Source: Comamonadaceae bacterium (GTDB lineage Bacteria; Pseudomonadota; Gammaproteobacteria; Burkholderiales; Burkholderiaceae_C). From it: 64,000 bases of DNA. Under the pieces are notes generated by a model. The model did not search any database. It worked only from the letters and a program-made list of their open reading frames with translations, and had not been told where the DNA came from. The translations under genes were made by a program, and so were the position numbers. Positions 1 to 64,000 of the stretch are shown one piece after another. The DNA is taken from contig CANBVJ010000007.1 of assembly GCA_947372865.1 (NCBI GenBank), positions 1 through 64,000 of the forward strand, read 5' to 3'. Each line of letters opens with the position of its first letter. The stretch's first letter is position 1.

Positions 1-2075
1 ACACGTCCTTCACTGCGCTGCCGGAATTATTGGACCGCGACCACAGCATTCTGGCCTTTAACGCGCGTGTGCTGAACTGGGCCGAGCGCGATGATGTGCC
101 CCTGCTGGAACGCTTGCGCTACCTGTGCATTGTGTCTTCCAACCTGGACGAGTTTGTAGAGGTGCGGGCCGAACCACACCTGATCGCGAACCAGGCGCGT
201 GACCGCAAGGGCTTGTACACCGTAGACACGTTTGACAGGCTGGCTGCGGCATTGCACACGCTGGTGGAGCGCCAGTACACGCTGTACAACGAGCACCTCT
301 TGCCTGCTTTTGAAAAGCAGCACATCAAGATCATTTCGCACGGCGAGCGCAACGCCACGCAGCGTGCCTGGGTGCGCCAGTATTTCAACCGCGAAGTAAA
401 GCCGCTGTTGATACCGGTTGGGCTGGACCCTTCGCATCCGTTCCCGCAGGTAGCCAACAAATCGCTCAATTTCATTGTGCGTTTGGGCGGCAAGGACGCG
501 TTCGGACGCTCCAACGAGATTGCCATTGTCAAGGTGCCGCGCGTGCTGCCGCGCATGATCCGCATGCCGACCCGCGAGTCGGGTTCCAAGCTGTTGCTGG
601 TGTCGCTGTCGAGCGTCATCCGTGCCCACCTGGCCGATCTGTTTGCTGGCCGTACCGTGGATCAGTTCTCCCAGTTTCGTGTGACCCGTCACTCGGATCT
701 GGCCGTGGACGAAGAGGATGTCAAGAATTTGCGCACGGCCCTGCGCCAGGGCTTGGTGCATCGCCACTATGGCCAGGCGGTGCGTCTCGAAGTGGCTGCA
801 GGCTGCTCGGATTTCCTGGCCAACATGCTGTTGGAACAGTTTGAGCTGCCGCAGAAATCCCTGTACCGGGTGCCCGGTCCGGTCAATCTCGTGCGACTGA
901 CCCAGATGATCGACCTGGTGGACCGGCCCGATCTGTGCTTCACACCGTATCGGGGTTGCTATCCAAAGCAGATTGCCGCTGGGCAGTCTATTTTTGAACA
1001 GCTCAAACGTGGCGACATTCTGATTCACCAGCCGTTTGAAAGCTTTGACGGCGTGCTGGATCTGTTGCGCGAGGCCGTGCACGACCCGCAGGTGCTGGCC
1101 ATCAAGCAGACGATTTACCGCACCGGTGCCGATTCGGAATTGATGGATCTGCTGCGCGAAGCGGTGCGCCGTGGCAAAGAAGTGACCGTGGTCGTCGAAC
1201 TCAAGGCGCGCTTCGACGAAGAGGCCAATATCAACTGGGCCGAGATGCTGGAGTCCATTGGCGCGCAAGTGGTCTACGGCGTGGTGGGCCTCAAAACCCA
1301 CGCCAAGATGCTGCTCGTAACCCGGCGCGAGGGCAATAAGCTCAAACGCTATGGCCACCTGTCTACCGGTAACTACAACGCCCGCACTGCGCGCCTGTAC
1401 ACCGACATCAGCCACATCACAGCCGACGCCGCGCTCACGCTCGACATGGAACATGTGTTTGTACACCTGGCCAGCCAGAGCCGCTTGCCGCGACTGCAAA
1501 AAATTTGGATGGCGCCGTTTAACCTGCACAAAAACCTGCTGCGCAAGATCACTGAGCTGGGCAAGGCGGCGGCCAAAGGCCAGTCCACGCGCATCGTCTT
1601 GAAAATGAACGCGCTCACTGACGTGTATCTGATCGAGGCCTTGCTCGCAGCCGGGCAGCAGGGCGTAGAGATTGACCTTCTTATCCGTGGCGCCTGCATG
1701 TTGCCCGCGCGCGTGCCGGGACTGAGCGACAACATCCGGGTTCGCTCAGTGATAGGGCGCTTTTTGGAGCATTCACGGGTGTTTTATTTTCGACAGGGCG
1801 CGGTGGAGTCGCTGTACTTGTCCAGCGCCGACTGGATGAACCGCAACATGGTGCGCCGCGTCGAAGTGGCCTGGCCAGTAACAGACTCCGCGCAGCGCCA
1901 GCGCCTGGTGGACGAATGCCTGCTGGCCTACTTGCACGACGGCCTGGACGCCTGGGACATGGCACCCGATGGCCGTTACCACGCCGTGTCCCATAGCGCG
2001 TCCACGGGACACGGCGCGCAGGCTGCATTGATGGCGCGCTACGGCACCGAGAACGCCACAAATGCCAAAGGATAG
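1..2075 (+). CDS. ppk: Polyphosphate kinase 1 (5' partial)
   Basis: Makes inorganic polyphosphate reversibly from the ATP gamma-phosphate. The reading frame is open from base 3 with no start codon of its own, and the visible text ELLDRDHSILAFNARVL matches the N-terminal domain of PPK1, so only a few residues are missing at the left edge; the TTG at 30 is probably internal. The phospholipase-D-like half shows THAKM (His codon at 1299), the presumed phosphorylated His, and RYGHLSTGN exactly 19 residues later, the same spacing as H435/H454 of E. coli. RFLEHSRVF matches the H592 region. Its stop is 4 bases before the sixA start, so the two are probably cotranscribed. The neighbouring ppx and pst-pho genes fit a phosphate-storage locus. 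Confidence 0.96.
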   Translation, partial: TSFTALPELLDRDHSILAFNARVLNWAERDDVPLLERLRYLCIVSSNLDEFVEVRAEPHLIANQARDRKGLYTVDTFDRLAAALHTLVERQYTLYNEHLLPAFEKQHIKIISHGERNATQRAWVRQYFNREVKPLLIPVGLDPSHPFPQVANKSLNFIVRLGGKDAFGRSNEIAIVKVPRVLPRMIRMPTRESGSKLLLVSLSSVIRAHLADLFAGRTVDQFSQFRVTRHSDLAVDEEDVKNLRTALRQGLVHRHYGQAVRLEVAAGCSDFLANMLLEQFELPQKSLYRVPGPVNLVRLTQMIDLVDRPDLCFTPYRGCYPKQIAAGQSIFEQLKRGDILIHQPFESFDGVLDLLREAVHDPQVLAIKQTIYRTGADSELMDLLREAVRRGKEVTVVVELKARFDEEANINWAEMLESIGAQVVYGVVGLKTHAKMLLVTRREGNKLKRYGHLSTGNYNARTARLYTDISHITADAALTLDMEHVFVHLASQSRLPRLQKIWMAPFNLHKNLLRKITELGKAAAKGQSTRIVLKMNALTDVYLIEALLAAGQQGVEIDLLIRGACMLPARVPGLSDNIRVRSVIGRFLEHSRVFYFRQGAVESLYLSSADWMNRNMVRRVEVAWPVTDSAQRQRLVDECLLAYLHDGLDAWDMAPDGRYHAVSHSASTGHGAQAALMARYGTENATNAKG

Positions 2076-2079
2076 AACC

Positions 2080-2541
2080 ATGGACTTGGTCTTGTGGCGC
2101 CACGCCGAAGCCATTGACCTTGAGCTCGTGGGCGACGACATGCTGCGCACGCTGACGCCCCGGGGCGAAAAGCAGGCGCAGCGCGTGGGCGCATGGCTGG
2201 ATCGCCAGTTGCCTGCCAGCACCCGGGTCTTGGTCAGTCCCGCATTGCGCGCCGACCAGACCGCCAAGGCGCTGGACCGCAAATACAAAACCCACGCCGC
2301 CTTGGCGCCCTTGGCAGGTGTGGACGACTTGCTGTCGCTGGTGCACTGGCCCAGCGCCAGCGGGTGCGTGCTGGTAGTGGGCCACCAGCCCACGCTGGGC
2401 CAGACGGTTTCACGATTGCTGCGAATGGCAGACGCCGACTGCAGCATCAAGAAAGGCGGCCTGTGGTGGCTGCGTCTGCGCGAACGCGAGGCCAGCACCG
2501 ATGTTTCTGTGGTGGCGGTTCTCTCGCCGGACCTGGTTTAG
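2080..2541 (+). CDS. sixA: SixA-type phosphohistidine phosphatase
   Basis: Small histidine phosphatase superfamily protein of 153 residues, expected to remove phosphate from phosphohistidine on proteins; its substrate here is unknown. The family signature is at the N-terminus (LWRHAEA, catalytic His8) and the second catalytic His lies in VVGHQPTLG. I chose the ATG at 2080, which puts RHA at residues 7-9 as in the family and has AAAGGA upstream; an ATG at 2062 in the same frame overlaps the end of ppk and would add six unrelated residues. Coupling to ppk is common in Burkholderiales. Members are easily confused with other short phosphoglycerate-mutase-like phosphatases, so the exact substrate class is inferred. 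Confidence 0.85.
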   Translation: MDLVLWRHAEAIDLELVGDDMLRTLTPRGEKQAQRVGAWLDRQLPASTRVLVSPALRADQTAKALDRKYKTHAALAPLAGVDDLLSLVHWPSASGCVLVVGHQPTLGQTVSRLLRMADADCSIKKGGLWWLRLREREASTDVSVVAVLSPDLV

Positions 2542-2591
2542 CGCAACCTGGCTGGGCACTCTCAGGTTTTGATCGGCCAGGCTTTGAGCTA

Positions 2592-3101
2592 CTAGGCCTT
2601 GCTGGGGCGCCCGGTTTTCAGACTGGGAACGGCGGCAATGGCGGCCAGGAAAACGGCGTCAGGCAGGGTGGCCAGGTGTTTCATGCCAGCGCGGATGAGC
2701 TCCGTCTTCTTGACCGTTACTTTGAGCTGTGCGGCGCGCTGCTTCATGGCGTCAAGCACTGCATATTCCGCTTTGGGGATGGTGACGCTGTCCCGCACCA
2801 TTTTTGGCTTTTTGTCCTTAGCGAGCTTGCTGGCGGCTACGGCGGCGCTCACGGATGGTGCAGCAGCAGGCTTTGCACTGGCGGCGATGGGTGCAACCGT
2901 AGGCTTGGCAAGCGTTTTTGTGGCAGCGGTGCGCGCAGGCGCTGCTTTCTTGGCCGCGGCGGGTCGCTTGGCGACGGGCTTGCGCGCTGGTGCGGTAGCG
3001 GCTACGGGTTGTTTCACGGCAGTGGCGCGCGCCGAAGTTTTTGCAGGCACCGGTTTTGCGGTGGATGCAGATTGCGCAGAAGTGGGTGCGGCTTTGGTCA
3101 T
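2592..3101 (-). CDS. Histone H1-like Lys/Ala/Pro-rich protein with C-terminal ribbon-helix-helix-like domain
   Basis: A 169-residue basic protein of no assigned function. Residues 1-100 are a low-complexity tail of Ala, Lys, Pro and Thr (repeated KPVAK/KKAAPA-type units), like AlgP or bacterial histone H1 tails. Residues 104-148 read as a short strand (RDSVTIPK) followed by two helices, which is the pattern of CopG/Arc ribbon-helix-helix DNA-binding domains. A Gly-Arg-Pro-Ser-Lys end follows. The start is the ATG at 3101, preceded by AAGGAC; the frame continues far upstream without a better start. It lies between sixA and ppx. A role in binding DNA or polyphosphate is inference from charge and neighbours. 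Confidence 0.75.
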   Translation of the reverse strand: MTKAAPTSAQSASTAKPVPAKTSARATAVKQPVAATAPARKPVAKRPAAAKKAAPARTAATKTLAKPTVAPIAASAKPAAAPSVSAAVAASKLAKDKKPKMVRDSVTIPKAEYAVLDAMKQRAAQLKVTVKKTELIRAGMKHLATLPDAVFLAAIAAVPSLKTGRPSKA

Positions 3102-3130
3102 GCTACTTTGTCCTTGTATTCGAAATTGAT

Positions 3131-3177
3131 AAAAACGGTACATACAGTTTATATCGTTTTTTGCATTCAGCAAACAA
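3131..3177 (-). promoter_or_regulatory. Promoter with inverted repeat around the -10, upstream of the histone-like gene
   Basis: On the minus strand TTGTTT (3177-3172), an 18-base spacer and TATAAA (3153-3148) form a plausible sigma70 promoter, with about 40 bases of leader to the start codon. The arms AAAAACG (3131-3137) and CGTTTTT (3155-3161) are an inverted repeat that brackets the -10. Ribbon-helix-helix proteins often repress their own promoter, so this could be an autoregulatory operator; that part is inference. Confidence 0.4.
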
Positions 3178-3253
3178 GCTGTGTTTGACCATTGGATTGC
3201 CGAGCGGGAAAGCAAGCAAATCGGCGCTGGCCTTTGCTTGTTCAGGCTGCGAT

Positions 3254-4756
3254 TTAGCCCTCGATGAAGTCCAGCGGCCAAGGCGTTTTTTGCCAGGCCA
3301 GCGCTTCTTCGCGCAAGAGATAGGCCGACTGCGGAAACTCTTGTGCCCAGAGTGCTGCGCATTGCAGTTGCAGCTTGGCGCCAGCCAATGCGACAAGGGC
3401 TACGCCGGACAAATCCGGGTCGCGCCTCGCGTGGCACAAAATGACGGCCAGGCGCAGCGCCAGCAGTTGCGCACGTAAATCGTCGTTGGCCAGTTCGGCT
3501 TCGAGCTTGCGCAATTTGCCCCGGTGGCCCAGCACCAGCAGGCTCAGGCGATGCAGCTCGGGCAGCGAAAAGCCCATGGCGTCTGCGTTGTCCAAAATAT
3601 AGGCGCCGTGCTTGTGGTAGTCGCTGTGTGAGATGTGGCTGCCAATCTCGTGCAATTCGGCCGCCCATTTGATTTTGCGAACGCTGCGTCCGGATTCGTC
3701 ATTGGGCAGCGTTTTGCTGGCGCTTGCCAGTTGCCCGAACAGCGACGCGGCCACTTGCCCAACCCGTGCGCCATGGTTACGATCGACGCCAAATTTGGTG
3801 GCGAGGCGCAGCACGGTCTTGAGCCGCAAGTCGCTGGAGGTGTCGGTGTTGCCACGCAGTTCACACAGCAGCCCGTGGCGCAAGCCGCCGTCGGTGGGGT
3901 GCAGCGCTTTGATTCCGAGCAGGCTAAACAAGGCGCGGGTGATGCTCAGGCCCCCGCCGATCACGGCCTTGCGGTCTTCCCGCATACCCGGCAGTTTGAC
4001 CCGGTCTGCGCTTTGGGCGCTGATGAGCTTTTCCAGCAGCCAGTCCAGATTTTCCTGGGTAATCAGGCCCTGCGGCCAACCCGCAGCAGCCAGCACGTCG
4101 CTGATCGCCCCTACCGTACCGGCCGAACCGTAGGCCACGTCCCAGTGGCTGGGGTGGTAGGCGTCCAGCGCTTCGTCGAGCACCGCCTTGGCTGCGATTT
4201 CCGCAATTTCAAAGGCGCGGCGGCTGAATTGTCCGTCGGCAAAGTAGCGGGTTGACCAGGCGATGCTGCCCACCCGAAACGACTCCATCACCCGGGGCTT
4301 GAAGCCCTGGCCCAGAATCAGCTCGGTGGAACGCCCGCCAATATCGATCACCATCCGGCGCTCGTCCGACGGTGCCAGCGTGTGTGCCACACCTTGGTAA
4401 ATCAGCCGGGCTTCTTCGCGTCCGGAAATCACGTCAATGGGAAAACCAAGCACCGCGTTGGCTCGCTCCAGAAACGCATCACGGTTGCGCGCCTCGCGCA
4501 GCGTCTGGGTGGCCACCGCGCGGACCTGTTCGGGAGCGAAGCCCGCCAAGCGTTCGCCAAAGCGCGCCAGACAATCCCAGCCGTTCTGCATGGCCGCAGC
4601 CGTCAGGTTGCGGTCGGCATCCAGTCCCGCGCCTTGGCGCACGGTTTCCTTGATGTATTCGGTGCGCTGGAATTCACCGTGGTCCAGAACGCCGATTTCC
4701 AGGCGAAAGCTGTTGGACCCAAGGTCGATGGCGGCAAGGCGGTCTTCAGAGGTCAT
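3254..4756 (-). CDS. ppx: Exopolyphosphatase / guanosine pentaphosphatase (Ppx/GppA family)
   Basis: Releases phosphate from the ends of polyphosphate chains and may also act on pppGpp. The 500-residue length fits Ppx/GppA proteins. The actin-like ATPase fold is visible as AAIDLGSNSFRLEIG (residues 8-22), SGREEARLIYQG (111-122, with the catalytic Glu) and VIDIGGRSTE (136-145). The C-terminal third has an HD-like helical region with HEIGSHISHSDYHKHGAY. It faces ppk-sixA across the histone-like gene, giving synthesis and degradation of polyphosphate in one locus. The sequence alone does not separate Ppx from GppA; the ppk neighbour favours Ppx. Confidence 0.93.
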   Translation of the reverse strand: MTSEDRLAAIDLGSNSFRLEIGVLDHGEFQRTEYIKETVRQGAGLDADRNLTAAAMQNGWDCLARFGERLAGFAPEQVRAVATQTLREARNRDAFLERANAVLGFPIDVISGREEARLIYQGVAHTLAPSDERRMVIDIGGRSTELILGQGFKPRVMESFRVGSIAWSTRYFADGQFSRRAFEIAEIAAKAVLDEALDAYHPSHWDVAYGSAGTVGAISDVLAAAGWPQGLITQENLDWLLEKLISAQSADRVKLPGMREDRKAVIGGGLSITRALFSLLGIKALHPTDGGLRHGLLCELRGNTDTSSDLRLKTVLRLATKFGVDRNHGARVGQVAASLFGQLASASKTLPNDESGRSVRKIKWAAELHEIGSHISHSDYHKHGAYILDNADAMGFSLPELHRLSLLVLGHRGKLRKLEAELANDDLRAQLLALRLAVILCHARRDPDLSGVALVALAGAKLQLQCAALWAQEFPQSAYLLREEALAWQKTPWPLDFIEG

Positions 4757-4836
4757 GGAGGAAAACGATTTAGATAATTTTGCGGGCGAAGGATAGCACT
4801 AAGCCTGCGATGGTTCACCTGATTGCTGCAGCACAA

Positions 4837-4866
4837 CAAAAAGCCCAGCCAAAGCTGGGCTTTTTG
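4837..4866 (-). terminator. Intrinsic terminator after the fasciclin gene
   Basis: AAAAGCCCAGC and GCTGGGCTTTT form a strong stem around a short loop, with T-runs on both sides, so it can work in both directions. It lies 51 bases after the end of the fasciclin gene and shields ppx from read-through. Confidence 0.8.
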
Positions 4867-4917
4867 CGCCTCGAAAGTTATTTGGGCTGCTCACGGTGCG
4901 CTAAGCACCCAGACGGC

Positions 4918-5418
4918 TTACTTTTTGACCGGGGTCATTACCGTGTCCACGATGTGAATCACGCCGTTGGCGGCCAGCAGGTCGGCCTGAACCACGGCGG
5001 CGTTCTCCACCGTAACGAAGTCACCGGCTTTGGACAGCGCCAGCGGGTCGCCATTGAGCGCCTTGACCGAGCTGTTTTTCACGTCTTTGGCCAAAGTCAG
5101 CGATGGCACGACGTGGTAGCTCAGCAAGTCTTTCAGTTTTGCCGGGTGCTTGGCCAGGTCTTCCATGGTGGCGGGCTTCACGGCCTTGAAAGCTTCGTTA
5201 TTGGGCGCAAACACGGTAAATGGCCCTGCAGACTGCAAATCGGCGGTCAGGCCAGCAGAGGTGATCAGGCCGCTGAGCGTGCTCAGCGAGGGTGTTTTTG
5301 CAATGGTGTCAGCCACACTGACGGGTTTTTGGGGCCCAGCGCAGGCGGAAACCAGCACAGTCAGCGCAGCGCAGAGGGCGGCGCGGCGCGCCAGGGCAAA
5401 GGATTTGGAAGTCAACAT
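4918..5418 (-). CDS. Fasciclin (FAS1)-domain lipoprotein, probably Pho-regulated
   Basis: A 166-residue secreted lipoprotein. Residues 1-26 are a lipoprotein signal with a basic start, a hydrophobic core and lipobox VSAC (Cys26). The rest is one FAS1 domain: the first conserved block is FTVFAPNNEAF, the second is LLSYHVV, and the end is GVIHIVDTVMTP. FAS1 domains usually mediate adhesion or extracellular binding; no substrate can be read here. The ATG at 5418 has GGAG upstream at good spacing; a TTG at 5424 would sit too close to it. It is divergent from pstS and has its own Pho-box-like sequence and a correctly spaced -10, so it is probably induced by phosphate starvation. Confidence 0.88.
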   Translation of the reverse strand: MLTSKSFALARRAALCAALTVLVSACAGPQKPVSVADTIAKTPSLSTLSGLITSAGLTADLQSAGPFTVFAPNNEAFKAVKPATMEDLAKHPAKLKDLLSYHVVPSLTLAKDVKNSSVKALNGDPLALSKAGDFVTVENAAVVQADLLAANGVIHIVDTVMTPVKK

Positions 5419-5446
5419 GGTCAAAGTCTCCGGTTAGAAAAGCTGA

Positions 5447-5480
5447 AAGATAAGACCATAAAATGTCAGAAATGTGACAA
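5447..5480 (-). promoter_or_regulatory. Candidate Pho box and -10 for the fasciclin gene
   Basis: On the minus strand TTGTCAC (5480-5474) and CTGACAT (5469-5463) are two 7-base repeats in an 11-base period, one mismatch from the CTGTCAT half-site in the second copy. Ten bases later comes TATCTT (5452-5447) as a -10. This is the PhoB-activated architecture in which the box replaces the -35. Confidence 0.55.
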
Positions 5481-5539
5481 ATAGGGCGAGAGCCTAGGGC
5501 TACAGGCGACAACCCAAGGATTCGCAAGAAATACTTTGT

Positions 5540-5573
5540 TCGTCACACTTTTGTCACAAATAGTTCTTACATT
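5540..5573 (+). promoter_or_regulatory. Pho box and -10 of pstS
   Basis: TCGTCAC (5540-5546) and TTGTCAC (5551-5557) form an 11-base-period direct repeat matching the PhoB half-site CTGTCAT. Ten bases downstream is TACATT (5568-5573) as the -10, about 37 bases before the pstS start. Placement directly upstream of the pst operon makes PhoB control very likely. Confidence 0.8.
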
Positions 5574-5609
5574 GCAAGGGTTCTTCCAACCCAGCCAAAA
5601 AGGTTTCCC

Positions 5610-6650
5610 ATGAAATTTGCAGTCCATTACCCGGTCCTGGTGGCCACGGTCGCTTCTGTTTTGTCCTTTGGCGCAGTCCATGCGCAAGAAATCACCGGCG
5701 CTGGCGCCACGTTCCCCGCGCCTTTGTATGCCAAATGGGCTTCTGAGTACAACAAGCTCACCGGTGTGAAGGTCAACTATCAATCCATCGGTTCGGGCGG
5801 CGGCATCAAGCAAATTGACTCCAAAACCGTGGATTTCGGCGCATCCGACATGCCCTTGACTGACGAAGTGCTCAAAACAAAGGGGCAGATGCAGTTCCCC
5901 ACCGTCATCGGCGGCGTGGTGCCCGTGCTCAATGTGGCAGGCATTTCCCCTGGCCAACTCAAACTGACGGGCCAGGTGCTGGGTGACATTTACCTGGGCA
6001 AAATTGCCAAATGGAACGACCCCGCAATCAAAGCGCTGAACCCCACGCTCCCCCTGCCGGACGCCGCCATCGCCCAAGTGCGTCGCGCGGACGGTTCTGG
6101 CACCACCTTTATCTTCACTAATTACCTCAGCAAGGTTAACGCCGAGTGGAAGTCCAAAGTGGGTGAGGGCACCGCAGTGAACTGGCCCGTGGGCGCCGGT
6201 GGCAAGGGCAACGAAGGCGTGGCCGCATTTGTCGGTCGCTTGCCCAATTCGCTGGGCTACGTAGAGTATTCCTACGTCAAGCAAAACAAGCTGAACTACG
6301 CCGTGATGCAAAACGCCGCCGGCCACTTTGTGAAGCCCGAGGACGACACCTTCAAGGCCGCCGCTGCCGGCGCAGAATGGTCCAAGTCTTTCTACCAAAT
6401 CCTGACCAACCAAGCAGGCAAAGAAGCTTGGCCCATCAGCGGCGCGACCTTTATCCTGATGCACACCAAGCAGGACAAGCCCGCCAACGCCACTGAAGCA
6501 CTGAAGTTCTTCAACTGGGCTTACGCCAATGGCGAAAAAGCTGCTGCTGATCTGGACTACGTGCCTATGCCTCCCGCCGTTGTCTCCGCCATCCAGAAAT
6601 CCTGGGGTGAAATCAAGGACCCGGCTGGCAAAGCGGTTTCCTTCAAGTAA
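5610..6650 (+). CDS. pstS: Phosphate ABC transporter substrate-binding protein
   Basis: Periplasmic phosphate-binding protein that delivers phosphate to PstCA. The 346-residue length is typical. Residues 1-25 are a signal peptide, with likely cleavage after VHA at Ala25. The mature protein starts with ITGAGATFPAPLY, the conserved phosphate-binding loop of PstS; GSGGGIKQI and DFGASDMPL follow, and RADGSGTTFIFTNYLS is another conserved binding segment. First gene of the pst operon, behind a Pho box. The 78-base gap before pstC lacks a clear terminator. Confidence 0.98.
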   Translation: MKFAVHYPVLVATVASVLSFGAVHAQEITGAGATFPAPLYAKWASEYNKLTGVKVNYQSIGSGGGIKQIDSKTVDFGASDMPLTDEVLKTKGQMQFPTVIGGVVPVLNVAGISPGQLKLTGQVLGDIYLGKIAKWNDPAIKALNPTLPLPDAAIAQVRRADGSGTTFIFTNYLSKVNAEWKSKVGEGTAVNWPVGAGGKGNEGVAAFVGRLPNSLGYVEYSYVKQNKLNYAVMQNAAGHFVKPEDDTFKAAAAGAEWSKSFYQILTNQAGKEAWPISGATFILMHTKQDKPANATEALKFFNWAYANGEKAAADLDYVPMPPAVVSAIQKSWGEIKDPAGKAVSFK

Positions 6651-6728
6651 GAGCTCCATTGCAAAGTCAGGCCCATTGCGCGTTTCGCCCGATGGGCTTG
6701 CCTTTGCCAACATAACCTTGAGCGTTTC

Positions 6729-7694
6729 ATGACTTCAACGCCTTCCATCAAACGTGCCCGCAGCGGACCTGTGGCCGACAAAATCTTCGGTTGGGTTGCC
6801 AAAGGCTGCGCGCTTTTGACGCTAGCCTTGTTGATTGCCATCCTCACCTCGCTGACCATCAGCGCCTGGCCGGCCATTCACAAGTACGGCTTCTCCTTTT
6901 TGACCAGCACGGTCTGGGATCCGGTTCAAGAAGAGTTCGGTGGCTTTGTCATGATTTACGGCACGGTGGCCACGTCTGTGATCGCCTTGCTGATTGCGGT
7001 ACCGGTGAGCTTTGGCATCGCCCTGTTTCTGACCGAACTGTCACCCGCCTGGCTCAAGCGCCCACTGGGTACCGCCATTGAGCTGCTGGCAGCGGTTCCG
7101 TCCATTGTGTATGGCATGTGGGGTTTGCTGGTGTTTGGCCCGGTACTGGCCAAATATGTTCAAACGCCTTTGCAAACGGCATTTGCCGGTGTTCCCTATC
7201 TGGGCGCGCTGGTGTCGGGCCCGCCAGTGGGCATTGGTCTTTTGTCGGCCGGCATTATTCTGGCCATCATGATCATTCCATTCATTGCGGCAGTGATGCG
7301 TGACGTGTTTGAGGTGACGCCGCCTCTGCTCAAGGAATCGGCCTACGGGCTGGGTGCCACCACCTGGGAGGTGGTTTCCAAAGTCGTGCTGCCGTACACC
7401 AAGACCGGTGTCATCGGCGGCATCATGCTGGGTCTGGGTCGCGCTATTGGTGAGACCATGGCGGTGACCTTTGTGATTGGCAACTTCAACCAGCTCGATT
7501 CCTTAAGCCTGTTTCAGGCGGCCAACAGCATTACGTCTGCCCTGGCCAACGAGTTTGCCGAAGCGGGCGAAGGCTTGCACCAGGCCGCGCTGATGTACCT
7601 GGGCTTGGTGCTGTTCTTCATCACCTTTGTCATCCTGACGCTGTCCAAACTATTGCTCTCGCAACTGCGCAAGGCCGAAGGAGCCAAAACATGA
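6729..7694 (+). CDS. pstC: Phosphate ABC transporter permease PstC
   Basis: Inner-membrane half of the phosphate channel, 321 residues with about six hydrophobic segments, the first at roughly 26-50. The cytoplasmic coupling loop that contacts PstB is visible as the EAA-type segment [19 protein letters not shown], followed by [13 protein letters not shown], which is typical of PstC. Its stop overlaps the pstA start in an ATGA, so the two permeases are translationally coupled. Confidence 0.97.
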
Positions 7695-8554
7695 TGTCCG
7701 AGGCTCAGCAACATTCGCGCGCCGCCAAGTTTGCAGCGCGCAACCGGGTTAACAAGCTGGCCACCTTTTTGGCACTGTCGGCTATGGCCTTTGGCCTGTT
7801 TTGGCTGTTCTGGATCCTGATCGAGACCGTGCGTCTGGGTCTGGGAGGCTTGAGCTTTGCCACCCTGACGCAAATGACGCCGCCGCCCAACGAAGAAGGT
7901 GGTTTGGCCAATGCCATTTTTGGCTCCTTTCTGATGGTTGGCTTGGCCACTTTGGTGGGCACGCCTATTGGCGTCATGGCTGGCATTTACCTTGCCGAGT
8001 TTGACAAGAGCGGCTGGTTGGCCAGCGTCACACGCTTTGTCAACGATATTTTGCTGTCCGCCCCGTCCATCGTGATTGGGCTGTTTGTGTATGCGATTGC
8101 CGTCAGCCCCTTTCACACCTTTTCTGCCGCAGCCGGCGTGCTGGCGCTGGCGTTGATCGTGATTCCGGTCGTTATCCGCACCACTGAAAACATGCTGCAA
8201 CTGGTGCCCGCTGGCTTGCGCGAAGCAGCCTACGCCCTGGGCGCTCCCAAGTGGAAAGTCATCATCAGCATCACGCTCAAAGCGGCGCGTGCAGGTGTCA
8301 TTACCGGCGTCCTGCTGGCCGTGGCGCGCATTGCCGGTGAGACGGCGCCGCTGCTGTTTACTGCGCTAAGCAACCAGTTCTGGACTTCGAGCCTGGGTCA
8401 GCCCATGGCGAGCCTGCCGGTGACGATTTTCAAATTTGCCATGAGTCCGTACGAGAACTGGCAAAAACTGGCCTGGGCCGGTGTGTTCCTGATCACCCTC
8501 GCAGTGCTCACGCTCAATATCGCAGCGCGCGTGCTGACCCGCAGCAAAGCCTAA
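7691..8554 (+). CDS. pstA: Phosphate ABC transporter permease PstA
   Basis: Second membrane subunit of the Pst importer, 287 residues and about six transmembrane segments. The coupling loop reads [18 protein letters not shown] and is followed by [15 protein letters not shown], conserved in PstA. The start ATG at 7691 overlaps the pstC stop by four bases; a second ATG directly follows at 7694 and could also be used. Forms the channel with PstC and is energised by PstB. Confidence 0.97.
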
Positions 8555-8597
8555 AGCTTCCTTCGCTCCGCCCCACATCACTTCACCAAGTATTCCC

Positions 8598-9377
8598 ATG
8601 CTCAAAACTGATACCGGCCCCGCCAGCACCAAGATTGCCGTCAAGGACCTGAACTTTTACTACGGCAAGTTCCACGCCCTCAAGGGCATTAACCTGAATA
8701 TTCCTGAAGGCAAAGTGACCGCCTTCATCGGCCCGTCGGGCTGCGGTAAATCGACCTTGTTGCGGGTTTTCAACCGCATGTTTGAGCTCTACCCCGAGCA
8801 GCGCGCCGAAGGCCAGATTATTCTGGACGGCGAAAACCTGCTCACCAGCAAGGAAGACGTGGCTTTGCTGCGCGCCAAGGTTGGCATGGTGTTTCAAAAG
8901 CCCACGCCCTTTCCCATGTCGATTTACGACAACATCGCGTTTGGCGTCAAACTGTTCGAGAACCTGAGCGCCACCGACATGGAAGAGCGTGTCGAATGGG
9001 CGCTGCGCAAGTCGGCGCTGTGGGGCGAGGTCAAGGACAAGCTCAACCAAAGCGGCTCCAGCCTGTCGGGCGGTCAGCAGCAGCGCCTGTGCATTGCGCG
9101 CGGCATTGCCATCAAGCCTGAAGTTTTGCTGCTGGATGAACCCTGTTCGGCCCTGGACCCGATTTCAACGGCCAAGGTCGAGGAGCTGATCGTCGAGCTC
9201 AAGACCGACTACACGGTGGTGATCGTCACCCACAACATGCAGCAAGCCGCGCGTTGTAGCGACTACACCGCCTATATGTACTTGGGCGACCTGATCGAAT
9301 TTGGTGCCACCGAACAAATGTTCTTCAAGCCCACGCGCAAGGAAACCGAAGACTACATCACCGGGCGCTTTGGCTGA
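8598..9377 (+). CDS. pstB: Phosphate ABC transporter ATP-binding protein
   Basis: ATPase of the Pst importer, 259 residues, standard length. Walker A is GPSGCGKST at 45-53, the ABC signature LSGGQQQR is at 156-163, Walker B with the catalytic Glu is [12 protein letters not shown], and the switch His is in VIVTHNMQQ. The text [12 protein letters not shown]-like start and the end [10 protein letters not shown] are characteristic of PstB. Lies 43 bases after pstA in the same operon. Confidence 0.98.
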
Positions 9378-9448
9378 TCGCCGCTTTTTGCCCGCTATCG
9401 ACTTTGTATTGACCGCCCCGTCTCGCCCCCACCTTTGAGGAGTTCGCC

Positions 9449-10150
9449 ATGCCCGATAAACATCTATCCACCCAATTCGACAGTGAGTTGACCTCGGTTT
9501 CTTCCCAGGTCATGGAGCTCGGTGGTTTGGTTGAGTCCCAGATTCGCCAGGCCATTTATGCCTTGCAGCATTTCAACCTCGATGCCGCGCACGACGTGAC
9601 GGCCAACGAGACGCGCGTCAACGCCATGGAAATCGAAATCGACCGCGACCTTTCCTCCATCATCGCCCGGCGCCAGCCCACCGCGCGCGATTTGCGTTTG
9701 CTGATTGCCATCTCCAAAACCACAGCCAACCTGGAGCGCGTGGGCGACGAGGCCGAAAAAATCGCACGCATGGTGCGCTCCATCATCGAAAGCGGCGCGC
9801 CACGGTCCTTGCCTTCGCTGGAGCTGCGCTACGCTGCCGATTTGGCCTCTGGCCTGCTGAACAAGGCGCTCGACGCCTTTGCCCGCCTGGACGTGAACGC
9901 GGCGCTGAGCATCCTCAAAGAAGACGACCTGATTGACAAGGAATTTGACGGCTTTGTTCGCAAGCTCATCACCTACATGATGGAAGACCCGCGCACCATT
10001 TCCCCCAGCCTGGACTTGCTGTTTTTGGCCAAGGCCATTGAGCGCATCGGCGACCACGCCAAAAACATTGCCGAATTCATCATCTACGTGGTCAAGGGCG
10101 AAGACGTGCGCCACAGCTCCATCGACCGGATCGAGTCCGTCATCAAATGA
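9449..10150 (+). CDS. phoU: Phosphate signalling regulator PhoU
   Basis: Peripheral protein that links Pst transport to PhoR and keeps the Pho regulon off when phosphate is plentiful. The 233 residues form two repeated three-helix units; the metal-binding E/DxxxD signatures are seen in TTANLERVGDEAEKIA and in AKAIERIGDHAKNIAEF. The gene follows pstB after 71 bases, with AGGAG before the ATG, and its end overlaps the phoB start by four bases, coupling the negative regulator to the two-component system. Confidence 0.97.
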   Translation: MPDKHLSTQFDSELTSVSSQVMELGGLVESQIRQAIYALQHFNLDAAHDVTANETRVNAMEIEIDRDLSSIIARRQPTARDLRLLIAISKTTANLERVGDEAEKIARMVRSIIESGAPRSLPSLELRYAADLASGLLNKALDAFARLDVNAALSILKEDDLIDKEFDGFVRKLITYMMEDPRTISPSLDLLFLAKAIERIGDHAKNIAEFIIYVVKGEDVRHSSIDRIESVIK

Positions 10151-10875
10151 GAAATATGCCCGCCGTCCTGGTGGTCGAAGATGAGCCAGCGATCGCCGAG
10201 CTGATCGCGGTCAACCTGCGTCACAACGGCTTTCGCCCGACCTGGGCCATGGACAGCGTCAGCGCCCAGCGCGAAATTGACGCAGCCTTGCCCGATCTGA
10301 TTCTGCTGGACTGGATGCTCCCGGGCGAAAGCGGCCTGTCCCTGGCCAAGCGCTGGCGCGCCAACGAGCGAACCAAGGCCGTGCCCTTGATCATGCTTAC
10401 CGCCCGGGGCGACGAGGCGGACCGCGTAGCCGGCCTGGACGCTGGGGCGGACGACTACATCTCCAAGCCCTTTTCCACCAAAGAGCTGCTCGCGCGCGTG
10501 CGCGCCGTGCTGCGTCGCCACAGCCCGGAGCCCAGTGGCGAAGCCATTGTCATTGCCGGCCTGAGCCTGGACTCGGCCACACACCGGGTTTCCTTTGCCG
10601 ACCAGGCGCTCAAGCTGGGCCCCACCGAGTTCAAATTGCTGCATTACCTGATGGGCCACGCGGAGCGGGTCCACAGCCGTGGCCAGTTGCTCGACAAGGT
10701 CTGGGGCGACCACGTCTACATCGAAGAGCGCACCGTGGACGTGCACGTCAAGCGCCTGCGCGAGGCCTTGGGTGCTGCCGGAGCCATGGTGGAAACCGTG
10801 CGTGGCGCGGGCTACCGTCTGACGGCCAAGCCCGTGGTGCCGGTTGCGCTTGCTGCCAAAGCGATGGCGGGATAA
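10147..10875 (+). CDS. phoB: Phosphate regulon response regulator PhoB
   Basis: Transcription factor that binds Pho boxes when phosphorylated by PhoR. 242 residues: a receiver domain (acid pocket Glu11-Asp12, phosphoacceptor Asp55 in LILLDWMLPG, LMLTARG and the conserved Lys in YISKPFS) and an OmpR-type winged helix from about 130 with GPTEFKLLHYLM and RTVDVHVKRLR. GESGLSLAKRWR matches PhoB rather than other OmpR members. Start overlaps the phoU stop; phoR follows after three bases. Confidence 0.97.
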   Translation: MRNMPAVLVVEDEPAIAELIAVNLRHNGFRPTWAMDSVSAQREIDAALPDLILLDWMLPGESGLSLAKRWRANERTKAVPLIMLTARGDEADRVAGLDAGADDYISKPFSTKELLARVRAVLRRHSPEPSGEAIVIAGLSLDSATHRVSFADQALKLGPTEFKLLHYLMGHAERVHSRGQLLDKVWGDHVYIEERTVDVHVKRLREALGAAGAMVETVRGAGYRLTAKPVVPVALAAKAMAG

Positions 10876-10878
10876 GCC

Positions 10879-12264
10879 TTGACTTCGCGCATGCTAGGGC
10901 GGCTGTTCTCGTTCGCCCTTTTTCAAATCGTTGGGGCGGTCTTTGGCTGGTGGTTTGGCCGCAGTTTTATGCCCCTGACGGCTCCGATGCTCCCACCCAT
11001 GTTGCTTTGCGCGCTGGTGTCGAGCTACTTCTGGCTGGTGCTGGACGTAGCACTGGGCATGCGGGTCTTGCGCTGGCTCAGCAGCGGCGACACGCTGCAA
11101 ACCCAGGTGGGTTTTGGCCTGTGGGGCGAAATATCCGACCGTGTGCGGCGCCTGGCCCGCTCGCGCGAGCGGGCGGTTCAGCAGCGTGACGGCCGCTTCC
11201 AGGACTTTTTGGCGGCCATGCAGGCCTCGCCTAACGGCGTGGTGCTGCTGGATGACGATTTGCGCATCGAGTGGTTCAACCAGTCCGCCCAATCGCATTT
11301 CGGCCTGGAGGGAACACGGGATCTATTCCAGCACTTTGGCAATCTGGTGCGCGACCCCGGCTTTGCCGCTTACCTGGCCACCGGGGACTTTCAGAGCGAC
11401 GTGCTCATGCCCGGGCGCGCCAGCACCTCAGCCAAGCCCGTGCGCCTGTCGGTGCATATGCACCCGTATGGCGATGGCCGGCGTCTGCTGCTTTCGCGCG
11501 ACGTTACTGCCGTGGAGCAGGCCGAGGCCATGCGCCGCGACTTTGTGGCCAACGTATCGCACGAAATCCGCACGCCTTTGACGGTGCTCTCGGGCTTTGT
11601 CGAGACCTTGCAAAGCCTGAACCTGACCGAGCAAGAGCGCGTGCGCTATCTGCATTTGATGGCGCAGCAGGCCGAGCGCATGCAGTCGCTGGTGAGCGAT
11701 TTGCTGACGCTCTCTCGCTTGGAGGGCAGCCCACTGCCGTCGGCACAGGAATGGGTGCCCATGGCGTCGATTTTTGAGCAATGCCACCAAGAGGCAACCG
11801 AACTCTCGCGCGTGCTCTGGGGCAATCCGCAGCGCCTGCATTTTGAAATCGCGCCCGACATCGCCGTGGCTGGGTCCGCCACTGAATTGCACAGCGCCTT
11901 GCTCAACCTGATTGGCAACGCGGTGCGCTACACGCCTGAGGGCAAGAACATTTTTGTGCGCTGGCAGGCGCAAGCCGACGGTGGCGCTGAATTCGCGGTA
12001 CGTGATGAAGGCGTTGGCATTGCCGCAGAGCACATTCCCCGCCTGACCGAGCGCTTTTACCGCGTAGACCGCAGCCGTTCGCGCGAGACTGGCGGCACCG
12101 GTCTGGGCTTGGCCATCGTCAAACACGTGTCGCAGCGCCACGGCGCGGAGTTATCGATTGCCAGCACGCCAGGGCAGGGTTCCACGTTTACCGTGCGCTT
12201 TCCTGCCTCACGGGTTCGGCTGCCTGCCGTAGCGGGCAGCGAAAGCCTTAGCGACGTTGCATAA
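10879..12264 (+). CDS. phoR: Phosphate regulon sensor histidine kinase PhoR
   Basis: Membrane histidine kinase partner of PhoB, 461 residues. N-terminal hydrophobic hairpin at about 10-60, a PAS domain (LDDDLRIEWFNQSAQ), the dimerisation H-box FVANVSHEIRTPL (phosphoacceptor His228 from this start) and the ATP-binding domain with N-box NLIGNAVRYTPEG and GTGLGLAIVKH. The TTG at 10879 fits the tight three-base gap after phoB; an ATG at 10891 is the alternative and would remove four residues. The 3' end overlaps by 17 bases with the convergent membrane-protein gene. Confidence 0.96.
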   Translation: MTSRMLGRLFSFALFQIVGAVFGWWFGRSFMPLTAPMLPPMLLCALVSSYFWLVLDVALGMRVLRWLSSGDTLQTQVGFGLWGEISDRVRRLARSRERAVQQRDGRFQDFLAAMQASPNGVVLLDDDLRIEWFNQSAQSHFGLEGTRDLFQHFGNLVRDPGFAAYLATGDFQSDVLMPGRASTSAKPVRLSVHMHPYGDGRRLLLSRDVTAVEQAEAMRRDFVANVSHEIRTPLTVLSGFVETLQSLNLTEQERVRYLHLMAQQAERMQSLVSDLLTLSRLEGSPLPSAQEWVPMASIFEQCHQEATELSRVLWGNPQRLHFEIAPDIAVAGSATELHSALLNLIGNAVRYTPEGKNIFVRWQAQADGGAEFAVRDEGVGIAAEHIPRLTERFYRVDRSRSRETGGTGLGLAIVKHVSQRHGAELSIASTPGQGSTFTVRFPASRVRLPAVAGSESLSDVA

Positions 12265-13936
12265 GCCAGACGGCGTCGCTTCCATCGGCGGGGTGCTGGA
12301 CCAATGCCTTGGCATTCCAGACAGCGCGGTCCACGGTGGGGGGCACCTCGCCGCTGGCGGTAGGGCCCGCAAGCAGCCAAGCGCAGCGCACCAGCGAGCC
12401 GCTGCCGACCAAAGGCAGATGGCCGTACCACTGCAAGGCCGCAATCTGGCTGGTGCCCAAACCTTGCACTTCAACGCAGCCCGGCTTGTCAATTTTCGCG
12501 CTCAGGCCTTCTACAAAGCGCGTGTAGCCCTGGGTGTAGTCCAGCAAAGGCAGCCACAGCGTCATCAGCAGCAGCCAGCACCAGACGGCACCTCCGGCGG
12601 GTAGGGCCAAACTTTTCCATAGCGCCGCCCGCTGGCGGCTGGTGCGCCAGCGCACCAGCGCGGCCCAAAAGCCCGTGGCTGCCAGCGCCAGCAGCAGCGC
12701 GAGCCCTGAAAACTCCGGCACAAAACCCGGCGCCAGCCGTGCCACATTGGCTGCAGGCTGGCTGGGAAAACCAGTTTGCATGGCCAGCCACACCACCCAG
12801 ATGGTGAATCCGCAGCCCGAAAAGAAGAGCAAAGTAAACCAGTCCACCAGCGAGGCCATTTGCCGCTGCAGCGTGGGCAGCGCAAAAGCCGCCAAGCTGG
12901 CAATCGCGGGCAGTGCCAGCAACAAGGTGCGGTCCGAGGAGCCGGTAAATAGCGTGGCAAGCAGCGTGACGCAAAGCAGCCACAGCGGCAGCGCAATGTG
13001 GCGGCTGCCGATGTGCTTGCGCCAGCGCACGACCGCCCAGCCTGCCAGCGGCCACGCCGGCCAGGTAAACCAGACCAGCAATTGCGCGTAGCCGTTCCAG
13101 TCAATCCACAGCGCCTGCGGCGAAATGATTTTCCATTGCCAAAGCTGCAACACGGTGGCCAGCGCCGCGCTGTATAGGCAGGCTAGCAACAGCGTCAGGC
13201 CGCCTCGGCGGTCGCGCAGCACGGCAGCAGCGTCGCGCTGGGTGCCACCCCCCATCGCCGTTATTACGGCGCAGCCCAGACCAAAGAAGAACGCCAGCAT
13301 GGGCGCACCGCAGAGCGCCAGGCCCGCCAATCCCAGCACGGACGCGGGGCCGGCCAGGCGCGGGCGGTAGGGCAGCGCGCTCACACCATAAAAATACAGG
13401 CCCATGAAGCCGAGTTGGGCCAGCGCCGGCGTTGTCTCGTGTCCAAGTTGCGCCAGTCCCAGACAGGCGACAAAGGCCAGTAAGCCGCCATCTGCCACGG
13501 TGCGCGCATAGTCGTTGGGCTGGGCCTGGCCGCCAAAGGCAAAGGCCACGGGTTGGGCCTGCGGGCTTTTCGCCAGGTAATAAGTGCCGTACCAGGTGGC
13601 CGCCATGGCCAGCGCCAGCAGCAGGGCAAACGGCAGGCGGATCAGCCACAGCGCCACATCGGCGTTGGGGGCGAGCTGCAGCATCCAGGCACCCAGCCAA
13701 TAGGGCAGCAGCGCGTCGTATTCAGAGGCAATACCCAGCAGCGTGGGGTGCCACCAGTTGGAGCGGCCCGTAGCCAGCTCCGCCATAAAGCCCAGGGCCG
13801 CCATGTCGGCGCTTTTCCAGCCGCCGCGCCCGATAAAGCCGGCCAGCACATATACAACGCACAGGCCTAGCAGCGCTGCGCGCGGCAAACGTTTGACTGC
13901 GGCCTGGGCTACAACGGCGGGGGTGGTGGTTTGCAC
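12248..13936 (-). CDS. Polytopic membrane protein, glycosyltransferase-39/ArnT-like
   Basis: A 562-residue inner-membrane protein with about a dozen hydrophobic segments and a soluble C-terminal stretch from about 470. The N-terminal loop GRGGWKSADMAALGFMAELATGRSNWWHP is placed like the catalytic loop of GT-C family enzymes (ArnT/PMT type, which use polyprenyl-phosphate sugars), but the classic Asp-Glu pair is not present: it reads SADMAA. So membership is by topology and position, and activity is uncertain. Convergent with phoR, overlapping it by 17 bases; no functional link to phosphate can be read. Confidence 0.7.
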   Translation of the reverse strand: MQTTTPAVVAQAAVKRLPRAALLGLCVVYVLAGFIGRGGWKSADMAALGFMAELATGRSNWWHPTLLGIASEYDALLPYWLGAWMLQLAPNADVALWLIRLPFALLLALAMAATWYGTYYLAKSPQAQPVAFAFGGQAQPNDYARTVADGGLLAFVACLGLAQLGHETTPALAQLGFMGLYFYGVSALPYRPRLAGPASVLGLAGLALCGAPMLAFFFGLGCAVITAMGGGTQRDAAAVLRDRRGGLTLLLACLYSAALATVLQLWQWKIISPQALWIDWNGYAQLLVWFTWPAWPLAGWAVVRWRKHIGSRHIALPLWLLCVTLLATLFTGSSDRTLLLALPAIASLAAFALPTLQRQMASLVDWFTLLFFSGCGFTIWVVWLAMQTGFPSQPAANVARLAPGFVPEFSGLALLLALAATGFWAALVRWRTSRQRAALWKSLALPAGGAVWCWLLLMTLWLPLLDYTQGYTRFVEGLSAKIDKPGCVEVQGLGTSQIAALQWYGHLPLVGSGSLVRCAWLLAGPTASGEVPPTVDRAVWNAKALVQHPADGSDAVWLMQRR

Positions 13937-13954
13937 TATTTGAAGGTCTCAAAT

Positions 13955-13989
13955 AAAAAAAGCAGCCAGGAAAACCGGGCTGCTTTTTG
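13955..13989 (-). terminator. Intrinsic terminator after rpmE2
   Basis: AAAGCAGCC and GGGCTGCTTT pair around a short loop, with a long T-run on the minus strand just after the end of rpmE2. A shorter T-run on the other side makes it partly bidirectional. Confidence 0.8.
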
Positions 13990-14021
13990 GGGAATCAACC
14001 GGACGCGAGCCCGGTGTGATC

Positions 14022-14288
14022 TCACTTGGCGGCGGTGAGGCTGGTCTTGCCGAAACGGTTGCGGAATTTTTCCACGCGTCCGCCCATGTTGTCCACCGAC
14101 TTTTGCGTGCCGGTGTAGAAAGGGTGAGATTCGCTGGAAGTATCAAGCTTGTACAGCGGCAGTTCGCGACCGTCTTCCATCTTGATCATTTCCTTGGTGT
14201 TGGCGCACGAACGGGTGACAAACTTGAAGTTGTTTGACAGGTCCATGAAGCACACTTCGCGGTAGTTGGGGTGAATTCCAGCTTTCAT
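14022..14288 (-). CDS. rpmE2: 50S ribosomal protein L31 type B
   Basis: Ribosomal protein L31 of 88 residues. It begins [16 protein letters not shown] and ends with the FRNRFG segment of L31; [17 protein letters not shown] is the conserved centre. The zinc CxxC pair of type A is absent and the extra central loop ([12 protein letters not shown]) is present, so this is type B. I chose the ATG at 14288, where the family starts and GGA lies eight bases before it; an ATG at 14300 would add four residues. A minus-strand TATACT at 14387-14382 may be its -10. Confidence 0.95.
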
Positions 14289-14403
14289 ATTTTTATCCAT
14301 CAGTTGCGGCAGCCGCATCAGGCCCTCGGGCAAACCATTGCCCAATCCAAAACCCGGTGTACTTATCGCGTAAAGCCTCAGAGTATAAACCAGCCGCAGG
14401 CGC

Positions 14404-15666
14404 TTAGCCGCCGCGGCGCATCATGTCAAAAAACTCGCTGTTCGTTTTGGTGGCGCGCATTTGCTTGAGCACCATTTCCATGGCTTCGATTTCGTCCATG
14501 TTGTACAGAAACTGGCGCAGGATGCGGGTTTTTTGCAAAATATCGGGTGCCAGCAGCAGCTCTTCACGCCGCGTGCCGCTGCGGTTGAGCTGGATGGACG
14601 GAAACACGCGCTTTTCGTACAAGCGGCGGTCCAGGTGGATTTCGGAGTTGCCGGTACCCTTGAACTCTTCAAAAATCACCTCGTCCATGCGGCTGCCGGT
14701 ATCGATCAGGGCGGTGGCGATGATGGTCAACGAGCCGCCTTCTTCGACATTGCGCGCCGCGCCCAAGAAACGCTTGGGCCGCTGCAATGCGTTGGAGTCC
14801 ACGCCGCCGGTCAACACCTTGCCGGAGGAGGGCACCACGTTGTTGTAGGCGCGCGCCAGGCGGGTGATGGAGTCCAGCAAAATCACCACGTCTTTTTTCA
14901 GTTCGACCAGGCGTTTGGCGCGCTCAATCACCATTTCGGCCACGTGCACGTGGCGCGAAGCCGGTTCGTCAAAGGTAGACGCAATCACTTCGCCCTTGAC
15001 GGTGCGCTGCATCTCGGTCACTTCTTCAGGGCGCTCGTCCACCAGCAAAACCATCATGTGGCTGTCGGGGTAATTGGCAGAAATCGCGTGGGCGATGTGC
15101 TGCATCATCACCGTTTTGCCGCTTTTGGGCGGCGCCACCAGCAAGGCGCGCTGGCCTTTGCCGATGGGAGCGATGATGTCGATGATGCGGCCCGTGATGT
15201 TTTCGTCGCTCTTGTTGTCCTGTTCCAGGCGCATTTGCACCTTGGGGAACAGCGGCGTCAAGTTCTCGAACATCACCTTGTGTTTATTGCTCTCGGGCGA
15301 GTCGCCGTTGACCTTGTCGAGCTTGTTCAGGGCAAAGTAGCGCTCGCCGTCTTTGGGCGTGCGCACTTCGCCTTCAATCATGTCGCCGGTGTGCAGGTTA
15401 AAGCGGCGCACCTGGCTGGGGCTGATGTAGATGTCGTCGGTGCTGGCGGTGTAGCTGGTATCGGGGCTGCGCAAAAAGCCAAACCCGTCGGGCAAAATTT
15501 CCAGCACGCCATCGGCAATGATCTGCTCGCCGGTTCGGGCGCGCTTTTTGATGATGGCGAACATCAACTCCTGCTTGCGCATGCGGCCCGTGTTTTCAAT
15601 TTCAAGCTCTTCGGCTTGTTTCAGGACTTCTGACACATGCAGTGCCTTGAGTTCGTTTAAGTGCAT
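14404..15666 (-). CDS. rho: Transcription termination factor Rho
   Basis: Hexameric RNA helicase that ends transcription, 420 residues, the usual size. The N-terminal Rho_N helices ([14 protein letters not shown]) are followed by the cold-shock-like RNA-binding domain with [10 protein letters not shown] (60-69). The RecA-like domain has Walker A APPKSGKT at 178-185 and [15 protein letters not shown]; the Q-loop/R-loop region near [11 protein letters not shown] is intact. Placed downstream of trxA, as in many proteobacteria, but a terminator lies between them. Confidence 0.98.
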
Positions 15667-15848
15667 GGAATGGTTCCCGTGGGGGAGGTTGACCGAAATT
15701 TCGGGGGTGGCAAAAAATCAGGGGAAAGTCGGGGGAGTGCGGCAATGCAAGAGGCGACTCTTATTTGTCCGCGTTCGTCACCTGTTTTGGGGTGACCATC
15801 TGTAGAAGATGTGTGAACGGGATAATTATGACAGGAAATCCGCAGGCA

Positions 15849-15877
15849 AAATAAAACCGGGCGCACCCGGTTGTTTT
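15849..15877 (-). terminator. Intrinsic terminator after trxA
   Basis: On the minus strand AACCGGG and CCCGGTT form a seven-pair stem with a four-base loop, followed by TTTTATTTT. It separates trxA from rho, so rho probably has its own promoter in 15670-15845. Confidence 0.75.
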
Positions 15878-15931
15878 GTCTGACCTGCGTCAGCAAAACA
15901 CCCCGCGCGCCGCAAGACGCCGGGGCGCCAA

Positions 15932-16261
15932 TTACATCTGTTCGTCGATAAAGGCGATGAGCTGGGACTTGCTCAGGGCGCCCACTTTGGTGGCCGCCAG
16001 TTTGCCGTCCTTGAACAACATCAGCGTGGGAATGCCGCGAATGCCGAACTTGGCAGGAATCTCGCGGTTCTCGTCCACATTCATCTTGGCGATTTGCAGT
16101 TTGCCTTCGTAAGCCACCGACACTTCGTCCAGAATGGGGGCAATCATCTTGCAAGGGCCGCACCATTCGGCCCAGTAGTCCACCAAAATGGGCTGCACCG
16201 ATTGAAGTACATCGGCTTCAAAGGTTGCATCGGTGACGTGTTTGACGAGATCGCTGGCCAT
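15932..16261 (-). CDS. trxA: Thioredoxin
   Basis: General protein disulfide reductase of 109 residues. The redox motif WCGPC is at 33-37 (Cys34, Cys37) and the cis-Pro loop is [11 protein letters not shown]. The start is the ATG at 16261, with AAGGA eight bases upstream; the frame stays open further upstream but is not thioredoxin-like. Length and sequence match TrxA rather than the shorter or two-domain relatives. Confidence 0.98.
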
Positions 16262-16403
16262 AAAAATATTCCTTCGGGGGTGGTGGGTGCTACAGGATTG
16301 AAATCGATTGTGACAGAAAGCAAACAAGGACTGGCCCCAAGCCTCACTATGAACGGTATAGAAAAAATTGCCAGCGCGCGCTGCGCTGGCGCACTTCCAA
16401 GCA

Positions 16404-17678
16404 ATGAACGGGCGCACCATGCAAGTTGAACTCCCGGTGGTTGTGGTGGGCGGCGGCCCCGCCGGTTTGATGGCTGCGCAGCAGCTCAGCCAGGCGGGCC
16501 ACGCTGTGCATCTGTTTGACGCCATGCCCACGGTGGGCCGCAAGTTCTTGCTCGCGGGCAAGGGCGGCCTGAACCTGACGCATTCGGAGGCGCCAGACGC
16601 CTTTGCCAGCCGCTTTGGCGCGCGCCGCCTCCAATTGGAGCCTCTGCTGCACGACTTTGACGCCTACGCCGTGCGCGCCTGGGCCCAAAGCCTGGGCGTG
16701 GAGACTTTTGTTGGTTCGTCGGGTCGGGTTTTCCCCAAGGACCTGAAGGCTGCGCCCCTGTTGCGCGCCTGGCTGGCAAGCCTGCGCCACCCGGCGCAAG
16801 GCGCGCCGGTGCAGTTTTACATGCGCCACCGCTGGACCGGTTGGAACGGGCAAGGCGATCTGACCTTTGCGGCGCCGGCGGGCGAGGTCTGCGTGCAAGC
16901 CAAGGCGGTCGTGCTGGCGCTGGGCGGCGGCAGTTGGGCGCGTTTGGGGTCAGACGGCGCCTGGGTGACGCTGCTGCAGTCGCGCGGCGTGGATGTGTCG
17001 CCCTTGTTACCCGCCAATTGCGGTTTTGACGTGGCTGGCGGCTGGAGCCCGTTTTTTGCCGAGAAATTTGCCGGTCTGCCCTTTAAAACGGTGGCCATCA
17101 CCGTGCCGGGTGATCACGCTGATTCGGCACCGTTATTTCAGCGCAAAGGCGAATTTGTGGCCACCGCCACGGGTGTGGAGGGCAGCCTGATTTACGCCGC
17201 CTCGCAGGCGTTGCGGGACGCGCTGCTGCGGGCGGGGCGGGCTGACTTTTTGCTGGATTTGCTGCCCGACATGACCCACGAGCGCGTATTGGCCGAAGTG
17301 CGCCACCCGCGCGGCTCGCGTTCACTTTCCAGTCACTTGAAAAGCCGCTTGCATTTGGACGGCATCAAGGCGGCTGTTCTGCGTGAGTGTTTGCCCAAAG
17401 CCAGTTTTGACGACGCGGTGGCGTTGGCTGCGGGTATCAAGGCGGTGCCGATTTCCCTGCAGGCGGCGCGCCCCATCGACGAGGCGATCAGCAGCGCAGG
17501 CGGCGTGCGCTTTGAGGCATTGAGCGCTGGCTTGATGGTGCAGCAGCTGCCGGGCATGTTTTGCGCCGGTGAAATGCTCGATTGGGAGGCGCCGACCGGC
17601 GGCTACCTGCTCAGTGCGTCGCTGGCCACCGGGCGCCGGGCGGCGCTAGGGGTGCTGGACTACTTGAACAAAAAATGA
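16404..17678 (+). CDS. FAD-dependent oxidoreductase of the HI0933/BaiN (TIGR03862-like) family
   Basis: Uncharacterised flavoprotein of about 424 residues. The N-terminal FAD Rossmann motif is [16 protein letters not shown], followed by [18 protein letters not shown], the family's second signature. The C-terminus has [19 protein letters not shown], the FAD-closing loop. Members include a bile-acid enzyme, but the housekeeping members in proteobacteria have no proven substrate. The start at 16404 was taken because the Rossmann motif then begins near residue 11; 16419 (ATG) is equally possible, and a TTG at 16368 is less likely. Confidence 0.85.
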
Positions 17679-17680
17679 GG

Positions 17681-17781
17681 GGTTGACGAGCCTTACCCCG
17701 GCACTGGCTCTACAGTTAGGGCTGCTTGGTTCCCCATCTGACCCGGTTGGCCGCTTCACCATGCGAGGAGGCCCGTCAAGG
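17681..17781 (-). ncRNA. ffs: Signal recognition particle RNA, bacterial small (4.5S) type
   Basis: RNA part of the SRP, which binds Ffh and targets membrane proteins. On the minus strand the conserved apical core reads GTCAG, then GGGGAACC, then AAGCAGCC, the Ffh-binding motif with its GGAA tetraloop. The two ends pair: TTGACGGGCCT (5') with AGGCTCGTCAA (3'), giving a hairpin of about 100 nucleotides. A T-run (17676-17671) follows the 3' end as terminator, and TACAAT (17790-17785) is a good -10. The gene is divergent from dnaX, whose neighbourhood commonly holds ffs, and its ends are approximate to a few bases. Confidence 0.88.
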
Positions 17782-17828
17782 CGAATTGTAATGCCAGGCC
17801 TGTTCGCGCGCACCCGTAGAATCAGGTG

Positions 17829-20030
17829 ATGTCTTACCTCGTGCTCGCCCGCAAGTACCGCCCACGCAATTTCGCTGAAATGGTGGGGCAGGACCACGTG
17901 GTGCACGCGCTCAGCAACGCCCTGACCACCCAGCGCCTGCACCACGCCTATCTGTTTACCGGCACGCGGGGCGTGGGCAAAACCACGGTCTCGCGGATTT
18001 TGGCCAAATCGCTCAACTGCCAGGGCGCAGACGGGCAGGGCGGCATCACCGCCACGCCCTGCGGCGTCTGCCAGGCGTGTACCGACATCGATTCAGGCCG
18101 CTTTGTGGATTACACCGAGCTCGACGCCGCCTCCAACCGGGGCGTGGATGAGGTGCAAGCGCTGCTGGAGCAGGCGGTATACAAACCGGTGCAGGGGCGC
18201 TTCAAGGTCTTCATGATCGATGAGGTGCACATGCTGACCAACACGGCGTTCAACGCCATGTTGAAGACGCTGGAAGAGCCGCCGGACTACCTCAAATTTG
18301 TGCTCGCCACCACCGATCCGCAAAAAGTGCCGGTGACGGTGTTGTCGCGCTGCCTGCAGTTCAACCTGCGGCCCATGGCGCCCGAGACGGTTCGCGAGCA
18401 CCTGGTGCAGGTGCTGGGCCAGGAGTCGGTGGACGCTGAGCCCCAGTCGCTGCGCCTGCTGGCGCGCGCGGCGCGCGGCTCCATGCGTGATGCGCTGAGT
18501 TTGACCGACCAGGCCATAGCCTTTGGCGCAGGCGCCCTGACAGAAGCCACGGTGCGCACCATGCTCGGCAGCGTGGACCGCAGCTATGTTTTTCGCCTGA
18601 TTGAAGCGCTTGCCTTGGGCGACGGGCGCACGGTGGTGCAAACCGTGGACACCTTGCGGCTCAACGGCCTGAACGCCGCGTCCACCCTGGAAGAAATGTC
18701 CACCGTATTGCAGCGCATGGCCGTTTTGCAAACCATGGGCTTAGCCGCTGCCGATGGTGACGACGACAGTGACGCCGAAGCCGCCGACACGGCGCGCCTG
18801 GCAACACTCTTGCCCGATGACGAGACGCAGTTGCTCTACAGCATTTGCCTGCATGGCCGGGGCGACTTGGGCCTGGCGCCCGACGAATACGCGGCGCTCA
18901 CCATGGTGTTGCTGCGCCTGCTGGCGTTTAAACCAGCCGGGTCTGGCACCACACAAATGGGTGCGGCGCCCTTGGCTGAAAAAAAAACTCTGAATGATGG
19001 CCCGACCGCGCAGTTGAGTACTCCGGCGCGATCCGCGATGGCACCCCAGGCTGCTTTGGCTGCGTTGCCAAGTGCAGCGGGCGCGCAAGCTGCCGCAGCG
19101 CCTCTTGCCCCCAACGCCACCGCTGTGGCTGTGCCCGCTGCGCAGCGGGCCGTGCAGCCGTGGGAAGACCATCCTGCGCCCCCGATTCAGGCAACTGCAG
19201 CCCCTTTGCCGACGGCACTTGCCGACGCAGACGCCAATCGCCAGATGCTTGCGCCTGCGGTATCGGCTGGTCAGGCTGTGGCGCTCATGCTCACCTTGCC
19301 CCATGTCGGCGGTACGGGCAAGGCTGGCGCAAGCGCAAGCGGCATTGCCAGCGTCCCAGCCGCAGCCCCACCTTCTCCCTCCGCCGCGATTTACTCGCAA
19401 AGCGGCGCGCTGCCTCCTGGCCAGATCTTGCCAGTACGCGCCACCCAGCCTTGGGACGATGCGCCTGATGGTGCGTCCGAGGACGACTACGATCTTGACG
19501 AGGCCTCGAACGAGCCCGTGCCCCGTGCGCCAGCACCTCTCGCTGCTGCGGTAGACCACCGCGTGGTCGGCGTGCCGGTGCGCCAGCAAGCTGAGAGCCG
19601 GGCCGACGCCAGCGCGGCTGCGCAGGCCGCTGTGGTCTTGCTGCCTACCGAAGAGGGCGACTTTTGGCATGCCACGGTGCAAGCTTTGGTGGACGCCCAA
19701 GCCATTGGCGCCATGGTGCGTGAGCTGGCGCTGCAGTCGCAACTGGTCGCGCGCGATCTTGGCCAGTGGCTGCTGCGCGTAGAGCGCGAGTCGCTCAACC
19801 AGCCCGGCAGCCGCGATCGCCTGACGCAAGCGCTCAAAGACGCCGGCTTTGACGTAGTGTTGGCGGTCGAAGTGGGACGCGTCACCGACAGCCCGGGCCG
19901 ACGCAACGCCCAGGCCAGCGCCGAGCGGCAAGTGACGGCTGAGCAACTGATTTACGCCACACCAATGGTGCAGGCGCTGATGAAGGACTTTGGTGCCCGT
20001 GTGGTGCCGGGTTCTATTCGTCCGCTTTAA
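17829..20030 (+). CDS. dnaX: DNA polymerase III subunits gamma and tau
   Basis: Clamp-loader ATPase of the replisome; 733 residues as full-length tau. Walker A is GTRGVGKTT at 45-53, the zinc Cys are 64, 78, 81 and 84 in the usual spacing, DEVHML is Walker B, and LSRCLQFNL is the sensor/arginine-finger region. AAA+ domains I-III end near residue 375. An Ala/Pro-rich linker (about 390-610) leads to the C-terminal domains that bind DnaB and the polymerase. At codons 384-387 a run of nine A could yield the short gamma form. Start: ATG at 17829 after GTG at 17826; ybaB follows. Confidence 0.97.
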   Translation: MSYLVLARKYRPRNFAEMVGQDHVVHALSNALTTQRLHHAYLFTGTRGVGKTTVSRILAKSLNCQGADGQGGITATPCGVCQACTDIDSGRFVDYTELDAASNRGVDEVQALLEQAVYKPVQGRFKVFMIDEVHMLTNTAFNAMLKTLEEPPDYLKFVLATTDPQKVPVTVLSRCLQFNLRPMAPETVREHLVQVLGQESVDAEPQSLRLLARAARGSMRDALSLTDQAIAFGAGALTEATVRTMLGSVDRSYVFRLIEALALGDGRTVVQTVDTLRLNGLNAASTLEEMSTVLQRMAVLQTMGLAAADGDDDSDAEAADTARLATLLPDDETQLLYSICLHGRGDLGLAPDEYAALTMVLLRLLAFKPAGSGTTQMGAAPLAEKKTLNDGPTAQLSTPARSAMAPQAALAALPSAAGAQAAAAPLAPNATAVAVPAAQRAVQPWEDHPAPPIQATAAPLPTALADADANRQMLAPAVSAGQAVALMLTLPHVGGTGKAGASASGIASVPAAAPPSPSAAIYSQSGALPPGQILPVRATQPWDDAPDGASEDDYDLDEASNEPVPRAPAPLAAAVDHRVVGVPVRQQAESRADASAAAQAAVVLLPTEEGDFWHATVQALVDAQAIGAMVRELALQSQLVARDLGQWLLRVERESLNQPGSRDRLTQALKDAGFDVVLAVEVGRVTDSPGRRNAQASAERQVTAEQLIYATPMVQALMKDFGARVVPGSIRPL
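18978..18998 (+). other. Candidate A9 slippage site for gamma synthesis in dnaX
   Basis: Nine A (18979-18987) follow GCTG. In frame zero this is Glu384-Lys-Lys-Thr. With one base gained, the frame runs Asn-Ser-Glu and stops at TGA (389-residue product). With one A lost, Leu is followed directly by TGA (387 residues). Both alternatives end right after domain III, as gamma subunits do. Slippage itself is inferred. Confidence 0.6.
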
Positions 20031-20075
20031 TTTTTGAATCCACCTCTCCCCCATTCAACCCAAAGGAAACCTTCC

Positions 20076-20408
20076 ATGTTCAACAAAGGACAACTCGCCG
20101 GCCTGATGAAGCAAGCCCAGGCCATGCAAGACAACATGAAAAAAGCCCAGGACGAACTGGGCAATATTGAGGTCAGTGGCGAGTCGGGCTCGGGCCTGGT
20201 CAAAGTCACCATGACCTGCAAGCACGAGGTACGCCGCGTCACCATCGATCCGAGCTTGCTGGTCGACGACAAGGACATGCTCGAAGACCTGGTGGCTGCG
20301 GCCTTTAACGCCGCGCTGCGCGTGGCCGAAGAAACCTCTTCGCAAAAACTGGGCAAGATCACGGCGGGCATGCCGGGCCTGCCCGGCGGCATGAAGCTGC
20401 CTTTCTAA
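20076..20408 (+). CDS. ybaB: YbaB/EbfC family nucleoid-associated protein
   Basis: Small dimeric DNA-binding protein of 110 residues, with a helical N-terminus ([25 protein letters not shown]), the conserved strand segment [20 protein letters not shown] and a Gly/Met/Pro-rich tail ([13 protein letters not shown]). The start is the ATG at 20076 after AAAGGAAAC. dnaX-ybaB-recR is a conserved block, and the three genes are close enough for one transcript. Confidence 0.96.
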
Positions 20409-20440
20409 GGTGGCGCGACTCCCTTTGTACGGCACCTCCC

Positions 20441-21031
20441 ATGTCTGACGCGCATTCGCTCGATACCCTGATCCAGGCCCTGCGGCACCTGCCAGGCGTG
20501 GGCGTCAAGTCGGCGCAGCGCATGGCCTTTCATTTGTTGCAGCGCGACCGCGCGGGCGCGCAGACTTTGGCGCGCGCCTTGATGGACGCCACCGAACACG
20601 TGCACCACTGCGAGCGCTGCCACACCTTCACCCAGGACCGCGTTTGCGCCACTTGTCTGGACACCCGGCGTGACCACAGCCAGCTCTGCGTGGTGGAAAC
20701 ACCGGCCGACCAGGCCGCGCTGGAGCGCACGGGCGCTTACCGGGGCCTGTACTTTGTGCTCATGGGCAAACTCAGCCCGCTCGACGGCATTGGGCCGCAC
20801 GACCTGGGTCTGAAAAAGCTGTTTGAACGCGCTTGTGACGGCATCGTGCGAGAGGTAATTTTGGCGACCAACTTCACCGCCGAAGGCGAGGCCACCGCCC
20901 ACGTGATTGCCGAAGGCCTCAAGGCCAAAGGCCTGCAACCCACCCGGCTGGCGCGTGGCGTACCGGTGGGTAGTGAGCTGGAATATGTCGATTTGGGTAC
21001 GATTGCGCACGCGCTGGTAGACCGGCGCTAA
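20441..21031 (+). CDS. recR: Recombination mediator RecR
   Basis: Works with RecF and RecO in loading RecA on gapped DNA. 196 residues: helix-hairpin-helix [20 protein letters not shown] (14-33), a four-Cys zinc finger (Cys57, 60, 69, 72), and a Toprim domain with LCVVETPAD and [12 protein letters not shown]. The end [10 protein letters not shown] is typical. Third gene of the dnaX-ybaB-recR block, 32 bases after ybaB. Confidence 0.98.
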
Positions 21032-21119
21032 CGGAGTTAGCGGCGTCAGAACGTAGCGCGCATTGGCGCTGCTTCTGAATATTTTTTGCCATTTTTGAAA
21101 GCCTGTTGCCATGCCCTCG

Positions 21120-21524
21120 ATGACTTTTTCTCTGGATTACTGGTGTGTTTTGGTCGCGGCCTTGTTGCCGGTGGTTTGTGCTGGCATTGCCAAAAGCAAT
21201 CTGTTTGGCAAGCCGGGAGACCGCGGCCGCTACGACAACGCCAATCCCCGCGCCTGGTTGCTCGCCCAGTCCGACTGGCGCGCCCGAGCCAACGCGGCGC
21301 AAGCCAATAGTTTTGAAGCACTGCCGTTTTTCATTGCTGCAGTGCTGATTGCGCACCAGCTTGGCGCCGACCAGGCGCGGTTGGACGCCTTGGCACTGGC
21401 CTATATCGGCCTGCGCATCGCCTATGTTGCGGCTTACGTGGCCAACCGGGCCACCCTGCGCAGTCTGGTATGGGTTGGCGCGCTGGGGGTGAACATGGCG
21501 ATTTTGTTCGCGGGTTACCGCTGA
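21120..21524 (+). CDS. MAPEG family membrane protein
   Basis: A 134-residue integral membrane protein with four hydrophobic segments (about 4-24, 62-82, 88-107 and 113-132). The stretch between the first two, RANAAQANSFEALPFFIAAVLIAH, holds the N-x-x-E-x-x-P signature of the MAPEG family (glutathione-transferase-like and related proteins). Bacterial members of this short type have no established reaction. ATG at 21120 is preferred, and another at 21111 is in frame. Downstream of recR after 79-88 bases; a functional link is not evident. Confidence 0.8.
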   Translation: MTFSLDYWCVLVAALLPVVCAGIAKSNLFGKPGDRGRYDNANPRAWLLAQSDWRARANAAQANSFEALPFFIAAVLIAHQLGADQARLDALALAYIGLRIAYVAAYVANRATLRSLVWVGALGVNMAILFAGYR

Positions 21525-21549
21525 ACTTAACGCACTGTGGGGCGCAGGC

Positions 21550-22620
21550 TTAGGCCAGCGCCTTCACCACCGCGTCGCCCATCTCCCGCGTGCCGACTTT
21601 GGTCGTGCCCTCGCTGTAGATGTCGGGGGTGCGCAGACCTTGGCTAAGCACCGCGTCCACAGCCGTCTCGATCCGCGCTGCGGCCTCAGGCTGGTTCAGG
21701 CTAAAGCGCAGCATCATGGCTGCGCTCAGGATGGTGGCCAGTGGGTTGGCCACGCCTTTGCCAGCAATGTCGGGTGCGCTGCCGTGGCTGGGCTCGTACA
21801 GGCCCTGGTTTTTGGCGTTCAGGCTGGCCGAGGGCAGCATGCCGATACTGCCGGTGAGCATGGCGGCGGCGTCAGACAGGATGTCGCCAAACATATTCCC
21901 GGTGACCACCACGTCAAACTTCTTGGGGGCTTTGACGAGCTGCATGGCGGCGTTGTCCACGTACATGTGGTCTAGCGCGACGTCGGGGTATTGCAAGCCA
22001 ATCTCGGTGACCACGTCTTTCCAGAGCTGGAAGGTTTCCAGCACATTGGCTTTGTCCACGCTGGTGACGCGCTTCCCGCGCTTTTGTGCGGCTTGGAAGG
22101 CGACATGCGCAATGCGCTCAATCTCGGGGCGCGAGTAGCGCATGGTGTCAAAGGCTTCTTCGCTGCCGGGGAAATGCCCGTCGGTGGCAATGCGCCGGCC
22201 GCGCGGCTGGCCGAAGTAGATGTCACCGGTCAGCTCGCGGATGATCAGGATGTCCAGGCCCGACACCAGTTCGGGTTTGAGGCTGGACGCATCGGTGAGC
22301 TGCTTGTAGCAAATGGCCGGGCGGAAGTTGGCAAACAGGCCCATGTTCTTGCGCAGGCCCAAAATGGCTTGCTCGGGCCGCAGCGGGCGGTCGAGCTTGT
22401 CGTATTTCCAGTCGCCCACCGCGCCGAACAGCACGGCGTCGGAGTCCATGGCCAGCTTGAGGGTGGAGTCGGGCAGCGGGTGGCCGTGGGCCTCGTAGGC
22501 GGCGCCACCCACCAGGGCGGTTTCCAGGGTCATGTCGAGGTCCAGGACCTTCAAGACCTTCACGGCCTCGGCCACGATTTCGGTACCGATGCCGTCACCC
22601 GGCAAAACTGCAATTTTCAT
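21550..22620 (-). CDS. leuB: 3-Isopropylmalate dehydrogenase
   Basis: Third leucine-specific step: NAD-dependent oxidative decarboxylation of 3-isopropylmalate. 356 residues, with the N-terminal [18 protein letters not shown], the substrate Arg segment [13 protein letters not shown], and the metal/NAD region [12 protein letters not shown] and [26 protein letters not shown], then [15 protein letters not shown]. Last gene of the minus-strand leuC-ecn-leuD-leuB cluster, 34 bases after leuD. Confidence 0.98.
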
Positions 22621-22654
22621 GGTGTCCTTGCGAAACTTAAACGTAAAAAAATGA

Positions 22655-23305
22655 TCAGCTCACCATCGAGCGGGCCAGCCAGGGCTTTTGCGCCAGGCGC
22701 TCAAGCTCGAAGGCGCGGATCTTGTCGGCCTGGCGCAGCGTCAGGCCAATGTCGTCAAAGCCGTTTTGCAGGCAAAACTTGCGAAAGGCCTGCACTTCAA
22801 ACGGGATTTCTTCGCCCTGGGGACGCACGATGACCTGGCGCTCCAGGTCCACCGTCAGCGTGAAACCCGCAAAGGCCAGCGCTTCGTTGAACAACTGGTC
22901 CACCGTGGCCTCGGGCAACACGATGGGCAGCAGGCCATTTTTGAAGCTGTTATTGAAAAAGATGTCGGCAAAGCTCGGCGCGATGATGGCGCGAAAGCCG
23001 TATTGGTCCAGCGCCCAGGGTGCGTGTTCGCGCGAGGAGCCGCAACCAAAGTTTTTGCGCGCCAGCAAAATGCTCGCGCCCGCATAGCGCGGCTGGTTCA
23101 GCACGAAGTCGGGATTCGGGCGGCGGGTTGCGGGGTCTTGGCCGGGCTCACCCGCGTCCAGGTAGCGCCATTCGTCAAACAGGTTGGGGCCAAAGCCGGT
23201 TTTGCGGATGGATTTGAGGAACTGCTTGGGAATGATGGCGTCGGTGTCGACGTTTTCCCGGTCCATGGGCGCAACCAGCCCCTTGTGCAGATTGAATTTT
23301 TGCAT
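22655..23305 (-). CDS. leuD: 3-Isopropylmalate dehydratase small subunit
   Basis: Small subunit of isopropylmalate isomerase, which pairs with LeuC. 216 residues, with the swivelling-domain signature: [18 protein letters not shown] near the N-terminus and [21 protein letters not shown], whose Ser-Ser-Arg loop contacts the substrate carboxylate. It starts directly after the stop codon of the entericidin gene, so the two are certainly cotranscribed. Confidence 0.98.
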
Positions 23306-23446
23306 TTACTTTTTTACCGCGTTTTCAATGACCGATCCGGCTTTTTGAATGTCCTGACCCATCCCTTTGACCGTGTTGCAAGCACTCAGGCCCGCGCAAC
23401 TGGCCAAGGTCAGCGTGACCCACAGAAGCGTACGTAGTGTGTTCAT
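23306..23446 (-). CDS. Entericidin A/B family small lipoprotein
   Basis: A 46-residue lipoprotein: signal MNTLRTLLWVTLTLASCAGLSAC with lipobox LSAC (Cys23), then the entericidin-type amphipathic end NTVKGMGQDIQKAGSVIENAVKK. E. coli EcnA/EcnB of this type are proposed to act as an envelope antidote/toxin pair; here only one copy is seen. The ATG at 23446 gives the family length; the frame could extend upstream. It sits between leuC and leuD with no gap to leuD, which makes it part of the leucine operon. Confidence 0.85.
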   Translation of the reverse strand: MNTLRTLLWVTLTLASCAGLSACNTVKGMGQDIQKAGSVIENAVKK

Positions 23447-23468
23447 GGATGTTCTCGCAGTGGGTAAA

Positions 23469-24890
23469 TCAGACAAACTTGCGCACATCGACAAAGTGGC
23501 CATGGATGGCTGCCGCAGCGGCCATGGCGGGACTCACCAAATGGGTGCGACCACCAGCGCCCTGGCGCCCTTCGAAGTTGCGGTTGCTGGTGGAGGCGCA
23601 TCGCTCACCGGGCTCTAGGCGGTCGGCGTTCATGGCCAGACACATGGAGCAGCCGGGTTCGCGCCACTCAAAACCGGCGGCGACAAAAATCTTGTCCAGG
23701 CCTTCACGCTCGGCCTGTTCCTTGACCAGACCGGAGCCAGGCACCACCAGGGCCAAGCGCACGTTTTTCGCTACTTTTTGCCCCAGCTTTTGCACCAAAG
23801 CGGCGGCTTCGCGCATGTCTTCGATGCGGCTGTTGGTGCAGGAGCCGATAAACACCTTGTCCACAAAAATGTCGTTCAGTGGCTTGCCGGGCGCTAGGCC
23901 CATGTAGGTCAGAGCGCGCTCAATGGCGCCGCGCTTGTTACTGTCTTTTTCTTTGTCGGGGTCGGGCACACGGTCTTCGATGGACAAGACCATCTCAGGC
24001 GAGGTGCCCCAGGTGACGTGGGGGGCGATTTGGCTGGCATCCACATCGACCACGGCGTCAAAGTGCGCGTCGGCGTCAGAATGCAAGGTCTTCCAGTAGG
24101 CCGCAGCCTGGTCCCATTCCACGCCGGTGGGCGAGAGCGGGCGGCCTTTGACGTAGGCGATGGTTTTCTCATCGACCGCGACCAGGCCGGCGCGGGCGCC
24201 TCCTTCAATGGCCATATTGCAGACCGTCATGCGGCCTTCCATGCTCAGGGCGCGGATGGCAGTGCCGGCAAATTCGATGGTGTAGCCCGTGCCGCCCGCA
24301 GTGCCGATCTTGCCGATGATGGCCAGCACCAGGTCTTTGGCGGTGCAGCCTTTAGACAAGACGCCGTTGGCGCGGATCAGCATGTTCTTGGCCTTTTTGG
24401 CCAGCAGGGTTTGCGTGGCCATCACGTGCTCGACCTCGCTGGTGCCAATGCCGTGCGCCAGCGCGCCAAAAGCGCCGTGGGTGGAGGTGTGGCTGTCGCC
24501 GCAGACCACGGTCATGCCGGGCAGGGTGGCGCCGTTTTCCGGGCCAATCACGTGCACGATGCCCTGGCGTTTGGACATGAAGGGGAAAAACGCCGCGGAG
24601 CCAAACTCGGCAATATTGGTGTTGAGCGTGGTGATTTGCTCTTTGCTCACCGGGTCGGTAATGCCGTCGTAGCCCAGCTCCCAGCCGGTGGTGGGAGTGT
24701 TGTGGTCGGCGGTGGCCACGATGGAGCTCACGCGCCAGACCTTGCGTCCGGCTTCGCGCAGGCCTTCAAAGGCCTGGGGGCTGGTCACTTCATGGACCAG
24801 ATGGCGGTCGATGTAGAGGATGGCGGTGCCGTCTTCTTCGGTGTGGACGACGTGTTCGTCCCAGATCTTGTCGTACAGGGTGCGGCCCAT
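23469..24890 (-). CDS. leuC: 3-Isopropylmalate dehydratase large subunit
   Basis: Iron-sulfur subunit of isopropylmalate isomerase, 473 residues from the ATG at 24890, which has AGGAA at good spacing. Start [15 protein letters not shown] is the family start. The cluster-binding Cys occur in [16 protein letters not shown] and in [27 protein letters not shown] is the conserved substrate loop. First gene of leuC-ecn-leuD-leuB. The gap to gltA carries the gltA terminator. Confidence 0.98.
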
Positions 24891-24937
24891 GGAAATTCCT
24901 TGTGTGCAGGCTGGCATTTTATGCGCACAGTCCAGCA

Positions 24938-24966
24938 TGAAAAATGCCCCGCAGGGCGGGGCATTG
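24938..24966 (-). terminator. Intrinsic terminator after gltA
   Basis: AATGCCCCGC and GCGGGGCATT form a ten-pair stem with a three-base loop. Reading on the minus strand it ends in TTTTT, and it lies about 20 bases after the gltA stop, before leuC. Confidence 0.85.
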
Positions 24967-24986
24967 GAGTGAATTCGCAGGTGGGA

Positions 24987-26297
24987 TTAGCGCTTGGCGA
25001 TGTCCACCACGTCGCGGCGCTCGGCGCCGGTGAACAACTGGCGAGGGCGGCCGATCTTGTACTCGGGGTCGCCAATCATTTCGTTGAGCTGGGCGATCCA
25101 GCCCACGGTGCGTGCCAGAGCAAAAATACCGGTGAACAATTTCACGGGGATGCCGATGGCGCGCTGCACGATGCCGGAGTAGAAGTCCACATTGGGATAG
25201 AGCTTGCGCGAAACGAAATAGTCGTCTTCCAGGGCGATTTTTTCTAGCGCCTTGGCCAGCTTGAACAGCGGGTCGTTTTCTAGGCCCAGGGCTGCCAGCA
25301 CTTCGTTGCAGGTTTCCTGCATCAATTTGGCGCGCGGGTCGTAGTTTTTGTAGACGCGGTGGCCAAAGCCCATGAGCTTGACGCCCGAGTTCTTGTCCTT
25401 GACCTGGTTCATGAATTCACCGACCTTGGACACGCCGCCCATGGCCTGGATTTCTTCAAGCATGTTCAGGCAGGCTTCGTTGGCGCCACCGTGTGCGGGG
25501 CCCCACAGGCAGGCCACGCCCGCTGCGATGGCGGCAAACGGGTTGGTGCCTGACGATCCGCACAGGCGCACCGTGGAGGTGGACGCGTTTTGTTCGTGGT
25601 CAGCGTGGAGCACAAAAATGCGGTCCAGTGCCCGTTCGATCACCGGGTTCACCACGTAGGGCTCGCAGGGCGTAGCGAACATCATGTGCAAGAAGTTGCC
25701 CGCATAGCTGAGCTCGTTCTTGGGGTACATAAAGGGCTGGCCAATGCTGTACTTGTAGGCCATGGCCACCAGGGTGGGCATTTTGGCGATCAGGCGAATG
25801 GCCGAAATTTCGCGGTGTTCGGGGTTGTTGATGTCGGTGCTGTCGTGGTAGAAGGCCGACAGGGCGCCGACCAGACCAGTCATGATGGCCATGGGATGCG
25901 CATCACGGCGGAAGCCACGCAAGAAGAACTGCATCTGCTCGTTGACCATGGTGTGCTGGGTCACGCGCTTGGTGAATGCGGCCTTACCAGCGGCGTCGGG
26001 CAGGTTTCCGTACAGCAGCAAATGGCAGGTTTCCATGAAGTCGCAATTGGTGGCCAATTGCTCGATGGGGTAGCCGCGGTACAGCAACTCACCCTTGTCG
26101 CCGTCGATGTAGGTGATGGCCGACTGGCAGGCTGCGGTGGACAAAAAGCCCGGGTCGTAGGTGAACATGCCGGTTTGGGCATAGAGCTTGCGGATGTCGA
26201 TCACATCGGGGCCGATGTTGCCGCTGTAAACCGGCAGATCCACACTGGCGCTGCCGTTGCTGAAGGACATCGTGGCTTTGTTGTCAGCTAATTTCAT
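24987..26297 (-). CDS. gltA: Citrate synthase (type II)
   Basis: Condenses oxaloacetate with acetyl-CoA to start the TCA cycle. 436 residues, length of the hexameric NADH-sensitive type. The active-site His are visible in [20 protein letters not shown] and [14 protein letters not shown], and the Asp in the C-terminal [30 protein letters not shown] is the CoA/citrate-binding loop. I used the ATG at 26297; a TTG 15 bases upstream would overlap sdhE by four bases. Last gene of the sdhCDAB-sdhE-gltA transcript. Confidence 0.97.
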
Positions 26298-26308
26298 CTC
26301 GGAACCTT

Positions 26309-26605
26309 TCAACGAGTTTCTCTAACCATTTTCAAAATTTCATGGAAGTCCGCACTGTCGAGCGTGACTTCTACTTGCGCAAGCGATTTGCGTGCCAAAA
26401 ACAGGTCTAGCAAGTCGTTGTCGCTCAAATCCATCAACACCCCTAGCGCGTCCGCCTGGCGGACGTTCAGGGCTTTGTCAAAGCGCTCAAAAAAGCGCGC
26501 AATAAACAAGTCGTTTTCCAGCAGACCGCGGCGGCAGCGCCAGCGCAGTTTGCTCAAGGCGCGCTCGTCGAGCAGCTCCTGGCCGGTTGGAACGACTTGG
26601 TTCAC
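26309..26605 (-). CDS. sdhE: Succinate dehydrogenase assembly factor SdhE
   Basis: Small helical protein of 98 residues that promotes covalent FAD attachment to SdhA. The conserved RGxxE motif is present as [17 protein letters not shown] (Arg24-Gly-Leu-Leu-Glu region), followed by [14 protein letters not shown]-type text of the YgfY family. It lies four bases after sdhB and just before gltA, an arrangement that fits its assembly role. Confidence 0.93.
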
Positions 26606-26608
26606 CGT

Positions 26609-27313
26609 TTAAACCGCACGCAAAACCATCATTTCCTTGATCTTGCCAATCGCCTTGGTCGGGTTCAGCCCTTTGGGGCAAACGTCGACGCAGTTCATGA
26701 TGGTGTGGCAGCGGAACAGGCGGTAGGGGTCTTCCAGGTTGTCCAGGCGCTCGGCCGTGGCTTCGTCGCGGCTGTCGGCTATAAAGCGGTAGGCCTGCAA
26801 CAAGCCGGCGGGGCCGACAAATTTGTCCGGGTTCCACCAGAAGCTTGGGCAGCTCGTCGAGCAACTGGCGCACAAGATGCACTCGTACAAGCCATTGAGC
26901 TCTTCGCGCTCTTCGGGGCTTTGCAGGCGCTCTTTCTCAGGCGGCACGTTGTCGTTGATCAGGTAGGGCTTGATCGAGTTGTACTGCTTGAAGAACTGCG
27001 TCATGTCCACGATCATGTCGCGGATCACCGGCAGGCCCGGCAGGGGCTTGAGCACGATGGTGCCCGTCAGGGTGCGCATATTGGTCAGGCAGGCCAGGCC
27101 GTTCTTGCCATTGATGTTCATCGCGTCTGAGCCGCACACGCCTTCGCGGCAGGAGCGGCGAAAGGAAATGGTCGGGTCAACCGCCTTGAGTTTCATCAGC
27201 GCGTCAAGCAGCATGCGCTCGGAGCCGTCAAGCTCGACCTCAATGGTCTGCATATAGGGCTTGGCGTCCTTATCGGGGTCGTACCGGTAAATGGAGAAAG
27301 TGCGTTTGGACAT
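26609..27313 (-). CDS. sdhB: Succinate dehydrogenase iron-sulfur subunit
   Basis: Carries the three Fe-S clusters that pass electrons from SdhA to the membrane. 234 residues: the 2Fe-2S Cys are in [16 protein letters not shown], the 4Fe-4S and 3Fe-4S Cys in [12 protein letters not shown] and [36 protein letters not shown] is the usual start of betaproteobacterial SdhB. Located 23 bases after sdhA. Confidence 0.98.
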
Positions 27314-27336
27314 GGAATGTGCTCGCTGGTTTCGAT

Positions 27337-29127
27337 TTAGAAGGTACGGGTCTTGAGCTCAACGCTCTCAACCGTCAGGGGCTTCATTTGCACTGGCTTG
27401 TAGCTCAGGCTGTTGGTCGCGCTGTGCCACAGAGTGTGCTTGTGCCATTCGGTGTCATTGCGACCGTTGGGATGTTCAGGCGTATCGCCGTAGTCGTTCA
27501 CGGTGTGGGCGCCACGGCTCTCGTGACGGGCAGCGGCGGAGACGATAGTCGCTTGTGCGGCCTCAATCAGATTTTCCACTTCCAGCGCTTCGATGCGGGC
27601 GGTATTGAAGACCTTGGACTTGTCTTTGAGGCCAATCTTGTTGACGCGCTCGCGCAGTTCGGCGATCTTGAGTACGCCTTCGTCCATCGTGGCCTGGGTG
27701 CGGAACACGCCGGCGTGCTGTTGCATGGCAGCGCGGATGTCGTTGGCCACGTCCTGGGCGTATTCGCCGTCCGCGGCGTTGTCCAGACGCGCCAGGCGGG
27801 CAATCGTTGCGTCAGCGGCGGTGGCGGGCAGCGGTTTGTGCTCTTTGCTGGTCTTGGCAAATTCGACAATGTGGTTGCCCGCAGCGCGGCCAAACACCAA
27901 GAGGTCGAGCAAGGAGTTGGTGCCCAGGCGGTTAGCGCCGTGCACGCTGACGCAGGAGCATTCGCCCACCGCGTACAGGCCGTTGACGACCTGGCTCTTG
28001 TTGTTGGCGTCTTGCACCACCACCTGGCCGTTGATGTTGGTAGGAATACCGCCCATTTGGTAATGGATGGTGGGCACCACAGGAATGGGCTCTTTGGTGA
28101 TGTCGACGTTGGCGAAGTTGTGGCCAATCTCCAACACCGAGGGCAGGCGCTTCATGATGGTCTCGGCGCCCAGGTGGGTCATGTCGAGGTTGATGTAGTC
28201 CTTGTTGGGACCGCAGCCGCGACCTTCCTTGATCTCCTGGTCCATGCAGCGCGAGACGTAATCGCGGGGTGCCAAGTCTTTGTAGGCAGGGGCGTAACGC
28301 TCCATGAAGCGCTCGCCATTGGCGTTGCGCAAAATCGCGCCTTCGCCGCGGCAGCCTTCCGTCAGCAACACGCCCGCACCGTGCACGCCGGTGGGGTGGA
28401 ACTGCCAGAATTCCATATCTTCAAGCGGAATGCCCGCGCGTGCGGCCATGCCCAAACCGTCGCCGGTATTGATAAAGGCATTGGTTGATGCCGCAAAAAT
28501 GCGCCCGGCGCCGCCGGTGGCCAGGAGCGTGGTTTTCGCTTCCAGAATATGGACGTCGCCGGTTTCCATCTCAATGGCGGTCACGCCCAGCACGTCGCCG
28601 TCGGCGTCACGGATCAGGTCCATGGCCAGCCATTCGACAAAGAAGCTGGTTTTGGCCGCCACGTTTTGCTGGTACAGCGTGTGCAACATGGCGTGGCCAG
28701 TGCGGTCGGCTGCGGCGCAAGCGCGCTCTACGGCTTTCTCGCCATAGTTGGCGGTGTGGCCGCCAAAGGGACGCTGGTAAATTGTGCCGTCGGGGTTGCG
28801 GTCAAAAGGCATGCCCATGTGCTCCAGGTCGTACACGACCTTGGGCGCTTCGCGGCACATGAATTCAATGGCGTCTTGGTCGCCCAACCAGTCCGAACCC
28901 TTGACGGTGTCGTAAAAGTGGTAGTGCCAGTTGTCTTCGTTCATATTGCCCAACGAGGCGCCAATGCCGCCTTGGGCTGCCACGGTGTGTGAGCGGGTGG
29001 GGAACACCTTGGACAGGACGGCCACGTTCAGGCCGACGCGTGCGAGTTGCAAAGAGGCGCGCATGCCGGAGCCGCCGGCCCCTACGATGACGACGTCGAA
29101 TTTACGTTTGGATACTGGATAGGACAT
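27337..29127 (-). CDS. sdhA: Succinate dehydrogenase flavoprotein subunit
   Basis: Catalytic subunit oxidising succinate to fumarate, 596 residues. FAD Rossmann motif GAGGSG at 16-21; FAD-linking His47 in [11 protein letters not shown]; active-site segments QFHPTG and [17 protein letters not shown]; the C-terminal FAD loop is [16 protein letters not shown]. Part of sdhCDAB, with SdhE and GltA downstream. Confidence 0.98.
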
Positions 29128-29154
29128 GGGGTATTTATTCTTAGTAGGAGACGC

Positions 29155-29520
29155 TTAGACGCGCCACAAGACCTGAACAGCCCAACCGGCACAGGCGACC
29201 AGCCAGACGATGGAAAAAACCTGGAGCGAGAGGCGAATGCCCACGGGCTTGATGTAGTCCATCCAGATGTCGCGCATGCCAATCCAGACGTGGTACAGCA
29301 GCGCCACGATGATGGCAAAAGTCAGCGCCTTCATCCACTGGGTAGAAAAAATACCAGCCCATTGGTCGTAGCCCACGGGGCCTTTGGAGAATATGAGCTG
29401 GGCCAGCACGACCAGCGTGAACAAGGCCATCAGCGCGGCGGTAACGCGCTGGGCCAGCCAGTCGCGCAGCCCGTAGTGGGCGCCCACGACGATGCGTTTG
29501 GAACCGTAATTAACTGCCAT
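29155..29520 (-). CDS. sdhD: Succinate dehydrogenase membrane anchor subunit SdhD
   Basis: Hydrophobic anchor, 121 residues, with three transmembrane segments (about 23-43, 64-84 and 95-117). HVWIGMRDIWMDY holds the heme-ligand His and the conserved Asp-Tyr of the quinone site. NYGSKRIVVGAHYGLRDWLAQR is the usual betaproteobacterial SdhD start. 27 bases before sdhA. Confidence 0.95.
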   Translation of the reverse strand: MAVNYGSKRIVVGAHYGLRDWLAQRVTAALMALFTLVVLAQLIFSKGPVGYDQWAGIFSTQWMKALTFAIIVALLYHVWIGMRDIWMDYIKPVGIRLSLQVFSIVWLVACAGWAVQVLWRV

Positions 29521-29584
29521 GGTGTGTGTCTTTCGGTGTGTTGGAGGCTAAAGAGCGGATAGGAGACGTGCGTGGCGCTACGTT

Positions 29585-30028
29585 TTAGTACAGGCCAAAC
29601 AGCTTGGCGCCCAGTACGACGGTCAGACCGATGCTGAGCGTGAGGGTGACAACGGCGGACGACTTGCCGAATTCCTTGCTCACAGCGTGGCGCATGTCCA
29701 TCCAAAGGTGGCGCAGGCCAGCGATAAAGTGGTGCAAGAAAGCCCAGATGATTGACAAGGCCACCAGCTTGACAAACCATCCAGGCACAAAGCCCACGCC
29801 GATGTTGAAAACGCTGGTAAAGCGGGCAAAAGACAGCTCCGAGGAAATGGAGGTGTCAAACATCCAGATGATGAAAGGCATCAGCAAGAACATCACCGCA
29901 CCGCTGACGCGGTGCAAGATCGACACGATGCCTGCCGCCGGGAGCCGGTAGGTGGGCAAATCGGTAAATGCGTTGATATTGCGAAATTCGGGCCGCTTGG
30001 GGCGAGTGCTGGGGGAGGGCGCAGACAT
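29585..30028 (-). CDS. sdhC: Succinate dehydrogenase cytochrome b556 subunit
   Basis: First gene of the sdh operon, 147 residues with three transmembrane segments. SILHRVSGAVMFLLMPF is the family motif (Ser and Arg of the quinone pocket) and FLHHFIAGLRHLWMD contains the heme ligand His. R-P-K-R-P-E-F start text is typical of betaproteobacteria. No consensus promoter was recognised in the 119-base gap to gntR. Confidence 0.95.
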   Translation of the reverse strand: MSAPSPSTRPKRPEFRNINAFTDLPTYRLPAAGIVSILHRVSGAVMFLLMPFIIWMFDTSISSELSFARFTSVFNIGVGFVPGWFVKLVALSIIWAFLHHFIAGLRHLWMDMRHAVSKEFGKSSAVVTLTLSIGLTVVLGAKLFGLY

Positions 30029-30147
30029 GGGCGGGTGCTTTCTAAGGGGTAACCGTTGTGTAACTCAGGCTTGATTCAACGCAAATTCTATTGCACTGCA
30101 CCAATCTGACGGGCGCCTTGCAGGGCGTTTGGGCGAAATAGATAAAT

Positions 30148-30981
30148 TCAGTGCAATTCATTGCGGTAGTAATGCGTGTGCGTTAGGTAAAGGCACTGGC
30201 GCATCTCTATGGGCGCGTCGTTGTAGGTATAGGCAATCCGCTCCACGCTGAGCAAGGGTGTGCTGGAGGTGACAGCCAGCAGCTCCGCTTGCGTCGCATC
30301 GGGCAGTACCGCGCGGATTTTTTCTTCGGCGCGCACCATGCGCACGCCAAATTCGCGCTCAAACAAGGCGTACATCGGGCCGTTGTCATTGCGCAGGCGC
30401 TCGGCGGTCAGGCCCTTGAATGGGGTGCCCGGCAACCAGATGTCTTCCAAAATAGTAGGCGTGGTGCCAAAAGACAGCACCCGGCGCACCTGCAGCACGG
30501 CGTCGCCCGGGCGCAGTCCCAGGCCGCGGGCCACGTCGGCCGAGGCCCGGGCGCGTTTGCAATCGATGATCTGGCGCTGCGCCGGGCCTTGGCTGCTGGC
30601 GTCGCCGTCATCGGGCACGAGCTTGAGAAAGCGGTATTGCACCTGGCGCTCGGCATGGGTGGCAACAAAAGTGCCTTTGCCCTGGCGGCGTACCAGCAGG
30701 TTGTCAATCGACAGCTCGTCAATCGCCTTGCGCACCGTGCCCTGGCTGACCTTGTAGCGCGCAGCCAGTTCCTGCTCGCTGGGGATGGCGGCGCCGGACT
30801 TCCACTCGCCCGCTTCTAGGCTTTGCAGTAGCAAGGCCTTGATTTGCTGGTACAGCGGGCTAAAGGCGGGCGTCGCCGTTGGTGCTGGTACAGGGGGGGC
30901 GGCGCTGAGAGGCTGGCTTGCGCCCTCAGGTGCCGCTAACGCGGCGCCAGAGTCGCTTGCAAGAGGGTACGGAGCAGCCAT
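30148..30981 (-). CDS. GntR family transcriptional regulator (HutC/UTRA type) of the TCA block
   Basis: 277-residue regulator. After an Ala/Pro-rich N-terminal 42 residues comes the winged helix (43-107): PLYQQIKALLLQSLEAGEW, IPSEQELAARYKVSQGTVRKAID and RQGKGTFV. Residues 128-270 are a UTRA effector-binding domain. It stands between sdhC on the same strand and mdh on the other, so it is the natural candidate to control the TCA genes. Its own promoter holds a perfect 12-base palindrome in the spacer, which suggests autorepression. The effector is not known; a TCA intermediate is a guess. Confidence 0.88.
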   Translation of the reverse strand: MAAPYPLASDSGAALAAPEGASQPLSAAPPVPAPTATPAFSPLYQQIKALLLQSLEAGEWKSGAAIPSEQELAARYKVSQGTVRKAIDELSIDNLLVRRQGKGTFVATHAERQVQYRFLKLVPDDGDASSQGPAQRQIIDCKRARASADVARGLGLRPGDAVLQVRRVLSFGTTPTILEDIWLPGTPFKGLTAERLRNDNGPMYALFEREFGVRMVRAEEKIRAVLPDATQAELLAVTSSTPLLSVERIAYTYNDAPIEMRQCLYLTHTHYYRNELH

Positions 30982-31028
30982 AAATGGGGTGATTTTGTCA
31001 GCGCGAAGTCAGTATCAGATTAGGGTTA

Positions 31029-31056
31029 ATCATATCTTATATAAGACATAAGACAA
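31029..31056 (-). promoter_or_regulatory. gntR promoter with palindromic operator in the spacer
   Basis: On the minus strand TTGTCT (31056-31051), a 16-base spacer and TATGAT (31034-31029) make a good sigma70 promoter. The spacer contains the perfect palindrome TCTTATATAAGA (31035-31046), next to the -10, with a direct repeat ATAAGAC beside it. A repressor bound here would block gntR and lie just upstream of the mdh promoter. Confidence 0.6.
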
Positions 31057-31057
31057 G

Positions 31058-31087
31058 TTGACTTTGCCAAACAAATAAGGGTAAACT
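31058..31087 (+). promoter_or_regulatory. Candidate mdh promoter
   Basis: TTGACT (31058-31063), an 18-base spacer and TAAACT (31082-31087) upstream of mdh, leaving a leader of about 75 bases. It starts one base after the gntR -35, so both promoters share the palindrome region. Confidence 0.45.
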
Positions 31088-31167
31088 CTTAGCCATTCTG
31101 CGCAGCCATCGGCTTTGGGGCCGGTTCGGGCAGTCCACGCTTTCACAACACTTCCTGGAGTTTTTCT

Positions 31168-32154
31168 ATGAGCAAGAAGCCCGTCCGCGTTGCCGTTACC
31201 GGCGCAGCAGGTCAAATCGGTTACGCAATTTTGTTCCGCATCGCCTCGGGCGAAATGCTGGGCAAAGACCAGCCCGTCATCCTGAGCCTGCTCGAAGTTC
31301 CTTTTGAGAAACCCCAGCAAGCCCTGCAAGGCGTGATGATGGAGTTGCAAGACTGCGCATTCCCCTTGCTGGTGGGCATGGAAGCCCACAGCGACCCCAT
31401 GACTGCGTTCAAGGCCGTTGACTACGCTCTGTTGATCGGTTCGCGCCCCCGTGGCCCTGGCATGGAGCGCGCCGAGCTGCTCGCTGTCAACGCCGAAATC
31501 TTTACTGCCCAGGGCAAGGCCCTGAACGCCGTGGCCAGCCGCGACGTGCGCGTGCTGGTGGTGGGCAACCCCGCCAACACCAACGCCTACATCGCCATGA
31601 AGAGCGCGCCTGATCTGCCACGCAAAAACTTCACCGCCATGCTGCGCCTGGACCACAACCGCGCTTTGAGCCAGCTCGCCGCCAAAACCGGCAAGGCCGT
31701 GGCCGACATCGAAAAATTGGCCGTGTGGGGCAACCATTCGCCCACCATGTACGCGGACTACCGCTTTGCCACTGTCGGCGGCCAAAGCGTCAAGGACATG
31801 GTCAACGACCACGACTGGAACGCCAACACCTTCTTGCCCACCGTCGGCAAGCGGGGTGCGGCCATCATTGCCGCACGCGGCGTGTCGTCGGCGGCATCGG
31901 CTGCCAATGCCGCCATTGACCACATGCGCGACTGGGCGTTGGGCACCAACGGCAAGTGGGTCACCATGGGCATTCCTTCGGACGGCCAATACGGCATTCC
32001 CAAAGACACCATGTTTGGCTTTGCCGTGACCTGCGAAGGCGGCGAATACAAGCTGGTCGAAGGCCTGGCCATTGACGCGTTCAGCCAAGAATGCATCAAC
32101 AAGACGCTCAAAGAGCTGCAGGACGAGCAAGCCGGCGTCGCCCACCTGCTCTGA
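31168..32154 (+). CDS. mdh: Malate dehydrogenase
   Basis: NAD-dependent oxidation of malate to oxaloacetate. 328 residues of the betaproteobacterial/cytosolic-type MDH: NAD motif [18 protein letters not shown] (11-28), [36 protein letters not shown], and the catalytic His in [24 protein letters not shown] precedes the ATG. Divergent from gntR; followed by the citE-like gene and acnB. Confidence 0.98.
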
Positions 32155-32206
32155 TCCCGTTCCCGCCCGCGCACCGCTTGGGTGCATGGGCGGACGCAAC
32201 CGATCC

Positions 32207-33238
32207 ATGCAACATCCCCGCGACATTCTTTTAGGTGCCCAGGCCCGCACCGGGGTGTTGCCGGTGTGTGACCACTACAGCGGCGCGCCCGCGCGCATGC
32301 AAAAGAGCCTGGTCTTGCAGGCCGAACTGCTGCAAGAGTTCGGCGCCTGCGTGGTGGACGTCACCCTGGACTGCGAAGACGGCGCCCCGGCTGGCGGCGA
32401 GCTTGAGCAGGCGCACACCGTGTGCGAGCTTCTCACCCGCTTTAACGCCCTGGCAGATGCCCAAACTGCATTGGCCCGCCCCCGCATCGGTGCGCGGGTG
32501 CACGCGGTAGACCATGCCTATTTCGAGTCCGACGTTGCCATCATCGTGGGCGGCGCAGCCGCTGGCTTGAGCTACCTCATGGTGCCCAAGGTCGAGTCGG
32601 TGGACGATGTGATACAGGCGGTGGAGGCGATGGACGCCGCAGCCGGCGGCGTGATGGTGCCTTTGCATGTGTTGATTGAGTCCCCAGCGGCAGTGCAACA
32701 GGCTTTTGCCATTGCGGCCCATCCCCGGGTGCAGTCTTTGAGCTTTGGCCTGATGGATTTTGTCTCGGCCCACGGGGGCGCCATTCCCGCGTCCGCCATG
32801 GGTTTGCGTGCGGGCGCTGACTTGGACACGCTGGACCAGTTTCACCACCCGCTGGTGCTGCGGGCCAAGCTGGGCATTGCCAGCGCCTGCCACGCCTACG
32901 GCAAAGTGCCTTCGCACTGCGTGGTCACCGAGCTGCGCGATGCACAGGCCTTGGAGCGCGCGGCCCGCTACGCCGCCACCGCGCTGGGCTATACCCGCAT
33001 GTGGAGCATTCACCCCGACCAGATTCGCCCGATTTTGCGGGGATTTGCGCCTTTGGCCTCGGAGGTGGATCTGGCGGCACGCATCGTGCATGCGGCGTCG
33101 CAGGCCGAATGGGCGCCGATTGCGGTCGATGGCAAATTGCACGACCGGGCGAGTTACCGTTATTTTTGGCAGGTGTTAGAGCGCGCGCACCAGACCGGCC
33201 AAACCGTTCCTGCAGAGTTGCAGCATTATTTTGTTTGA
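32207..33238 (+). CDS. HpcH/HpaI aldolase / citrate lyase beta-subunit (CitE)-like protein
   Basis: 343-residue CitE-superfamily protein with a TIM-barrel metal site: [12 protein letters not shown] carries the acidic Mg ligands, [13 protein letters not shown] the second acidic residue, and [16 protein letters not shown] and [12 protein letters not shown] follow. No citrate-lyase alpha or gamma gene is nearby, so true citrate lyase is unlikely; CoA-thioester lyase or hydrolase activity is the family expectation. ATG at 32207 preferred; ATG at 32186 is in frame and possible. It lies 52 bases after mdh and 20 before acnB, a conserved betaproteobacterial order. Confidence 0.85.
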
Positions 33239-33258
33239 TTAAAGAAGGAGAAAAAACC

Positions 33259-35850
33259 ATGTTGAACGCTTACCGAGCCCATGTTGCCGAGCGCGCCGCG
33301 CTGGGAATCCCCCCGCTGCCCCTGGACGCCAAACAAACGGCCGAACTGATCGAGCTGATCAAGGCCCCCGCCGCTGGCGACGAAGCCTTTTTGCTCGACA
33401 TGCTGACCCACCGCGTGCCACCGGGCGTGGACGACGCGGCCAAGGTCAAGGCCTCGTTCCTAGCTGCCGTGGCCCATGGCGACTTTGCCGTGGCCCTGAT
33501 CTCCAAGGCCAAGGCTACCGAGCTGCTAGGCACCATGGTGGGCGGCTACAACGTCAAGCCGCTGATCGATTTGCTGGACCAAGCCGATGTGGCCGCCGTG
33601 GCCGCCGCCGCCCTCAAGAAGACGCTGCTGATGTTTGACTTCTTCCATGACGTCGAAGTCAAGGCCAAGGCGGGCAATGCCCACGCCAAAGAAGTGATCC
33701 AGAGCTGGGCCGACGCCGAGTGGTTCACCAGCCGCCCCGAAGTGCCCCACACCATCACCGTGACCGTGTTCAAGGTGCCCGGTGAGACCAATACCGACGA
33801 CCTGTCGCCCGCGCCTGACGCCTGGAGCCGCCCCGACATTCCGCTGCACTACCTGGCCATGCTGAAAAACACGCGCGAAGGCGCCGCCTTCAAGCCCGAA
33901 GACGACGGCAAGCGCGGCCCCATGCAGTTCATCGACGACCTGAAGAAAAAAGGCCATCTGGTGGCCTATGTGGGCGACGTGGTGGGCACCGGTTCGAGCC
34001 GCAAGTCGGCCACCAACAGCGTGATCTGGGCCACCGGCCAGGACATTCCTTTTGTGCCTAACAAGCGCTTTGGCGGCGTCACCCTGGGTGGCAAGATTGC
34101 CCCCATCTTCTTCAACACCCAAGAAGACTCCGGCGCTCTGCCAATTGAAGTGGACGTGACCAAGCTGGAAATGGGCGACGTCATTGACGTGTTGCCTTAT
34201 GAAGGCAAGTTGCTTCGCAACGGCGAACTGGTCGAGAAATTTGCGCTGAAAAGCGATGTGCTGTTGGACGAAGTGCGCGCTGGCGGCCGTATCAACCTCA
34301 TCATCGGCCGCTCGCTCACCGCCAAGGCGCGTGAGTCTTTGGGCTTGCCTGCATCCACCACTTTCCGCTTGCCCACGGCGCCCATCAGCACCAAGGCTGG
34401 CTTTACGCTGGCACAAAAAATGGTAGGCCGCGCGGTTGGTTTGCCCGAAGGGCAGGGCGTGCGCCCCGGCACCTATTGCGAACCCAAGATGACGACCGTG
34501 GGCTCGCAAGACACCACCGGCCCCATGACCCGCGACGAGCTCAAAGACCTGGCCTGCCTGGGCTTTAGCGCCGATTTGGTGATGCAGTCTTTCTGCCACA
34601 CCGCCGCTTACCCCAAGCCCGTGGACGTGAAAACCCACCGCGAGCTGCCCGCCTTCATCAGCAACCGCGGCGGCGTAGCCCTGCGCCCGGGCGACGGCGT
34701 GATCCACTCTTGGCTGAACCGCCTGCTCCTGCCCGACACCGTGGGCACCGGCGGCGACAGCCACACGCGTTTCCCTATTGGCATTTCCTTCCCCGCAGGC
34801 TCTGGCCTGGTGGCGTTTGGCGCGGCCACGGGCGTAATGCCCCTGGACATGCCTGAGTCGGTGCTGGTGCGCTTTAAAGGCCAGATGCAGCCCGGCATCA
34901 CCCTGCGCGACCTGGTGCACGCCATTCCCTTGTACGCCATCAAGGCCGGTTTGCTGACCGTGGCCAAGGCCGGCAAGATCAACGCCTTCTCGGGCCGCAT
35001 TCTGGAAATCGAAGGCTTGCCAGACCTCAAAGTCGAGCAAGCGTTTGAGTTGTCCGACGCATCGGCCGAGCGTTCTGCTGCCGGTTGCACCGTCAAGCTC
35101 AATCCCGCGCCCATCAAGGAATACCTCACCAGCAACGTTGTGCTCATGAAAAACATGATCGCCGACGGCTACGCCGACAAGCGCACCCTGGAGCGCCGCA
35201 TCCAAAAGGTCGAAGCCTGGCTGGCCAACCCCAGCCTGCTCGAAGCCGACAAGGACGCCGAATACGCCGAAATCATCGAGATTGATCTCAATGACCTCAA
35301 AGAGCCCGTGCTGTGCTGCCCCAACGACCCGGATGACGCCAAGCTGCTGTCCGACGTGGCCGGCGCCAAGATCGACGAAGTGTTTATCGGTTCGTGCATG
35401 ACCAATATCGGCCACTTCCGCGCAGCCTCCAAGCTGCTCGAAGGCAAGCGCGATATTCCTGTCAAGCTGTGGATTGCGCCGCCTACCAAGATGGACGCTG
35501 CCGAACTCACGCGCGAAGGCCATTACGGCGTGTTTGGCGCCGCCGGTGCCCGCACTGAAATGCCCGGCTGCTCGCTGTGCATGGGCAACCAAGCGCAGGT
35601 GCGTGAAGGTGCGACTGTGGTGTCCACCTCGACCCGCAACTTCCCCAACCGCTTGGGCAAGAACACCAACGTCTATTTGGCTTCTGCCGAACTGGCGGCG
35701 ATTGCGTCCAAGCTGGGCCGCATTCCCACGGTGGCCGAATACCAGGCCGACATGGGCGTGATCAACAAGGATGGAAGCAAAATCTACCAGTACCTGAACT
35801 TTGACCAGATCGAAGAGTACGCCGACGTGGCCAAGGGCGTGACCGCCTAA
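33259..35850 (+). CDS. acnB: Bifunctional aconitate hydratase 2 / 2-methylisocitrate dehydratase
   Basis: TCA-cycle aconitase B of 863 residues, the AcnB length. It begins [26 protein letters not shown], the N-terminal HEAT-like domain typical of AcnB. The swivelling domain ([15 protein letters not shown]) precedes the catalytic part, and the cluster Cys lie in [15 protein letters not shown] and [11 protein letters not shown]. The ATG at 33259 has AAGGAG upstream; the frame is open further upstream inside the citE-like gene and was not used. Last gene of mdh-citE-acnB. Confidence 0.98.
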
Positions 35851-35859
35851 GGTGTGAGA

Positions 35860-35881
35860 ACCCAAGCCTTCGGGCTTGGGT
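35860..35881 (+). terminator. UUCG hairpin after acnB
   Basis: CCCAAGCC and GGCTTGGG pair across a TTCG tetraloop 10 bases after the acnB stop. There is no T-run, so it is more likely an RNA 3' protecting hairpin or a helper for the terminator that follows. Confidence 0.5.
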
Positions 35882-35910
35882 CGATAACACCGGGGCCTAC
35901 AAAACGGGCG

Positions 35911-35948
35911 CCCACAAAAAAGCCCGCATGAGCGGGCTTTTTTGTGGG
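35911..35948. terminator. Bidirectional terminator between acnB and rpmG
   Basis: CCCACAAAAAAGCCCGC and its full complement form a 17-pair stem around ATGA. The A- and T-rich arms give a T-run in both directions, so it can end acnB (+) and rpmG (-). Confidence 0.88.
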
Positions 35949-35961
35949 GAAAAGCGCCGAA

Positions 35962-36132
35962 TTACTTAAGCTTCATTTCCTTGTAGTCCACATGCTTGCG
36001 AGCTTTGGGATCAAATTTCTTGATCAACATTTTCTCGGGCATGGTTTTCTTGTTTTTGCTGGTCGTGTAGAAGTGACCGGTGCCGGCTGTCGATTCCAGC
36101 TTGATTTTTTCGCGTCCGCCTTTGGTTGCCAT
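35962..36132 (-). CDS. rpmG: 50S ribosomal protein L33
   Basis: 56-residue ribosomal protein read directly from the sequence: it begins [20 protein letters not shown], has [15 protein letters not shown] in the centre and ends YKEMKLK. This is the zinc-free L33 type (no CxxC pairs). The start is the ATG at 36132, 17 bases after the rpmB stop. rpmB-rpmG is the usual operon. Confidence 0.97.
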
Positions 36133-36149
36133 GGTGTGTTCCTTAAATA

Positions 36150-36383
36150 TTAAGCTTGACCACGTGCGCGCAAATCGGCGAGCACGACATCAATACCTTT
36201 TTTGTCGATCAAACGCAGACCGGCGTTGGAAATGCGCAAGCGAATCCAGCGGTTTTCTGTTTCGACCCAGAAACGGCGGTATTGCAGGTTAGGAAGAAAG
36301 CGGCGCTTGGTTTTGTTGTTGGCGTGGGAAACATTGTTCCCAACCATCGGGCCTTTGCCCGTGACTTGACATACGCGTGCCAT
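36150..36383 (-). CDS. rpmB: 50S ribosomal protein L28
   Basis: 77-residue ribosomal protein: [32 protein letters not shown] is the complete family start and [18 protein letters not shown] the centre. First gene of rpmB-rpmG. The 160 bases up to argH probably hold its promoter, but no consensus hexamers stand out. Confidence 0.97.
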
Positions 36384-36547
36384 ATGGACACTCCGATACT
36401 TAAAACAGCGTGGCAGCCTGTGTTGTCACAAACTGCCGCACTTCACCTCGCCAAAATAGTGGGTGGCGGTAACCCATCTGCTCGCCCCCGACCGTCAAAG
36501 GCCTGAAGCAGCAAAGCCCATGATTATAACCAAGGATCGTTAGGGAA

Positions 36548-37960
36548 TTAGCCCAGTCGCGCCAGGTGCCGTGCAATTTCCGCGCGCACCCGCACAGGCG
36601 CCGTACCGCCCTGGGTATTGCGCGCAGCCAAAGAGCCTTTGAGGCTCAAGACTTCAAACACGTCGGCCTCCACGGCCGGGTTGAAGGTTTGCAAGGTGGC
36701 CAAGGGCAGCTCAGACAAATCCACGCCCAGACTTTGCGCGGTTTTGACGGCATGGGCCACGACCTCATGGGCATCGCGAAAGGCCAGGCCTTTTTTGACC
36801 AGGTAGTCGGCTAGATCGGTGGCGGTGGCGTAGCCGCGGCGGGCGGCGGCTTCCATGGCTGGGGCGTTCACCGTAATGCCGCCCATCATTTCGGCAAAGA
36901 TGCGCAGCGTGTCTTTGAGCGTGTCCACGGTGTCAAATAGCGGCTCTTTGTCTTCCTGGTTGTCTTTGTTGTAGGCCAGGGGCTGGCCTTTCATGAGCGT
37001 GATCAGGCCCATCAGGTGGCCGACCACGCGCCCGGTCTTGCCACGGGCGAGTTCGGGCACGTCGGGGTTTTTCTTCTGCGGCATGATGGACGAGCCGGTG
37101 GTAAACCGGTCGGCCAGTTGAATAAAGCCAAAGTTCTGGCTCATCCAGATGATGAGTTCTTCGCTCAGGCGGCTGATGTGCACCATGCAGATGCTGGCGG
37201 CTGCGGCAAATTCCATGGCGAAGTCGCGGTCGCTCACGGCGTCCAGGCTGTTGTGGCAGACCTGCGCTGCGCCGTGCGTGTCCACCATGCCCAGGGCGCG
37301 GGCCACGCGTTCGCGGTCCAGCGGGTAGCCGGTGCCCGCTAGCGCGGCGCTACCCAGGGGCAGGCGGTTGGTGCGTCGGCGCACATCCATCATCCGTTCG
37401 GCGTCGCGGGCAAACATTTCCACATAGGCCAGTAGGTGGTGCGCAAAGCTCACCGGTTGGGCCACTTGCAGGTGGGTGAAGCCTGGCAGGATAGTTTCAG
37501 TGTGTTCGGCGGCGGCGGCAATGAGCGCCTTTTGCAGGCCCACAAGCAGCTCAGTGATCAGGTCAATCTCGCTGCGCAGCCACAGGCGCACGTCGGTGGC
37601 GACCTGGTCGTTTCTGGAGCGCCCGGTGTGCAGGCGCTTGCCGGCCATGCCCACGATTTGCGTCAGGCGCGCCTCAATGTTCAGGTGCACGTCTTCGAGG
37701 TCGAGCTTCCATTCAAAGGCGCCCGATTCGATCTCCGCCGTGATTTGCGCCATGCCGCGCTGAATATCGGCCAGGTCTTGCGCGCTGATGATGGCCTGGG
37801 CTGCCAGCATGTCAGCGTGGGCCAAGCTGCCTGCGATGTCGGCCTGCCAGAGGCGCTTGTCAAAAAACACGCTGGACGTGTAGCGCTTGACCAACTCGCT
37901 CATGGGTTCAGAAAAAAGCGCCGACCAGGCCTGGGATTTTTTGTCGAGTTGGTTTGTCAT
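36548..37960 (-). CDS. argH: Argininosuccinate lyase
   Basis: Last step of arginine synthesis: splits argininosuccinate to arginine and fumarate. 470 residues. The fumarase/aspartase superfamily signature [16 protein letters not shown] is present, with the catalytic Ser in this loop; [17 protein letters not shown] and [20 protein letters not shown] are the other two conserved blocks. Monocistronic in appearance, between rpmB and ppc on the same strand. Confidence 0.98.
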
Positions 37961-38019
37961 GCGCAGATTTTATCGGGGCAGGGCGGGCACCCGTCAGGGG
38001 CGCCGCCCGCCAGTCGGCT

Positions 38020-40941
38020 TCAGCCCGTATTGCGCAAGCCCGCCGCAATGCCGTTGATGGAAATATGGATGCCGCGCTGCACCCGTTCGTCCGCCTGGCC
38101 GGCGCGGTAGCGGCGCACCAGCTCGACTTGCAGATGGTGCAGCGGATCAATATAAGGAAAGCGGTGGCGGATGGAGCGCTGCAGCGCCGCGTTGTGCGCC
38201 AGGCGCTGCTTGTCTCCGGTGATCAGGGTCAGCGCTTGCGCGGTGCTGTGCCATTCGGCCTCAAGGGCGTTGAAAATTTTCTTGCGCAGGCGGGCGTCGG
38301 GCACCAGTTCGGCGTAGCGCGCGGCCAGGGCCAGGTCACTCTTGGCCATCACCATGTCCATATTGGACAAAAGCGTCTGGAAAAACGGCCATTGCCGCTC
38401 CATGCGGCGCAGCAAAGCGGTGCGCTTTTTGATTTGTGCGGCGCTGTGTTCGCCCTTGTCGCCGTGTACAAAGCGCTGCACCGCGGCGCCAAAGCCCAGC
38501 CAACCGGGCAGCGCCAGGCGGCACTGGCCCCAGCTAAAGCCCCAGGGAATGGCGCGCAGGTCTTCGATGCGTGGCGAGGGCGTCGGCGCTGGGCCGCCCC
38601 GAGCCGACGCAGCCCCCTCGGGGGGCAGCGAGGACACGCCAGTGCCGAGCGTGGGGGCAAACATCCTAGAGGCGGGGCGCGAGCCGATGTTGAGTTCTGC
38701 GATTTCGCGGATCGGCGTGGAGCTGAAAAAATATTCGGTAAAGCCGGGTGTCTCGTACACCAGAGCCCGGTAGGCGTCCATGCTGTGTTGCGACAGTTGC
38801 GCCGCCGCTTCCAAAAACGCAGGTGTGGCCGGTTTGGTGGCTTGCAGCAAGGTGGCTTCCAGCGTGGCGGCCACCAGGGTCTCCAAATTGCGACGGCCGA
38901 TTTCGGGGTTGGCGTATTTGGAGCCAATCACTTCGCCCTGCTCGGTCAGGCGAATCTGGCCGCGCACCGTGCCCGGGGGCTGGGCCAGAATGGCCTGGTA
39001 GCTCGGGCCGCCGCCACGCCCCACCGTGCCGCCGCGGCCGTGGAACATGCGCAATTGGATGGGGTGTTTGGCCGCCAGCGTGTCAAACAGCTCGACCAGC
39101 GCGATTTCTGCGCGGTACAGCTCCCAGTTGCTGGTGAAAATGCCGCCGTCCTTGTTGCTGTCCGAGTAGCCCAGCATGATGTCTTGCTCGGCGCCGCTGC
39201 GTTGCACCAGCGCGGCCACGCCGGGCAGGGCGTAAAACTCGCGCATGATGGGCGCCGCGTTGCGCAGGTCTTCAATGGTTTCAAACAGCGGCACCACGAT
39301 CAGGTCGCACACCGCCTCACCGTCGAGCGTGCCGCGCAGCAGGCCCGCTTCTTTTTGCAGCAGCAGCACTTCAAGCAAATCGCTCACCGACTCGGTGTGG
39401 CTGATGATGTAGTGGCGAATCGCCTCGCGCCCAAAGCGCTCGCGCATCACCTTGGCCATGTCAAAAATCGCCAACTCGCTTTGAGCGTGGGCGCTGTAGC
39501 TGGCGCCTGCCACTTTCAGGGCGCGGGCGTCGTTGAGCAGGCCTAGCAACAGCGTTCGCTTGTGCGCCTCGTTCAGCGCGCTGTAGTCGGCTTCCAGGCG
39601 CGCGGTGCGCAGCAACTCGGCCACCACCGCCTCGTGCTTGTCCGAGCTTTGGCGCAAGTCCACCGTGGCCAGGTGAAAGCCAAACACTTCCACCGCCCGA
39701 ATCAAGGGGTGCAGGCGCTGCGCCGTGAGCGCTTGGCCGTGGTTGCTGACCAGAGAGGCCTCAATGGTGCGCAAGTCGGTAACCAGCTCTTCGGCCAAGC
39801 GGTAGGGGTTTTGCGGCGGCACGGCGTGGCGCGCAGCGTCGGTCCCGGTCAGTTCGTGCAGCGTGGCGGCCAGCCGCGCATAGGCGCCGATCAGGGCGCG
39901 GCGGTAGGGCTCGTCTTGACGGTGCGGGTTTTGGTCGGGGCTGCGTGCAGCCAGGGCCTGCATGTCGGCGCTGCAGTCGCTGAGCATGGTGGAAATGGAC
40001 AACTCGCCACCCAGCAAATGCACCTCGGTCAGGTAGTGGCGCAGCGCCACTTCGCTTTGGCGGCGCAGGGCGTATTCCAGCGTCTGGGCGCTGACGTTGG
40101 GGTTGCCGTCGCGGTCGCCGCCAATCCACTGGCCCATGCGCAAAAAGGAATGCACCGGCTGCGCGCCCAGCAGTTGCTCCAGGTCGCCATAAATCTTGGG
40201 AATCTCGCGCAAGAACGTGGATTCGTAATAGCTCAGCGCGTTTTCCACCTCGTCGGCCACGGTGAGCTTGTTGTAGCGCAAGAGCCGGGTTTGCCAGAGC
40301 TGGGCCACACGGGCGCGGATCTGGGCGTCAATGGCTGCGAGTTCGCGCTGGGTCAAGGCGTTGCGCGGCTGCGCCTCGCCCCGGTAGAGCACGTCGTCGC
40401 GGGCGGTCAGCAATTGGGCGATGGCGCGCTCGGCGTCCAAAATGCTTTTGCGTTGCACCTCGGTGGGGTGGGCGGTGAGCACCGGCGAGACAAAGCTGTG
40501 CGCCAGCGACTGCGCAATCGTGTGCGGGGTAATGCCAGCCCAGCGCAGGCGCGAGATGGCGACGTCAATGCTGCCTTCTTGCGTTTCGCCCGCGCGCTCA
40601 TGCACGGCGCGCCGACGGATGTGGTGGCGGTCTTCGGCCAGATTGGCCAGATGGCTGAAATAGGTAAAGGCGCGGATGACGCTCACCGTCTGGTCGGCAC
40701 TCAGGCCCTTGAGCAGCTTTTTCAGGGCCCGGTAGGCCTCGTGGTCGGCGTCACGCCGAAAGGCCACCGACAGCGTGCGAATTTGTTCCACCAGCTCAAA
40801 GGCTTCTACACCGTCTTGCTCGCGAATCACGTCGCCCAGCATGCGGCCCAAAAGGCGAATGTCTTCCACCAGCGGGCGCTCGTTGCTTTTTGCGTTTTTG
40901 GGCAGACTGGCGGGCGAGGGTGCAGGAGCGGCGGTTTTCAT
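38020..40941 (-). CDS. ppc: Phosphoenolpyruvate carboxylase with an in-frame repeat insertion
   Basis: Fixes bicarbonate onto PEP to give oxaloacetate. 973 residues from the ATG at 40941, longer than most family members. Conserved parts: [14 protein letters not shown] (catalytic His), [25 protein letters not shown] and the terminal [10 protein letters not shown]. Between SRPASR and [14 protein letters not shown], where E. coli has the short catalytic loop KRRPTGG, about 30 extra Ala/Pro/Gly-rich residues are inserted ([14 protein letters not shown] and neighbours); their DNA is palindromic. The frame is kept. Divergent from hemC. An in-frame ATG further up (41040) gives unrelated residues. 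Confidence 0.96.
38573..38664 (-). repeat. Palindromic GC-rich repeat inserted in ppc
   Basis: About 92 bases with the core GCCCCC-TC-GGGGGGC (38612-38626), flanked by GGGCCGCCCCGAGCC and by GAGGACACGCCAGTGCC. The core resembles interspersed intergenic palindromes that I know from Comamonadaceae genomes. Here it encodes about 30 residues of ppc in frame. Boundaries are set by where the PPC homology stops and resumes. Confidence 0.6.
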
Positions 40942-41100
40942 CGGGCAATCGGGTCGCAAAAAGGTGGAAAACAAAGGGTGGCAACTGGGGCGGATGCGGC
41001 GCGGACGCGAGGCTTGCGAGGGGCCCCGAGAGTGGCACAAGCCATGCTAGCATTCCATACGGCCTTTGGCCCTCCTACTAATTACCAACAGCGAACAACT

Positions 41101-42012
41101 TTGCAACACTTCACCATCGCCACCCGCGAGAGCCGCCTGGCCCTTTGGCAAGCCCGCCACGTGCAATCCCTGCTCACTACGCAGGGCCACCAGGTCACGC
41201 TTTTGGGCATGACCACCAAGGGCGACCAGATTCTGGACCGGTCGCTGAGCAAAGTGGGCGGCAAAGGCCTGTTTGTCAAAGAGCTCGAAACCGCACTCGA
41301 AGAAGGCCGCGCTGACCTGGCCGTGCATTCGCTCAAGGACGTGCCTATGGAGTTGCCGCCCGGCTTTGTGCTGGCCTGCGTGATGGAGCGTGAAGACCCG
41401 CGCGACGCCTGGGTTTCCAACCGCTACGCCAGCCTGGCCGACCTGCCGCAAGGCGCCGTGGTCGGTACTTCTAGTCTGCGCCGCGTGGCCTTGTTGCGCG
41501 CCCTGCGCCCCGATTTGCGCATTGAGCCCCTGCGCGGCAACCTCGACACCCGCCTGAAAAAGCTCGACGACGGCTTGTATGACGGCATCGTGCTGGCGGC
41601 AGCCGGCCTGATACGCCTGGAGTTGGGTGCCCGCATTGCGCAAGTGTTTGAACCCACGCAGATGCTGCCCGCCGCCGGACAAGGCGCTTTGGGCATTGAA
41701 ATTCCCGAAGGCCGTGCGGACGTGGCGCAAGCCCTGGCGAGTCTGGTGCATTTACCCACCCTGTTGGCCGTGTCGGCCGAGCGCGCAGTGAGCCGGGTGA
41801 TGGGCGGCAGCTGCTCCATGCCGCTGGCGGCGCACGCTACTTTTTCGGGCGACGTGCTGGGTTTGCAAGCCGCCTGGGGCGACCCGGAGGGCGTGAACCC
41901 GTTGGTGCAGGTCAGCGGCCAGGCGGCCGTGCAAGACCTGGCATCCGCCGTGCGTTTGGGCGAGCAGGTGGCCAAAGCGCTGCAGGACGCCGTAGCGGCC
42001 CAAGCCCGCTAA
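41101..42012 (+). CDS. hemC: Porphobilinogen deaminase (hydroxymethylbilane synthase)
   Basis: Joins four porphobilinogens to hydroxymethylbilane. From the TTG at 41101 the protein has 303 residues and starts [16 protein letters not shown]; the cofactor-binding Cys is then residue 238 (GGSCSMPL), close to E. coli Cys242. An ATG at 41044 would add 19 residues unlike the family, so I prefer the TTG although its ribosome site is weak. [17 protein letters not shown] and [14 protein letters not shown] are conserved. Starts the hemC-hemD-hemX-hemY operon, divergent from ppc. Confidence 0.93.
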
Positions 42013-42098
42013 ACCCCTTGACCACCCGCAGCGGGTGCAGCCACTGTGCTGCGGCGCCTGCCCCGGGTGGATGTGCTGACCCGAACCGGGGCTTTTGT

Positions 42099-42923
42099 AT
42101 GCATCCCTTGCCACGCGCCATCGTCACCCGACCGGCCAAAGAGGCGCAGGCCTGGGTGGAAGATTTGCGCGTTTTGGGTGTGGACGCCACCGCTTTGCCC
42201 CTGATCACCATTGGCCCCGTGGCCGACCCCGCCGCGCTGGTGGATGCCTGGCGCAGCCTGGCGCACTATGACGCCGTCATGTTTGTCAGCGGCAACGCGG
42301 TAGCGCATTTTTTTGCCCAGCGACCGGCCTATGTCGCGAACCCATTTGGTGAACCGGGCAGTGCGCTGCGCGCCTGGGTCACCGGCCCGGCCAGCCAAAG
42401 CGCGTTGCAGTCCTGCGGCGTGTTGCCCACGGCCATTGATGGCCCGGCGATGGATGGCGCCCAATTTGATTCCGAGGCGCTGTGGCGCACCGTGCGCCCG
42501 CGCGTGGTGCCCGCTTACCGGGTGCTGATCGTGCGCGGAAACGCGGCTGGTGCCACCAGTGAAGCCAGTGCCGACCCGGCGTCCCCGGGTGTGGGCCGCG
42601 ACTGGTTTGCGCAGCAGGTGCAAGCTGCTGGCGGTGTGGTGGACTTTGTGGTCGCCTATGAACGCCGCGCGCCCGTCTGGGACGCCGCCCAAGTGGCCTG
42701 GATTGCCCAAGCCGCCTGTGACGGATCGGTCTGGATTTTCAGCAGTGCCGAAGCGGTGGGCTACCTTGGCGCCTCGATGCCACAACAGGCGTGGACGCAG
42801 GCCCGCGCCGTGGCCACGCATCCGCGCATTGCGCAGGCAGCACGTGAGATTGGTTTTGGCCGGGTGCTGCAGTCGCGTCCCTTGCTGGCTGAAGTGGTGG
42901 CATCGATAGAATCCGGCCTATGA
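42099..42923 (+). CDS. hemD: Uroporphyrinogen-III synthase
   Basis: Closes and inverts ring D of hydroxymethylbilane. 274 residues from the ATG at 42099; MHPLPRAIVTRPAKEAQAW is the family start, AVMFVSGNAVAHFF and VWIFSSAEAVGYL are the two typical HemD segments. The family is poorly conserved, so context counts: it lies 86 bases after hemC and overlaps hemX by four bases. A CACCCGC-GCGGGTG hairpin lies in the hemC-hemD gap. Confidence 0.9.
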   Translation: MHPLPRAIVTRPAKEAQAWVEDLRVLGVDATALPLITIGPVADPAALVDAWRSLAHYDAVMFVSGNAVAHFFAQRPAYVANPFGEPGSALRAWVTGPASQSALQSCGVLPTAIDGPAMDGAQFDSEALWRTVRPRVVPAYRVLIVRGNAAGATSEASADPASPGVGRDWFAQQVQAAGGVVDFVVAYERRAPVWDAAQVAWIAQAACDGSVWIFSSAEAVGYLGASMPQQAWTQARAVATHPRIAQAAREIGFGRVLQSRPLLAEVVASIESGL

Positions 42924-43978
42924 CTACAGCCTCAGCCGAAGCGCCCGAACCCAGCCTTGCCGCCGCCCCAGTGGCGCCACCCGCAGCAGCCGAACGCAGC
43001 CCCTTCGGTGGCTGGTTCCTGTATGTCAGCGCGGTAGTGGCCGCTGCGGCCTTGCTGGCTTGCGTGCTTTTGTGGCAAAAAGTCAGCTCCATGCAAGAGC
43101 AACTGGCCCGCCAAAGTGGCGACGCGATTGGCCAGGCCAGCGACGCCAAAAGCAGCGCCCGCCAGGCCCAAGACCTGGCCCTGGAGACCGCCGCCAAGCT
43201 GGCCGTGACCGACGCCAAGCTCAGCGAAGTGGCCTTGCAGCGCACCCAGGTGGAAGAGTTGATCCAAAGCCTCTCGCGCTCGCGCGACGAAAACCTGGTG
43301 GTCGATATTGAGTCGGCGATTCGCCTGGCCCAGCAACAGGCGCAGCTCACCGGCAGCGTGGACCCCTTGCTTTCGGCCCTTAAAACGGCCGATACCCGTC
43401 TGGCCCGCACCGCGCAGCCCCGCCTGGCGCCCTTGCAGCGCGCCATTGCTCGCGATGTGGCGCGCATTCAGGCCACGCCGCTGTCGGACACGCCGACCTT
43501 GCTGCTGCAGCTCGACGAGCTGACGCTATTGGCCGACGACCTGCCCGTGTCCAACGCCGTGGCGCTGCCCCCGCCCAGCGAGACGCTGGCCCGTAAGCCC
43601 CAAGAAGCCATGTCCGTCTGGTGGCTGCGCATCTGGGCCGAGTTGCAGGCCGATGTCAAAGACCTGGTGCGCGTGAGCAAGATTTCTGAGCCCGAGGCGG
43701 CGCTGTTGTCGCCCGAACAGTCCTTCTTTTTGCGCGAGAACTTCAAACTGCGCATCCTCAACGCCCGCCTGGGGCTGATGTCGCGCCAGATTGAGCCCGC
43801 TCGCGCCGACCTGGCCACGGCGTCCGCCGTGCTGGGGCGCTACTTTGCCCCCGCCTCACGCAAGACCCAAACCGCCGCGGCTTTGTTGTTACAAGTGCAG
43901 GGCAAGATGCGCCTGCTGGAAGTGCCCCGCGTGGACGAGACGCTGGCGGCGCTGTCCACCGCAGCGGCGGGGCGCTAA
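42920..43978 (+). CDS. hemX: HemX family protein (putative uroporphyrinogen-III C-methyltransferase)
   Basis: 352-residue inner-membrane protein. Residues 1-31 are cytoplasmic and Ala/Pro-rich, one transmembrane helix follows (about 32-52), then a coiled coil (55-115) and a large domain with SIEPEAALLSPEQSFFLRENFKLRILNARLGL. The HemX name carries an old methyltransferase label that rests on weak evidence; a scaffold role is as likely. Overlaps hemD and is 4 bases before hemY. Confidence 0.9.
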   Translation: MTTASAEAPEPSLAAAPVAPPAAAERSPFGGWFLYVSAVVAAAALLACVLLWQKVSSMQEQLARQSGDAIGQASDAKSSARQAQDLALETAAKLAVTDAKLSEVALQRTQVEELIQSLSRSRDENLVVDIESAIRLAQQQAQLTGSVDPLLSALKTADTRLARTAQPRLAPLQRAIARDVARIQATPLSDTPTLLLQLDELTLLADDLPVSNAVALPPPSETLARKPQEAMSVWWLRIWAELQADVKDLVRVSKISEPEAALLSPEQSFFLRENFKLRILNARLGLMSRQIEPARADLATASAVLGRYFAPASRKTQTAAALLLQVQGKMRLLEVPRVDETLAALSTAAAGR

Positions 43979-43982
43979 GGCC

Positions 43983-45215
43983 ATGCGCGCAGTTTTTTGG
44001 CTCATGGCGTTGTTTGGCGTGGCGGCGGCCAGCGCCTTGTTTGCGGCGGGCAACCCGGGCACTGTCACGCTGTATTGGCCGCCTTATCGGGTGGATGTGT
44101 CGCTGAATCTGGCGCTGCTGGTGCTGGCGGCTGGTTTTGTGCTGTTGCACCTGGCGCTGCGCGGGTTTTCGGCCTTTGCCAGCATTCCTGCCCAGGCCCG
44201 GCGCTGGCGTCTGCAGCACCGCGAACGTTTGGTACATGCCTCCCTGGTGGATTCTTTGGTTCACCTGGTGGCGGGGCGTTTTGTGCGTTCGCGCAAGGCA
44301 GCCGAACACGCATTGGCCCTGCAAGTGGCCCCCGACGGTGAAGACGACACCGTGCGCAGTAGCGCACGCCTGCAGGCCATGCTGCATCTGGTCGCTGCCG
44401 AAAGCGCCCACGCCTTGCAAGACCGCACCGTGCGTGACGGCCATTTCCAACAGGCCAGTGAAGCCCTGCGCAACCCCGATGTGGCCAGCGCGCAAGAAGG
44501 CTTTTTCCTTCGCGCCGCCCGCTGGGCGCTCGACGACCATGACGCGGGCTCGGCCATGCAGTGGCTCGACCGCCTGCCCCAGGGCGCGGCGCGGCGCACC
44601 GTGGCACTGCGCCTGCGTTTTCGGGTGGCACGCATGCAAGGCAAAACCGCGCTGGCGCTGGAAACCGTGCGCCTGCTGGTCAAACACCACGCGATTGCCA
44701 AAGCCAACGGCCTGAGCATTTCCAGAGCGCTGGCGCTGGAGCTGCTGTTTGCCGCCAAAGACCCGGCGCAAATCGCCCAGGCCTGGAGCACCCTGGAGGT
44801 GTCTGAGCGCACCATGACCGACGTCGCCCTGGGCGCCGCGCGCCACTGGTTGGCCCTGAACGGGGACGCGGCGCAGTCGCGCCTGTGGCTGCTGCCCGTG
44901 TGGGAGCGCATGGTGCAGCAGCCCAAAGAACTGACACCCGCGCAGCGCCTGCAACTGGTGCGCACGATTGAAACGGGCTTCATTCAGCAAGACGGAACGC
45001 CCGACGCCGCATGGCTTGCCCGTATCGAAGCGGCGCAAATGGCCGACCCACGCGACGCCTTGCTGCAGTACCTGGCTGGGGTCATGTGCGCACGCTTGGG
45101 ACTGTGGGGCAAAGCCCAGCATCTGTTTCGCCAGTCGGTGGCCGTTACCAGCGATCTGGAACTCAAACGTGACGCGCAGCGTGCGCTGGACGCGGTGTTG
45201 CAGCGGCGGGATTAG
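43983..45215 (+). CDS. hemY: HemY family membrane TPR protein
   Basis: 410-residue protein with two N-terminal transmembrane helices (about 1-22 and 39-61) and a helical TPR-like body. This is the gammaproteobacterial/betaproteobacterial HemY, unrelated to the protoporphyrinogen oxidase of the same name. NPGTVTLYWPPYRVDVSLNLALL is the conserved periplasmic loop. The ATG at 43983 is the only start in the hydrophobic N-terminus. Last gene of hemCDXY; it is followed by a bidirectional terminator. Confidence 0.93.
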   Translation: MRAVFWLMALFGVAAASALFAAGNPGTVTLYWPPYRVDVSLNLALLVLAAGFVLLHLALRGFSAFASIPAQARRWRLQHRERLVHASLVDSLVHLVAGRFVRSRKAAEHALALQVAPDGEDDTVRSSARLQAMLHLVAAESAHALQDRTVRDGHFQQASEALRNPDVASAQEGFFLRAARWALDDHDAGSAMQWLDRLPQGAARRTVALRLRFRVARMQGKTALALETVRLLVKHHAIAKANGLSISRALALELLFAAKDPAQIAQAWSTLEVSERTMTDVALGAARHWLALNGDAAQSRLWLLPVWERMVQQPKELTPAQRLQLVRTIETGFIQQDGTPDAAWLARIEAAQMADPRDALLQYLAGVMCARLGLWGKAQHLFRQSVAVTSDLELKRDAQRALDAVLQRRD

Positions 45216-45265
45216 AAACGGCCTTTCGGTGATCGGCCCCTTTGGGGGCAATGTAAAAGGCAAAG

Positions 45266-45291
45266 AAAAAGGGCACCGAGGTGCCCTTTTT
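45266..45291. terminator. Bidirectional terminator between hemY and rne
   Basis: AAAAAGGGCACC and GGTGCCCTTTTT make a 12-pair stem around a short loop, with T-runs at both ends, placed between the convergent hemY and rne genes. Confidence 0.88.
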
Positions 45292-45324
45292 CATGCGCTG
45301 GCAGTGCCCAAGCACTGCGCAGAC

Positions 45325-48300
45325 TTACTCGCCCAGAGGCAGATCCATCTTGGTCAGATCACGCTTGGTTTCCACCAGGACCAGAGGCCCTTCCTGAACG
45401 GTCACAGCAGCGGGGCGCTCGCGGGGAACGTGCACCACGGCTGCCTCAGCCGCAATGGCGGCCTGCACGGCAGCGATACGCGCTGGGTCAGAGTTGACCC
45501 ACTGCAGGCCCGAGGTTTGGGCTACGGCTTGCAGGCTGTCCATTGGCAGGGCAAAGCCCGATACCTTGGGCATGCCGTTGCCAGCGGGCGCTGCGCTTGC
45601 TGCAACGGGTGCCGATGCGGCCACCTTCACGGCGGCTACCGGTGCTGCCACTGGAGCGGGCGCTGGTGCGGCAAGCACTGGCGCGGCTTGCGCCACCACA
45701 GCAGGAGCTTCAACCGGCGTAGCTTGCACCGCCACGGCGGGCGCTGGTACGGCTACAGGAGTTTGCGCAGCCGCTTCGGCCACCACAGGTGCAGGCGCTG
45801 CAGCGGGCTGGGTAAAGTAAGAAGCGCGCACTACGTGCTCAACTTCCTGGCCTTCTTCGCCTTGGGCTGTGCCGGATTGGGGCGCCGCGTCGCTGCGTTC
45901 GCCGCGCTCACCACGGCCACCACGCTCGCCACGGTCACGGCCGTAGCGGTCACGGGAGCGGCGTTGGCCGGACTCGCGGCCGTCCGAGCTTTCGCTTGCG
46001 CTGCCGTCTGCAGCGCCTTCCGGATTGCCCGGTGCGTCAGGTGCGGCTGCGCCATTGGCGTCAACGCTGCCTTCTTCGGTGCGCGGGCCACGGTCATTGC
46101 GGCGACCACGTCCACCGCGTGAGCGGCCTTCACGGGGCTCGCGCTCGGTGCTTACGCCTTCAGGGCCGGCGGCTTCGCCGGTGTTTTCCGTGTTGCGTTC
46201 CTGGCGGGGGGCGCTGTCCTGGCGTTCGCCAGATTCGTTGCGCTCGTTGCCACGTTCGCCGCCACGGCCACGGCCGCCGCGCTCACCGCGCTCACCGCGC
46301 TCACCGCGCTCACCGCGTTCACCACGCTCGGTGCGGGGTGCGCGCTCTTGGCGGGGTGTTTCACCTTCGGCGGGCACGGACACCGCGTCCATTTCGGCGC
46401 CCATGGGCTTGCCTTCTTGGTCGAAGCGATCGCGCTGGGGGCTGCGTTCGCCAGCGCCCGCGCGCTCGCCGTTGCGGCCACGGCCGCCCCGTCCGCCACG
46501 TTCACCACCGCGTTCCCCATTACGGCCTTCGCCGCGTCCTTCGGGGCGCGCTTCGCCACGGCTGGCGTCGCTGCGGGGGCCACGGCCCTCGCCACCACGT
46601 CCGCCACGGCCACCTTCACGGTTGCCACGTCCGTCACGGCGCTCTTCGGTCTTGGCCGCAGGTGCTGCGACTGCTGGCGCAGGAACGCTGGCAGGTGCCG
46701 AAAACAGGCCTTTGATCCAGCCCATCAGGCCCGCAGGTGCAGGCGCTGCGGCCACGGGTGCTGCCGGTTTGGCTGCCACAGGCGCGGGCTTGGGTGCTTC
46801 GACCTTGACGGGCGCCTGGGGCGCGGGTGCATCGGGCAACACGCCTTTGATGATGGGCGTTTGCTTGTTGGTCGGCTCTTGCGAGCGGCGGGTCACGCCG
46901 GTGGCCTCTTCCATGTCGTCGGCCATCTTGTAGCTGGCTTCGATGTGGTCCAGGCGCGGGTCGTCGTGCTTCAGACGCTCGAGCTTGTAATTGGGCGTTT
47001 CCAGCGTCTTGTTGGGCACCATCAGCACGTTGATGCGCTGCTTGAGCTCAATCTTGGCGATCTCGGTACGCTTTTCGTTCAGCAGGAAGGACGCCACGTC
47101 CACAGGAACCTGGCACAGGACGGATGCCGTGTTGTCCTTGAGCGACTCTTCCTGGATGATCCGCAAAATCTGCAGCGCGCTGGATTCGGTGTCGCGGATG
47201 TGGCCGGAACCGCCGCAACGCGGGCAGGGGATGGACGCACCCTCACTGAGTGCCGGGCGCAGGCGCTGGCGGCTCATTTCCATCAGGCCGAATTTGCTGA
47301 TCGTGCCAAATTGCACGCGCGCACGGTCTTGGCGCAGGGCGTCGCGCAGGCGGCTTTCCACGTCACGGCGGTTGCGGCTTTCTTCCATGTCGATAAAGTC
47401 GATCACGATCAGGCCGCCCAAGTCACGCAGGCGCATCTGGCGTGCTACTTCGTCAGCGGCTTCCAGGTTGGTGCGGGTGGCGGTTTCTTCGATGTCGCCG
47501 CCCTTGATGGCGCGGGCCGAGTTCACGTCCACGCTCACCAGCGCTTCGGTGTGGTCAATCACGATGGCGCCGCCCGAAGGCAGTTGCACCGTGCGGGCAT
47601 AGGCCGATTCGATCTGGTGCTCGATCTGGAAGCGGCTAAACAGCGGCGCGTCATCGCGGTAGCGCTTTACGCGGGCGGCGTGCTCGGGCATGACGTGGGC
47701 CATGAACTGCTGCGCTTGCTCGTACACGTCGTCGGTGTCGATCAGGATGTCGCCAATGTCGTGGTTGAAATAATCGCGAATCGCACGAATCACCAGGCTT
47801 GATTCCTGGTAAATCAGGTACGCACCCTTGCCGCCTTTGGAGGCGCCGTCGATGGCGTTCCAGAGCTTGAGCAGGTAGTTCAGGTCCCATTGCAGCTCAG
47901 GCGCGCTGCGGCCAATGCCGGCGGTGCGGGCAATGATGGACATGCCGTTGGGGTATTCGAGCTGGTCGAGCGCTTCTTTCAGGTCAGCGCGGTCGTCGCC
48001 CTCGATGCGGCGGCTCACGCCACCGCCACGGGGGTTGTTGGGCATGAGCACCACATAGCGGCCGGCCAGCGAGACAAAAGTGGTCAGCGCCGCGCCTTTG
48101 TTGCCGCGTTCTTCTTTTTCCACTTGCACCAGCAGTTCCTGGCCTTCGCGGATGGCGTCCTGAATGCGGGCGTTGTTGACGGCCACACCTTGTTGGAAAT
48201 ACTGTTTGGAGATTTCTTTGAAGGGCAAAAAGCCGTGACGGTCTTCGCCGTAGTCGACAAAACAGGCCTCCAGCGAAGGCTCCACGCGGGTAACCACGGC

Positions 48301-48429
48301 CTTGTAGATGTTGCCCTTGCGCTGTTCGCGCCCTTCGATTTCGATTTCGTAGTCGAGGAGTTTTTGTCCGTCGACGATGGCCAGGCGGCGTTCTTCAGCC
48401 TGCGTGGCGTTGATTAGCATCCGTTTCAT
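45325..48429 (-). CDS. rne: Ribonuclease E
   Basis: Essential endonuclease and degradosome scaffold, 1034 residues. [22 protein letters not shown] is the complete family start; an S1 domain follows ([14 protein letters not shown]), then the catalytic DNase-I-like part with [16 protein letters not shown] (Mg-binding Asp), and the zinc link [10 protein letters not shown] (Cys near residues 400-407). From about 560 on it is disordered: an Arg/Gly/Glu-rich stretch with GER repeats (about 600-860) and an Ala/Pro-rich end closing with MDLPLGE. The long 5' gap to rluC (491 bases) suggests RNase E autoregulation. Confidence 0.97.
46280..46324 (-). repeat. Nine-base tandem repeat in the rne tail
   Basis: Four to five copies of a 9-base unit (cgctcaccg phase) encode repeated Gly-Glu-Arg in the Arg-rich RNase E tail. 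The unit is a multiple of three, so copy-number change would lengthen or shorten the tail without a frameshift. Confidence 0.7.
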
Positions 48430-48920
48430 GGAGTGCGTCCTTTTCAGTTGTCAGTTGCCCAAAATGGGCCAACGATGCCTGAACCGAAAAACTGAACTGA
48501 GGAGGAATTGCCGGAGAACTTCGATTCACACGAGGTGTCGAAGCGTAGGCGCAGGGACGAGGGGATGGATGTGGGTTGTTACAGCCCGGCGTGCAGCACT
48601 TGGTGCCCCGCAACCGGCTGGCAATGCCTCAAACGCGCCAACAAACGGGGCGCAGGCGCTCCGCAGGCACAAGGTTTTCAAGGGCTTCAACACACATCTC
48701 TCGTTTCATTCCATTCCCAGACCGAGGAGGTCTGGAAATTTTGGGTATTCCGTATCAGGGGTTCAATTCTTCGGCTTGACCGTGTTGTGTGCTGGCCACC
48801 AACCGCATCTGGCGGGTGGTTTGCAAGCAATGCAGCAAGGCGGCATCGACCGGCTAGCGCGGCTGTTTGTGGGGGGTGGACTAAACTCCAACCAAATCAA
48901 CCACTTACGGCAAAACGCTA
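48430..48920 (-). promoter_or_regulatory. 491-base rne leader region (no gene seen)
   Basis: No protein-like frame was found. On the rne side, CAGTT-gt-CAGTT (48445-48456) can pair with AACTGAACTG (48490-48499), and GTTGCCC with GGGCCAAC makes a hairpin (48454-48473); the two compete in part. CCAGACC with GGTCTGG (48717-48735) is another stem. This resembles the long, structured rne leaders used for feedback control, but the promoter was not recognised. The other end holds the rluC promoter, also not recognised. Confidence 0.4.
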
Positions 48921-50090
48921 GTGAAACACATTATAGGGGCCAACGCCGCCACGCCGATTGCAAGCGCCCCCGCCGGGCCAGGAGCGGCCGTGCAGTGGCT
49001 CACGGTTGACGAGAACGGCAGCGACCAGCGCCTGGACAACTACCTGATGCGCCAGCTCAAGGGCGTGCCCAAGACGCACATCTACCGCATCATCCGCAGC
49101 GGCGAGGTGCGCATCAACAAAGGCCGCGCCAGCGCCGACACGCGGGTGCAGGTAGGCGACGTGCTGCGTTTGCCGCCAGTGCGCGTGTCCGAGCGCGCCG
49201 CCGACAAGGCCCAGGCCATGGCTGAGGGCGCATCAAAACACGTGCCGGCCAAGAACTTTGCGGTCTTGTTTGAAGACGCGCACTTGCTGGCCATCGACAA
49301 ACCGGCGGGCGTGGCCGTGCATGGCGGCTCGGGCGTGAGTTTTGGCGTGATCGAGCAATTGCGCATGGCCCGGCCGCAGGCGCCGTTTCTGGAACTGGTG
49401 CACCGCCTGGACCGCGAAACCAGCGGCATCTTGCTCGTCGCCAAAAAGCGCAGCGCCCTCAAACACCTGCAAGCCCAGTTCCGCGACCGGGAAACCGGCA
49501 AAACCTACCTGGCGCTGGCGCTGGGCCAGTGGCCGAGCAACAAAAAAGTGCTGGACAAACCCCTGCACAAATACCTGCTGGACACCGATGGTGGCAAAGG
49601 CGAGGGCGAGCGCCGGGTCAAAGTGGTGTCCAAAGACGACCCCGACGGCATGCCGTCGCTGACCCTGGTCAAAGTCAACAGCACCACGGCCCAGGGCGCG
49701 CCGCAGCCGTATTCGCTGCTGGAAGTGACTATCAAAACCGGCCGCACCCACCAGATTCGGGTGCATCTGGCGTCCGAGGGCATGCCGATCGTCGGTGACG
49801 ACAAGTACGGCGACTTCGAGCGCAACAAGGCGCTGGCCCGCGCAACGGGTGCGCATTCGCTCAAACGCATGTTTTTGCACGCCTGGCGCCTGCAATGCGA
49901 CCACCCGGCCACCGGCCAGCGCATGGAGTTCCACGCCGCGCTGCCGCCCGAACTGGCCACTTTTTTGCAGGGCGTGCTGCCTGCGGCCCGCGTCCTGACC
50001 CCGGCATCGGTGGCCGTTACCGCCTCTATTTCCGACTCTTCCAACCCCGGGGCGGCCAGCTCCGCCCTATCTGCCCATGAGCCCCACTAA
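48921..50090 (+). CDS. rluC: Ribosomal large subunit pseudouridine synthase C
   Basis: Modifies 23S rRNA (in E. coli positions 955, 2504 and 2580). 389 residues: N-terminal S4 domain (DQRLDNYLMRQLKGVPKTHIYRIIRSGEVRINK) and the RluA-type catalytic domain with HRLDRETSG, catalytic Asp164. Ends in an Ala/Ser tail. GTG at 48921 is the start used, with no strong ribosome site. Divergent from rne, as in E. coli; it overlaps the HAD gene by 14 bases. Confidence 0.95.
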   Translation: MKHIIGANAATPIASAPAGPGAAVQWLTVDENGSDQRLDNYLMRQLKGVPKTHIYRIIRSGEVRINKGRASADTRVQVGDVLRLPPVRVSERAADKAQAMAEGASKHVPAKNFAVLFEDAHLLAIDKPAGVAVHGGSGVSFGVIEQLRMARPQAPFLELVHRLDRETSGILLVAKKRSALKHLQAQFRDRETGKTYLALALGQWPSNKKVLDKPLHKYLLDTDGGKGEGERRVKVVSKDDPDGMPSLTLVKVNSTTAQGAPQPYSLLEVTIKTGRTHQIRVHLASEGMPIVGDDKYGDFERNKALARATGAHSLKRMFLHAWRLQCDHPATGQRMEFHAALPPELATFLQGVLPAARVLTPASVAVTASISDSSNPGAASSALSAHEPH

Positions 50091-50757
50091 AACCGCAGCG
50101 CGCGCGCGCCGCTTTGACCTGATCGCCTTTGACTGGGACGGCACCCTGTTTGATTCCACCGCCATCATTACCCGCAGCATCCAGCGCGCCGTGGGCGATG
50201 TGGGCGGGGCGGTGCCCAGCGACGCAGACGCCTCGTACGTCATTGGCTTGGGCCTGATGCAGGCCCTGGCGCACGCTGCGCCCGACGTGCCCAAAGAAAA
50301 ATACCCCTTGCTGGGCGAGCGTTACAAGCACCATTACTCGTTGCACCAGAGCGACATCAGCTTGTTTCCTGGCGTATTGGGCATGCTGGACGATTTGCGC
50401 CAGCGCCAGCATTTCTTGACCGTAGCCACCGGCAAAAGCCGCTGGGGCCTGGACCAGGCGCTGGAGCATGTGGCGCTCAAGGACCTGTTCCACGCCTCGC
50501 GCACGGCTGACGAGACGGCGGGCAAGCCCGACGCCCGCATGCTGCACGAGCTGATGGCCGAGCTGGGCGTCTCGCCCGAGCGTACCTTGATGGTGGGCGA
50601 CACCACGCACGACCTGCAAATGGCCATCAACGCCGGTTGCGCGGCCGTGGGCGTGAGCTACGGCGCACATGACACGTCAGCGCTTGCCGCCCTGGATCCG
50701 CTGTTTGTGGCCCATTCGGCCGCCGAGCTGCACCAATGGATGCTGGACCACGCCTAA
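50077..50757 (+). CDS. HAD-superfamily hydrolase, Gph/phosphoglycolate phosphatase-like
   Basis: 226-residue phosphatase of the HAD family. Motif I DWDGTLFDST has the nucleophile Asp19 and Asp21; motif II is in VATGKSR; motif III/IV is KPDARML and MVGDTTHDLQMA. The large cap and sequence fit phosphoglycolate-phosphatase-like members, but substrate cannot be read. It overlaps rluC by 14 bases and precedes the Rieske gene by nine bases, so it is probably cotranscribed. Confidence 0.85.
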   Translation: MSPTKTAARARRFDLIAFDWDGTLFDSTAIITRSIQRAVGDVGGAVPSDADASYVIGLGLMQALAHAAPDVPKEKYPLLGERYKHHYSLHQSDISLFPGVLGMLDDLRQRQHFLTVATGKSRWGLDQALEHVALKDLFHASRTADETAGKPDARMLHELMAELGVSPERTLMVGDTTHDLQMAINAGCAAVGVSYGAHDTSALAALDPLFVAHSAAELHQWMLDHA

Positions 50758-50766
50758 GTACTAGCC

Positions 50767-51141
50767 ATGAGCCCGGAATTCGAACGCATCGCGCTCTGCC
50801 GTTCAGACGAACTGGCCGAAGGCGGCTTGGCCGTGCCTTTTGACGTGGTGTACCAAGGCCTGAGCTGCTGGGCGTTTGCGGTGCGCTTTGAAGGCCAGGT
50901 TCACGCCTACCTGAACCGCTGTGCCCACGTGGCCATGGAAATGGATTTCCAACCTAATCGCTTTTTTGACGCCACTGGGCGTTGGCTGATTTGCGCCACC
51001 CACGGCGCGCTGTACCAGCCCGCCACCGGGCGCTGCATGTCGGGTCCGTGCCGGCGCGCCCTGGTCAAAATTGACATGAGTGAACAAAGTGGTGTGGTCC
51101 ACTGGCATACTGCCCCTCAACTTCAGCCTATCGCCTTCTAA
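50767..51141 (+). CDS. Rieske [2Fe-2S] domain protein
   Basis: 124-residue single-domain Rieske protein. The cluster ligands are seen as Cys52-Ala-His54 and Cys76-Ala-Thr-His79 (CAH and CATHG). There is no catalytic oxygenase partner nearby, so it may be a small ferredoxin for an unknown enzyme. Ends with PQLQPIAF, one base before the start of the S49 peptidase. Cys90 and Cys95 are additional. Confidence 0.85.
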   Translation: MSPEFERIALCRSDELAEGGLAVPFDVVYQGLSCWAFAVRFEGQVHAYLNRCAHVAMEMDFQPNRFFDATGRWLICATHGALYQPATGRCMSGPCRRALVKIDMSEQSGVVHWHTAPQLQPIAF

Positions 51142-51142
51142 T

Positions 51143-52150
51143 ATGACCGACAACGAGCCCTCCCTAGAACAGCCCGCAGCCGCGACACCCGCAAGCCCGC
51201 CGACCGCTGCGCCCAGCGCAGGCACCCACTGGGAGCGCTCCGCCATTGAAAAGTGGATGGACGCCACGCTGGCAGAACAACGCAGCACGCGCCGCTGGAA
51301 ATACGGCATGCGTGCCGCCTGGCTGGTGTTTTTGGTCGCCCTGGTGTGGCTGGGCATGGACCGTGGCGGCGTGCACAACGCCGATATCACCCGTCCGCAT
51401 ACGGCAGTGGTGGAAATCAAGGGCGAAATTGCCTCCACCAGCGAGGCCAATGCCGAATTGATCGTTTCGTCCATGCGCAGCGCCTTTGAGGACGAGGGCG
51501 CGCAAGCCGTGGTCTTGCTGGTCAATTCGCCCGGTGGCAGCCCGGTGCAGGCGGGCATCATCAACGACGAGATTCGCCGCCTCAAAGCGCTGCACAAAAA
51601 GCCGGTCTATGTCGTGGTGGAAGAAACCTGCGCCTCCGCCGCTTATTACATTGCCGTGGCCGCGGACCAGATTTTTGTCGACAAGGCCAGCGTGGTCGGC
51701 AGCATCGGCGTGTTGATGGATGGTTTTGGCTTTACCGGCCTGATGGAAAAGCTCGGCGTGGAGCGCCGGCTGATGACGGCCGGACAAAACAAGGGCTTTT
51801 TGGACCCCTTTAGCCCGCAGACCGAAAAACAGCGCGAATTTGCGCAAGCCATGCTCAATCAGATTCACCAGCAGTTCATTGCGGCCGTCAAGGCCGGGCG
51901 GGGTGAGCGCCTGAAAGAAACCCCTGACACCTTCAGCGGCCTGTTCTGGACGGGTGACCAGGCGGTGCAAATGGGTCTGGCCGACCAATTGGGTAACTTG
52001 GATTTTGTGGCGCGCGAAATCGTCAAAGCGCCCGAGATCATTGACTACACCCGGCGTGACAACGTGGCCGAACGCCTGGTCAAGCGCTTTGGTGCGTCCA
52101 TGGGCGAATCGATGGCCCAAGCCCTGCGCACTGCGCCTGCGCTGCGTTAG
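51143..52150 (+). CDS. sppA: S49 family signal peptide peptidase (SppA-like)
   Basis: 335-residue membrane protease. After an N-terminal cytoplasmic stretch a transmembrane helix runs from about 57 to 71. The Ser-Lys dyad is Ser165 in ETCASAAYY and Lys217 in AGQNKGF, with oxyanion loop NSPGGSPVQAG (128-138). These fit the short SppA type. ATG at 51143 is one base after the Rieske stop. The job is breaking down leftover signal peptides or membrane proteins; the target is not known. Confidence 0.88.
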   Translation: MTDNEPSLEQPAAATPASPPTAAPSAGTHWERSAIEKWMDATLAEQRSTRRWKYGMRAAWLVFLVALVWLGMDRGGVHNADITRPHTAVVEIKGEIASTSEANAELIVSSMRSAFEDEGAQAVVLLVNSPGGSPVQAGIINDEIRRLKALHKKPVYVVVEETCASAAYYIAVAADQIFVDKASVVGSIGVLMDGFGFTGLMEKLGVERRLMTAGQNKGFLDPFSPQTEKQREFAQAMLNQIHQQFIAAVKAGRGERLKETPDTFSGLFWTGDQAVQMGLADQLGNLDFVAREIVKAPEIIDYTRRDNVAERLVKRFGASMGESMAQALRTAPALR

Positions 52151-52156
52151 ATTAAG

Positions 52157-52921
52157 TTACGGGCCAATCGCAAACACGGTAGGCGTGGCGTTGTCCAGCG
52201 CCCAGCCCCGCGCCTTCCAGGTTTTAACGTCGGCACTGTGGTTGCGGGCACTGGGAAGCGTCAGCCCGCTCGACGTTGCCAGCCGGGTACCGGGCTGCAA
52301 CGTTTGCAGCAAAGTGGCCAGCAAGGCCTGGTTGCGGTAGGGCGTTTCAATAAAAAGCTGGGTTTGCTGCGTTTTGAGCGCCAGCGCCTCCAGCGCCTTG
52401 ACGCGCTGCGCCCGCTCTGCTGCTTCGCTGGGTACATAGCCGACAAACGCAAAATTCTGGCCGTTCAAGCCGCTGGCCGCCAGCGCCAAGAGCAGCGACA
52501 CGGGCCCGACCAGTGGCACCACCACAAGGCCCAGTTGGTGGGCCGCGCGCACCACCGACGAGCCCGGATCGGCCACTGCCGGCATGCCCGCCTCGCTGAC
52601 CAAACCCACGTCGTGGCCTTGCAGCGCGGCAGCCAAGAGGGGGCGTGCGTCAAAGCCGCCCTGGTGGTCGCCTTTTTTGTGCACTTCGCGCGGGAGCTCC
52701 ACCAAGGTTTGCGCCTGAATGGGCGCCGCCAGCGGCACCACTTCGCCCACGCGCTTGAGGTAGGCGCGGGTGGATTTGGCGTTTTCACACACCCAGTGCT
52801 GCAGCGACGCGGCCACGCGCAGCGTTTGCATCGGCATGGAATCTTCCAGCGGGCTTTGCTGTGCGCAGCCAAAGTCCAGGGGTGCGGGCACCAGATACAG
52901 GCGACCGGGCGCCGTGCTCAT
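52157..52921 (-). CDS. SAM-dependent methyltransferase, RsmI-like
   Basis: 254-residue protein of the tetrapyrrole/RsmI methylase superfamily. The motif SEAGMPAVADPGSSVVRAAH matches the RsmI SAM-binding loop (DAG-x-P-x-I-S-DPG) in pattern. In RsmI this fold 2'-O-methylates C1402 of 16S rRNA. The distance from true RsmI and the absence of RsmI's conserved ends make another RNA or small substrate possible. Its start overlaps the maf stop by four bases, so it is coupled to maf. Confidence 0.75.
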   Translation of the reverse strand: MSTAPGRLYLVPAPLDFGCAQQSPLEDSMPMQTLRVAASLQHWVCENAKSTRAYLKRVGEVVPLAAPIQAQTLVELPREVHKKGDHQGGFDARPLLAAALQGHDVGLVSEAGMPAVADPGSSVVRAAHQLGLVVVPLVGPVSLLLALAASGLNGQNFAFVGYVPSEAAERAQRVKALEALALKTQQTQLFIETPYRNQALLATLLQTLQPGTRLATSSGLTLPSARNHSADVKTWKARGWALDNATPTVFAIGP

Positions 52922-53520
52922 GCGCCACCCAATAAAGGCAGGCCCGCGGCGCGCAACATGCTGCTCAGGCGAATCAGCGGCAATCCGACCAGGGACGTGG
53001 GGTCGTCGTTGTCAATGCTTTCCAGCAGCGCGATGCCCAGGCCCTCGCTTTTGCAACTGCCCGCGCAGTCATACGGTTGCTCGGCGCGCAGGTAGAAGTC
53101 AATCTCCTGGTCAGACAAATCACGGTATTTCACCCGGACCTGCGCCAGCGCCTCGCTGCAAAAACCGGTGTCCTGGCACACCACGGCCATGGCCGTCTGA
53201 AAAACCACGGTTTGGCCGCGCATGCGGCGCAGTTGCGCTGTGGCGCGTGCATGGTCGCCGGGTTTGCCCAGACTCGCGCCGTTCAGGTCCGCCACCTGGT
53301 CGCAACCAATGACAACGCTGTCCGGAAATTGCGCCGCCACAGTGCGCGCCTTGGCCAGCGCCAGGCGCGCTGCCAGTGCAGCGGGGGCTTCAAGTGCTTG
53401 GGGCGTTTCGTCCACGCCGGGGGCGGCAACGGTAAATGGAAGGCCCAGGCGTTCGAGCAACTGGCGGCGGTAGACCGAGGTCGAGCCCAAAACGAGTGGG
53501 CGGGGAAGGGGTAAATGCAT
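52918..53520 (-). CDS. maf: Maf-family nucleotide pyrophosphatase (YceF type)
   Basis: Hydrolyses non-canonical nucleotides; the E. coli YceF relative prefers 7-methyl-GTP. 200 residues: LVLGSTSVYRRQLLERLGLPF at the start and VIGCDQVADLNG with the catalytic Asp-Gln-Val triad. Located between rluC and yceD, where E. coli yceF also lies, though here on the opposite strand. A TTG-free ATG at 53520 is used; its start region overlaps no other gene. Confidence 0.93.
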   Translation of the reverse strand: MHLPLPRPLVLGSTSVYRRQLLERLGLPFTVAAPGVDETPQALEAPAALAARLALAKARTVAAQFPDSVVIGCDQVADLNGASLGKPGDHARATAQLRRMRGQTVVFQTAMAVVCQDTGFCSEALAQVRVKYRDLSDQEIDFYLRAEQPYDCAGSCKSEGLGIALLESIDNDDPTSLVGLPLIRLSSMLRAAGLPLLGGA

Positions 53521-53545
53521 GCGGCGATTCTCTTACACTGCCGCC

Positions 53546-54088
53546 ATGCACCCGAAATTTAACCCGCGCAAACTCTCTGTTCTCAACTTCGCCAAAACGC
53601 AGGCCCGCCTAGAAGGTGTGGAACCACTGGCGCAATTGGACCGCCTGCATGAATTTCAGCAGGCCGGCGCCGAAGGTTCCGAAGTGCATTTCCAGGCACA
53701 GGGCGAAATGCGCGCCAACAATGCGGGTGCTTTGGCGCCTTGGCTGGTCTTGTCCGCCAGCACGCGCCTGACCATGGTGTGCCAGCGCTGCCTGGGCCCG
53801 GTAGAAGAAGAAATAGCGTTTGAGCGCGCGTTCCGCTTTGTGGAGTCTGAGGCGCAGGCGCAGATTGAGGACGAAGAGGCTGAAGAGGATGTGCTGGTCT
53901 TGAGCCCGGACTTTGATCTGCTGGAACTGGTGGAAGACGAGTTGTTGATGGACTTACCCGCCTCGCCCAAGCACGCGGTCTGTCCGCAGCCCGTCAAATT
54001 GCGGGTCGCAGATGCAGATTACCAAGAGCCCGAGGACAAGCTCAATCCCTTTGCGGCCCTGGCCGGGCTGAAAATTCCCAAGGGCTAG
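53546..54088 (+). CDS. yceD: YceD/DUF177 family protein (23S rRNA accumulation factor)
   Basis: 180-residue acidic protein. The conserved zinc-type Cys are seen in LTMVCQRCLGPVEEEI and AVCPQPVKL; the C-terminus is acidic up to LNPFAALAGLKIPKG. The relative in E. coli, YceD, is needed for normal 23S rRNA levels. Placed before rpmF as in E. coli. The ATG at 53546 starts MHPKFNPRKLSVLNFAK; the in-frame frame upstream begins earlier but is not conserved. Confidence 0.93.
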   Translation: MHPKFNPRKLSVLNFAKTQARLEGVEPLAQLDRLHEFQQAGAEGSEVHFQAQGEMRANNAGALAPWLVLSASTRLTMVCQRCLGPVEEEIAFERAFRFVESEAQAQIEDEEAEEDVLVLSPDFDLLELVEDELLMDLPASPKHAVCPQPVKLRVADADYQEPEDKLNPFAALAGLKIPKG

Positions 54089-54116
54089 ACCCAGCAGGCC
54101 CGATTCGGCGGCGCGG

Positions 54117-54142
54117 TTTGAACGCCCGCCTTGGGCTATAAT
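54117..54142 (+). promoter_or_regulatory. Candidate rpmF -10
   Basis: TATAAT (54137-54142) is a perfect -10, about 98 bases before rpmF. No good -35 is present at 17 bases (TTTGAA at 54117 is too close, 14 bases), so the promoter is not fully consensus. Confidence 0.45.
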
Positions 54143-54239
54143 CGTGGGCTTACCGCGCGGCTAAGGCTAGGACTGGCAGTGCGTTTTAACCAACCTACCG
54201 TGTTGCGGGTCCCGCAGCACTTTTGACCAGGAGCCCACC

Positions 54240-54422
54240 ATGGCAGTTCAGCAAAACAAAAAATCCCCCTCCAAGCGCGGCATGCACCGTTCGCACAACG
54301 CTTTGGTGGTGCCCGGCATCGCCGTTGAGCCCACCACTGGCGAAATCCACCTGCGCCACCACATCAGCCCCACCGGTTTCTACCGTGGTCGCAAGGTGTT
54401 GAAGACCAAGTCTGAAGCTTAA
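54240..54422 (+). CDS. rpmF: 50S ribosomal protein L32
   Basis: 60-residue ribosomal protein. [20 protein letters not shown] is the complete family start. The C-terminal half has [14 protein letters not shown]. No zinc Cys are present. The ATG at 54240 follows CAGGAG. Between yceD and plsX in the conserved order. Confidence 0.98.
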
Positions 54423-54436
54423 ATCCCATTTAGGCG

Positions 54437-54479
54437 AAAAGCCCGAAGCTGCATGCTGTGTAGCGTCGGGCTTTTTTCT
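54437..54479 (+). terminator. Terminator after rpmF
   Basis: AAAAGCCCGA and TCGGGCTTTTTT pair around a 19-base loop, with a T-run. It lies in front of plsX, which must have another promoter or depend on read-through. Confidence 0.75.
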
Positions 54480-54529
54480 TTTTTGAGCCCGCATTTGTTT
54501 CCGCTTTCTGCTGCACAGGCCCCATCGGC

Positions 54530-55579
54530 ATGATCACCATCGCCGTTGACTGCATGGGGGGCGACCACGGCCCATCGGTGACCTTGCCGGCCTGCCGCAA
54601 GTTTCTGGACGCGCGACCTGATGCCCATTTGGTGCTGGTCGGCTTGCCTGAGGCCTTGCGTGGCTTTTCCCACCCCCGCGTCACCGTAATAGAGGCCAGT
54701 GAAGTCGTCACCATGGACGACCCTCTTGAAGTGGCGCTGCGCAAGAAGAAAGACTCTTCCATGCGCGTGGCGGTGCAGCAGGTCAAAGACGGACGCGCCC
54801 AAGCGGCGGTGTCGGCGGGCAATACCGGCGCCTTGATGGCCATTTCACGCTACCTGCTCAAAACCCTGGACGGCATTGAGCGCCCGGCGCTCTCCGGCCA
54901 GATTCCTAACGCCTTGGGCGGCGCCACCACAATGCTCGATTTGGGCGCTAACGTTGATTGCACCGCGCCCCAGTTGCTGCAGTTCGCCGTGATGGGCTCG
55001 GCCCTGGTTTCGGTAATGCAAAACAAGCCCGACCCCTCGGTGGGCCTGCTCAATATCGGCTCCGAGATCATCAAGGGCAACGAGACCATCCGCGAAGCTG
55101 GTGATCTGATGCGCGCGGCAGCGCTGGCGGGCGACTTGCATTTCTTTGGCAACGTCGAAGGCAACGATATTTTCAAAGGCACGGTTGATCTGGTGGTGTG
55201 CGACGGTTTTGTGGGCAATGTGGCGCTCAAAACCGGCGAAGGCCTGGCCAGCATGATTGGTGGTTTTTTGAAAGCTGAGTTTTCAAAAAATATATTTACC
55301 AAATTTGCGGCAGTGGCTGCTTATTCGGTTTTGTCGGCGCTCAAAGGCCGCATTGACCCCGGGCGCCACAACGGTGCGGCGTTGCTGGGCTTGCGCGGCG
55401 TGGTGTTCAAAAGCCACGGCTCTGCCGACGCTTTGGCCTTCACCAACGCCTTGTTGCGGGCGTATGATGCGGTCGACCACAAGCTGCTGGAGCGCGTGCA
55501 GACACGGCTCGCGCATGCGGCCCCGCTCTTGGCGGGCTTGCACACTGACACAGAAAACGCCGTTCCCTCCCTCCCATGA
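54530..55579 (+). CDS. plsX: Phosphate acyltransferase PlsX
   Basis: Makes acyl-phosphate from acyl-ACP and links fatty acid to phospholipid synthesis. 349 residues: [14 protein letters not shown] at the start (Asp of the active site), [16 protein letters not shown] and [11 protein letters not shown] in the core, [16 protein letters not shown] in the C-terminal half. The stop overlaps the fabH start in ATGA, so translational coupling is likely. Confidence 0.98.
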
Positions 55580-56553
55580 GCAGATATTCACGCATCACCG
55601 GCACCGGAAGCTACCTTCCTCCCCACAAGTTGACCAACGCCGACCTGGTGGCCCAACTCGGCGCCAAGGGCATCGAGACTTCAGACGACTGGATTGTCGA
55701 GCGCAGCGGCATCCACGCCCGCCACTTTGCGGCCGAAGGCGTGTTCAGCAGCGATCTGGCGCTTGAAGCCGCCAAGAATGCCTTGCAAGCGGCCAACCGT
55801 ACGGCGCAAGACATTGATCTCATCATCGTCGCCACATCTACACCCGACATGGTGTTTCCGTCCACTGCCTGCATATTGCAAGGTAAGCTCGGCGCGGCGG
55901 GCGGCGCGGCCTTTGACGTGCAAGCGGTTTGCAGCGGATTTGTTTATGCGCTCACCGTGGCAGATGCCCTGATCAAATCGGGCACCGCGCGCTGCGCCTT
56001 GGTGGTGGGAGCCGAAATCTTCTCCCGCATCCTTGACTTCAATGACCGCAGCACCTGCGTGTTGTTTGGCGACGGCGCGGGCGCCGTGGTGCTGGAAGCC
56101 TCAGACACCCCCGGTATTTTGTCCAGCGACCTGCATGCCGACGGCAAACACGTCGATCTTTTGTGCGTGCCCGGCCACGTGAGCGGTGGGGCTGTATCTG
56201 GCTTACCGTTGTTGCAAATGGCGGGCCAGTCGGTGTTCAAGCTGGCAGTGGGCGTGCTGGAAAGCGCTGCCCGCGCCGTGCTGGAAAAAGCCGGCAAGAC
56301 CGAGGCCGACATTGACTGGCTGGTGCCGCACCAGGCCAATATCCGCATCATGCAAAGCACGGCCAAGAAGCTCAAGCTGTCCATGGACAAGGTCATCGTC
56401 ACCGTGGGCCAGCATGGCAACACTTCGGCCGCGTCCATTCCTCTGGCCCTGGACCACGGCGTGCGCAGCGGCCAAATTTTGCCTGGCCAAACCTTGCTGC
56501 TCGAAGGCGTGGGCGGCGGCTTTACCTGGGGCGCGGTGCTCCTTGATTTCTAG
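55576..56553 (+). CDS. fabH: Beta-ketoacyl-ACP synthase III
   Basis: Starts fatty acid synthesis by condensing acetyl-CoA with malonyl-ACP. 325 residues, with the catalytic triad Cys119 (QAVCSGF), His252 ([10 protein letters not shown]) and Asn282 (GNTSAAS). The N-terminus [20 protein letters not shown] is typical. Overlaps plsX by four bases. Confidence 0.98.
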
Positions 56554-56598
56554 CTTTTTGTTCCAGTCAAGATACCTAGCCTCTTGCGCAAAACCCCA

Positions 56599-57549
56599 AT
56601 GAAACCTTTTGCCTTTATTTTCCCCGGACAGGGCTCGCAGTCCGTTGGCATGCTCGACGCCTGGGGCGACCACGCCGTGGTGCGCCAAACCCTGCAAGAA
56701 GCCTCAGACGCGTTGGGTGAAGACCTGGCCCAACTCATCCACGAAGGTCCGAAAGAAGCCCTGGCCCTGACCACCAACACCCAGCCGGTGATGCTGGTCG
56801 CCGGTGTGGCTGCTTACCGGGTGTGGATGGCTGAAGTGGGCGTGGCCCCTCAAGCGGTGGCCGGCCATTCGCTGGGCGAATACGCCGCGCTGGTGGCAGC
56901 GGGATCGCTGACGCTGGCCCAAGCCGCGCCACTGGTGCGCTTGCGCGCCCAAGCCATGCAAGACGCCGTGCCCGTGGGCATGGGCGCCATGGCCGCAATT
57001 TTGGGCATGGACGCGTTGCGCGTAGCCGCCCTGTGCGCCGAAGTGACGCAGGAATTTGGTGCGGCATCGGCCGAAGTGGTGGAGGCCGCCAACTTCAACG
57101 ACCCGTCGCAAACCGTGATCTCCGGCAGCAAGGCGGCGGTAGACCGCGCCTGCGAAGTGCTCAAGGCCAACGGCGCCAAGCGCGCCTTGAGCTTGCCCGT
57201 GTCCGCTCCGTTTCACTCCTCGCTCATGCTGCCTGCGGCGCAAAAACTGCAGCAGCGACTGGCGGAAATTGAATTTGCCGCGCCGCAAATTGCCTTGGTC
57301 AACAACATCGACGTCACCGTCGAGTCCGATAGTGCCCGCATTCGCGACGCGCTGTACCGCCAGGCCTTTGGTCCGGTGCGCTGGGTGGAAACCGTGCAGG
57401 CCATCAAGGCGCGCGGCATTGCGCATTTGCTTGAATGCGGCCCGGGCAAAGTGCTCGCCGGCATGGTCAAGCGCATTGACCCCGAGTTGACGGGCGTGGC
57501 CATGTTTGATCCCGCCTCGCTGGCGGATGCCCAAGGAGCGCTGGCATGA
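56599..57549 (+). CDS. fabD: Malonyl-CoA:ACP transacylase
   Basis: Loads malonyl groups onto ACP. 316 residues, with the GQGSQ oxyanion-loop motif (10-14), active-site Ser91 in GHSLGEYAAL and the second catalytic residue His in APFHSSLM. The ATG at 56599 is preferred; an in-frame codon at 56584 is also open. 45 bases after fabH; its stop overlaps fabG in ATGA. Confidence 0.98.
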   Translation: MKPFAFIFPGQGSQSVGMLDAWGDHAVVRQTLQEASDALGEDLAQLIHEGPKEALALTTNTQPVMLVAGVAAYRVWMAEVGVAPQAVAGHSLGEYAALVAAGSLTLAQAAPLVRLRAQAMQDAVPVGMGAMAAILGMDALRVAALCAEVTQEFGAASAEVVEAANFNDPSQTVISGSKAAVDRACEVLKANGAKRALSLPVSAPFHSSLMLPAAQKLQQRLAEIEFAAPQIALVNNIDVTVESDSARIRDALYRQAFGPVRWVETVQAIKARGIAHLLECGPGKVLAGMVKRIDPELTGVAMFDPASLADAQGALA

Positions 57550-58292
57550 CACACATCGTTTTTGCTGGTCAGGTGGCCCTGGTCACCGGCGCTTCGCGCG
57601 GCATTGGTGCTGCTATTGCCCTGGAATTGGCCCGCAAGGGTTTGCGCGTGGTCGGCACCGCGACCACCGAGAGTGGTGCCGCCGCCGTGGCGCAAGCGCT
57701 AGCCGAGTTTCCTGGCTGCGGCGGGCGCGTGTTGAACGTGACCGACGGCGCTGCAGCAGACGCCTTGGTGGACGCGGTCGTGAAAGAGTGGGGCGGTATC
57801 CATGTGCTGGTCAACAACGCCGGTATCACCCGCGACAACCTGGCTATGCGCATGAAAGATGACGATTGGGACGCGGTGATCGACGCCAACCTCAAAGGCG
57901 TGTTTCGCATGAGCCGCGCTGTGATGCGCCCCATGATGAAACAGCGCTACGGGCGCATCATCAACATTACCTCGGTCGTGGGCGCTTCTGGCAACCCCGG
58001 CCAGGCCAATTACGCTGCAGCCAAGGCCGGCGTGGCGGGCATGACCCGCGCGCTAGCGCGTGAGCTGGGTTCGCGCAAGATCACCGTCAACTGCGTTGCG
58101 CCCGGCTTTATTGAGACCGACATGACCGCGGGCCTGGCACAAGAGCAGCAAATTGCGCTGCAAAGCCAGATTCCTTTGGGTCACCTGGGCAAGCCGTCTG
58201 ACATTGCCCACGCGGTGGCCTATCTGGCCTCGCCCGAAGCGTCTTATGTGACGGGCCAGGAATTGCACGTCAACGGTGGCATGTACATGTAA
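57546..58292 (+). CDS. fabG: 3-Oxoacyl-ACP reductase
   Basis: NADPH-dependent ketoacyl-ACP reduction. 248 residues, classical SDR: TGASRGIGAAIA (14-25) for the cofactor, NNAG (90-93), catalytic Ser143, Tyr156 and Lys160 (YAAAK). Ends with the FabG-type YVTGQELHVNGGMYM. Overlaps fabD by four bases; acpP follows after 107 bases with its own likely promoter. Confidence 0.98.
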   Translation: MTHIVFAGQVALVTGASRGIGAAIALELARKGLRVVGTATTESGAAAVAQALAEFPGCGGRVLNVTDGAAADALVDAVVKEWGGIHVLVNNAGITRDNLAMRMKDDDWDAVIDANLKGVFRMSRAVMRPMMKQRYGRIINITSVVGASGNPGQANYAAAKAGVAGMTRALARELGSRKITVNCVAPGFIETDMTAGLAQEQQIALQSQIPLGHLGKPSDIAHAVAYLASPEASYVTGQELHVNGGMYM

Positions 58293-58357
58293 AGTACGCC
58301 TTTAGTTTCGGTCGATGTGTCCGTTCGGCCGCTGGCGCAAAGTCACTGACTTTGCAC

Positions 58358-58639
<282 letters not shown>

Positions 58640-58784
58640 AGCGTCGGCGCTGCGCAAGCGGTGCCTGCGATTTCAGGTGGGCGTACGGGCTCCTGGCGGC
58701 TGGATGCAAAGCCGCAAACTGGGGCTTAAGTAACGGCTGCAGCAATGCAGCGTTTCATTGCAGCAAAGTTCAATACAGGTGAAT

Positions 58785-60029
58785 ATGTCCCGTCGTCGCG
58801 TGGTAGTTACTGGTTTGGGTTGCGTCAGTCCCGTAGGTAATACGGTGGAACAGGCGTGGTCCAACCTGCTTGCAGGTCAATCAGGCATTGGTCTGATTAC
58901 GAAATTTGATACATCGGCCTTTGTCTGCAAAATTGCGGGCGAAGTGCGCGGCTTTGAGCTGGAGCGCTACATCAGCGCCAAGGATGCGCGGGCCATGGAC
59001 AGTTTTATCCATTTCGGCATCGCTGCGGCCGTCCAGGCGGTTGAAGACTCCGGTCTGTCCACCGGGGCCGCGCTAGGAGAAGAAGAAGCCACACGCATCG
59101 CATGCGTGATCGGCTCGGGCATCGGCGGCTTGCCGATGATCGAAAACACCAACATCGAATACACCGCGCGCGGGCCACGGCGCATTTCGCCGTTTTTCGT
59201 GCCAGCGTCCATCATCAACATGACTGCGGGCCACGTGTCCATGCGTTTTGGCTTTAAAGGTCCGAACCTGGCAATTGCCACGGCGTGCACCACAGGCCTG
59301 CATTGCATTGGCCAGGCTGGACGCATGATCGAGTACGGCGACGCCGATGTGGTGGTGGCCGGTGGCTCGGAAGCCACAGTCTCGCCGCTGGGCGTGGGCG
59401 GTTTTGCCGCTATGCGCGCTTTAAGCACCCGCAACGACGACCCGGCTACCGCATCGCGCCCGTGGGACAAAGACCGCGATGGTTTTGTGCTGGGCGAGGG
59501 CGGCGGTGTGATGGTGCTCGAAGAGTACGAACACGCCAAAGCCCGTGGCGCCCGGATTTACGCCGAGCTGGCGGGCTTTGGCATGAGCGCCGACGCCGGT
59601 CACATGACCGCGCCCAATATGGACGGTCCGCGCCGCGCCATGGTCACGGCCATGCGCAATGCCGGTGTCAACGCCGACCAAATTGACTACCTGAACGCCC
59701 ACGGCACGTCCACCCCGCTGGGCGACACCAACGAGACCAACGCCATCAAGGCCGCGCTGGGCGATCACGCCAAGCGCGTGGTGGTCAACTCCACCAAGTC
59801 CATGACCGGGCATTTGCTCGGTGGCGCCGGTGGCATCGAGTCGGTGTTTACCGTGCTGGCGCTGCACCACCAAAAGAGCCCGCCCACGATCAATATCTTC
59901 AACCAGGATCCGGAATGCGACCTGGATTACTGCGCCAACGTGGCGCGCGACATGCCCATTGAATATGCCCTGAAAAACAATTTCGGCTTTGGCGGAACCA
60001 ACGGCGCACTGGTCTTCAAGCGGGTTTAG
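58785..60029 (+). CDS. fabF: Beta-ketoacyl-ACP synthase II
   Basis: Elongation condensing enzyme, 414 residues from the ATG at 58785 (ribosome site AGGTGA). [20 protein letters not shown] is the start of FabF; catalytic Cys168 (ATACTTGLH), His in [11 protein letters not shown] and His in [13 protein letters not shown]. The end is [16 protein letters not shown]. An in-frame ATG at 58758 gives nine extra residues. Last fab gene of the cluster. Confidence 0.98.
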
Positions 60030-60070
60030 GCCCACCGCTGCGCGCGCATAGTTCCTTTTCGGATCCTGCG

Positions 60071-60652
60071 ATGCACCTGCCACCGTCCGCTCAATGGCGC
60101 CTTGGGCGGAGCAGCGCGCATGGCTTCCTGCTGATGCTTGCAGAGGCCATTAACTTCTTTTTGCTTTTTTTCTTGCAGGGCCAGACGGCGCACAGCACTT
60201 GGTGGGGCCTGTTGGCGCTTGCCTCGGCGCTGCTGCTGCACGCCGGCTTGCGCTGGTGGAAAAGCCCCGTCGGTGTGCTGCGCTGGACGGGCCGCGAATG
60301 GCACTGGGTACAGGCGGGGGCGGTGCAGGTTGGCGCACTGCGTTGGGTGCTTGATTTGCAAACCGTGGCCTTGGTGCACGTGGGTCCAGCATCTGGACGC
60401 GGCGCAAGCCGCTGGCTTTGGCTGGAGCGCGGGGTCCAGAGCCCAGCCGCTTGGACAGCCCTGCGCCGGGCGCTGGTTGCCAGCGTCAGCGAAGCTGGGC
60501 GTGCGGGCGACGAGGCACTCGCTGCAAGCGGGGCAACAAATTTTTCTGTGAACTATTTAACTGGGCTACAAATGCCCCATCTACCGCCCAGCGTTACAAC
60601 TGTGGCCTTGAACGCAGGCACAACCGGCTTCCAAGATTCGACTTTGAGGTAA
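60071..60652 (+). CDS. Small membrane protein, YgfX/CptA-like
   Basis: 193-residue protein not recognised with certainty. Two transmembrane helices (about 18-36 and 43-60) form a hairpin, followed by a basic/aromatic soluble part with TGREWHWVQAGAVQVGALRWVLDLQTVALVHV and SRWLWLERGVQSPAAWTALRRALVAS. That layout (TM hairpin, then W-rich strands) resembles the YgfX/CptA family of small membrane proteins. The last 40 residues (from GATNFSVNY) are unlike that family. Between fabF and degQ, where relatives carry rpoE-rse genes. Confidence 0.6.
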   Translation: MHLPPSAQWRLGRSSAHGFLLMLAEAINFFLLFFLQGQTAHSTWWGLLALASALLLHAGLRWWKSPVGVLRWTGREWHWVQAGAVQVGALRWVLDLQTVALVHVGPASGRGASRWLWLERGVQSPAAWTALRRALVASVSEAGRAGDEALAASGATNFSVNYLTGLQMPHLPPSVTTVALNAGTTGFQDSTLR

Positions 60653-60657
60653 TTTAT

Positions 60658-62124
60658 ATGCTGTCATCCCTGAGTTTTCGACGTGTGCGGATAGTCACTA
60701 CATCCCTGGCGCTGGTCTGCACCACGGCCACTGTGGCCCTGGCTCCCTGGCAAAGCGCTGTGGCGCAGGTGCGAACCTTGCCCGATTTCACCGACTTGGT
60801 CGACCAGGTCGGACCGTCGGTGGTCAACATCCGCACCCTGGAAAAAGTGGTGCCCCGCGCAGCGCCTGGCGGCCCCGGCGACGAGGACATGCTGGAGTTT
60901 TTCCGCCGCTTTGGCCTGCCGATGCCCAATATCCCCCGCCAAGCGCCGCGCTCCAACCGGCCTGCGCCCGATGAGGAGCAGCCCAAAGGCGTGGGTTCGG
61001 GTTTTATTTTCTCGTCGGACGGCTTGATCATGACCAACGCCCATGTGGTCGAAGGTGCGGATGAGGTTTTGGTCACCCTGACCGACAAGCGTGAATTCAA
61101 GGCCAAAATTCTGGGAACCGACAAGCGCAGCGATGTGGCTTTGGTAAAAATTGAAGCCACCGGCCTGCCTGCCATCAAGGTGGGCGACGTGGGGCGGCTG
61201 CGCGTGGGTGAATGGGTGATGGCCATCGGCTCGCCTTTTGGCCTGGAAAACACGGTAACTGCGGGCATCGTCAGCGCCAAGCAGCGCGACACCGGCGACT
61301 ACCTGCCCTTTATCCAGACCGATGTGGCCATCAACCCCGGCAATTCGGGCGGCCCGCTGATCAATATGCGCGGCGAGGTGGTTGGTATCAACAGCCAGAT
61401 TTACTCGCGCTCCGGCGGTTTTATGGGCATTTCCTTTGCCATTCCGATGGACGAGGCGGTGCGGGTGGTGGAGCAGTTGCGCACCCAGGGGCGCGTGAGT
61501 CGCGGGCGCATTGGCGTGCAAATCGGGCCGGTCAGCAAAGAAGTGGCTGAGTCGCTGGGCTTGCCCAAAGCGCAGGGCGCGCTGGTGACGGGGGTGGAAG
61601 CGGGTGCGCCGGCCGACAAGGCCGGGGTAGAAGCGGGCGACATTATTGTGAAGTTTGACGGCAAGGCGATCGAAAAATCGGGTGATCTGCCTCGCATTGT
61701 GGGCAGCATCAAGCCCGGTACCAAATCGACGCTAACGGTGTTTCGCCGTGGCAGCATGAAAGACCTGGGCGTTACCGTAGCCGAAATCGAGGCCGACGCC
61801 GCAGTCGCCAAGGGCGAAGCGCCGGAACCCAAGCTCAAGGGCGTGGCCGGTCAGTCCTATGGCTTGGTGGTGAGCGAGCTGACCGACGCCCAGAAAAAAG
61901 AGCTGAAGATCAAGTCCGGCGTTCGCATTGAGGCGGTGACCGATGGCGCCGCCCGTGCGGGACTGCGGGAAGGCGATGTGATCTTGGCCGTGGGTAACAC
62001 CGACGTGGGCTCTGCTCGGGAGTTGGAGTCTGCGCTGGCCAAGCACGACAAGAAAAAACCTTTGAATGTGCTGTTCCGCCGTGGCGACTGGACCCAGTTT
62101 GCGGTGATCAAAGCCGGCAATTGA
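60658..62124 (+). CDS. degQ: DegQ/MucD-type periplasmic serine endoprotease
   Basis: Periplasmic protease and chaperone for misfolded proteins. 488 residues from the ATG at 60658 (GAGG eight bases upstream). Signal peptide 1-36 (SAVA-Q cut), trypsin-like domain with catalytic His129 (TNAHVV), Asp159 (RSDVALV) and Ser230 (NPGNSGGPL), then two PDZ domains (about 300-380 and 395-485). The Gly/Pro-rich stretch 70-108 is the LA loop. Normally paired with rpoE-rseAB; those genes are not in this interval. Confidence 0.95.
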   Translation: MLSSLSFRRVRIVTTSLALVCTTATVALAPWQSAVAQVRTLPDFTDLVDQVGPSVVNIRTLEKVVPRAAPGGPGDEDMLEFFRRFGLPMPNIPRQAPRSNRPAPDEEQPKGVGSGFIFSSDGLIMTNAHVVEGADEVLVTLTDKREFKAKILGTDKRSDVALVKIEATGLPAIKVGDVGRLRVGEWVMAIGSPFGLENTVTAGIVSAKQRDTGDYLPFIQTDVAINPGNSGGPLINMRGEVVGINSQIYSRSGGFMGISFAIPMDEAVRVVEQLRTQGRVSRGRIGVQIGPVSKEVAESLGLPKAQGALVTGVEAGAPADKAGVEAGDIIVKFDGKAIEKSGDLPRIVGSIKPGTKSTLTVFRRGSMKDLGVTVAEIEADAAVAKGEAPEPKLKGVAGQSYGLVVSELTDAQKKELKIKSGVRIEAVTDGAARAGLREGDVILAVGNTDVGSARELESALAKHDKKKPLNVLFRRGDWTQFAVIKAGN

Positions 62125-62431
62125 GGCAGTCTGGCGCGCGGCGGCGCAAGACCCCGAAAGCCCAAGGGGTTCTCGGGGTGCCAGGAGGGCTTCGGGCCGC
62201 TGGAGCCATCCATGTTTTCGTTAGAATGGGAGGCTTAAATCGCGTCAAACGGTAATAAGTGGATGGTAATAGTTCACGATGCGGGATTTTTAGGGGCTAA
62301 ACCGGCGTTGCTTGCGGTTTGGACGCGGCACACGGCGAATTCCTGTGGATAAGTTGTGTTTAAGTTGATTGTCAACCCGCTTTGCTCGTAATCCTCGCTC
62401 ATTTCGGTCTGTGCTTTTCCCGCTTTTTGCC

Positions 62432-62512
62432 TACAATGAACTTCCAGCTTTCGCAGTTGCCAAAGATTGTTGGTTCAGGGCGCGTTCGTTCAAAGACGCG
62501 CCCTTTTTTATG
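62432..62512 (+). ncRNA. Candidate short RNA upstream of lepA
   Basis: TACAATG at 62432-62438 can serve as a -10, and a strong terminator (62476-62511) lies about 65 bases later. The interval between has no frame of any length. The predicted transcript (about 70 nucleotides) begins near GAACTTCC. The -35 is poor, so this may be a leader or attenuator of lepA. The 428-base gap 62125-62552 holds nothing else that I recognise. Confidence 0.35.
62476..62511 (+). terminator. Terminator upstream of lepA
   Basis: GGGCGCGT and ACGCGCCC pair around a 10-base loop, followed by TTTTTT. It lies 40 bases before the lepA start, so any transcript from the left, including degQ, would end here. Confidence 0.85.
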
Positions 62513-62552
62513 GCCGGTCCTTTTTCATTCATCTCTTTGAAGCCCTTGCTTG

Positions 62553-64000
62553 ATGCAACACATCAGAAATTTTTCCATCATTGCCCACATTGACCACGGC
62601 AAGTCCACGCTCGCTGACCGTCTCATCCAGCGCTGCGGCGGCCTGGAGGCGCGTGACATGCAGGCCCAGGTGCTGGATTCGATGGACATCGAAAAAGAGC
62701 GTGGCATCACCATCAAGGCCCAGACGGCGGCGCTGCATTACAAGGCGGCTGACGGCCAGATCTACAACCTCAATCTGATTGATACCCCTGGCCACGTGGA
62801 CTTCTCTTATGAAGTGAGCCGCTCGTTGTCGGCCTGCGAAGGCGCGCTGCTGGTGGTGGACGCCAGCCAGGGCGTGGAAGCACAGACGGTGGCCAATTGC
62901 TACACCGCGCTCGACCTGGGCGTGGAGGTGCTGCCGGTGCTGAACAAAATTGATCTGCCCAACGCGGACCTGGACAACGCGCGCAGCGAGATTGAAGACG
63001 TGATTGGCATTGACGCCACCGACGCCATTCCCTGCTCGGCCAAAACCGGCGTGGGCATTGACGAGATTTTGGAAGCTATCGTGGCCAAGATTCCGGCGCC
63101 TAAGGGCAACCCGGACGGTCCTTTACGTGCCATGATCATCGACAGCTGGTTTGACGCCTATGTGGGCGTTGTGATGCTGGTACGGGTGGTGGACGGGCGC
63201 CTGGCCAAGGGCGAGCGCATCAAGATGATGGCGTCTGGCGCCACGTACAACGCCGACAACCTGGGCGTGTTTACCCCAGCCAACGAACCTCGCCCATTTT
63301 TGCAAGCCGGCGAGGTGGGTTACATCATTGCCGGCATCAAGGAATTGCAGGCGGCCAAGGTGGGCGACACGGTGACGCTCATCAAACCGGGCAGTGGTGG
63401 CGCTGCCGCCACGGCGACCGAGGCGCTGCCGGGCTTTAAAGAAATTCAGCCTCAGGTGTTTGCCGGCTTGTACCCGACCGAGGCGAGTGAATACGACTCC
63501 TTGCGCGATGCGTTGGAAAAGCTCAAGCTCAACGACGCGTCGCTGCATTACGAGCCCGAAGTGTCGCAAGCGCTGGGTTTTGGTTTTCGTTGCGGCTTTT
63601 TGGGCCTGTTGCACATGGAAATTGTGCAAGAGCGCCTGGAACGCGAGTTTGACCAGGACCTGATCACCACCGCGCCCAGCGTGGTCTACGAGGTCATGAA
63701 AAACGACGGCACCGTGGTGATGGTGGAAAACCCGTCCAAGATGCCTGACATCGGCAAGACCGCCGAAATTCGCGAGCCCATCGTGACCGTGCACCTGTAC
63801 ATGCCGCAGGAATACGTGGGCGTGGTGATGACCTTGGCCAACCAGAAGCGCGGCATCCAGATGAACATGGCCTACAAGGGCCGCCAGGTGGTGCTCACCT
63901 ATGAGATGCCGCTGGCCGAGATCGTGCTCGACTTCTTTGACAAGCTCAAAAGTGTGAGTCGCGGTTATGCATCAATGGACTATGAGTTCAAGGAATACCG
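62553..64000 (+). CDS. lepA: Elongation factor 4 (LepA), 3' partial
   Basis: Translational GTPase acting on the ribosome. The frame starts [23 protein letters not shown] and runs to the window edge without a stop (482 residues visible of about 600). G1 is [10 protein letters not shown]3 is DTPGHVDF, G4 is NKIDLP. Domain II and III follow ([44 protein letters not shown]), the latter typical of LepA. Downstream of degQ, as in related genomes. The start ATG at 62553 lies 41 bases after a terminator. Confidence 0.97.

Follow-up and report, generated by a model that had tools for sequence, protein, structure and literature searches.

The window analysed here, a stretch of 64,000 nucleotides from a Comamonadaceae bacterium, encodes a phosphoenolpyruvate carboxylase (PPC) on its minus strand, with an ATG at 40941 and a stop codon at 38020-38022. 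Inside the gene is an insert that contains a complete copy of a repeat with three hairpins.

38020-40941, minus strand: ppc, phosphoenolpyruvate carboxylase, 973 amino acids (NCBIfam PRK00009.1 over its cut-off; match to 1fiy)
38569-38664, minus strand: insert, residues 760-791, 32 codons (relatives' proteins, alignment of 41 proteins, alignment with 1fiy)
38576-38657, minus strand: complete repeat copy (profile match to model R1, 82 positions, 75.1 bits, a score for a model in whose building the ppc copy itself was used)
38632-38646, minus strand: hairpin 1, whose stem differs between copies with both sides changing (copy alignment; coordinates from the sequence)
38612-38626, minus strand: hairpin 2, the constant palindrome GCCCCC-CGA-GGGGGC, GCCCCCTCGGGGGGC (sequence and copy alignment)
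38580-38610, minus strand: hairpin 3, an 8-bp stem GCGTCGGC/GCCGACGC around a 15-nt loop (inverted-repeat search and copy alignment)

The insert is bounded by the invariant residues R759 and I792, between which most relatives have five residues (KATQA or KASQR, for example, by protein comparison). An earlier note on this DNA had described about 30 extra residues at the position of the E. coli KRRPTGG loop, together with a GCCCCC..GGGGGC palindrome. The count is 32, the break falls within KRRPTGG between chain residues 704 and 705 of E. coli PPC in the 1fiy alignment, and the palindrome corresponds to hairpin 2. Residues 702-708 of the E. coli enzyme form what we take to be the mobile loop, which has the catalytic arginines R699 and R713 on either side. 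The residues aligned with these arginines, R755 and R796, are invariant in the 41 proteins with and without the insert. The mobile loop of PPC carries an element cassette of about 27 codons in frame.

Outside the insert the gene is under normal purifying selection, as judged from codon substitutions. The dN/dS of the window gene is 0.049-0.053 against its closest relatives (L130, L129, and L134), 0.087 against L135, and 0.11-0.15 against more distant relatives, similar to the 0.073 found between two relatives that lack the insert. On these figures the enzyme is probably intact. Structure prediction from the single sequence was worthless (mean pLDDT 38). With 41 alignment rows the mean pLDDT rose to 67, and residues 747-811 fell below 50 and were mostly coil, which is compatible with a disordered loop; this reading is weak because the nearby core was also poorly predicted.

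A 121-bp query from the ppc segment retrieved 21 further copies at E ≤ 2.1e-6 from the same 3.0-Mb genome and one extra half copy at E 0.014, giving 23 copies with that in ppc. The suspicion that an interspersed repeat sits in frame in a conserved enzyme loop was therefore well founded. The pattern CCCCCTCGGGGG occurs 17 times in this genome and the reversed control pattern not at all. The element is 82% G+C in a window of 62% G+C, a composition that might by itself suggest a chance low-complexity expansion or an assembly artefact. That explanation is refuted by the copies elsewhere in the genome, by the reversed control, and by the presence of the same segment at the same ppc site in other assemblies.

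Aligned in one orientation, the copies have the consensus GCCCCCACGCT - hairpin 1 - CGCT - GCCCCC CGA GGGGGC - N8 - TTGGGGCGGCCCGGC - N8. Hairpin 2 is constant across copies, whereas hairpins 1 and 3 vary in sequence and keep their pairing. In a covariation test 92.9% of cells were paired compared with 75.6% in shuffles, and 75 cells were altered on both sides compared with 27.3, a value reached by none of 500 shuffles; two of the five measures in this test did not go beyond the shuffles. The stem of hairpin 3 differs between copies and is mostly still self-complementary: 139 of 160 pairs were Watson-Crick, against a mean of 79.7 and a maximum of 107 when arms were exchanged between copies in 10,000 shuffles. 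For the 108 copies found by pattern in the loci fetched up to that analysis, 750 of 864 pairs were Watson-Crick (405 in shuffles, maximum 451 of 2,000); 57 stems were perfect, and the inner arms comprised 56 different sequences. Folded as a single strand, the ppc segment does no better than shuffles (z 0.23 as RNA, -0.08 as DNA), and the case for structure therefore rests on covariation between copies, not on folding energy. A search of six loci against Rfam gave only two matches, both far below the gathering score.

Complementary arms of this kind could also arise through quasi-palindrome correction, in which a switch of template in the course of replication maintains complementarity between the arms, with no need for the element to be under selection. 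Stems that are often perfect yet different between copies are what such a process would leave, and the ppc stems across lineages resemble one stem drifting on both arms. Wobble pairs are also not in excess (3 G-T against 6 A-C in stems of at least six pairs, and 10 against 17 overall). The lack of a G-T excess gives no hint that a single RNA strand is under selection, and RNA-level selection through wobble pairs was set aside for this reason. What correction leaves unexplained is the conservation of the 5' head, of the hairpin-3 loop, and of the synonymous sites outside the stems described below; we regard it as an unlikely account, though one to be taken seriously.

Copies also occur in head-to-tail tandem arrays, both in the window's own genome (L004/L009, L006/L007, and L017/L022) and on contigs C100 and C169 of genome G089. 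Tandem spacing is mostly 84 nt, or 28 codons, and once 87 nt in G089. Partial copies consist of hairpins 1 and 2 only (L019 and L022) or of hairpins 2 and 3 only (L023, in dnaG), so the element looks modular. A terminal inverted repeat, a trait of MITEs, was not seen by eye in the copy alignment. The last 9 nt upstream of 104 copies are A/T-rich with a TATG-like end directly before the GC-rich element, and this stretch may belong to the element or reflect a preferred target. Many copies come after stop codons: 67 of 104 have a stop trinucleotide in the 14 nt before them, against 20.9 expected.

By reading frames, gene families, and our own reading of both, 10 of the genome's 23 copies are carried in frame by conserved genes. 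They run forward in ppc, leuS, mpl, and putA, and in reverse in murD, gltB, recJ, a DUF2126 gene, and a helicase gene; the half copy is inside dnaG. Mostly two of the six frames are used, such that forward copies encode APTL..LPPEGA..GGPA and reverse copies AAGPPQG..APSGGS..SVGA. Eight of the ten in-gene copies fit these peptides, the helicase copy and the dnaG half copy being those that do not. The earlier note had envisaged the unusual invasion of an enzyme loop by an extragenic repeat; a single exceptional event of that kind is not supported by these counts or by the reuse of the same loops in relatives.

Among the matches listed, with the best 44 scored candidates taken per genome, the element was found in at least 80 of 103 genomes of the genus, and it was found in at least 26 of 250 genomes of the order among the matches listed there. 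Seven plasmid records from Variovorax, Acidovorax, Azoarcus, Burkholderia, and Paraburkholderia also carry it. In NZ_CP117194.1 (Acidovorax), NZ_LR594673.1 (Variovorax), and NC_020548.1 (Azoarcus) the plasmid copies have no listed gene underneath, the first two records having been checked individually. The copy in the ppc mobile loop is far more restricted, occurring in at least 4 of the 103 genus genomes among the matches listed (G046 and G024 are unreadable there, their ppc being cut off by the end of a contig ahead of the loop) and in 3 of 399 genomes drawn from the family, the window's own included. The comparison of relatives that the earlier note had called for thus yields a lineage-restricted insert. 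That note had set against its own idea the outcome that all relatives carry the segment and that it resembles no repeat, and neither holds.

A tree of 110 PPCs was determined with the insert excluded, from 109 of 111 loci tried plus the window. L058 and L136 were lost because they are blank at the loop, L128 was omitted as the window's own copy, and some genomes entered twice, so that 101 of the 110 rows differ. Presence of the insert needs six changes on this tree, all six forced by its starred branches, which could be either six gains or fewer gains together with losses. For the window lineage and G025 the sequences favour common descent, because the copy's 3' half is near-private to ppc: with up to three mismatches allowed, 103 genomes contain it in ppc in four cases and otherwise only at two positions in G081. 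G089 and a Rhodoferax metagenome-assembled genome (L059) carry two tandem units in the ppc loop where the window has one. A second ppc site lies near residue 541, occupied in the forward direction in L116 and L084 and in reverse in L057. L083 has, besides its mobile-loop copy, a reverse copy in frame at 2888-2969, just before the GRGG loop of its ppc.

Relatives add further host genes, namely cobQ, aroA, topB, an AidB-like gene, amgK, thrC, an abhydrolase gene, and an IcmF-like gene; L183 and L230, whose domain was found only after the element, and L184 and L221, which have none, were not counted as in-gene. Besides the second ppc site, two loops are used in both orientations. In amgK the loop is bounded by HRDFMPRN and LGVLDFQDA; four genomes carry a forward copy there and two a reverse copy, with amgK identified by NCBIfam for L208, by Pfam APH for L213 and L226, and by motif only for L180, L210, and L214. 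One loop of threonine synthase (thrC) has a forward copy in G024 and a reverse copy in G061. Barring inversion in place, opposite orientations cannot stem from one insertion, so the loops of amgK and thrC were hit more than once and probably independently. Inserts in murD were found in G000, G089, G046, G018, G006, and probably G045, of 94 genomes with a match, and in leuS in at least 7 of 90 genomes, in each case among the matches listed. At both sites some genomes have the insert while close relatives lack it, and the empty leuS alleles differ between relatives. At the one leuS site (L290-L296) hairpin 3 is common to the inserts and the hairpin-1 subtypes differ, most being self-complementary, which gives the impression that hairpin 1 is swapped as a module.

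Within genes the element changes far more slowly than the surrounding codons. Between the window and G035, 43% of synonymous sites in the ppc flanks have changed, compared with 1 of 26.5 in the element. A similar freeze was found in leuS, murD, recJ, mpl, the helicase gene, amgK in both orientations, cobQ, putA, and the abhydrolase gene. Of 22 pairs, many of which have a common reference, 21 gave p < 0.05; one amgK pair was skipped, and L070 (ppc), L262-L264 (murD), and L232 (mpl) dropped out when a pattern or motif had no match, L232 not reading as mpl ahead of the element. Because the sequence paired with putA is a tandem double, the putA figure looks better than it should. Eleven gene sets were pooled with one pair per set (ten genes, amgK in each orientation, mpl represented by L015-L186). 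The element had 6 changes at 264.5 synonymous sites (2.3%) and 16 at 626.5 nonsynonymous sites (2.6%), against 698 at 1878.4 synonymous sites (37%) in the flanks. Without putA and mpl the figures were 4/214 and 8/515 in the element and 556.5/1533 synonymous in the flanks.

When the protein alone was used to delimit the inserts, close pairs of ppc, leuS, and murD gave 0.03-0.07 against 0.33-0.52 in the nearest 20 codons (for ppc, 0.03 and 0.07 against 0.33 and 0.52); L296, L263, and L264 had no match in this comparison. Of the 43 positions that the search pattern leaves free, 0-3 differ in close ppc, recJ, murD, hrpA, and leuS pairs. Wider leuS pairs gave 0.23-0.34 against 0.45-0.68 nearby, and wider ppc pairs 0.11-0.52 against 0.36-0.49. 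Exceptions are the ppc pairs L001-L083 (0.51 against 0.57) and L001-L086, where the freeze is only weakly seen, and also mpl and putA, whose orthologues are no closer than paralogues. One hairpin-3 pair is broken between the window and L129. In the intergenic orthologous pairs, which are too few for a judgement, the element changed by 1-4% and the flanks by 6-10% in four, and by 9/79 against 8% in L012-L238.

Since synonymous and nonsynonymous changes are equally rare in the element, the peptide is not what is being kept, and the substitution pattern suggests, with moderate confidence, that in-gene copies are constrained as nucleic acid. The same equality bears on the proposal of the earlier note that the extra residues might alter regulation or kinetics of PPC and so be selected to tune the enzyme. 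The position of the insert between residues aligned with R699 and R713, given the roles we ascribe to these, and the presence of the element in the same loop in separate lineages are what might be expected of such tuning. Protein selection would nevertheless have to accommodate closely similar peptides in unrelated enzymes, equal rates at the two classes of site, and the absence of the insert from most relatives among the matches listed. We consider it highly improbable.

A different reading of the low divergence is that it reflects age. Copies would be young at each site, placed there by precise re-insertion or by conversion with tracts no longer than the element. Several observations fit: presence at one site is patchy in leuS and murD, the hairpin-1 subtype varies among leuS inserts that have a common hairpin 3, the leuS-type loop is also present in other genes, some loops are hot spots, and the orthologues of mpl and putA are no closer than paralogues. 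For five of the seven genes tested (ppc, recJ, murD, hrpA, and leuS), however, the orthologue is closer than the nearest paralogue, and the 3' half of the copy in ppc is near-private to that gene in 103 genomes. The codons adjoining the insert are as diverged as distant ones, leaving no room for recombination tracts of ordinary kind. We therefore doubt that youth explains the freeze, while granting it some weight.

We propose that the ppc segment is one copy of an interspersed repeat, 82-84 nt long with three hairpins, found in Comamonadaceae and other Burkholderiales, whose in-gene survivors were filtered and then constrained as nucleic acid, and we assign this joint reading a probability of roughly 0.74. 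Insertions would land widely, and survivors would be those that keep the frame, read through a stop-free and bland frame rich in Ala, Pro, Gly, and Ser, and fall in a tolerant surface loop. A length near a multiple of three, seen in the mostly 84-nt tandem period, would aid survival. After insertion the copy, we infer with moderate confidence, would be held as nucleic acid and not as peptide. Whether in-gene copies still act or are recognised as nucleic acid, as a protein-bound hairpin or an RNA structure that dictates loop residues in PPC, LeuS, MurD, and further core enzymes, is a more tentative step, to which we give slightly less than even odds.

Rickettsia is the best-known case of palindromic repeats read in frame within core proteins. 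The present examples come from betaproteobacterial Comamonadaceae, where core enzymes of metabolism and of the cell wall carry the element, with insertions into the same loop in both orientations and with synonymous and nonsynonymous change that is equal and very low. The greatest interest of this real in-frame insertion of a repeat lies in its frozen synonymous sites and in the repeated use of the same loops, which make it testable whether such insertions are junk that is tolerated or nucleic-acid elements at work, for which proteins have to make room. If the latter is true, some peptides in the proteins of these lineages were written by a DNA element and not by protein selection. Anyone annotating Comamonadaceae genomes, running dN/dS scans on them, or predicting their protein structures will encounter such repeat-encoded loops.

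Several known systems invite comparison. The GTAG/CGTC REPs associated with RAYT transposases are palindromes found mostly downstream of genes and in some cases within ORFs (PMC3733652). As described there, they resemble the present element in lying mostly after genes and sometimes inside ORFs; the element differs in being longer, in lacking a GTAG tag as a rule, and in showing no association with a Y1 transposase. Only 8 of 104 copies have GTAG in the 14 nt before them, where 1.0 would be expected (any TAG being enriched there by stop codons). Y1_Tnp occurs in 16 of 21 genomes, and among 13 neighbourhoods drawn from 33 matches a copy is present only in L191, at a distance of about 1.9 kb. A RAYT was rejected as the mover since G005 and G010 have Y1_Tnp and no element among the matches listed, and 12 of the 13 regions have no copy. 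Contig C18 of G000 carries a Y1_Tnp-family gene at 4553-4888, in a 239-aa frame without flanking repeats, of a family present in many relatives. In mitochondria of Nematomorpha, coding palindromes are described in which both arms encode conserved protein (PMC6649704). As in the genes described there, inverted repeats are kept here in functional coding genes, although in our case the repeat is inserted and its peptide looks unconstrained.

The closest match among described repeats is the beta-proteobacterial repeat element (BRE) named by Hot et al. (2011; PMC3110155), which is GC-rich, measures 75-91 bp in Bordetella, and forms tandem arrays. Its reported hosts are Comamonadaceae (Rhodoferax, Polaromonas, Acidovorax, and Delftia), Bordetella, and Azoarcus, and its copies are described as chromosomal only and as present also in coding sequences (PMC3110155). 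The 82-position model and the mostly 84-nt tandem spacing fit the BRE unit, and both repeats occur in Comamonadaceae and other Betaproteobacteria. By size, tandem habit, hosts, and presence in coding sequence, all of them described traits, the element is probably BRE. A lexA-like ORF, which neighbours BRE locus 3 in Bordetella, was not found by motif in 18 regions from six genomes of the order, none of them known Bordetella. The relevant passages of PMC3110155 give no structure, frame, hot spots, or rates for in-gene copies, and the open-access literature searched yielded no further analysis of in-gene BRE-like elements. For the translated copies the nearest parallel is with the Rickettsia palindromic elements (RPEs), which are Rickettsia-specific, 105-146 bp long, and found both in intergenic positions and in frame inside many unrelated conserved proteins, including a guanylate kinase that is still active (PMC2229807; PMC3733652). 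As in the RPEs described in these papers, a palindromic repeat is translated here within unrelated conserved genes (10 of the 23 copies in the window's genome). Unlike them, the present element belongs to Comamonadaceae, is a modular unit of three hairpins, and comes with a measured freeze of its synonymous sites.
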